Source: Bacteroidia bacterium
Lineage (GTDB): Bacteria > Bacteroidota > Bacteroidia > Bacteroidales > Azobacteroidaceae
Length of the DNA: 28,475 nucleotides
Assembly: GCA_025996865.1 (NCBI GenBank)
Contig: BNTV01000061.1
Location: forward strand, 1 to 28,475
Direction: 5' to 3'
In this document: in pieces, positions 1 to 28,475 of the stretch
How the letters are laid out: each line of letters starts with the position of its first letter
How positions within the stretch are numbered: position 1 is the first letter of the stretch
Made by a program: the position numbers and the translations under genes
Notes under the pieces: model-generated
What the model was told of the DNA's origin: nothing
The model's database searches: none
What the model saw: the letters and a program-made list of their open reading frames with translations, nothing else

Positions 1-127
1 CCAGTAAAGTTGTTTTTCCCGAGCCGGGAGAACTCATCAGGTTCAGGCAGAAAATGTTTTTGGCTTCGAAATAGCCCCGGTTTCGTTCTGCTGATAAATT
101 GTTTCGTTGGAGAATATCCTGTTCCAA
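1..127 (-). CDS. hypB: HypB, N-terminal part only (runs off the left edge)
   Basis: HypB is the GTPase and nickel-binding protein that works with HypA to insert nickel into the [NiFe]-hydrogenase large subunit. Read leftward from the edge, the minus strand gives the typical HypB run up to its P-loop: the segment NRGYFEAKNIF leads directly into LNLMSSPGSGKTTLL. The rest of the GTPase domain lies outside the window. The start is uncertain. No ATG or GTG lies upstream of the P-loop before an in-frame TAA at 170-172, so the TTG at 125-127 (protein start LEQDILQRNN) is offered as the only plausible initiator. Family members often carry a longer, Cys/His-rich N-terminus, which is absent here. An inverted repeat sits at the point where the frame closes, so the N-terminus may have been damaged or replaced. 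The identity is secure from the P-loop context, but the start is not. Confidence 0.85.
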   Translation of the reverse strand, partial: MEQDILQRNNLSAERNRGYFEAKNIFCLNLMSSPGSGKTTLL

Positions 128-164
128 GTTACTAAAAATTTTTGAAGAAATGTCGGGGCTAAAG

Positions 165-205
165 AAGATTTACAAGATTATAATCGTGTTAATCGTGTAA
201 ATCTT
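165..205. repeat. Inverted repeat upstream of hypB
   Basis: The arms AAGATTTACA (165-174) and TGTAAATCTT (196-205) are perfectly complementary and flank an AT-rich loop that contains a tandem AATCGTGT motif. The element lies between the AAA-like ATPase gene and hypB and covers the in-frame stop that closes the hypB frame. It resembles short intergenic repeats scattered in Bacteroidota genomes, but that resemblance is from memory and untested. Roles as a transcript-end hairpin or a repeat insertion are both possible. Confidence 0.5.
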
Positions 206-283
206 GTGAAAATCGGGGTTCGGATATTCTGTATTTGCGAGGAAGGCAACCTTTTGTATGTCTTCGTTTCCATAACTAATGAT

Positions 284-1846
284 TTAATTTAACGGTTCTA
301 TTCGACAACTGACTTCTTTTCCACTAAAGGCAAGCCCCAGAAGGATAACTTTCCGGTCGAGATATTTTTCGTAATACTTCTTTTCATGGATTTGTGTCAG
401 GGCATCATCCAAAAGCAACTCTATTTTTCTTTCGGCATCGTATTTAAGTTCCGCGACTACCGTCACATCGGGCTGATGCCAGACCGCATCAATTCTGCCG
501 ATGTTAGTCATTACTTCTCCTTGAATGTCAAAACCTAACATCTTCATCCATGTCAGAAACAAGGAATGATAATAGGCTTCTTTGGGGATATGGAGTTGGT
601 TGGGGATATTGGCAAGCAATAGTTGCAAATTTTGTGCAAGTCCTGCTGCATCTCCTGTCTGAATCTGCTTCTGCATCTGATTTCTGATAGCCGGAGTCTG
701 CATCAGCGGATAATTCGCATAAGTGCTCAGCAAAAAGGTAAAAAATGAATCCTTCACTTCTTCATTGGGAAAATCCAAGGTATATTCGGAAGGTTTTAAC
801 GGTATAAACGTTTTATTTTTTACCGTCAAATAACCGGTTTGAAACAAAAGGGCTACAATTCCGATTTGTTGAATATCAAAACCGGAAAACGAAGTACTAT
901 CTACGTGTACCGGTTTTAATATGGGCAAAAGGTCGTTACGTTCTTTTATCAAATTGATAAGGAACGTGGGTGTGCCGCTTTCAAACCAATAATTGGAAAA
1001 TTCTTTTTTATCGAAAAGCAACAAGGTGGAAAACGGATTGTACACCAATGTTGCACCGTCCCACGAATAGCCGTTGTACCATTTACGAATGTGGAGTAAT
1101 AGCGCCGGTTTATCCATTCCGTTCAGGTCTGCCAGTTGACCGGTATATTCATCGAAACTGGTTTCCAATTCCGTTTGCGTGTATCCGCAAATGGAGGCAT
1201 ACCGAGCGTCCATTGTGATATCGTTCAAATTGTTCAACTCCGAGAAGATGGATACTTTGGCAAATTTGGATACTCCTGTCAAAAGGAAAAAACGCAGATA
1301 TTGGTCTGCCGGTTTCAAAATCCCATAAAAGCCTCTCATGATTTCACGATTGGCGTCTGCTATTTCAAGATTCGTCAAGTGGTCAGTAATCGGCTTATCG
1401 TATTCATCAATGAGAACTACTACCTGCTTTCCGGTTGATTCGCTTACTTTTCGGATTAATTCCGCAAATCGGTCGGGCAATTCAGTACTTGAGAGAACCA
1501 ATCCATAAATTGATGCCGTAGCTTTTAAAAAGTCTGCCAATGAATTGATTAATGCTTCCGTTGTTTGGTATGACAATTGAGCAAAATCAAGGCGGATTAC
1601 CGGATTCTGCTGCGTCCAATCCCATTTGTTGTAAATATATAAGTCTTTAAACAACTCTTTCTGTCCTTTAAAGATGGCTTCTATGGTACTCACTAACAAC
1701 GATTTTCCAAAACGTCTCGGGCGAGATAAGAAAAAGACACTTCCTGTTGTTATTAACCGGAAGATGACTTCTGTTTTATCAACATATAGACAATCTCTTT
1801 GCCGCAACTTTTCAAATGACTGGATGCCTATCGGTAAATTCTTCAT
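284..1846 (-). CDS. AAA-ATPase-like protein with C-terminal PD-(D/E)XK nuclease domain
   Basis: This 520-residue protein belongs to the AAA-ATPase-like/PDDEXK_9 group that occurs in many copies in Bacteroidota. The N-terminal domain begins with the typical GIQSFEKLR and YVDKT segments. It has the family's degenerate P-loop SRPRRFGKS (residues 41-49) and a Walker B-like VVLIDEYDKP near residue 145. The C-terminus has a PD-(D/E)XK-type core, GRIDAVW followed by VVAELKYD at about residues 460-485, so the acidic residues and the lysine are retained. The length is normal and no frameshift is visible. It has its own near-consensus promoter at 1873-1903 and appears monocistronic. The biological role of this family is not settled; it has been linked to mobile or defence functions. 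Its position between hypB and the other hyp genes suggests it is an insertion relative to a compact hyp cluster. Confidence 0.9.
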   Translation of the reverse strand: MKNLPIGIQSFEKLRQRDCLYVDKTEVIFRLITTGSVFFLSRPRRFGKSLLVSTIEAIFKGQKELFKDLYIYNKWDWTQQNPVIRLDFAQLSYQTTEALINSLADFLKATASIYGLVLSSTELPDRFAELIRKVSESTGKQVVVLIDEYDKPITDHLTNLEIADANREIMRGFYGILKPADQYLRFFLLTGVSKFAKVSIFSELNNLNDITMDARYASICGYTQTELETSFDEYTGQLADLNGMDKPALLLHIRKWYNGYSWDGATLVYNPFSTLLLFDKKEFSNYWFESGTPTFLINLIKERNDLLPILKPVHVDSTSFSGFDIQQIGIVALLFQTGYLTVKNKTFIPLKPSEYTLDFPNEEVKDSFFTFLLSTYANYPLMQTPAIRNQMQKQIQTGDAAGLAQNLQLLLANIPNQLHIPKEAYYHSLFLTWMKMLGFDIQGEVMTNIGRIDAVWHQPDVTVVAELKYDAERKIELLLDDALTQIHEKKYYEKYLDRKVILLGLAFSGKEVSCRIEPLN

Positions 1847-1872
1847 GATTCACAATTATTAATTGATGAACG

Positions 1873-1903
1873 CAAAGATAAACAAATTAAGCGTGTGAAC
1901 AAA
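1873..1903 (-). promoter_or_regulatory. Bacteroides-type promoter of the AAA-ATPase-like gene
   Basis: On the minus strand, TTTG (1903-1900) is followed after exactly 19 bases by TATCTTTG (1880-1873). This matches the -33/-7 architecture known for the primary sigma factor of Bacteroides. The predicted start of transcription is about 20 bases before the ATG at 1846. It is the best promoter match in the window. Confidence 0.7.
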
Positions 1904-1965
1904 ATGTCAAGAAAACATGATGTTTTGAATCTAAATGAAATAGTGTATCTGCGGAGATTTTTCCT

Positions 1966-3015
1966 TTATTGAGTGAAAAATTCTGCCGAGAGTTTATTTA
2001 GCGCTTCATCTGTGAGAAATCCGTTGGTTTTGACTACTATCAAGTGTTTGAAAGTAACCGATTCACCCGGATTCAGCGTAAGTACGAACAGGGGAGCTTC
2101 CCTGTCAAATGCCCGGCTTCCCATATTGTTGGTTGCGAACAAGCCGTAGCCGCGTGCGTGAGAATGGGCAGGATAGCCGGGATTCTTTTTGTGGTCGAGA
2201 ATGGCAATGGAAATGGCTTCACCGTCTTTTTCGGCAGATAAACACACCCATTGAGTCGGTTTTCCCCATACGTCGCCTTTTTCAAGACCTTCACTGTTGC
2301 GATAGACGCCGTTCACACCTTCGTTGTTCATCGCCGGCACTTCGGTCTGATTGCCGTTCGCATCCAAAAACAGCTCCGGTTTTGTTGACGGTTCTTCAAA
2401 GGCGCGGTCAACCCTGATTCCGATAAGCCCCTCCTTGTTGTCGGTGAAGACTACCGTATCCTGCTGTGCCGTCAGGGTGGTGATGCGTTCGATGATGCGC
2501 AGGTCGCCCTTGCCGGTGAAAATGTATTTTGTTTCATCATTAAGCAGCTTTTTTCCGGTACAATCCACCCAGTCGGATTCCGTTGTCAGGCTTCCTTCCT
2601 CCGTTCCGTTTCGGGCAGAAGTAATGCTGCGGTGACGGATGGAGCCGTAATCCGGTTTTTTCTCTGCCGGAATGGCATACGAATTGTTCCAGAAATCCAA
2701 TCCGTTCACGTCGCCGAAATTAAACCATAAACCCACGTGGTGCGGATGGTCGATTCGTTCATTCGGACGCGGGTCGCGGGGAAAGCCGCGCGTAATCAGC
2801 GTTCCTTTTGCCGTGTGGATGGGGTACAAGACCGGTTTTTCCAAATCATCGGGATAAATATACGAAGTGAACAGTTTTCCATCGTAGAATATGTCCACTT
2901 TTTTTTGCGCTTCGTCGGGGATAACAGTAATCCCTTGTTTTGCTTGCGTACAACCGGCGGCTGCATATACTAATCCGAAACTCAGCGCCATAATTTTAAA
3001 AAAAGATGTTTTCAT
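1966..3015 (-). CDS. PmoA-like (DUF6807) lipoprotein
   Basis: This is a predicted 349-residue surface or periplasmic lipoprotein. The ATG at 3013-3015 was chosen because it yields a lipoprotein signal peptide: MKTSFFK, a hydrophobic stretch, then the lipobox AAGC with the acylated Cys at residue 22. Starting further upstream would bury this signal. The body matches the family annotated as PmoA-like or DUF6807, with the typical IDHPHHVGLWF motif (several histidines), a GLDFWNN segment, and a C-terminal region with PAHSHARGYGLFATNNMG and LNPGESVTFKHLIVV. The biochemical function of the family is unclear. In Bacteroidota these genes often sit beside sugar-type Gfo/Idh/MocA oxidoreductases, as here: the upstream gene ends 7 bases before this start, so the two are probably one transcript. 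A carbohydrate-related role is inferred from that pairing only. Confidence 0.85.
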   Translation of the reverse strand: MKTSFFKIMALSFGLVYAAAGCTQAKQGITVIPDEAQKKVDIFYDGKLFTSYIYPDDLEKPVLYPIHTAKGTLITRGFPRDPRPNERIDHPHHVGLWFNFGDVNGLDFWNNSYAIPAEKKPDYGSIRHRSITSARNGTEEGSLTTESDWVDCTGKKLLNDETKYIFTGKGDLRIIERITTLTAQQDTVVFTDNKEGLIGIRVDRAFEEPSTKPELFLDANGNQTEVPAMNNEGVNGVYRNSEGLEKGDVWGKPTQWVCLSAEKDGEAISIAILDHKKNPGYPAHSHARGYGLFATNNMGSRAFDREAPLFVLTLNPGESVTFKHLIVVKTNGFLTDEALNKLSAEFFTQ

Positions 3016-3022
3016 TTGTTTT

Positions 3023-4372
3023 TTATATTTTATCAGGTAATACATACGGAGAACGATATTCACGAGTTAACATATTATTGGCGTCTTCATCGCCGGTAAA
3101 ACGTTCGGCTACCGGGTCGAAATTCAATTGCCTTCCCAAGCGGTAGGAGATATTGCCCAGATGTGCCAGGGCAGACGACAAATGACCGGTTTCGACAGGT
3201 CCGTTCTGAATACTCATGTCGCGGTTGCGGATGGCATCCAGCCAGTTTTTGAAATGTAAGCCCAGTTCACCCGGCGTAGTATTGGAGGGTCCTTTTTCCC
3301 TTTTCTCACCCAGATAAGTTTCATAAGTGTCGTAACCTTTTATTACCATATATCCCTTGTCGCCGTAGAAGATATTGCCTACTCCGGCGCCGTCTTCCAG
3401 GTTGGTGCACCAGTTGCGTACTTCAAACTGGATGATTTTCTTCTGCTTCGGATAATGATAAATGGATGTTTGTATTTCCGGTACTTCCTTGCAATCATCC
3501 CAGAGAAACTTGCCGCCCATGGAAGTAATGCGTTCCGGCAATCCGACGTTTAAGCCCCACATGCAGAGGTCTGTTTCGTGGATACCCTGATTGCCGACAT
3601 CGCCATTGCCGTAGTTCCAGTGCCAATGCCAATTGTAATGCACCAGATTTCGTGTGAACGGAGCCATGGGAGCAGGACCGCACCAAAGGTCGTAATTCAA
3701 TCCTTCGGGAATTTTGGATATGCCTTGGTTGCCTATATCGGGACGCCAGCGATACACCAAGCCGCGTGCCATATATACCCGTCCTATAACACCTTCGTTC
3801 AGCAGTTTAATGGCTTCGCGAATGGCTACCGAGCTTCTCAACTGTACGCCGTGTTGAACTATCCGGTTGTATTTATAGGCGGCCTCAATCAGTTTTTTAC
3901 CCTCATAGATATTATGAGTAGCCGGTTTTTCCACATAAACATCTTTGCCTGCCTGACATGCCCAAATGGACTGCAAAGCATGCCAGTGATTCGGAGTTGC
4001 CAGGGCAACGGCGTCAATGTCTTTGCTTTCGTAAATCTTGCGAAAATCCTGTTCGATAGTGACTTTTTGCCTGTATTTTTCCTCGAACGATTTTGCGCGT
4101 TCTTTCAGAAGGGTTAAATCAGGGTCGCAGAGTGCAGCTACTGTAGCATTCGTCTGTTTCATGATTTCTTCGATGTGTGTTTTCCCCCTCCCGTTAACGC
4201 CCAATACCGCCACACGGATGCGGTCGTTTGCGCCGAAGGCAGAGTTGGGAATAACAGTTGGACCGACCAGGTTTTCACCTCTCAAGACTGCCGGAGCAGC
4301 GATAGTGGCAATCGTTCCCGTCAGGGCTGTTGCCAAAAATTTTCTTCGTGAATGAATTGTTTCCATTTGCAT
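3023..4372 (-). CDS. Tat-exported Gfo/Idh/MocA family oxidoreductase
   Basis: This is a 449-residue NAD(P)-dependent oxidoreductase of the Gfo/Idh/MocA family. The chosen start (4370-4372; the ATG at 4364-4366 is equally possible) puts a twin-arginine signal at the N-terminus, HSRRKFLATA followed by a hydrophobic Ala-rich segment. The enzyme should therefore be exported folded with its cofactor. The Rossmann fold is visible as IRVAVLGVNGRGKTHI, then ALCDPD, ATPNHWHAL and the catalytic-region EKPATHN motif. The C-terminal substrate domain contains NWHWHWNYGNGDVGNQGIHE and a W-rich region. The layout resembles exported Bacteroidota members of this family, including GH109-like proteins, but substrate and exact reaction cannot be read from sequence. 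It is followed after 7 bases by the PmoA-like lipoprotein gene. The longer open frame up to 4453 was rejected because it precedes the Tat signal with unrelated sequence. Confidence 0.88.
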   Translation of the reverse strand: MQMETIHSRRKFLATALTGTIATIAAPAVLRGENLVGPTVIPNSAFGANDRIRVAVLGVNGRGKTHIEEIMKQTNATVAALCDPDLTLLKERAKSFEEKYRQKVTIEQDFRKIYESKDIDAVALATPNHWHALQSIWACQAGKDVYVEKPATHNIYEGKKLIEAAYKYNRIVQHGVQLRSSVAIREAIKLLNEGVIGRVYMARGLVYRWRPDIGNQGISKIPEGLNYDLWCGPAPMAPFTRNLVHYNWHWHWNYGNGDVGNQGIHETDLCMWGLNVGLPERITSMGGKFLWDDCKEVPEIQTSIYHYPKQKKIIQFEVRNWCTNLEDGAGVGNIFYGDKGYMVIKGYDTYETYLGEKREKGPSNTTPGELGLHFKNWLDAIRNRDMSIQNGPVETGHLSSALAHLGNISYRLGRQLNFDPVAERFTGDEDANNMLTREYRSPYVLPDKI

Positions 4373-4394
4373 ATAATTGTAATTATTATTTCTA

Positions 4395-4402
4395 CAAAAA
4401 TA
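4395..4402 (-). promoter_or_regulatory. Putative -7 element for the Gfo/Idh-PmoA unit
   Basis: The minus strand reads TATTTTTG here, matching TAnnTTTG, 23 to 29 bases upstream of the two candidate start codons. No convincing -33 TTTG is seen at the expected spacing, so this is a weak call. Confidence 0.4.
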
Positions 4403-4660
4403 CACATAATTTTTTATTATTCTTATATTAACACTTTTTTTAGCAGACCTCAATTTAATATTTAGCCTTTTTATTATATGTCAATTTTAATACGTATCTT
4501 TGTCCCTTGTAAATATAATGAGTTTTATGTTCTATCTCTTTTATGTTAGCTTCTTGGTATCCGTATCGAGTTTTTCCCATCTTCGAAATCGAACTCTTTT
4601 AACTCCCTTGTTTTCAACAATACGCAGTTATATGTTTTTATCATTTAATCGTTTATAAAT
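4403..4660. other. Divergent intergenic region, AT-rich
   Basis: This region separates the minus-strand oxidoreductase from the plus-strand nitronate monooxygenase-like gene. Apart from the -7-like elements facing each direction, it holds no open frame with coding character and no clear repeat. The stretch of about 160 bases between the plus-strand -7 element and the ATG at 4661 would be a fairly long leader; no stable hairpin was recognised in it by eye. Confidence 0.5.
4495..4502 (+). promoter_or_regulatory. Putative -7 element for the flavoprotein/helicase unit
   Basis: TATCTTTG matches the Bacteroides -7 consensus and lies in the divergent intergenic region upstream of the gene at 4661. 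The -33 box is poor (T-rich only), so the assignment rests on the -7 match and position. Confidence 0.45.
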
Positions 4661-5722
4661 ATGAAACCATTTTTTATCGGTAATATTGAAATAAAGCTAC
4701 CGATTATACAAGGCGGCATGGGAATCGGAGTTTCCCTTTCCGGACTGGCATCGGCGGTAGCCAACGAAGGCGGCATCGGCGTCATATCCTGCGCCGGGTT
4801 GGGACTTATTCATCCCAAAACGCCCGGCGATTTTTGGGGAAATTCCATTTGGGGATTAAAGGAAGAATTGCGTCGGGCACGGGAAAAAACCAGTGGAGTA
4901 ATCGGCGTAAACATCATGGTGGCGCTAACCAACTTCTCGGACATGGTACGCACGTGTATTGCCGAAAAAGTCGATATCATCTTTGCCGGCGCAGGGCTTC
5001 CGTTGGATTTGCCTTCGTATCTGAACCCGGAAAGTAAAACCAAACTGGCGCCAATTATCTCCTCGTCCAGAGCCGCCCAATTGATTTGCACCAAGTGGAA
5101 AAGCCGCTACAATTATCTCCCGGACGCCATCGTGGTCGAAGGCCCTAAGGCCGGCGGTCATCTGGGATTTAAAAGGGAAGAAATCAACGACGACCATTTC
5201 GCGCTGGAACAAATTGTGCCGGAAGTCATCAAAGTAGCCGATTCTTATAAAGACGAAAAACAAATACCGGTTATTGCCGCCGGAGGCATCTATTCCGGAA
5301 TGGACATCCGCCGGTTTCTGAATATGGGCGCAGCCGGCGTACAAATGGGAAGCATTTTCGTTACGACCGAAGAATGTGACGCCTCCATTGTGTTCAAGAA
5401 CACCTATATCAAAGCAAAAGAACAGGACATGCGCATCATCCAAAGTCCGGTAGGTATGCCGGGACGAGCCATCGACGGCGCATTTATCCGGGACGTTGAG
5501 ACCGGAGCAAGAAGGCCAAAAGCCTGTCCGTTTCACTGCATCAAAACCTGCGACTATTCCAAAGCGCCTTATTGCATCAGTCAGGCGCTATATCAGGCAG
5601 CCAAAGGAAATCTGGGAAAAGGATTTGTCTTTGCCGGCTTAAACGCCTATTTAGCTGAAAAAATAAATAGCGTAAAAGAAGTAATTATGAAGCTGAAAAC
5701 AGATTTTTCGGCCTCAAACTAA
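4661..5722 (+). CDS. Nitronate monooxygenase-like FMN-dependent TIM-barrel enzyme
   Basis: This is a 353-residue flavoprotein of the nitronate monooxygenase/2-nitropropane dioxygenase superfamily, which also includes FabK-type enoyl-ACP reductases. Visible signatures are PIIQGGMGIGVSLSGLASAV at the N-terminus, VEGPKAGGHLG in the middle, and the phosphate-binding pair IPVIAAGGIYSG and GAAGVQMGSIFVTTEE near residues 205-245. These give an FMN-binding barrel. A Cys-rich tail (CPFHCIKTCDYSKAPYC) follows, longer than in minimal members. Oxidation of nitronates is the textbook reaction, but many homologues are of unknown substrate, and FabK or a PfaD-like role cannot be excluded. The next gene starts 12 bases after the stop on the same strand, so the two are probably co-transcribed, although no functional link is apparent. 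Confidence 0.85.
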   Translation: MKPFFIGNIEIKLPIIQGGMGIGVSLSGLASAVANEGGIGVISCAGLGLIHPKTPGDFWGNSIWGLKEELRRAREKTSGVIGVNIMVALTNFSDMVRTCIAEKVDIIFAGAGLPLDLPSYLNPESKTKLAPIISSSRAAQLICTKWKSRYNYLPDAIVVEGPKAGGHLGFKREEINDDHFALEQIVPEVIKVADSYKDEKQIPVIAAGGIYSGMDIRRFLNMGAAGVQMGSIFVTTEECDASIVFKNTYIKAKEQDMRIIQSPVGMPGRAIDGAFIRDVETGARRPKACPFHCIKTCDYSKAPYCISQALYQAAKGNLGKGFVFAGLNAYLAEKINSVKEVIMKLKTDFSASN

Positions 5723-5734
5723 TAAAAACAATTA

Positions 5735-6859
5735 ATGACATTTAAAGAATTAAGTATTATAGAGCCAATATTAAAGGCGCTACACGAAAAAGGGTACGAA
5801 ATCCCCACACCAATACAAGAACAAGCCATCCCTCCCGCCCTGACCCATCGGGATTTGTTGGGACTGGCGCAAACAGGCACCGGCAAAACGGCTGCCTTTG
5901 CCATTCCAATCATTCAACATTTATCGCAAGCGAAAGACAAAAACAACGGGAAAAATATCCGGGCGTTGATTCTTACCCCCACGCGAGAATTGGCAATCCA
6001 AATCAGCGAATGTATCCACGACTATGCCAAATATACAGGCATACGGCACACGGTTATTTTTGGCGGCGTAAAGCAACTTGCCCAAACCGACGCCCTGCGC
6101 CGGGGCACGGACATCCTGGTCGCCACTCCGGGCCGTTTGCTTGATTTGATGAAGCAAGGATTTATCCGGTTGGATGCAATTCAATATTTTGTTCTGGATG
6201 AGGCCGACCGGATGCTGGACATGGGATTTATTCATGACATCAAACGCATTTTGCCCAAACTGCCCAAACAAAAGCAGACCTTGTTTTTTTCCGCCACCAT
6301 GCCGGATGCAATCGCCGCGCTTTCCGCTTCCATTTTGAACCGTCCGGTACGGGTAGAAGTGACGCCCGCATCATCCGTTGTTGAGACCATCAAACAGCAG
6401 GTATTTTTTGTTGAGAAACAGGAAAAGAAAAATTTGCTGATCCAGCTGTTACGGAAACAACGTCCACAGTCAACCCTGGTATTCTCCCGCACCAAACATG
6501 GCGCTGACAAAATCGCCCGCATCCTTTGCAAGGCGGGTATCGGCAGCGAAGCTATACATGGTAACAAATCGCAGAATGCCCGTCAACGGGCGCTTGTTGA
6601 TTTCAAATCTAACAAAATCGGCGTCTTGATTGCCACCGACATTGCCGCCAGAGGCATTGACGTGAATCAATTGGAATGGGTCATCAATTACGATTTGCCG
6701 GATGTGCCCGAAACCTACGTACACCGTATCGGACGCACCGGCAGAGCCGGCAATGCCGGAACGGCGCTTTCTTTCTGTTCGCAGGACGAGCAACCGCTAC
6801 TGAAAGACATCCAACGATTGACCGGAAAAAAACTGACGGTAGCCTCCGTCGCGGTGTGA
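5735..6859 (+). CDS. DEAD-box ATP-dependent RNA helicase, RhlE-like
   Basis: This is a 374-residue helicase core with all the expected motifs in order: Q motif PTPIQEQAIP, Walker A AQTGTGKT, PTRELAIQ, GGV, TPGRLLD, the box VLDEADRMLDMGF, SAT, then in the second RecA domain VFSRTKHGADK, DIAARGIDV and HRIGRTGRAG. The protein ends soon after the second RecA domain, without the long basic C-terminal extension of many RhlE, DbpA or CsdA proteins. It is therefore a compact RhlE-type helicase acting in RNA remodelling, such as ribosome assembly or RNA decay. It follows the flavoprotein gene by 12 bases and converges with hypA 12 bases downstream. The gene symbol is left blank because paralogues are usual in this phylum. 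Confidence 0.93.
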   Translation: MTFKELSIIEPILKALHEKGYEIPTPIQEQAIPPALTHRDLLGLAQTGTGKTAAFAIPIIQHLSQAKDKNNGKNIRALILTPTRELAIQISECIHDYAKYTGIRHTVIFGGVKQLAQTDALRRGTDILVATPGRLLDLMKQGFIRLDAIQYFVLDEADRMLDMGFIHDIKRILPKLPKQKQTLFFSATMPDAIAALSASILNRPVRVEVTPASSVVETIKQQVFFVEKQEKKNLLIQLLRKQRPQSTLVFSRTKHGADKIARILCKAGIGSEAIHGNKSQNARQRALVDFKSNKIGVLIATDIAARGIDVNQLEWVINYDLPDVPETYVHRIGRTGRAGNAGTALSFCSQDEQPLLKDIQRLTGKKLTVASVAV

Positions 6860-6871
6860 CGGCCTGTTTTT

Positions 6872-7213
6872 TTATTTTACCACAATTGATTTGATCCTCA
6901 ATTCTTTCCCTCTGGTTATTTTTACCATATATGATCCGCAAGCCGGACAAGTATTAAGCAAGGTATCGGTAAAAAATGGAGTTTCACAATCCCCGCATCT
7001 TCCTTCGCCGGAAATATCTTGTCGCACGATGCGGGCATTTTCGAGCATCGTTCCTTTCACACAGCTTTCAAGAGCAAATTCAAGTGCGGAGATTTCAATC
7101 CCGGCCAAGGAACCGATTTCCAATTCTAATTCTTCGATGCATTGGGCTTGGTGATTCCGGGCTTGTTCCTCGGCCAAGTCCACGATGCTTTGTGCTATGG
7201 ATAATTCATGCAT
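6872..7213 (-). CDS. hypA: HypA, hydrogenase nickel insertion protein
   Basis: HypA is the nickel metallochaperone that partners HypB in loading nickel into the hydrogenase large subunit. The 113-residue protein has the invariant start MHELSIAQSIV, where the N-terminal Met/His region binds nickel. A structural zinc site is made by two CxxC pairs, C73/C76 and C89/C92. Length is normal. Its start overlaps the end of hypF by 8 bases, so translation is coupled to hypF. The usual partner hypB is not adjacent but about 7 kb away at the left edge of the window. Confidence 0.95.
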   Translation of the reverse strand: MHELSIAQSIVDLAEEQARNHQAQCIEELELEIGSLAGIEISALEFALESCVKGTMLENARIVRQDISGEGRCGDCETPFFTDTLLNTCPACGSYMVKITRGKELRIKSIVVK

Positions 7214-9548
7214 ATTCGCTTGCGATTACTAATTGTCCTACTGCGATTCCGCTATCATTACAAGGAATCCGGGCGGGAAGATACAAAGAAATATCGGTCT
7301 CCGAAAATAATCGTTGAATTTCTTCGGCTAAAAACTTGTTCTGAAAACAACCTCCGGATACGACAACCTGATTTATGCCGTTTTCATCGGAAAATTGTTT
7401 TACTTTACTTACAATCAAACTTGCCAAGGTATTATGAAATTTAGCAGAAATTATCGCTATCGGTGTATTCTTATGCAAATCTTCCAACGCATTTTTGAAA
7501 AGCAGTTCAAATGAAATAGGATTTTTCGCCGTATCCATCGGATAAAAAAGACGGCAAGTCTTGTCAGCCTGCTGTTCCAATAAAACAGCAGCTTCGGCTT
7601 GACGGCTTGTTTTGTCACAGATTCCGATCAAAGACGCAAATCCATCAAATAAACGGCCAATACTCGAAGTTAAAGGTGAATTGATTTTTTTCTCAATCAT
7701 TGTTTGGATTTGCTCCATTTTTTTCCGTCCAATTCTTTTTATAAATGAATCGGGAACCGGAATTTGATAATGATGTAAATAGGCAACGGCCATTCGCCAG
7801 GGTTCCAATGCGGCTTTGTCGCCTCCCGGCATGGAAACGTATTCCGGATGAGACAAACGTTTGTATTGTTTGCGGTCGCACAGGAAAAATTCGCCGCCCC
7901 AGGCAGCTCCGTCGTCACCCAATCCTGTTCCGTCCCAAACGACGGCAATTACCGGTTCGCGCAATCCGTATTCCAACATGCAGGCAACGGCGTGGGCATG
8001 GTGATGTTGCACTTTCAACAGCGGAAGACCCGTTTCCATCGCTGTTTTTTCAGCATGAAGCGAAGAAAAATAATCGGGATGCTTGTCGCAAACCAAACGT
8101 TTGGGCGTGAAACGGAACAAATGCTGAAAACGTTGCATGGATTCGGTGTAAAAACCGAAAGTTTCCTCGTTTTTCAAATCTCCGATGTATTGACTTTGGA
8201 TAATAACATTGCCTTTCCCTAATGCGAAAGTATTGACTTTTTCGGCGCCGAAAGCCAAAATCCCTTCGGTGGAAATATCGGTAAAAAACGGTTCGGGAAC
8301 ATAACCTCGCGAACGGCGAATCAGACAAACCTGCTCGCCGCAAACTTGCACAACCGAATCGTCCACCCGATTGTGAATCGGCCGGTTATGATGGACTATC
8401 AAATCGACTTTGCCGCCTAATTCCGACTCCGCTTCTTCGGGAGTGATGATAATCGGACGGTCGTTCAAGTTTCCGCTGGTCATCACCAAAACAGGTGTTT
8501 TCAACTTTTCAAACCAGTCGTAATGAATTGGCATGTAAGGGATCAGACAGCCTAAAGTTTTCATGCCGGGGTTTATCCATCCGCCCCCTAAAGGGGGAGC
8601 AGGGCGGCTATTTTTACAATCGTGCTGCGGCAAAGTCCCCTTCAGGGAAACAACGTTCGGCGTAAGCCAATTTAGGGGCAACAGCATAATCGGCCTTCGC
8701 CAAGAAGTAAGACACGCCTTTTCTTTCTCATTCATAATCACATAAGGCCGCATCGACGAAATATCTTTAAACATCACGGCAAAAGGTTTGGTGTCGCGGA
8801 TTTTTATTTCTCGTAAACGTTTCACTGCTTGCTCATTGCTCGCATCGCAGACTAAGTGATATCCGCCGATTCCTTTTACGGCAATTACTCCCCCTTCATC
8901 AATCGCTCGACAACTCACTTCCAATATCTCTTCATAGCTATTATAACCTTCTTTCATGTACCGTGCACCCCATACCGTACACCCCAAATAATACTCCGGC
9001 CCGCAATGATTACATGCAATCGGTTGTGCATGAAACCGTCTATCCGCAATGTCTTGATATTCTTTTCGGCAACCGGGGCACATCTCAAAATCACTCATAG
9101 TCGTTTGATTACGATCATAAGGCAAATCGCGGATGATGGAAAAGCGAGGGCCGCAATGGGTACAATTGATAAAGGGATATTGCAAGCGATGAAGCTGCGT
9201 TTGCCGGTCGCTCGTGCAATCGTCGCAAACGGCAATGTCGGGCGCTACTTGGGTGATTTCTTCCGATTCGGAAATGCTTGATGAAATCGAGAAATTCGTG
9301 AAGACTTCATGGCTATCAGGAATTTTTTCTACGTCAATGGAATGAATAGAAGCAACCGGCGGATGTTCGCTTTTGATTCGGCGGATAAAGATTTCACACT
9401 CTTTTTTGGAAGCATTCGTGAAAATGATTACGCCGTTGTTTTGATTAGCGACAGTTCCTTTTATTCCCATTTCATCGGCTAAAAGATAGATGAAGGGGCG
9501 GAAACCGACGCCTTGCACCAAGCCTTGAATGGTTATTTTATATAGCAT
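7206..9548 (-). CDS. hypF: HypF, carbamoyltransferase for hydrogenase CN ligand synthesis
   Basis: HypF converts carbamoyl phosphate to a carbamoyl group and passes it to the C-terminal Cys of HypE for synthesis of the active-site cyanide ligands. The 780-residue protein shows the full domain order. An acylphosphatase-like domain comes first (QGLVQGVGFRPF, residues 1-90), then two zinc-finger units with Cys pairs C108/C111, C129/C132, C157/C160 and C179/C182. A YrdC-like domain follows (about 200-400, with KGIGGYHL and VMTSGN), and then a Kae1-like domain containing VQHHHAHAVACM and WDGTGLGDDGAAWGGE. Residues 291-323 of the YrdC-like domain are unlike the family and are encoded by a palindromic repeat, described separately. 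The reading frame is intact across it. hypA overlaps the 3' end, and hypC lies divergently upstream. Confidence 0.95.
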   Translation of the reverse strand: MLYKITIQGLVQGVGFRPFIYLLADEMGIKGTVANQNNGVIIFTNASKKECEIFIRRIKSEHPPVASIHSIDVEKIPDSHEVFTNFSISSSISESEEITQVAPDIAVCDDCTSDRQTQLHRLQYPFINCTHCGPRFSIIRDLPYDRNQTTMSDFEMCPGCRKEYQDIADRRFHAQPIACNHCGPEYYLGCTVWGARYMKEGYNSYEEILEVSCRAIDEGGVIAVKGIGGYHLVCDASNEQAVKRLREIKIRDTKPFAVMFKDISSMRPYVIMNEKEKACLTSWRRPIMLLPLNWLTPNVVSLKGTLPQHDCKNSRPAPPLGGGWINPGMKTLGCLIPYMPIHYDWFEKLKTPVLVMTSGNLNDRPIIITPEEAESELGGKVDLIVHHNRPIHNRVDDSVVQVCGEQVCLIRRSRGYVPEPFFTDISTEGILAFGAEKVNTFALGKGNVIIQSQYIGDLKNEETFGFYTESMQRFQHLFRFTPKRLVCDKHPDYFSSLHAEKTAMETGLPLLKVQHHHAHAVACMLEYGLREPVIAVVWDGTGLGDDGAAWGGEFFLCDRKQYKRLSHPEYVSMPGGDKAALEPWRMAVAYLHHYQIPVPDSFIKRIGRKKMEQIQTMIEKKINSPLTSSIGRLFDGFASLIGICDKTSRQAEAAVLLEQQADKTCRLFYPMDTAKNPISFELLFKNALEDLHKNTPIAIISAKFHNTLASLIVSKVKQFSDENGINQVVVSGGCFQNKFLAEEIQRLFSETDISLYLPARIPCNDSGIAVGQLVIASEYA
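8581..8679. repeat. Palindromic repeat element inserted in frame within hypF
   Basis: This stretch of 99 bases (33 codons) is bounded by CCCCTAAA (8585-8592) and TTTAGGGG (8671-8678), which are perfect inverted repeats. Its left end also forms hairpins: CCCCCT/AGGGGG at 8584-8597 and CCGCCC (8581-8586) with GGGCGG (8602-8607). A small TCCC/GGGA hairpin lies at 8636-8648. On the hypF strand it encodes a Pro/Gly-rich segment ending in RPAPPLGGG that has no counterpart in the HypF family. The element resembles REP-like intergenic repeats in Bacteroidota, inferred from composition and from memory. Confidence 0.75.
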
Positions 9549-9605
9549 TTGTATTTTCTTTTATCTGAAAATTTTTGTAAAAATAAGTTTTTTCGAAATA
9601 GAATC

Positions 9606-9613
9606 CAAAAATA
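9606..9613 (-). promoter_or_regulatory. Putative -7 element for hypFA
   Basis: The minus strand reads TATTTTTG, 57 bases upstream of the hypF start, in the short divergent region between hypF and hypC. A -33 TTTG at ideal spacing is not evident. Confidence 0.4.
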
Positions 9614-9636
9614 TCCAATAATAAAAATTTATTTGC

Positions 9637-9644
9637 TACTTTTG
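9637..9644 (+). promoter_or_regulatory. Putative -7 element for hypCD
   Basis: TACTTTTG matches TAnnTTTG and lies 27 bases upstream of the hypC ATG. With the minus-strand element 23 bases away, it makes a compact divergent promoter region that could co-regulate hypFA and hypCD. No -33 match is seen. Confidence 0.45.
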
Positions 9645-9671
9645 GCGTATAATTTATAATTGATTGAATAT

Positions 9672-9908
9672 ATGTGTTTAGCAATCCCCGGAAGAATAAT
9701 AAGTATAGACGAAACAATTCCCGAACTGAAAATGGCGAAGGTCGATTTCGGCGGTATCGTGAAACCGATTTGCATACAATGGCTTGACGTTGGCATAGGC
9801 GATTATGTCCTTGCTCATGCAGGGATGGCTATTTCTCAACTTGATGAACGGGAAGCGGAACAAACGTTAAACGATTTCGATACGATTGCCCGCTCAATTG
9901 ATAATTGA
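9672..9908 (+). CDS. hypC: HypC, hydrogenase assembly chaperone
   Basis: HypC carries the Fe(CN)2CO group with HypD and delivers it to the hydrogenase large subunit. The start at 9672 is set by the invariant N-terminus MCLAIPGRI, in which Cys2 (exposed after Met removal) binds the iron. The frame is open further upstream from a TTG, but that extension would mask Cys2. The 78-residue protein also has the conserved GDYVLAHAGMA segment with its histidine. The hypD ATG follows the stop codon by 2 bases, so the two genes are translationally close. Confidence 0.95.
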   Translation: MCLAIPGRIISIDETIPELKMAKVDFGGIVKPICIQWLDVGIGDYVLAHAGMAISQLDEREAEQTLNDFDTIARSIDN

Positions 9909-9910
9909 TT

Positions 9911-11008
9911 ATGCACTACATAGATGATTATCGGAATAATGACCATATTCAAGCGCTTGTGCGAGCGATTGAAAAGGAGGCGGTTCATTCTTGGCAAATT
10001 ATGGAAATTTGCGGAGGACAAACGCATACGATTGCCCGTTACCGGATAGAGGAAATGCTTCCACCGGCAATTCGTTTGTTGCATGGGCCGGGCTGTCCGG
10101 TTTGTGTGACGCCGGAAGGTACAATTGATATGGCATTAGAAATCGCTGCGCTTCCAAATATGATTTTTACCTCTTTCGGCGATATGATGCGTGTTCCGGG
10201 AAGCAAAACCGATTTATTGCAGTTGAAAGCAAAAGGCGCTGATGTTCGAATGTTATATTCTCCGTTGGATGCGGTGAAATTGGCAGGTGATCATCCTGAA
10301 AAAGAAATTGTATTTTTTGCCATCGGGTTTGAAACAACGGCTCCTGTATATTTGACGGCTTTGAAAGAGGCAGAAAGAAGAAAGTTGGAAAATTTTTCTT
10401 TGTTGTGTTCGCTTTTCGCCGTTCCGCCCGCAATCGAAATGATTTTAAACCAACCGGATAGTCACGTCAATGGCTTTTTGACGGCGGGACATGTTTGCGC
10501 CATTACCGGAAATGAAGCCTATAAGCAGTTAGCTGTCAAATACAAACGACCGATGATTGTTACCGGTTTTGAGCCGGCTGATTTATTGTTTGGTATCTAT
10601 AAATGTATTTTGCAGTTGGAACAAGGGATTGCCCGTCTCGAAAATGCGTATAAAAGAGTGGTTTCCGAAAAAGGAAATCCCGCTGCTCGAAAATTAATGG
10701 AAGAAATGTTGGAACCTGTCGATAAGGAATGGCGAGGTATCGGGCAAATTTCGCTGAGCGGTTTTGCATTACAGGAAAAATATGCACAGTTCGATGCCGT
10801 TAAAAAATTCTCAGAATACGTAAAAATCGCCGTTTCCACCGGAAAAAATGATGAAAACCGTTGTATTGCGGGCGAGATAATGAAAGGAAACAGTCAAGTC
10901 AGTGATTGCCCTTATTTTGGTACGGTTTGTAATCCCGAGCATCCTTTGGGAGCGCCGATGGTTTCGGCGGAAGGGGTTTGTGCGGCGTATTATGGGGTGG
11001 GGGGGTGA
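9911..11008 (+). CDS. hypD: HypD, iron-sulfur protein of Fe(CN)2CO assembly
   Basis: HypD is the [4Fe-4S] scaffold and redox partner of HypC and HypE on which the Fe(CN)2CO moiety is built. The 365-residue protein shows MEICGGQTH (C34), HGPGCPVCVTP (C62, C65) and SFGDMMRVPGS. Its C-terminal cluster-binding cysteines lie in CIAGEIMKGNS, SDCPYFGTVCNPEHPLGAPMVS and GVCAAYY. The ATG at 9911 was chosen over an upstream TTG that overlaps hypC. The coding sequence ends in a short poly-G tract, giving a Gly-rich terminus; the cluster cysteines all precede it, so function should be unaffected. In many genomes hypE follows directly, but here it is about 2.9 kb away. Confidence 0.95.
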   Translation: MHYIDDYRNNDHIQALVRAIEKEAVHSWQIMEICGGQTHTIARYRIEEMLPPAIRLLHGPGCPVCVTPEGTIDMALEIAALPNMIFTSFGDMMRVPGSKTDLLQLKAKGADVRMLYSPLDAVKLAGDHPEKEIVFFAIGFETTAPVYLTALKEAERRKLENFSLLCSLFAVPPAIEMILNQPDSHVNGFLTAGHVCAITGNEAYKQLAVKYKRPMIVTGFEPADLLFGIYKCILQLEQGIARLENAYKRVVSEKGNPAARKLMEEMLEPVDKEWRGIGQISLSGFALQEKYAQFDAVKKFSEYVKIAVSTGKNDENRCIAGEIMKGNSQVSDCPYFGTVCNPEHPLGAPMVSAEGVCAAYYGVGG

Positions 11009-11217
11009 AGGTATTGACTGAAAAATTGCCTTACAACTAAATAGGCCGGAGAAAAAAATCACCTAAAAGATTTGAAAAAACGAATTAAAATGTCGGCTAA
11101 ATCATTTTTTGAGTTGCTAAATAATTTAATGTCGTTTAATTAAGGAATATGGTTGTTCACTCTAAACGCCCATCAGGCGGAAATCTTTGCAGGCGGGGTG
11201 CGTAAGCCTCCGTGATT
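11009..11217. other. Non-coding stretch after hypD
   Basis: No gene is supported here. The sequence is AT-rich and lies downstream of the stop of the transposase remnant on the minus strand, so it may be the right-hand end of that insertion sequence. GGCTAAAT at 11095-11102 is the reverse complement of ATTTAGCC at 13623-13630 beside the other transposase piece. This is a candidate, short, terminal inverted repeat. Confidence 0.35.
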
Positions 11218-11364
11218 CTATAATTTTTTGTAATTCATGGAGAACCTCTTTTTTTGTTTCATTTTTCGCTCTACATGCCTGCCCGGTCTGATAACCTCAC
11301 GGGTCTTTTGTACGACATCATCAAAAGCCTGAAGGGCTTTTTCATATTGTTGCCTTCGCCAAGC
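11218..11364 (-). pseudogene. C-terminal remnant of an IS4-type transposase
   Basis: The minus strand has an open frame of 48 codons with no start, closed upstream by a TAG. It encodes a basic peptide running from AWRRQQYEKALQAFDDVV to KTREVIRPGRHVERK and ending KKRFSMNYKKL. This is typical of the extreme C-terminus of IS4-family transposases in Bacteroidota, which end in a basic stretch and an MNYK motif. The catalytic DDE core is missing. The match is made from recalled family patterns, not from a search. A matching N-terminal piece lies 2.2 kb away in the same orientation. Confidence 0.55.
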
Positions 11365-11446
11365 CTAATAATACATGTTTTAAAAAGTGCAATTTCATCT
11401 TCTCTTCATTTTTATATGGTGATACTTCTCTTTATTCAATTACGGA

Positions 11447-12265
11447 TTACCGGTCTTTCTCCGACCGTACAAACCCAAGCGTTCCGACAATCAGGAAAAG
11501 AATTGTCAGCCCTACAATGGCCATACAATTTATCACAGGATTGAACAGCACTACGTTTGCATACTCAGGCGTTCCCGCATATACGACGGCACGGGTAAGG
11601 TCGAGGCAATAGGTCATCGGCATAAGGCGGTTTAATACCAGCAAAATGCCGTGCGAATGGGTGATTGGAATGATTGCGCCCGAAAGGAACATCTGCGACA
11701 TCGCAAACACCATGACAACCATATTGGCGGTCTTAATACTCTTGATAAGCCCGATAATCAGCATGGCGAAAGCACCGGCGGAAAGGCACATCAAGGGCGA
11801 AAGCGCCAGGATTAGCAAAAGCTGCCACGGCGAGAGCGTGATTCCCATGACAAGCCCGATGATTAGCGTGCCAACCATGCCAAGTATTCCGCCAAACGAG
11901 GAACCGAATATCTTGCCGATGACAATGGAATAGCGGGAGACGGGCGAAATCAGCATCTCCTGCGTGAAGTCCGTTTGCCTGTCTTCAACCAAGGATGTCA
12001 GCCCTTGCATCGTGAACATGAACAACATGTTAATCAACATGCCGACCAGCATAAACTGCCCGAAGTTGAAGTTGAGGCCCGCTGTCATATTCTGCGCCAA
12101 GCTGCCGCCCAACATTCCCATCATCACTATCGGCATCACGAAACTCATAATCAAACCGGCCGGAGATTTGACGGCGAGCAAAATATCCCGGGCCGCTATC
12201 GTTACAACGGCGTTTAATTCACGCGAAAGCCGCGGTTTTTTGCTTTGTATTGCGATTGCGTTCAT
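11447..12265 (-). CDS. ABC-2 type transporter permease (DrrB-like)
   Basis: This is the 272-residue membrane component of an ABC-2 exporter. About six hydrophobic segments can be seen, with the first after a short basic cytoplasmic N-terminus (SKKPRLSREL). They include PAGLIMSFVMPIVMMGMLGG, LVGMLINMLFMFTMQGL, and a final ILFLIVGTLGF before a charged end. The region VEDRQTDFTQEMLISPVSRYSIVIGKI is typical of the DrrB/NodJ permease family. The start codon overlaps the stop of the ATPase gene by 4 bases (12262-12265), so the two subunits are coupled and should form one exporter, possibly for drugs or lipophilic compounds. Substrate cannot be deduced. Confidence 0.92.
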   Translation of the reverse strand: MNAIAIQSKKPRLSRELNAVVTIAARDILLAVKSPAGLIMSFVMPIVMMGMLGGSLAQNMTAGLNFNFGQFMLVGMLINMLFMFTMQGLTSLVEDRQTDFTQEMLISPVSRYSIVIGKIFGSSFGGILGMVGTLIIGLVMGITLSPWQLLLILALSPLMCLSAGAFAMLIIGLIKSIKTANMVVMVFAMSQMFLSGAIIPITHSHGILLVLNRLMPMTYCLDLTRAVVYAGTPEYANVVLFNPVINCMAIVGLTILFLIVGTLGFVRSEKDR

Positions 12266-13212
12266 GCTGCTTTCCCCCCTGTTTTTTTAATATATTCAAT
12301 GTATGCGTCTTCGAGCGTCGGCTCCTGGATTTTCAGCACGGACAATTTGGTTTTAAGCCGCGCGATTATTTCCTGCGCCGTCATGTCTTGATAGGGAACG
12401 ATGATATGTTCTTCCACCTTGTGGGACATTCCCATTTCCGAAAGCTCGCGGAGAAGTTGCCTCCTGTCCCCTGCATCCAAAACCAGTTCTTGTTTGAGCA
12501 AGCTCTGCTTCATTTCGTCCGGCGAACCATTGATGGCAATCTTGCCTTTATTAATGATACAGACTTTATCGACATGCTCACATTCATCTATGTAGTGGGT
12601 AGTCAAAAAGACGGTTGTGCCATTCTCGCGCCGCATATTGTTTATATAATCCCAGAGGGTTCTACGGCTCAAAGCGTCCAAGCCCGCCGTAGGTTCATCA
12701 AGGAAAAGGATGGACGGCGTGTGCATCAAACTGCGGACGATTTCAAATTTACGCTGCATCCCGCCGGACATCTTTTTGATGGGTTTGAATACCGCATCCT
12801 TTAGTCCCACAATTTCCGCCAGCTCCATGACACGGTTTTTATAGGCGGCAGGCATCATCCGGAATGTAGGCCGGTAAGTGAACATTCCATACAGGCAAGC
12901 GTGGAAACGGATATTCTCTTCTGCCGAAAGTTGCAAGTCCAAACTTGGCTGCTGAAAGATAATACCTACCTTTTCGCGTGCTTTCTTTGCTTCACTTTCT
13001 ATATCGAAGCCTGCAATTTTGATTTCCCCGCTTGTTTTGCCGAGCGTGGTTGTCAGGATGGAGATGGTGGTGGTTTTCCCTGCGCCATTTGGACCGAGGA
13101 AAGCGAAGAACTCTCCTTCATTTACCGTGAAGTTGATGTTGTCCACCGCATTTTTGTTTGCGTTCTTATAACGCTTGGTCAAGTTTTGAACCGTGATGAC
13201 TGTTTGATTCAT
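12262..13212 (-). CDS. ABC transporter ATP-binding protein (DrrA-like)
   Basis: This is a 316-residue ATPase with the Walker A GPNGAGKTTT, a Q-loop in IIFQQPSLD, the signature MSGGMQRK, Walker B ILFLDEPTAGLD and the switch histidine in LTTHYIDE. After the nucleotide-binding domain comes a C-terminal extension of about 90 residues, as in the DrrA daunorubicin-resistance type. It forms the two-gene exporter with the downstream permease. Relative to the hyp genes, the pair is on the opposite strand and unrelated in function. It lies inside the interval that separates hypD from hypE. Confidence 0.94.
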   Translation of the reverse strand: MNQTVITVQNLTKRYKNANKNAVDNINFTVNEGEFFAFLGPNGAGKTTTISILTTTLGKTSGEIKIAGFDIESEAKKAREKVGIIFQQPSLDLQLSAEENIRFHACLYGMFTYRPTFRMMPAAYKNRVMELAEIVGLKDAVFKPIKKMSGGMQRKFEIVRSLMHTPSILFLDEPTAGLDALSRRTLWDYINNMRRENGTTVFLTTHYIDECEHVDKVCIINKGKIAINGSPDEMKQSLLKQELVLDAGDRRQLLRELSEMGMSHKVEEHIIVPYQDMTAQEIIARLKTKLSVLKIQEPTLEDAYIEYIKKTGGKAA

Positions 13213-13313
13213 CTTCTTTGAGTATTAAAATATTACTTCCAATTATTTTTCTTTCAGGGATGGCTCCCTACGAATGAAGACAAATGAAGCGGAAAAATAT
13301 TTTACCTGAAAAG

Positions 13314-13340
13314 AAAAAAAGAGCAGGATTCCTGCTCTTT
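13314..13340. terminator. Bidirectional rho-independent terminator
   Basis: The stem GAGCAGG (13321-13327), loop ATT, and CCTGCTC (13331-13337) are perfectly paired. They are preceded by a run of A and followed by TTT, so the structure could terminate in both directions. It lies 16 bases after the stop of the minus-strand chimeric ORF and so separates that ORF from the ABC exporter genes. Confidence 0.8.
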
Positions 13341-13355
13341 TACAAACCGGCGCCG

Positions 13356-13607
13356 CTATTCGGCATTGTCATACGCCTCCAATGCCGGGATTAAACAGCT
13401 CGCAATTCCTTTTATACCGCAGACGGTGGTTGTCTGGATGATTGCCTCTTTCAATTCGTCGCGGGTTGCTCCCGCCTTCTTGGTTATCGGGACATGGGCG
13501 GTTACGGCAGTGGTTTCCCCTTGCGACGCCCGGATATTAAAATCCGCTTGTTTGACCGACTTGAAAAATTTATCCAAATCCCGTTGCAGGGAAGTCTTCA
13601 TCGACAT
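13356..13607 (-). pseudogene. Chimeric ORF: transposase N-terminus joined to a carboxymuconolactone-decarboxylase-like tail
   Basis: The 83-residue frame (start ATG 13605-13607; a longer frame reaches 13667) appears to be built from two unrelated parts. Residues 1-26, with LQRDLDKFFKSVKQADFNIR, match the conserved opening of IS4-type transposases of Bacteroidota. The rest, from about TAHVPITKKAGATRDELKEA to QTTTVCGIKGIASCLIPALEAY, matches the C-terminal half of carboxymuconolactone decarboxylase (PcaC/AhpD-like) proteins. The CxxC-xxxH redox site of AhpD-type members is not present. Each half is truncated at the junction. It is probably a relic of recombination, although a translated small protein cannot be excluded. 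Family assignments are by pattern recognition only. Confidence 0.5.
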
Positions 13608-13667
13608 GATTAGAACAATTAAATTTAGCCAAAATATCATTAATTTTTTAATTTGCGAATTTGTCAA

Positions 13668-13675
13668 TACATTTG
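13668..13675 (+). promoter_or_regulatory. Putative -7 element for the small ORF at 13707
   Basis: TACATTTG matches TAnnTTTG, followed by GCAC, a common context at transcription starts in this phylum. It lies 31 bases upstream of the small ORF. A T-rich stretch stands at the -33 position. Confidence 0.45.
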
Positions 13676-13706
13676 CACTATAAAAATCACTATAAAATTC
13701 ATAACT

Positions 13707-13880
13707 ATGGCAAGAGATATAAAATCAACACCCGTCATAAGGGGAAAAGATGCTGTCAGTTTTTACAAAAAACTGGAAGAAAACAAGTATAAGAAAGTAG
13801 ATAAAGATACTTTGCTGCGAATTAAACAATCAGTTGAATTTTTCAAAGACTTTGCCATTGCAGAATCAAATATTATTTGA
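13707..13880 (+). CDS. Small conserved-looking hypothetical protein
   Basis: This is a 57-residue, strongly charged and mainly helical protein starting MARDIKSTPVIRGKDAV and continuing with a Lys/Glu-rich region and an aromatic segment (SVEFFKDFAI). The start at 13707 is preferred to the longer open frame because it follows a good -7 element by a sensible distance. I recall a similar layout, a short TPxxxGKDA start followed by a charged helix, in small Bacteroidota proteins annotated as hypothetical or antitoxin-like. No toxin partner is adjacent: the next gene is hypE, 25 bases downstream on the same strand. The function is unknown; an orphan antitoxin is one guess. Confidence 0.6.
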   Translation: MARDIKSTPVIRGKDAVSFYKKLEENKYKKVDKDTLLRIKQSVEFFKDFAIAESNII

Positions 13881-13888
13881 TATTTTTG
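13881..13888 (+). promoter_or_regulatory. Putative -7 element for hypE
   Basis: TATTTTTG begins directly after the stop of the small ORF, 17 bases before the hypE ATG, which would give a very short leader. hypE could be transcribed from here or from the small-ORF promoter. Confidence 0.4.
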
Positions 13889-13905
13889 TAACATAAAAAA
13901 TACAA

Positions 13906-14946
13906 ATGAATCCCTTGAATTGTCCCATCCCGATTAACAATTCCGACTGCGTCCTCTTAGGCCATGGCAGCGGTGGCCGTTTGTCCCATCAATTAATTCG
14001 TGATATTTTTTATCCGGCATTTAGAAATCCGTTGTTGGAACAAGACCATGACGGCTGTGTTTTTCCGGTGGAATCGGGAAAAATCGCCTATTCGACCGAT
14101 ACATTTGTGGTTGATCCGGTTTTTTTTCCGGGCGGAAATATCGGCGATTTGGCAATCAACGGAACTGTCAATGATTTAGCTTGTTGTGGCGCAAAACCCA
14201 AATATCTGACGGTAGGATTTATCCTCGAAGAAGGATTACCTTTGGCTGATTTACAGCAAATTGTACTTTCCATGCAGGCGGCTGCTCAAAAAGCGAATGT
14301 CCAAATTGTAGCCGGCGATACCAAAGTCGTGGAACGAGGCAAATGTGACAAGATTTTCATTAACACGAGCGGTATCGGCATTGTGCCGGAAGGTGTCGAT
14401 ATTGCGCCGGCGAAAGCGGTGCCCGGCGACGTGGTGATTTGCAGCGGGGAAATCGGCGTGCATGGAATTGCGATTCTTTCGGCGCGTGAAAGCCTTGGTT
14501 TTGAAACAAATATGGAAAGTGATACGGCTGCACTGAATCATCTGCTCAACCGGTTGCTGGAAGAAGTACCGGAAGTGCATGTGTTGCGTGATCCAACAAG
14601 AGGCGGTGTGGCAACAACTTTGAATGAGATTGCCGCTTCTGCAAATATAGAAATCATTTTAGACGAAACTGCTTTGCCGGTTTCCGAACCGGTTCGCGCC
14701 GCTTCGGAAATTTTTGGACTTGATCCTCTATATATTGCCAATGAAGGAGTTGTATTGGTTATCTTGCCGGAAAAACAGGCTGAAAAAGCACTTTCGATAC
14801 TTCATCAATTTCCGGAAGGAGAGAAAGCAAAAATTATCGGAAAAGTTAATTCGCAAGGAAAAGCGCAAGTTAAGCTGAAAACTTTGTACAACAACCATCG
14901 GATTATTTCCATGTTGGCTGGGGAACAGTTGCCGAGGATTTGTTAG
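13906..14946 (+). CDS. hypE: HypE, carbamoyl dehydratase for CN ligand synthesis
   Basis: HypE receives the carbamoyl group from HypF on its C-terminal cysteine and dehydrates it with ATP to a thiocyanate, the source of the active-site CN ligands. The 346-residue protein has the PurM/AIR-synthase-like fold with LLGHGSGGRLSHQLI, STDTFVVDPVFFPGGNIGDLAINGTVNDLA (ATP-binding dimer region), RDPTRGGVATTLNEIA and ANEGVVL. It ends in PRIC, so the essential terminal cysteine (C346) is present. The hydrogenase operon starts 100 bases downstream on the same strand. Confidence 0.96.
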   Translation: MNPLNCPIPINNSDCVLLGHGSGGRLSHQLIRDIFYPAFRNPLLEQDHDGCVFPVESGKIAYSTDTFVVDPVFFPGGNIGDLAINGTVNDLACCGAKPKYLTVGFILEEGLPLADLQQIVLSMQAAAQKANVQIVAGDTKVVERGKCDKIFINTSGIGIVPEGVDIAPAKAVPGDVVICSGEIGVHGIAILSARESLGFETNMESDTAALNHLLNRLLEEVPEVHVLRDPTRGGVATTLNEIAASANIEIILDETALPVSEPVRAASEIFGLDPLYIANEGVVLVILPEKQAEKALSILHQFPEGEKAKIIGKVNSQGKAQVKLKTLYNNHRIISMLAGEQLPRIC

Positions 14947-14999
14947 TAAGCTTTCCAAAGAAAAAGTGCAAAAATTGGTATATATTAAAATAATTTTAT

Positions 15000-15007
15000 T
15001 ACATTTG
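15000..15007 (+). promoter_or_regulatory. Putative -7 element of the hydrogenase structural operon
   Basis: TACATTTG matches the Bacteroides -7 consensus 39 bases upstream of the small-subunit ATG. A TTGG about 21 bases further upstream may serve as the -33 box. This would allow the structural genes to be expressed separately from hypE. Confidence 0.5.
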
Positions 15008-15046
15008 GACCGGTTTTTATTAAACTCTTAAACAAGTCGGCATATT

Positions 15047-16126
15047 ATGAATAAGGAAAAACTATCTGTTTATGAAGAATGTCTTAAAAAAGGCGTTTCA
15101 CGTCGCGACTTTCTGAAATTTTGTACCGCTATGACCGCAATGATGGGTTTGGAATCCACCGGAGTTGCGCAAGTGGTAGAAGCGTTGGAGAAAAAATCAC
15201 GTTTGCCGGTTATCTGGCTACACTTTCAGGAATGTACCTGTTGCAGCGAATCTTTCGTTCGGACTTCACATCCTATTTTAGCTACATTACTTTTTGATCA
15301 AATTTCATTGGATTATGATGAAACGTTGATGGCTGCATCCGGAGAACAAGCTGAAAAAAGTATGCACGATACCATGGAGAAATACAAAGGAGAATACATC
15401 CTGATGGTTGAAGGCGCTATTCCGACCGGAAATGAAGCGTATTGTTGTATCGGCGGCAGAAGCGCCAAACAAATTGCGGAAGAAGCCGCAGCAAACGCTA
15501 AAGCTGTGATTGCGTGGGGAAACTGCGCTGTCTCAGGCTGCGTGCAAGCCGCTCATCCCAATCCGACCGGCGCCAAACCGGCGAAGAAAATCATCAAAAA
15601 CAAACCCATTATCAATGTGCAAGGTTGTCCGCCGATTGCCGAGGTGATGGCAGGAGTGGTTGTTCATTTGCTTACATTCGGTACGATTCCGCAACTGGAT
15701 AGTCTCGGACGTCCCAAAGCGTTTTATTCCCGCCGCGTACACGACACTTGTTACCGACGGGCGAATTTTGACGCCGGATTATTTGTGCAGAGTTTTGACG
15801 ATGAAAACGCGAAAAAAGGCTATTGCCTCTACAAAATAGGTTGTCGCGGCCCCAGTACGTACAATGCTTGCGGTATCATCAAATGGAACGAAGGTGTAAG
15901 CTATCCGATTCAAAGCGGCCACCCCTGTTTGGGTTGCAGCGAAGAAGGATTCTGGGACAACAGTCCTTTCTATAAACGCAAACCGGCATTGAATGCTTTC
16001 GGAATCGAAGCTACCGCCGACCAAATCGGTCTGGCGCTCGGGGCGGCTACTGCCGTTGGTATTGCAGCGCACGCTGTGGCGACCAATATACGGAAGAAAG
16101 ATTTAATTGAAAACGAAGTCGAATGA
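15047..16126 (+). CDS. hyaA: Uptake [NiFe]-hydrogenase small subunit, six-cysteine proximal cluster
   Basis: This 359-residue electron-transfer subunit carries a Tat signal (SRRDFLKFC, residues 18-26) and a C-terminal hydrophobic anchor around residues 327-345, so the enzyme faces the periplasm and is membrane bound. Cluster ligands can be placed: proximal C63, C66, C160 and C194; distal H232, C235, C260 and C266; medial C275, C294 and C297. In addition, C65 (in ECTCCSES) and C165 (in GNCAVSGC) occupy the two supernumerary positions known from the [4Fe-3S] proximal cluster of E. coli Hyd-1 and Ralstonia MBH. This assigns the enzyme to the oxygen-tolerant membrane-bound type (group 1d-like). 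It passes electrons from H2 oxidation to the cytochrome b subunit encoded two genes downstream. Confidence 0.96.
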   Translation: MNKEKLSVYEECLKKGVSRRDFLKFCTAMTAMMGLESTGVAQVVEALEKKSRLPVIWLHFQECTCCSESFVRTSHPILATLLFDQISLDYDETLMAASGEQAEKSMHDTMEKYKGEYILMVEGAIPTGNEAYCCIGGRSAKQIAEEAAANAKAVIAWGNCAVSGCVQAAHPNPTGAKPAKKIIKNKPIINVQGCPPIAEVMAGVVVHLLTFGTIPQLDSLGRPKAFYSRRVHDTCYRRANFDAGLFVQSFDDENAKKGYCLYKIGCRGPSTYNACGIIKWNEGVSYPIQSGHPCLGCSEEGFWDNSPFYKRKPALNAFGIEATADQIGLALGAATAVGIAAHAVATNIRKKDLIENEVE

Positions 16127-16151
16127 CGCAGCAATAAATAATATTAACATT

Positions 16152-17870
16152 ATGTCAGAAAGAATAGTTGTTGACCCTATCACAAGGATTGAAGGGCATT
16201 TAAGAATAGAAGCCGAAATAGAAAACGGAAAAATAAAGGACGCTTTCAGTTCCGGCACAATGGTTCGGGGCATTGAAACGATTGTCCGCAACCGTGACCC
16301 GCGCGATGTGTGGGCTTTCGTCGGACGGATTTGTGGCGTCTGCACTTCGATGCACTCGCTGACTTCTGTTCGCGCCGTGGAAAACGCATTGAACATCACT
16401 ATCCCGAAAAATGCGGAATTGGTGCGCAACATCATGGAAGCCGTTCTGTATATGCACGATCATGTTGTGCATTTTTATCATTTGCATGCTTTGGATTGGG
16501 TGGACGTCGTTTCTGCATTGAAAGCCAATCCGGCTGCGGCTGCGGCTGCCGCACAAAAAATATCCAATTGGCCGAACAGTTCGGAAGGATATTTCAGGAA
16601 CGTTCAAAACCGCATCAAAAAATTCGTTGAAAGCGGACAATTGGGCATTTTCGCCAATGGTTACTGGGGACATCCGGCTTATAAGCTGAGTCCCGAACAA
16701 AATCTGGTCGCGGTTGCCCATTATTTGGAAGCTTTGGAATGGCAAAGGCAGGTAGTGAAAGTACATACCATTTTCGGCGGAAAAAATCCGCACCCGAATT
16801 ATGTGGTAGGCGGTATGCCGTGCAGTATCAATTTAGACGAAGCCAATGCGATTAATGCCGAACGTCTGGCTTTCGTGAAAAAAATTCTGGAAGAAGCGAA
16901 AACATTTGTCGAAGAAGTTTATATTCCTGATTTGTTGATGATTGCAGAAGTTTACAAAGACGAATGGGGAAAAATCGGCGGCGGCGTTACCAATTATTTG
17001 TCTTACGGTGATTTTCCGGTCAACGGTTACGACGATGTTGAAAACTACAAAATGCCGCGGGGCATTATCCTGAACCGGGATTTGAGTAAAGTGTATCCGG
17101 TTGACGCCAACTCTTCCGATGAAATCAGGGAATTTATTTACCATTCGTGGTACGAATATGAAAAAGGGAACCAAGCCGGTTTGCATCCTTTCGACGGAGA
17201 AACCAAATTGAAATATACGGGTCCGAAACCGCCTTATGCACATTTGGATACCGATAAAGAATACAGTTGGGTTAAAACGCCCCGATGGAAAGAATATGCG
17301 ATGGAAGTAGGGCCTTTGTCTCGCTTTCTGGTCGCTTATGCCGCAGGGAAAGAGCCTCAAAAAACGTTGATAGACAGTACACTGGCAAAATTGAATCTGC
17401 CTGTCGAAGCTTTGTTTTCTACCCTTGGAAGAACAGCGGCGCGTGGTTTGGAGACAAAATTGATTGCCGACTGGGCTTTGGAATTTTACGATGAATTAGT
17501 GGAAAATGTGAAAAGTGATACGCGCATGGTCAATCATGATAATTGGGACGAATCGAAATGGCCGGGGGAAGCCAAAGGTTTTGGATTGGCGGAGGCTCCA
17601 CGCGGCGCTTTGGCTCATTTCATCAAGATTAAAAACCATAAAGTGGAAAATTACCAGATGGTTGTTCCGACCACTTGGAACGGTTCGCCGCGCGATGAAA
17701 AGGGAAATCTTTCCGCTTTCGAAGCTTCGCTGATCGGAACGCCTGTGCATGATCCGAAATTGCCTTTGGAAATTTTGCGGACGATTCATTCTTTCGACCC
17801 TTGTCTGGCTTGCGCCGTCCATCTTTACGATGAAAAGGGGAATTATGTGCATCAGATGGAAACGTTTTAA
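16152..17870 (+). CDS. hyaB: Uptake [NiFe]-hydrogenase large subunit
   Basis: This catalytic subunit of 572 residues holds the NiFe(CN)2CO site. The start ATG at 16152 gives the usual N-terminus MSERIVVDPITRIEGHLRIE; an open frame from 16107 overlaps the small-subunit gene and adds non-homologous residues. The L1 motif RICGVCTSMH supplies C61 and C64, and the L2 motif DPCLACAVH supplies C551 and C554. After H557 a 15-residue tail (LYDEKGNYVHQMETF) remains, which the maturation endopeptidase removes once nickel is in place. Export occurs with the Tat-signal-bearing small subunit. It lies between the small-subunit and cytochrome genes in one operon. Confidence 0.97.
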   Translation: MSERIVVDPITRIEGHLRIEAEIENGKIKDAFSSGTMVRGIETIVRNRDPRDVWAFVGRICGVCTSMHSLTSVRAVENALNITIPKNAELVRNIMEAVLYMHDHVVHFYHLHALDWVDVVSALKANPAAAAAAAQKISNWPNSSEGYFRNVQNRIKKFVESGQLGIFANGYWGHPAYKLSPEQNLVAVAHYLEALEWQRQVVKVHTIFGGKNPHPNYVVGGMPCSINLDEANAINAERLAFVKKILEEAKTFVEEVYIPDLLMIAEVYKDEWGKIGGGVTNYLSYGDFPVNGYDDVENYKMPRGIILNRDLSKVYPVDANSSDEIREFIYHSWYEYEKGNQAGLHPFDGETKLKYTGPKPPYAHLDTDKEYSWVKTPRWKEYAMEVGPLSRFLVAYAAGKEPQKTLIDSTLAKLNLPVEALFSTLGRTAARGLETKLIADWALEFYDELVENVKSDTRMVNHDNWDESKWPGEAKGFGLAEAPRGALAHFIKIKNHKVENYQMVVPTTWNGSPRDEKGNLSAFEASLIGTPVHDPKLPLEILRTIHSFDPCLACAVHLYDEKGNYVHQMETF

Positions 17871-17881
17871 TACATGAAACG

Positions 17882-18601
17882 ATGAATACACGAGATAAAA
17901 ATTTGGTAGGAGTATATGTATGGGAATTACCCGTGCGAATTTTCCACTGGATAAATGCTCTTTGCATTGTCGTTCTGTGTGTTACGGGATTTCTTATCGG
18001 AGATCCGTTGGCTATCATGAGCGGAAATGAGGCTTATTTCAGTTACTGGTTCGGCGTGGTGCGAATGATTCATTTCATAACGGCGTTTGCGTTCCTGTTT
18101 AACTTTGCTTTTCGCATTTATTGGGGATTTGCAGGGAATAAGTATGCCGGTTGGAAGAATTTCATTCCATACCGGAAAGCACAATGGAAAGAACTTTTTG
18201 AAGTTTTGCAGGTGGACATTATGATGATTAAGAAAAAACCGGTCGAGAGTATCGGGCATAATGCCATGGCTTCGTTCATTTATTTCGCTTTGTTTTGGGC
18301 TTTTGCGTTGCAATGCCTTACCGGTTTCGGTTTGTATGCACAAATGAGCAAATCCTTTCTACCCCATCTGTTTGTATGGGTTGTCCCTTTGTTTGGCGGC
18401 GACTTGATGGTGCGTTATATTCACCATATCCTGATGTGGTTTTTCATTCTGTTTGCCTTGGTGCATGTCTATCTGGTATTTTATCACGATTACATCGAAC
18501 GGAGAGGAGTAACTTCTTCTATTATAGGAGGATGGAAATTTATTGAGGAAGATGTACTTGCCGAAGACGACGCCAAAGAAAAGAAAGGAGAAGCTATTTG
18601 A
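17882..18601 (+). CDS. hyaC: Ni/Fe-hydrogenase b-type cytochrome subunit
   Basis: This 239-residue integral membrane cytochrome b anchors the hydrogenase and transfers electrons to the quinone pool. Four hydrophobic helices are visible: around residues 18-38 (starting VRIFHWINAL), 60-85 (MIHFITAFAFLFNFAFRIYW), 125-150, and 178-206 (YIHHILMWFF to FALVHVYLVFYHDY). Histidines within them fit the family's two b-type heme ligand pairs. The start codon is 11 bases after the large-subunit stop, and the ATG of the endopeptidase gene follows 5 bases after this stop. Confidence 0.95.
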   Translation: MNTRDKNLVGVYVWELPVRIFHWINALCIVVLCVTGFLIGDPLAIMSGNEAYFSYWFGVVRMIHFITAFAFLFNFAFRIYWGFAGNKYAGWKNFIPYRKAQWKELFEVLQVDIMMIKKKPVESIGHNAMASFIYFALFWAFALQCLTGFGLYAQMSKSFLPHLFVWVVPLFGGDLMVRYIHHILMWFFILFALVHVYLVFYHDYIERRGVTSSIIGGWKFIEEDVLAEDDAKEKKGEAI

Positions 18602-18606
18602 TTCGG

Positions 18607-19056
18607 ATGAAAACACTTATCCTTGGTGTAGGAAATCTTTTGTTGAAAGATGAGGGCGTAGGGATACACGTTGTCCGTGCTCTTGAAAAAGAAAATTTGC
18701 CCTCCGGTATCGACCTGATGGATGGAGGTACGGGAGGGCTTCATTTGTTGAGCTGGTTGGAGGAATATGACCGTATCATTATGATTGACGCCACGTTAGA
18801 CCAAAATCTTCCCGGAACGGTACGACTAATCCGTCCGCATTATGCTTCCGATTTTCCACCATTGATGAGCGCCCATGAAATAGGTTTACGGGATATGATT
18901 GAAGCGATGACGATTTCCGGTAGAGTTCCTGAAATTCAATTGGTTGTGGTTTCTGTGGCGGATATTAACGAGGTGGGGATGGATTTGTCTCCGGAGGTTG
19001 AAGCGGCGATACCGGAGGTGATTCAGGTAGTGAAAAGTTTACTGTTGAATAGGTAG
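18607..19056 (+). CDS. hyaD: Hydrogenase maturation endopeptidase (HyaD/HybD family)
   Basis: This is the nickel-dependent protease that removes the C-terminal tail of the large subunit after metal insertion. The 149-residue protein starts MKTLILGVGNLLLKDEGVG, and the three nickel-sensing ligands of the family can be placed at E16, D61 (in IIMIDATLD) and H90 (in SAHEIGL). The ATG at 18607 is preferred to an upstream TTG that overlaps the cytochrome gene. It is the last gene of the hydrogenase operon. No clear terminator was seen after it, only a 14-base palindrome ACAAATGCATTTGT at 19062-19075. Confidence 0.94.
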   Translation: MKTLILGVGNLLLKDEGVGIHVVRALEKENLPSGIDLMDGGTGGLHLLSWLEEYDRIIMIDATLDQNLPGTVRLIRPHYASDFPPLMSAHEIGLRDMIEAMTISGRVPEIQLVVVSVADINEVGMDLSPEVEAAIPEVIQVVKSLLLNR

Positions 19057-19284
19057 CTAAAACAAATGCATTTGTCCAAGTACAAACATCTCCTCAAACA
19101 CCGTTTCGAGGATTTACTTTCCTTACACAATGGTAATACATACTAATTTTTTACGCTTGTTATTTTACGAAAGCTGAACTCTTTTGCTATTAAGATAGCT
19201 GTGGCTTGAATGTGAATGATGGTTTTTTAATCCCTGAATCGCTGTAGTTTGAATATATTAATAACAGGATTAAAAAATATTTTG
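19057..19284. other. Intergenic region between the hydrogenase and chaperone operons
   Basis: No open frame with coding character is present. It contains a 14-base perfect palindrome at 19062-19075 and two imperfect copies of GCTGTnGnTTGAAT (19198-19211 and 19241-19254). The direct repeat GATTAAAAAATAT begins here at 19268-19280 and recurs at 19308-19320, flanking the -7 element of the next operon, where it could be a binding site. Confidence 0.4.
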
Positions 19285-19292
19285 TATTTTTG
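19285..19292 (+). promoter_or_regulatory. Putative -7 element of the chaperone/kinase operon
   Basis: TATTTTTG followed by GCAC is a strong match to the Bacteroides -7 consensus. It is flanked by two copies of the 13-base direct repeat GATTAAAAAATAT 40 bases apart, which is suggestive of an operator. No -33 TTTG at the correct distance was found, so a helper protein may be needed. Transcription would start near 19299 and leave a leader of about 290 nt. Confidence 0.5.
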
Positions 19293-19298
19293 CACTTG

Positions 19299-19590
19299 AA
19301 TTTTTTAGATTAAAAAATATGATATAAATAACAGCGTAGTAATACGCACAAATTAAGACATAATAAATGAGCTTTTTAGCTCTTATTCTCTTGAGAATCG
19401 AAATCTACCAATTTCAAATCGTAAGTGAGAATAAGGTTGCGAAGGTTCACGTCTATCGGCGTGGACTGTTCGTGCTTATTTACTTACAATGGTTTTGGTA
19501 GAGCCAGATTTTCAAGAATAAGCAACAACGAGCAGTTTCGCGCTTTTTTGTTTGCCTAAGTTTAAGAGTTTGAGGCATAAACTTTTAAAT
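19299..19590 (+). ncRNA. Structured 5' leader with mutually exclusive stems (candidate RNA switch)
   Basis: Several perfect helices can be drawn. CTTATTCTC (19382-19390) pairs with GAGAATAAG (19427-19435). GTTCACG (19445-19451) pairs with CGTGGAC (19460-19466, one G-U). TGCTTATT (19473-19480) pairs with AATAAGCA (19517-19524) and encloses a small TGGTT/AGCCA hairpin. Alternatively, GTAAGT and AATAAG (19421-19435) can pair with CTTATT and ACTTAC (19475-19487), which excludes two of the other stems. A T6 run follows at 19544-19549. Just before the ATG, TGCCT (19553-19557) can pair with AGGCA (19573-19577), or AAGTTTA (19558-19564) with TAAACTT (19578-19584). This suggests attenuation or translation control. 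I do not recognise it as a named RNA family. Confidence 0.5.
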
Positions 19591-21162
19591 ATGGCAAGAG
19601 AATTAATACTAAACAATCCGTATCGCACCCTTGGACTGCTCGCGGGGGCAAGCGCAAGGGAAATAACGCGGCAGACTAATAATCTGAAGAAGTATATTGC
19701 CGCAGGCGCAGAACCACCTTCCGATTATAGTTTTGCTACTTTAGATAGATTTCGACGTACTGCCGAAGATATTGATGCCGCAACCGCAAAACTGAATTTA
19801 GACGAAGACAAAATGCTCTCTGCCCTCTTTTGGTTTTGGAATGGAAATGAGATTACCGACGAGCCGGCTTTTGATGCATTAAAAGAAGGCGATGCGGAAA
19901 CCGCTTACCAGATTTGGAACAAACGGATTATCCAAACCACAGAGGACGGAAAACGTATTTGGAAAGCGGTTTCCGGAGGAAATTTTTCGGCTTTTCACAA
20001 CTATTTTGTGGTGGAAACGTTGCGGAAAAATGGTAATCGAAACACTGCCGTTGCCGCAAATTTGCTGTTTTTGGAAAGCGCTTATTACCTCAAACTTGTC
20101 AATGCCGCTACCGACACTACCTACAAAACGACAAAAAAGGATTTGCAACTCCTGTTTTTGAATGAAATTACAGAAGAAATTGAAAGTGAAAAAGTTCACC
20201 ATGAACTATTAAATTTTGTCAAGCATATCAAAAATTATGATTTTGCTGCAAAAACCGATTTTCTGAAATTCATTTCTCAAAAATTTACAACGAACATTAC
20301 CGCCCAAATAGAAATCGCCCGTAAAGCTCGCACCGCCAATAAACAAAAAGCCGCAACAGCAGGCGAAAATCTCTTTAAAAATATCAAAAACGATTTTGCG
20401 CAATTGAAAGAAATTTTTGGGGCGAAAGATTTTTCGTATTCCAATATTGCCGATAAGGTGGCAAATGAATTACTACAGTGTTCTATTGACTTTTTCAATG
20501 ACAGTCAGGATAAACAACTTGACAACGACTACCAAGCAAAAGCAACAACTTTGGCGAAATTGGCACAAAACGTTGCGGTGGGGCAAGTGGTAAAAGGCAG
20601 AATAAAGGAAAATCTGCAAACACTGGAGAATATGAAGGATAGAGAAATTTTACAGGCGATAGCAGCATTACAATCTGTAAAAGATGCGTATGAAACTAAC
20701 AAAACTAAAATTACAGCACGAGTCAAAATACAAGAATTAACCTTGGATTGGAATCAGTCAATAAATTGGAACAAAGTCAATGAGTCAATAGAAAATTCTA
20801 TAGATTGGAATAAAGTTGTTGAATTGATTCAAAAAGTAATAACGTCGAAAAATGTTGATAAAATAAGGAATGCTGCAAATGCTGCAAAAATAGATGAATA
20901 TAAGAGGTTAGTAGATTTTGTATTTGAAAAATTGAGTCGTTCTCAAAAATCAAAAGTAAGTTATTTGGATTGGTGGGGTAGTAATACAAGGTCAATGACT
21001 ACACGAACATTCCAAACTACACAAACACTCCAGACTCCACTAGCATCAATTTACACCCCGAAAAAAGAAAGTTGGTCGGATGAAGCCGTGGGCTGTTTGG
21101 CGGTATCGATAGTAATTGCTGTCATTGTAGCATTAGCATTAATAGCAATATTTAATTCATAA
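19591..21162 (+). CDS. Tail-anchored protein with J-domain-like N-terminus
   Basis: This 523-residue protein is the first gene of the chaperone/kinase operon. The ATG at 19591 was preferred to an upstream TTG because it gives MARELILNNPYRTLGLLAGA, a start shared, as far as I recall, with a family of hypothetical proteins in Bacteroidota. The NPYRTLGL...ASAREI segment resembles the first helix and turn of a J-domain, but no HPD tripeptide is present, so it should not be called a DnaJ without further proof. A long, charged, mostly helical middle follows. The C-terminus is one hydrophobic segment (CLAVSIVIAVIVALALIAIF) ending within 3 residues of the stop, typical of a tail anchor with the body in the cytoplasm. 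Its place next to an Hsp70 suggests a co-chaperone or adaptor role, which is inference. Confidence 0.75.
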   Translation: MARELILNNPYRTLGLLAGASAREITRQTNNLKKYIAAGAEPPSDYSFATLDRFRRTAEDIDAATAKLNLDEDKMLSALFWFWNGNEITDEPAFDALKEGDAETAYQIWNKRIIQTTEDGKRIWKAVSGGNFSAFHNYFVVETLRKNGNRNTAVAANLLFLESAYYLKLVNAATDTTYKTTKKDLQLLFLNEITEEIESEKVHHELLNFVKHIKNYDFAAKTDFLKFISQKFTTNITAQIEIARKARTANKQKAATAGENLFKNIKNDFAQLKEIFGAKDFSYSNIADKVANELLQCSIDFFNDSQDKQLDNDYQAKATTLAKLAQNVAVGQVVKGRIKENLQTLENMKDREILQAIAALQSVKDAYETNKTKITARVKIQELTLDWNQSINWNKVNESIENSIDWNKVVELIQKVITSKNVDKIRNAANAAKIDEYKRLVDFVFEKLSRSQKSKVSYLDWWGSNTRSMTTRTFQTTQTLQTPLASIYTPKKESWSDEAVGCLAVSIVIAVIVALALIAIFNS

Positions 21163-21198
21163 AATAATATTACCAATAATTATTGAACATAAATTAAT

Positions 21199-22077
21199 AT
21201 GAAACACTTACAAATCATCACTCTCTGCCTGTTCCTCACAACAGGCGCATCGGCGCAAAACTTTCCCGACAGCACGATTATCCTGTTGCAGCAAGAAATC
21301 AAAGCATTGAAATCAGCCGACAAACGTTTGGACGACGAATTGGCAAGCCAGAAAAAGCAGTTGCAAATATTTTCCGAAAACGTAAATGCCGAACTGGAAA
21401 CCAACAAGGCAAACATTCAGACAATTAGCGATAGTTTAGGTGTCAAAATCGCCGCAACCGAACAAAACGCCCAAACGAAAATTGCGGGTGTTACCGAATC
21501 GGTAGGCAAAAAATCGTTGTTTGCCGGTATTGGTGGCATTGTACTGCTGTTGCTGTCTATTACATTGTTCTTTTGGTTGTACCGCAGGCAAAAATCCAAC
21601 AGCGCAGATATTATCAAGCAATTGGAAAAAACGAAATCGTCAATTGATGAAAAATTGGTGGTAGAATTTGCGAAAAATGCAGAGGCGTTGCAATCCCTTG
21701 TAGGGGCGTTGCGCGCAACGCCCCTACCCAACGGCGCACAACCCAGCGAGATAGACCATTCCCTTGCCCTAAAATTATCTGACGAAATTACCCTGATTGA
21801 ACGTAACATTTCGTTAATGGACGCAAACACGAAAGGTTTGAAACAGTTAAACCGCTCTATCGGCAAACTGAAAGACAACCTTGCTGCCAACGGTTACGAG
21901 ATTCCTGAATTATTGAGGAAACCGTACAATGAGGGCATGAAAGCAATTATCACAAACACCATTCAAGACGAAAATCTAGAGAAAGGCGTAGAGCTGATAA
22001 CAAAAATCGTAAAACCGCAAGTGAATTACAAAGATGTGATGATACAAGCAGCGCAAATAGAAGTGAGTATAGGATAA
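21199..22077 (+). CDS. Secreted/anchored coiled-coil protein of unknown function
   Basis: This 292-residue protein starts with a signal peptide (MKHLQIITLCLFLTTGASAQ, likely cut after ASA). A periplasmic heptad-like coiled coil of about 80 residues follows, then one transmembrane segment near residues 110-132 (IGGIVLLLLSITLFFWLY) ending in basic RRQKS. A cytoplasmic helical half ends in IG. The topology therefore spans the membrane once, with an outer coiled coil and an inner domain. It lies 36 bases after the tail-anchored protein gene and is probably in the same transcript. A 28-base perfect palindrome lies in frame in the cytoplasmic half at residues 168-177. I do not recognise the family; a membrane sensor or scaffold for the chaperone module is a guess. 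Confidence 0.75.
   Translation: MKHLQIITLCLFLTTGASAQNFPDSTIILLQQEIKALKSADKRLDDELASQKKQLQIFSENVNAELETNKANIQTISDSLGVKIAATEQNAQTKIAGVTESVGKKSLFAGIGGIVLLLLSITLFFWLYRRQKSNSADIIKQLEKTKSSIDEKLVVEFAKNAEALQSLVGALRATPLPNGAQPSEIDHSLALKLSDEITLIERNISLMDANTKGLKQLNRSIGKLKDNLAANGYEIPELLRKPYNEGMKAIITNTIQDENLEKGVELITKIVKPQVNYKDVMIQAAQIEVSIG
21700..21727. repeat. 28-base perfect palindrome inside a coding sequence
   Basis: GTAGGGGCGTTGCG followed directly by its reverse complement CGCAACGCCCCTAC forms a perfect 28-base palindrome with far higher GC content than the gene around it. It encodes the odd linker around GALRATPLPNG in the coiled-coil protein. The composition is that of intergenic GC-rich palindromic repeats, so an in-frame repeat insertion is likely. 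Confidence 0.85.
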
Positions 22078-22085
22078 TGAATAAA

Positions 22086-22322
22086 TTAGCAAATATATTG
22101 CATGTATTTTTCATATTTGGAAAAATATTCAGGCGCAGGATGTTTGGGCAAGTGAGCAATGTTTTTTTCGATGTAAGCCAGCATATCGGAAACATACCGT
22201 ATAGCAGAATCCATCAAACCAAAATAATTTTGATAATACAGAGTTTCGGAAAGTTGGTTAAAATAGTCAAGGACTTCGTCGGTGTAACGAACAATCGGTT
22301 TATCGTTTATCGTGTTCCTCAT
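22086..22322 (-). pseudogene. C-terminally truncated RelE/ParE-type toxin
   Basis: This minus-strand frame of 78 residues starts MRNTINDKPIVRYTDEVLDY and ends PEYFSKYEKYMQYIC. The pattern (IVRYTDEVLDY, a helical pair, then a PxYFSKY segment) fits the N-terminal three quarters of RelE/ParE-like toxins of Bacteroidota. The usual final strands, which in this family carry an aromatic and basic end (of the type TTWYIFF), are missing. The stop comes just before the convergent end of the coiled-coil gene at 22077. It is probably inactive. Its start overlaps the preceding small ORF by 23 bases, as expected for an antitoxin-toxin pair. The plus-strand open frame over the same stretch looks like a shadow. 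Confidence 0.6.
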
Positions 22323-22473
22323 ATAATTTTATTATGTGTTGTATTGCCCGCCTTTCAAATTCTTCACTTGACATTGAATTGCTCAAAAGTTCTTCAAAGC
22401 GAGATTGATTATTTCTATAATTTTCAGCATCCTTCGTCTGAATTTCAGGTTCGATATAATCTAAAACTTCCAT
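22300..22473 (-). CDS. Small antitoxin-like protein
   Basis: This is a 57-residue acidic, helical protein from ATG 22473 on the minus strand. It starts MEVLDYIEPEIQTKD and contains NNQSRFEELLSNSMSSEEF, followed by a helix with basic residues. It overlaps the toxin-like gene by 23 bases in a different frame, the usual arrangement of a type II antitoxin upstream of a RelE/ParE toxin. No DNA-binding motif can be assigned with certainty. A -7 element (TATCTTTG) lies 21 bases upstream. The pair is antisense to the surrounding chaperone/kinase operon. Homology is not established; the call rests on size, coding character and gene order. Confidence 0.55.
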   Translation of the reverse strand: MEVLDYIEPEIQTKDAENYRNNQSRFEELLSNSMSSEEFERRAIQHIIKLYEEHDKR

Positions 22474-22493
22474 ATTCAAATAATTTTATGTGG

Positions 22494-22501
22494 CAAAGAT
22501 A
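22494..22501 (-). promoter_or_regulatory. Putative -7 element of the antitoxin-toxin pair
   Basis: The minus strand reads TATCTTTG, a full match to TAnnTTTG, ending 21 bases before the antitoxin-like ATG. It lies in the 55-base region also upstream of the Hsp70 gene on the other strand. No good -33 element was seen. Confidence 0.5.
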
Positions 22502-22528
22502 AGTAATAATTTTTTAATATAAAGCAAT

Positions 22529-25057
22529 ATGCGAAATAAAATTGATTACGGAATTGACTTGGGAACAACCAATTCCGCCATTGCAAGAATGGAAAACGGA
22601 GTTCCTGTGATAAAGAAATCGGACACGTTAAAAGATACTGTGCCGTCGTGCGTGAGTTTCAACAAGAAACAAGACATATTAGTAGGTGATGCAGCAATGA
22701 ATGTGCTAAAAAAAGAAAGCGCTTACGCATTAAAGACTTTTACTAAAAGTAAGAGTAACACATTTGTTGAGTTTAAGCGCACAATGGGAACAACACATAC
22801 CTACGAAAGTGCATATATGGAGCGTGAGTTCAAATCTTTCGAGTTGTCGGCGGAAGTATTGAAAAAACTGAAATTACTGATTCAAGACGAAAATATCTCA
22901 TCCGTAGTGATTACGATTCCCGCAAAGTTTCAAAATCAGCAATGTGAGGCGACAATGCGGGCGGCAAAGTTGGCGGGTTTCAAGCAGGTACAACTTTTGC
23001 AGGAGCCGGTTGCAGCAGCTACGGCTTATGGTTTGGGCAGTAAGTCGAAAGACGGTTTTTGGTTGGTATTCGACTTTGGCGGTGGCACTTTCGATGTCGC
23101 GTTGGTAAAGTCGGAAGAAGGAATTTTGTCGGTAAAAGATACAGAAGGTGATAATTGGCTTGGTGGTAAAAACTTGGATTTAGCTATTGTTGATGAATTG
23201 ATAATTCCTTATTTACAGGAAAATTATGCTGTTGATGGCATCCTTGCTGACGACAATAAAAAAGAAATATTGAGGGAAGCCATGAAACGTATGTATGCGG
23301 AAGACACAAAAATACAATTGTCCTTCAGTCCCAAACATAGTATTTTGTATAACTTGGATGAAACATTTGAAGATAAAGAAGGAAATGAAGTAGAGATAGA
23401 TTTAAATATTACTTCAGCAGATTTAGAACGAGTGCTCGCACCTATTTTCCAAAAAGCAATCGACATTACCAAAGATTTACTGAAACGAAACAATCTGAAA
23501 GGCAGCAATCTGGATAAATTGATTTTGGTTGGCGGGCCTACACATTCGCCTATTTTGCGCCGAATGTTGCGCGAACAGATTACCGAAAACGTAGATACGT
23601 CCGTTGACCCGATGACAGTTGTGGCCTGCGGCGCAGCATTATACGCATCCACGATTGATGTAACCGACGAAATTCAAGACGAAACCCGCGATGAAACAAA
23701 ATTGCAACTGGATGTAAAATACGAAGCCGCTTCGGTAGAACCGACCGAATTAATCAATATCAAAGTATTGAAAGACAAATCAAAAGGCACTATTCCCACC
23801 GAACTTTTTGCCGAATTACTCCGTTCCGATGGTGCATGGAGCAGTAACAAAACCAAAATTGGCGAAAAAGCTGCACTTGTGGAAGTCGCTTTGATTGAAG
23901 GACGCTCCAATTCATTCACAATCAACGTGTATGACGGACAGAGCAACCGCATTGACTGCGAGCCGAATCAATTCAATATTTTACAGGGAATTGGCGGACT
24001 TGATGGAATTCAGGTTTTACCCTATCATATCTGCATTGTGAAACATTTTGCAGACGAAGAAAAAGACTTAATAATGCCGGTCAAAGGATTGGAAAAGAAC
24101 AACCGCTACCCCGCTACCGGCGTTTCAAACGGACTGAAAACCCGCAATGCAATTCGCCCCGGAATGGTAAGCGACAAACTTCGCATCCCTATTTATCAGG
24201 GCGACTATAATGCCGAAAAGTCCAATCCGGAACTAAATAATCTTGTTAATGAAGTAATTATTACAGGCGAAAACCTGCCCACTTTGTTACCGGAAGGTAG
24301 CGATGTGGATATTACAATTAAGGTAGATAAATCGGGATTGATGAAGTTTATTGCCTTTTTTCCTGTGCTGGGACATGAAGAAGAAATCGAAATTTCGATT
24401 AAGGCAATAGAAACGCCGAAAACAAATGAGTTGGCTAAGAAAATTGCAAATGCAAAACGAACGGCAAAAAATGTCAATTCCAAAGATATTTTGGCAAGTT
24501 TAGAAACGCTTGAACAACAACTTGATAATGAAAAAGGGAGTGACGATGGCAAAATGAAAATTCTCGACGGCTTGCGAAAAGAACTGTTAAAACTTGATAC
24601 ATTGGAAAAACAGCAAGAGTGGCCACAGATTGAGCAGGAATTGAAAGATGCTTACTTTAAGTTTGAGGAATTGGTGCAAAAAATAAAAATGCGTGGCGAT
24701 GACGGTGATTTGAATATGAATTCAATAGACGCTGAATTACAGAACATTAAAAAGAATGTTGAACATGTCATAAAAGAAAAAAATCGTGGCGCAGCCAAGG
24801 AGTTGATTTCAGAAATAAGCTCGTTGGATTTCAATTTACGCAATGCTGTTACAGGCAATGCGATGGATATTAAATTTTTGCAGCACTTCAACAACGATTT
24901 CAATAGTTTTCATTGGAAAAACGCAACAAAGGCAAGACAGCTAATTAATCAAGGTTTGCAAATGGTGGCGAACGGAAACAATAACATTCGTCCTGTTTTG
25001 GTGGAAATTGTGCAACTGATACCGAGAGATGAATTACCAACGGATACATTAGTATAA
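22529..25057 (+). CDS. Large non-canonical Hsp70 (DnaK-like) chaperone
   Basis: This 842-residue protein is about 200 residues longer than housekeeping DnaK. The nucleotide-binding domain (about 1-380) is complete, with phosphate loops YGIDLGTTNSAIA and LVFDFGGGTFDVALV, the linker segment LQEPVAAATAYGL and adenosine loop LILVGGPTHSPILRRML, so ATP hydrolysis is expected. The part after residue 380 is divergent. A beta-rich region about 400-640 replaces the classical peptide-binding domain, and the last 200 residues are highly charged helices with coiled-coil character. There is no DnaK-type acidic EEVD-like end. It probably works with the J-like, TerB-like and AAA+ proteins encoded around it rather than in general folding. 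The gene is separated from the upstream part of the array by the antisense toxin-antitoxin pair. Confidence 0.9.
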   Translation: MRNKIDYGIDLGTTNSAIARMENGVPVIKKSDTLKDTVPSCVSFNKKQDILVGDAAMNVLKKESAYALKTFTKSKSNTFVEFKRTMGTTHTYESAYMEREFKSFELSAEVLKKLKLLIQDENISSVVITIPAKFQNQQCEATMRAAKLAGFKQVQLLQEPVAAATAYGLGSKSKDGFWLVFDFGGGTFDVALVKSEEGILSVKDTEGDNWLGGKNLDLAIVDELIIPYLQENYAVDGILADDNKKEILREAMKRMYAEDTKIQLSFSPKHSILYNLDETFEDKEGNEVEIDLNITSADLERVLAPIFQKAIDITKDLLKRNNLKGSNLDKLILVGGPTHSPILRRMLREQITENVDTSVDPMTVVACGAALYASTIDVTDEIQDETRDETKLQLDVKYEAASVEPTELINIKVLKDKSKGTIPTELFAELLRSDGAWSSNKTKIGEKAALVEVALIEGRSNSFTINVYDGQSNRIDCEPNQFNILQGIGGLDGIQVLPYHICIVKHFADEEKDLIMPVKGLEKNNRYPATGVSNGLKTRNAIRPGMVSDKLRIPIYQGDYNAEKSNPELNNLVNEVIITGENLPTLLPEGSDVDITIKVDKSGLMKFIAFFPVLGHEEEIEISIKAIETPKTNELAKKIANAKRTAKNVNSKDILASLETLEQQLDNEKGSDDGKMKILDGLRKELLKLDTLEKQQEWPQIEQELKDAYFKFEELVQKIKMRGDDGDLNMNSIDAELQNIKKNVEHVIKEKNRGAAKELISEISSLDFNLRNAVTGNAMDIKFLQHFNNDFNSFHWKNATKARQLINQGLQMVANGNNNIRPVLVEIVQLIPRDELPTDTLV

Positions 25058-25072
25058 ACTTTAATTTATTGA

Positions 25073-25177
25073 ATGATAAAGATGTTCGGTGAAAATGATT
25101 TGTATGCTTATATAGCTTTAACTCACTTAATTTTGGTAATCCCAATTTCATTATTTTTCAAACAGCAAAAAAAGTGA
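25073..25177 (+). CDS. 34-residue putative membrane peptide
   Basis: A short frame starts 15 bases after the Hsp70 stop. It encodes MIKMFGENDLYAY, a hydrophobic segment IALTHLILVIPISLFF, and a basic KQQKK end, a typical small single-span membrane protein. Its TGA overlaps the GTG start of the next gene within GTGA, the usual arrangement for translational coupling. Coding is supported by position and composition only; the alternative is a spacer with chance properties. Confidence 0.45.
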   Translation: MIKMFGENDLYAYIALTHLILVIPISLFFKQQKK

Positions 25178-26040
25178 ATGATATGACACGATATATTTTT
25201 TCAAGGTTTGTTGGAGTATTCATAGTTACTTTTTTCTTTCGTTGGGCTTTTGCAATAAAATCGCAGCTATTGATTTTTGGTAATATGAATGACAGTAGAT
25301 TTTCAAGTTCTATTCTTGCATATATTTTAATGTTTGTTGTGGTTGCAATAGGAATTTTAGTGCTATGTTCATTCTTCCTATTTTTGAATATTAATGAGTA
25401 TACTGGTTATTATGTGGAAGTAGAAAAAAATGAATATGGACGCAAAATTTATGAACACGAAAAAGAATTGACTCTCATTGAATATATTGGAGGTGAGAAA
25501 AATCCCCAATTAGTATTAAGTCAATACATAAAAATTGTTTTTTTATCATGGGGGTACTTTAATGAGATATTTTTTATAATCGAAAAGAAAAAAGAGAAAA
25601 ATGCCTCTGCATTGTTTGTTTTATTAGTAATATCACTTTGGTTAATAAAAGGTAATCCTCTGATAAATAACTATTATGGCGTTTACAAAACATACGAAGT
25701 TGAAACAAGAGCTGGTTCTGTAAATGAAGAATATTCCAAAATTATTGTACAAAAAAACATTGTAAAACAAACTATTAATTCGATTGAAAATAACTGCGAA
25801 GATTGGGAAGATTGCGATGTCAATAAAAGAGGATATATATTTTTGGAAGCAGGCATGTTTGACGGTTTCTACAATGATGCAGACAAAAAATATTTTAGTG
25901 CTCTGAAATTTTCATTTTTAGAGATATTAATTCATACGGCAATGTATTTTGCTGTGCCTTTTTTGACTGTGATAATAATTAAGAATAGAATTAAATATAA
26001 AAGAATAAGATGGAAACAGCTTTTGAAAACCTATTGCTAA
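25174..26040 (+). CDS. Multi-pass membrane protein of unknown function
   Basis: This 288-residue protein (GTG start at 25174, or ATG at 25183) is notably AT-rich compared with its neighbours. Four hydrophobic segments are visible: near residues 10-28, 46-72 (ILAYILMFVVVAIGILVL), 145-160 (ALFVLLVISLWLI) and 247-270. A charged loop lies between the second and third. A longer one between the third and fourth contains a cluster of acidic residues and two cysteines (NNCEDWEDCDVN) and could be extracytoplasmic. Its end overlaps the TerB-like gene by 31 bases, so the two are firmly linked in one operon. I do not recognise the family. It may be the membrane component to which the TerB-like and AAA+ proteins couple. 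Confidence 0.75.
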   Translation: MNDMTRYIFSRFVGVFIVTFFFRWAFAIKSQLLIFGNMNDSRFSSSILAYILMFVVVAIGILVLCSFFLFLNINEYTGYYVEVEKNEYGRKIYEHEKELTLIEYIGGEKNPQLVLSQYIKIVFLSWGYFNEIFFIIEKKKEKNASALFVLLVISLWLIKGNPLINNYYGVYKTYEVETRAGSVNEEYSKIIVQKNIVKQTINSIENNCEDWEDCDVNKRGYIFLEAGMFDGFYNDADKKYFSALKFSFLEILIHTAMYFAVPFLTVIIIKNRIKYKRIRWKQLLKTYC

Positions 26041-26513
26041 GAACAGCCTTTTGCTGTATGGCTTCCGACGGCGTGATTGCCGACGAAGAAGTGTCGTTAA
26101 TTAAAGATTTGTGTCAAACGATGCCTGAGTTTGCGAATACAGATTTTGCCGATGAAATCAGCCGTTTTGTGTCCGAAATCAATGCGGAAGGTAAGAATTT
26201 CATTGTCGACTTTTTGCAAACACTCAAAACAATGGACTTGTCCGATCGGGAAGAATTGGCGTTAATCAACATTGCTGTCCATGTAATTAAGACAGACAAT
26301 GTGATTGAATACTCGGAAATCAAATTTTTCAAGACTATCCGCTACTGTCTGAAAGTCAGTGATGAAACAATTTTGTCTGATTTATCAACAAAACACGACG
26401 ATATAGATTTGTTTCTCGGCGAAGATATTCGGGCTAAAACATCATTGGATAAAATCATCCAGCAATATTTGGATTTGGTAGAATTGAAAAAATTTCAAAT
26501 ATCAAAAACATGA
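26010..26513 (+). CDS. TerB-like helical protein
   Basis: This 167-residue, all-helical protein resembles the TerB (tellurite-resistance/co-chaperone DjlA N-terminal) family. The N-terminus has the characteristic ASDGVIADEEVSLIKDLC, an acidic loop proposed to bind metal in this fold. A second, similar set is VIKTDNVIEYSEIKFFKTI in the middle. TerB-type domains are found both in tellurium/phage-related stress systems and fused to J-domains in DjlA, fitting its place beside an Hsp70. Its start lies inside the 3' end of the membrane-protein gene, and its stop overlaps the kinase/AAA gene by 4 bases (ATGA, 26510-26513). Confidence 0.75.
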   Translation: METAFENLLLRTAFCCMASDGVIADEEVSLIKDLCQTMPEFANTDFADEISRFVSEINAEGKNFIVDFLQTLKTMDLSDREELALINIAVHVIKTDNVIEYSEIKFFKTIRYCLKVSDETILSDLSTKHDDIDLFLGEDIRAKTSLDKIIQQYLDLVELKKFQISKT

Positions 26514-28297
26514 ACCTTCCAAAAAACACGCTTATTGATGGTAAATATACCGTTCTGCTTTTCATTAAGAATGGGAAAAATGCCGAAACATACCGAGTAA
26601 AAGGAACAGACGGCAAACTATATTTTCTTAAATTGTTCAATTTTGCACACTTGCATCGTTCTGCATTTGATGCGAATAACAATTTATTGGAAATTGAATT
26701 TCTAAAAGCAATAAAGCATCCGAATATCGTTTCTTACAAAGACAGCGGCGAAGTCATCGTTGAGGATAAGAAATACGGTTATTTGGTTTTGGATTTTATT
26801 GCCGGAGAAACATTGGCGGAACACATTGCACGTGAATCTTTTTCTACCCTTTACGACATCCGGCAAATCATGTTGGGTGTGTTGAATGGATTGAAGTATC
26901 TGCACTCGTTGCCAGACCCTATCATTCACAATGAAATTATCCCGCAAAACATTATGTTGGATTTGTCGGGCGATGTGCCTCAAGCAAAGATAATTGATTT
27001 TGGCTATGCTCGTTCGTTCCATCAATCGACAAAAGCATACAATAAGGAAGGGCTGAATTTGAATTATGTCGCTTCGGAATGTTTCAATAATCTGTATTCC
27101 CCACAATCCGATTTGTTTTCGGTGGGTGCGGTCCTGCACCAATTATTGTTTGGCTTACCACCTTGGTTCAAAGATATTTCAAGGTATCAGGCAAGTCGTA
27201 TCAATATAGAAGAAGCTATTTTGGAAGAACGGCAACGACCGCTTGTTTTGCCAGATATAGAAAGTAAATTCATTGATTATGAATCTTCTATTCTAAATAT
27301 CGTCAAAAAAGCTATACACAACGACCCCGAAGAACGGTTTCAATCGGCAAATGAATTTATCCAAGCTTTGAACGGCGAAATAGAAGTGCCTGATATAGAT
27401 ACTGTTCAAAGAGTGAAATCAGATGACCAGCCCAGCAGTAAACCCAAGATACGAAAAGCTAAAGGCAAAGGTTTTGATGCCATTGCAGGGATGAATGAAT
27501 TGAAAGCGCAACTCAAATTAGATGTCATAGATGCCTTGCATAATCCCGAAGAATATGCAAAATATGGCGTAACCATTCCCAACGGAATGTTGTTGTATGG
27601 TCCTCCGGGCTGTGGTAAAACATTCTTTGCTAAACATTTTGCCGAAGAAGTAGGCTTTAATTTTGTGCTGGCAACGCCCTCCACATTAAAAAGTCGCTAC
27701 GTCAATGCAACGCAAGAAAACATTGCAAAGATGTTTGAAGAAGCCGAAAAAAATGCGCCCACGATTATTTTTATTGATGAAATCAACGAACTTTTACCGA
27801 ATCGCGACAGCGATGCACACGAAATGTCCAAAAGCGCCGTTAATGAAATGTTAGCGCAGATGGACAGAACCGGTGAAAAGGGCATTTTTATCATTGGCGC
27901 AACGAATTATCCCGACATGATTGACCCCGCTATGCTTCGTGCAGGTCGATTGGATAAGAAATTTTATCTGCCGCCACCCGATTTTGCAGCGAGAAAAACA
28001 ATGTTTGAAATGTATCTGAAAAACAGACCTTTGGACTTCGGTATGGATTATGACAAACTCGCCTTGTTGACCGAAAATTACGTTTCGGCAGATATTGAAT
28101 TTTTAGTGAATGAAACGGCGCGTATTGCCTTGAAAGAGAAAAGTCGGATTACCATGATTCAGTTGGAAAACACGATTCGGACAACAAAGCCCTCTGTGCC
28201 ATTGAATGAGTTGAAGAAATTCGAGGAAATAAGGGCAAAAATGAATAGTGAGATTATTGAGCAAAAAAACAAACGTCCCAGAGTTGGTTTTATATAA
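26510..28297 (+). CDS. Fusion of a degenerate Ser/Thr kinase domain with a p97/FtsH-type AAA+ ATPase
   Basis: This 595-residue protein has two domains. The kinase-like domain (about 10-290) keeps the ATP lysine K41, the loop asparagine N147 and DFG at 163-165. Its catalytic loop, however, reads HNEIIPQN instead of HRDLKPxN, so the catalytic Asp is Glu (E142) and the following Lys is Ile, and the Gly-rich loop is poor. It may be a pseudokinase. After a basic linker near 300-320 comes a complete AAA+ module. Walker A GPPGCGKT is at 364-371, a pore-loop aromatic lies in SRYVNAT, Walker B IIFIDE is at 419-424, sensor 1 lies in IIGATN, and arginine fingers R477 and R480 lie in AMLRAGRLD. This is a classic-clade unfoldase or remodeller. 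It is the last gene of the operon. Substrate and output are unknown. Confidence 0.9.
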   Translation: MNLPKNTLIDGKYTVLLFIKNGKNAETYRVKGTDGKLYFLKLFNFAHLHRSAFDANNNLLEIEFLKAIKHPNIVSYKDSGEVIVEDKKYGYLVLDFIAGETLAEHIARESFSTLYDIRQIMLGVLNGLKYLHSLPDPIIHNEIIPQNIMLDLSGDVPQAKIIDFGYARSFHQSTKAYNKEGLNLNYVASECFNNLYSPQSDLFSVGAVLHQLLFGLPPWFKDISRYQASRINIEEAILEERQRPLVLPDIESKFIDYESSILNIVKKAIHNDPEERFQSANEFIQALNGEIEVPDIDTVQRVKSDDQPSSKPKIRKAKGKGFDAIAGMNELKAQLKLDVIDALHNPEEYAKYGVTIPNGMLLYGPPGCGKTFFAKHFAEEVGFNFVLATPSTLKSRYVNATQENIAKMFEEAEKNAPTIIFIDEINELLPNRDSDAHEMSKSAVNEMLAQMDRTGEKGIFIIGATNYPDMIDPAMLRAGRLDKKFYLPPPDFAARKTMFEMYLKNRPLDFGMDYDKLALLTENYVSADIEFLVNETARIALKEKSRITMIQLENTIRTTKPSVPLNELKKFEEIRAKMNSEIIEQKNKRPRVGFI

Positions 28298-28371
28298 ATA
28301 ATTCAACTTATGGAACAAATCTGAATTGCTGTTTCAAAGAAACTAATTGGGTGCATTTCAAATTGTCGCAT

Positions 28372-28410
28372 CCGTCATTGCGAGTTCCTTCGCTTCACTC
28401 ACAATGACGG
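28372..28410. repeat. REP-like inverted repeat at the right edge
   Basis: The arms CCGTCATTGCGAG (28372-28384) and CTCACAATGACGG (28398-28410) pair with one mismatch around a short loop. The sequence resembles the CGTCATTGCGAG-type palindromic repeat seen between genes of many bacteria. It follows the last gene of the operon by about 75 bases. Confidence 0.7.
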
Positions 28411-28444
28411 TAGAGATATTATAGTAAAAAGGGGAGAGATTAAA

Positions 28445-28461
28445 AAAGCGCGTAGCGCTTT
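28445..28461. repeat. Short hairpin at the right edge
   Basis: AAAGCGC, loop GTA, GCGCTTT is a perfect 7-base-pair stem. With the neighbouring inverted repeat it fills the region after the kinase/AAA gene. It could be part of a repeat element or a weak terminator; its context is cut off by the window edge. Confidence 0.5.
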
Positions 28462-28475
28462 CGCGTTTATAGCCG

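Follow-up and report, generated by a model that had tools for sequence, protein, structure and literature searches.

A candidate membrane-associated Hsp70 and kinase-like/AAA+ gene module found mostly in Bacteroidota

Introduction

To our knowledge, Hsp70 cycles are set by soluble exchange factors. The HscC/DjlC pair of E. coli consists of a specialized Hsp70 with a membrane-anchored J partner. The ClpK/ClpG disaggregase, small Hsp20, and FtsH are parts of tLST. In the available text of its descriptions, tLST is a transmissible locus of stress tolerance and protein quality control (PMC8290217; PMC8407380). The GAP1-N2 GTPase conflict systems, as covered in the accessible portion of their source, contain Hsp70, GrpE, and DnaJ-FNIII and belong to actinobacteria and firmicutes (PMC7159879). 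Hsp70-like domains, coiled coils, and TerY-P kinase modules are described for the CoCoNuT systems in the part of the report available to us (PMC11090510).

Here, we analyze a locus of the Bacteroidia bacterium contig BNTV01000061.1 (the window, 28,475 nucleotides), in which seven plus-strand genes lie within positions 19591-28297. The original prediction spoke of eight genes, and its own gene list also held seven. It further claimed that the last four genes are linked by overlaps, which is borne out by overlaps of 4, 31, and 4 nt, and that an Hsp70 and a kinase-like/AAA+ fusion are present, which agrees with Pfam matches to PF00012, protein kinase, and AAA. A Kyte-Doolittle window places single hydrophobic segments in the J-like protein (at the C-terminus), the coiled-coil protein, and a 34-aa peptide, and four in a larger membrane protein. 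The supposed signal-peptide coiled-coil protein is better described as a transmembrane GrpE-like protein.

Results

The first gene (19591..21162, plus strand) encodes a 523-aa protein with an N-terminal J-like region, a helical body, and a C-terminal transmembrane helix at 21097-21153. Its similarity to J proteins is weak. Comparison by hhalign with 11 J domains (of 20 fetched loci) gave a probability of 68 and an E-value of 4.8e-5, with a score of 28.2 against a shuffled maximum of 15.7. The HPD motif is absent (0/22 and 0/34 members in two alignments), and the N-terminus is modeled at a pLDDT under 60. The Pfam scan of 34 J-like proteins returned neither DnaJ nor any coherent family among the best 25 of 76 families matched. 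Thus, the predicted tail-anchored J-like protein retains its C-terminal hydrophobic segment, whereas the J label amounts to a weak profile match lacking HPD.

The second gene (21199..22077, plus strand) encodes a 292-aa protein with a signal-like N-terminus, a coiled coil, a transmembrane segment at 21517-21573, and a GrpE-like domain at about 21742-22074; the coiled coil presumably lies outside and the GrpE-like domain in the cytosol. A PDB profile search with the alignment of this protein yielded coiled coils and no GrpE among the best 60 of 231 rows, and therefore a fold search was required. In the predicted structure (AlphaFold, mean pLDDT 85.5), the C-terminal part has the GrpE fold of helices and a beta wing, and all nine Foldseek matches of this domain at E<=0.001 are GrpE or GrpEL1. 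As the long helices fail to superpose, TM-scores stay low, at 0.22-0.29 when normalized by query and no higher than 0.50 by target. VIA-align also matched GrpE, but 19 rows rank higher, mostly helical bundles including BAG domains, so that this method alone does not separate GrpE from other helical bundles. The hhalign probability against Bacteroidota GrpE, with 15 of 17 GrpE loci used, is only 33%. Pfam GrpE (PF01025) did not match the protein at E<=0.1, and it is for this reason named GrpE-like. The model points to a transmembrane GrpE-like protein with putative exchange activity; the locus would thus encode a dedicated Hsp70 machine.

The third gene (22529..25057, plus strand) encodes an 842-aa Hsp70 (PF00012, E 1.7e-67), for which DnaK is the nearest solved relative. 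The nucleotide-binding domain occupies residues 8-403. Its ATP site is conserved, with the equivalents of K71, E175, D199, T204, and D206 kept in 35/35 members and that of D10 in 34 (one gap). The C-terminal half is divergent: Pfam coverage ends at residue 403, leaving the substrate-binding half unrecognized, and a second stretch, with a listed value of 18, aligns weakly to a DnaK chain.

The 451-nt gap between the second and third genes is unusual. Among 41 other loci with both genes, the spacing is 10-32 nt in 32, the genes overlap in five, and the remaining four have 51, 82, 136, and 534 nt. In the window, the gap holds a minus-strand ORF of 78 aa (22086..22322), identified from reading frames, which has no Pfam match and for which the other fetched loci yielded no relative. 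An ORF of 57 aa, starting at about 22473, overlaps it from upstream; judged by eye, the pair looks like an inserted toxin-antitoxin-type pair. The 78-aa ORF is outside the conserved module.

Between Hsp70 and the last two genes lies a variable slot. In the window, it is occupied by a 34-aa peptide with a single transmembrane segment (25073..25177, plus strand) and a 288-aa multi-pass membrane protein with about four such segments (25174..26040, plus strand). The latter is an orphan: only the protein itself was found among 5.8 billion proteins in a search that depends on shared 5-residue words. Other loci have DUF6804, lipoprotein, or secreted-protein genes between Hsp70 and the AAA+ motor, or after TerB. 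Both membrane proteins had been included in the proposed set and are indeed present in the window; however, they do not belong to the conserved parts of the module.

The next gene (26010..26513, plus strand) encodes a 167-aa TerB-like protein. Its match to PF05099 (TerB) scores 18.1 bits, under the gathering cut-off of 24.4. In the alignment of 24 members, Asp-Gly and Glu positions are kept in two repeats, and the relative on the Haliscomenobacter plasmid pHALHY02 is annotated as TerB family. The TerB and motor genes stand in swapped order at the window locus.

The last gene (26510..28297, plus strand) encodes the 595-aa kinase-like/AAA+ fusion, with a kinase domain at about 26570-27343, an AAA+ domain at about 27587-27973, and a conserved C-terminal tail of the VGF/IGF type. 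Both domains of the predicted fusion are matched by Pfam (protein kinase, E 4.9e-37; AAA, E 7.4e-38), but the kinase needs correction, as it is degenerate in most relatives. The catalytic aspartate position of HRD is D in 8/30 members, E in 17 (including the window protein), and N, A, or G in five, so that most members probably carry a pseudokinase domain. In the AAA+ domain, the Walker A lysine, Walker B glutamate, both arginine fingers, and the pore aromatic residue are kept in 30/30 members and the Walker B aspartate in 29. The nearest PDB match is Cdc48.

The order J-like/coiled-coil/Hsp70 is kept in 41 of the 44 loci retrieved by using the first protein as query, whose record titles span three phyla, and it is therefore conserved more than by chance; the kinase-AAA+ gene is present in 30 and TerB in 24 of these loci. 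This linkage upholds the proposed conserved gene set, independent occurrence having been examined for the J-like gene. The carriers are mostly Bacteroidota, and within this phylum the module occurs in at least 8 of 395 genomes. The Hsp70 tree is largely discordant with taxonomy, and the module seems to have been transferred horizontally as one package. Enrichment of mobile genes near it was not shown, relatives of integrases or relaxases being found at 8/50 loci and in 1/13 control stretches. A phage-borne origin was considered and rejected, as no relative was found in viral contigs. The kinase-AAA+ protein matched 121 phage records, none covering 80% of it; the best 15 cover about half or less.

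Upstream of the module, outside the coordinates of the original prediction, a structured leader RNA (model R1; 19363..19545, plus strand) ends at a T-run just before the first gene. Its structure is supported by covariation and it has no Rfam match; cmsearch scores the window copy, which was itself among the 22 training sequences, at 176 bits. The strand at 19458..19468 (plus) can pair either in the leader hairpin or with 19533-19543, the latter giving a terminator-like stem before TTTTTT (19544-19549). This alternative helix is paired in 94.2% of cells, compared with 28-51% in slid controls, while its covariation is no greater than in shuffles. Of 44 other loci, six have this leader immediately before the J-like gene. 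Elsewhere, it also precedes other genes, and it is not module-specific.

Discussion

The module may be a mobile Hsp70 machine, tethered to the inner membrane and coupled to a Cdc48-like unfoldase, for the remodeling of clients in the membrane or envelope, a reading whose chances we consider evenly balanced. The evidence was computed and comprises gene order, a predicted GrpE fold, conserved ATP-site residues of both Hsp70 and AAA+, hydrophobic segments, patchy spread, and tree discordance; we infer the topology and cycle, the hand-off, docking to ClpP, and the clients. The J-like protein, anchored by its C-terminus, would hold Hsp70 at the membrane together with its client. The periplasmic coiled coil would act through the transmembrane GrpE on nucleotide exchange and hence on cytosolic client release. 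A released client would pass to the AAA+ motor and be threaded, with the degenerate kinase domain and TerB serving as putative adaptor and regulator. Docking of a host peptidase (ClpP, for example) or of a different partner may be the role of the conserved IGF-type tail of the motor. The likely task would be to remodel or clear damaged or foreign membrane- or envelope-associated proteins, and the module would be horizontally transferred stress-tolerance cargo. Weighing against this reading are the J-like region without HPD and without DnaJ among the best Pfam families, the GrpE-like domain without a Pfam GrpE match and with low hhalign probability, TM-scores, and VIA-align rank, the unrecognized substrate half of Hsp70, and the absence of a protease gene from the module.

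The main rival is antiphage or anti-plasmid defense, in which periplasmic and membrane parts sense a disturbed envelope during infection and the chaperone-unfoldase disassembles phage proteins or triggers cell arrest; we consider it a genuine but tentative possibility. On pHALHY02, one copy of the full module sits in a clear plasmid defense island: SIR2/WD40 genes flank it on one side and BREX genes with McrBC-like genes on the other, and COR, macro-domain, and DUF4433 genes come next. Neighborhoods read by eye add type I restriction-modification genes adjoining locus L024 and an OLD-like and UvrD pair adjoining locus L052, and the sister Hsp70, carried by pAM01, has AAA, helicase, and RES genes nearby. 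Such defense-island neighbors are consistent with a role other than chaperone quality control; the patchy horizontal spread, the variable accessory slot, and the resemblance of the kinase half to mad6 and PD-T4-6 and of the AAA half to IetA also favor defense. Most other neighborhoods inspected, however, resemble ordinary chromosome. The number of PADLOC families matched by flanks (85 for 129 proteins and 152 for 108, against 48 for 118 in the control) gives a rough tally in which models are redundant; GajB, RT, and MTase matches occur in the control as well. Neither a nuclease nor an NADase nor any further known effector was found among the core genes, and the absence of relatives among viral contigs likewise speaks against defense. 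Strong PADLOC and NCBIfam matches concern only single domains of the kinase-AAA+ gene (mad6, PD-T4-6, and IetA among others), and hits elsewhere are weak, with no defense gene set matched by the window proteins.

The same components could form a membrane-spanning sensor-chaperone, where the periplasmic coiled coil controls the transmembrane GrpE. Damage to the envelope, or the entry of a phage, would then switch the Hsp70 cycle in the cytosol and fire the unfoldase, amounting to control of an Hsp70 machine across the membrane. We regard this as rather unlikely, and hold with similar reserve that it spread as a defense or stress cassette, preceded in some lineages by an attenuator-like leader RNA. 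A machine for biogenesis of a secreted or surface protein (lipoprotein, SH3, or beta-sandwich) encoded in or beside the operon is improbable: several loci have secreted or lipoprotein genes in or directly before the operon, but these cargo genes vary by locus, some loci (e.g., L015) lack an extra core gene, and the slot protein of the window is an orphan membrane protein. The presence of Hsp70 and GrpE-like genes might suggest a vertically inherited, ordinary DnaK-type heat-shock operon of the lineage. This explanation, to which we give hardly any weight, was rejected because canonical DnaK, GrpE, and DnaJ lie elsewhere in the genome; the occurrence of the module in few genomes and the tree discordance also count against it.

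The tethered Hsp70-unfoldase reading places an Hsp70 and a Cdc48-type motor together in one horizontally transferred bacterial operon. If the transmembrane GrpE is real, the outer side of the membrane could set chaperone turnover inside. The module may illustrate either bacterial clearance of membrane proteins or a chaperone acting as an immune system.

The original prediction knew of no named system with this gene set, and none was found by scanning the proteins of the window against NCBIfam and PADLOC or by paper searches, nor was any description of the set found in the literature searched. As far as the available descriptions go, the module shares with tLST horizontally moving cargo tied to stress tolerance (PMC8290217; PMC8407380), but it occurs mostly in Bacteroidota. 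ClpK/ClpG, small Hsp20, and FtsH were not found among the module proteins of the window, the FtsH model scoring 185 bits against the AAA+ domain, far under its cut-off of 600. In common with the GAP1-N2 systems, as presented in the accessible portion of the source, the module groups an Hsp70 with a GrpE-like and a J-like partner in an operon of the conflict type (PMC7159879); no GTPase or FNIII domain was found among the module proteins of the window, and the module differs from what is described there in its transmembrane GrpE, Cdc48-like motor, and phyla. An Hsp70-like protein and coiled coils near defense genes recall CoCoNuT, where the available part of the report also describes TerY-P kinase modules (PMC11090510). 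No McrB-type GTPase, McrC, or HEPN was found in the window module, and the ATP-site residues of its Hsp70 are intact, which sets it apart from CoCoNuT as described there.

Like Cdc48/p97-type proteins, the motor has an AAA+ core with arginine fingers and a pore aromatic residue, but it has only one AAA+ domain, which is preceded by a degenerate kinase domain and followed by an IGF-type tail at the C-terminus. Compared with HscC/DjlC, the module also has a transmembrane GrpE, AAA+, and TerB, which are not known from that pair. As in DnaK/DnaJ/GrpE, one operon encodes an Hsp70 with conserved ATP-site residues, a protein of the GrpE fold, and a partner with weak J-like similarity. Here, however, the GrpE-like part belongs to a membrane-spanning protein whose coiled coil would lie on the opposite side, and the J-like part lacks HPD and has a membrane anchor. 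The module further adds a second ATPase, the kinase-like/AAA+ protein, together with TerB, and is sparse and, it seems, horizontally transferred.

Organization and Conservation of the Gene Set

The window, a complete contig of its assembly (28475 bases), ends with seven plus-strand genes (19591–28297), upstream of which lie genes that, read by eye, are [NiFe]-hydrogenase-like. The first three encode a J-like protein bearing a transmembrane (TM) helix at its C-terminus, a GrpE-like protein that combines a signal-like N-terminus with a coiled coil and a single TM helix, and an Hsp70. They are followed by genes for a 34-aa TM peptide, a membrane protein of about four TM segments, a TerB-like protein, and a kinase-like/AAA+ fusion (26510–28297); these four overlap by 4, 31, and 4 nt. 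Thus, the original prediction of a plus-strand array with overlapping distal genes stands, except that seven genes are counted, not eight.

In the window, the GrpE-like and Hsp70 genes are 451 nt apart, compared with 10–32 nt in 32 of 41 other loci. The gap contains two overlapping minus-strand ORFs of 78 and 57 aa (22086–22473) that look like an inserted toxin-antitoxin-type pair; relatives of this pair were found in none of the other fetched loci. The gap is also wide in one other locus, L039 (534 nt), where it holds a different, plus-strand ORF of 157 aa.

An alignment of J-like proteins, used to scan the genome_contigs collection, retrieved 44 loci, whose gene content was analyzed initially with the window proteins as sole queries and then with profiles. 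Conservation of gene order, proposed originally as a check, is evident for the J-like, GrpE-like, and Hsp70 genes, which follow one another on the same strand in 41/44 loci. The kinase-AAA+ gene is present in 30/44 loci and TerB in 24/44; the complete five-gene order occurs in 22, plus one locus with kinase-AAA+ and TerB fused. Ten loci have the first three genes without kinase-AAA+ or TerB, and eight of these stop less than 400 nt from the end of the available sequence. Only the J-like gene was detected in three loci, in one of which (L012) the sequence stops 182 nt past it. Kinase-AAA+ precedes TerB in all 23 loci that have both, whereas this order is reversed in the window. In a further genome (L101) the order is Hsp70, kinase-AAA+, TerB, and J-like, with the GrpE-like gene on a separate contig. 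The genome of the window carries, on another contig (C70), a second J-like/GrpE-like/Hsp70 trio that has no motor or TerB behind it and whose J-like gene is shortened at its end.

Among 395 sampled Bacteroidota genomes, the J-like profile matched eight, a lower bound, as at most three candidates were scored per genome. The profile of the GrpE-like coiled-coil protein matched 32 of the genomes at E ≤ 1e-5. Six of them have E < 1e-30, all among the eight J-like-positive genomes, and most others cover the coiled-coil half only. In one of the remaining two J-like-positive genomes, the J-like gene lies at the end of a contig; in the other, a variant precedes a 216-aa ORF and an Hsp70.

Accessory genes encode DUF6804 (18/50 loci), a lipoprotein family (6/50), a relative of the SH3 protein preceding the J-like gene (6/50), and CpXC (2/50). 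A search for relatives of the window protein in the variable position between Hsp70 and the motor found none. WD40-repeat and kinase-like proteins are encoded upstream of the J-like gene in L037, L038, and L096, as on the Haliscomenobacter plasmid pHALHY02.

Predicted Functions of the Proteins

The closest solved relative of the module Hsp70 is DnaK. Its ATP-site residues are kept in 35/35 relatives, the first Asp in 34/35 with one gap; the C-terminal half of the window protein is not recognized by Pfam. The J-like protein matches J domains in profile comparison (probability 68; score 28.2 vs. a shuffled maximum of 15.7). We call it J-like rather than a J protein because the HPD motif is missing (0/22 and 0/34 aligned members), DnaJ is absent from the Pfam families listed for these proteins, and the predicted model of the region has low confidence. 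Its C-terminus differs among relatives, the pHALHY02 copy being annotated as CFI-box-CTERM.

Two other contigs of the same genome carry related parts. On C71, part of a 3540-aa open frame matches the C-terminal domain of the GrpE-like protein (E 4.5e-9), hinting that this domain may be used in a giant protein. On C6, a 491-aa Hsp70 adjoins a 348-aa ORF that weakly matches GrpE (E 1.3e-4); the two may form a further divergent Hsp70/GrpE pair.

The nearest solved relatives of the motor are Cdc48/p97. All 30 proteins retain the Walker A Lys, Walker B Glu, arginine fingers, and pore aromatic, and the kinase HRD Asp position is variable (D in 8/30, E in 17/30, N/A/G in 5/30); therefore the protein is likely a pseudokinase on an active motor. 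An [IV]G[FY] tail lies within eight residues of the C-terminus in 29 of these 30 proteins (the set comprises the window protein and 29 relatives); the thirtieth is fused to TerB. The tail recurs in the sister AAA+ from Vibrio, as well as on pHALHY02. ClpX docks ClpP through an IGF loop, and the tail bears a likeness to it that may be functional. In the TerB-like protein, Asp-Gly and Glu positions are kept among 24 aligned members.

Structured Leader RNA

A structured RNA with a covarying fold precedes the module (19363–19545, plus strand). Across 22 copies, including that of the window, 93.1% of cells fit the consensus pairing (slid controls ≤48.5%), double-sided changes number 78 (shuffled mean 26.8; 0/500 shuffles as high), and the covariation score is 0.287 (slid ≤0.100). 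No Rfam match was found at E ≤ 1 for the window copy or at E ≤ 0.1 for nine others. An alternative, terminator-like helix is also conserved (94.2% vs. 28–51% slid), with covariation not above shuffles; the leader is a possible attenuator.

The RNA immediately precedes the J-like gene in 6/44 other loci from Bacteroidales and Flavobacteriales (L011:293–465, L012:9734–9913, L023:9717–9889, L030:9745–9916, L031:2204–2374, and L043:9743–9915), the matches in L023 (E 0.0013) and L031 (E 2.5e-4) being weak. In a batch of 40 sources, all four matches at E ≤ 0.1 occupy this position. A DNA search detected it in 16/45 genomes of the family; it also occurs in 21/80 of the order (all different genera; up to 18 copies) and 10/148 of a phylum sample. 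In other places the genes behind it vary; those recognized by eye include genes for DNA methyltransferases, vWA/PP2C, and secreted proteins. We read it as a widely used attenuator-type leader, not specific to the module.

Mobility and Genomic Neighborhood

Orders are intermixed in the Hsp70 tree of 35 rows, labelled from record titles; six rows lack a label, and labels of metagenome-assembled genomes (MAGs) may be wrong. The 13 Bacteroidales rows need nine changes, of which supported branches enforce at least seven (shuffled mean 10.7; 85/500 shuffles as low), and the nine Flavobacteriales rows need five (7/500 as low). One gammaproteobacterial MAG groups with Ancylomarina with support 100/100.

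On pHALHY02, the full module is flanked by SIR2/WD40 genes and by BREX genes with McrBC-like genes, past which lie COR, macro-domain, and DUF4433 genes. By eye, L024 is adjoined by HsdM/HsdS-like genes and L052 by OLD-like and UvrD genes; most other neighborhoods inspected resemble ordinary chromosome. Among 129 flank proteins, PADLOC lists a single type I methyltransferase and a single specificity subunit. Its redundant models matched 85 families in these and 152 in a further 108 flank proteins, compared with 48 in 118 control proteins; the counts exceed the control, but given this redundancy we do not claim enrichment. Integrase or relaxase relatives occur near 8/50 loci and 1/13 control stretches, which by itself shows nothing.

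Sister systems are observed on proteobacterial plasmids: Vibrio rumoiensis plasmid 2 (L098), Pseudomonas hygromyciniae pSDM007 (L097), and Aminobacter pAM01 (L183). Each combines an Hsp70 with a GrpE-head-like protein of 114–117 aa, and a large protein is encoded upstream; the Vibrio system also has a protein with a peptidoglycan-binding domain and an AAA+ whose last residues are IGFI.

Proposed Mechanism and Relation to Known Systems

The operon encodes its own Hsp70, exchange factor, and J-like recruiter, two of the three being membrane-anchored, plus a second motor. From these parts, their order, predicted folds, and conserved ATP-site residues, we infer each step of the simplest mechanism. 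The recruiter would deliver Hsp70 to clients associated with the membrane or envelope, the transmembrane GrpE, responding to its periplasmic part, would govern client release, and the AAA+ would then thread the released client, its tail perhaps feeding it into a host peptidase.

The original statement that no named system has this set agrees with our searches: the gene set is described neither in the family libraries nor in the papers searched, which included few subscription papers and few bioRxiv preprints. The closest concepts are GTPase conflict systems with their Hsp70-GrpE-DnaJ theme (PMC7159879), CoCoNuTs (PMC11090510), and mobile stress-tolerance islands (PMC8290217, PMC8407380). None of the three has the defining parts for which it was compared with the module. 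We class the module as a horizontally spreading Hsp70 machine whose exchange factor is transmembrane and to which an unfoldase has been added.
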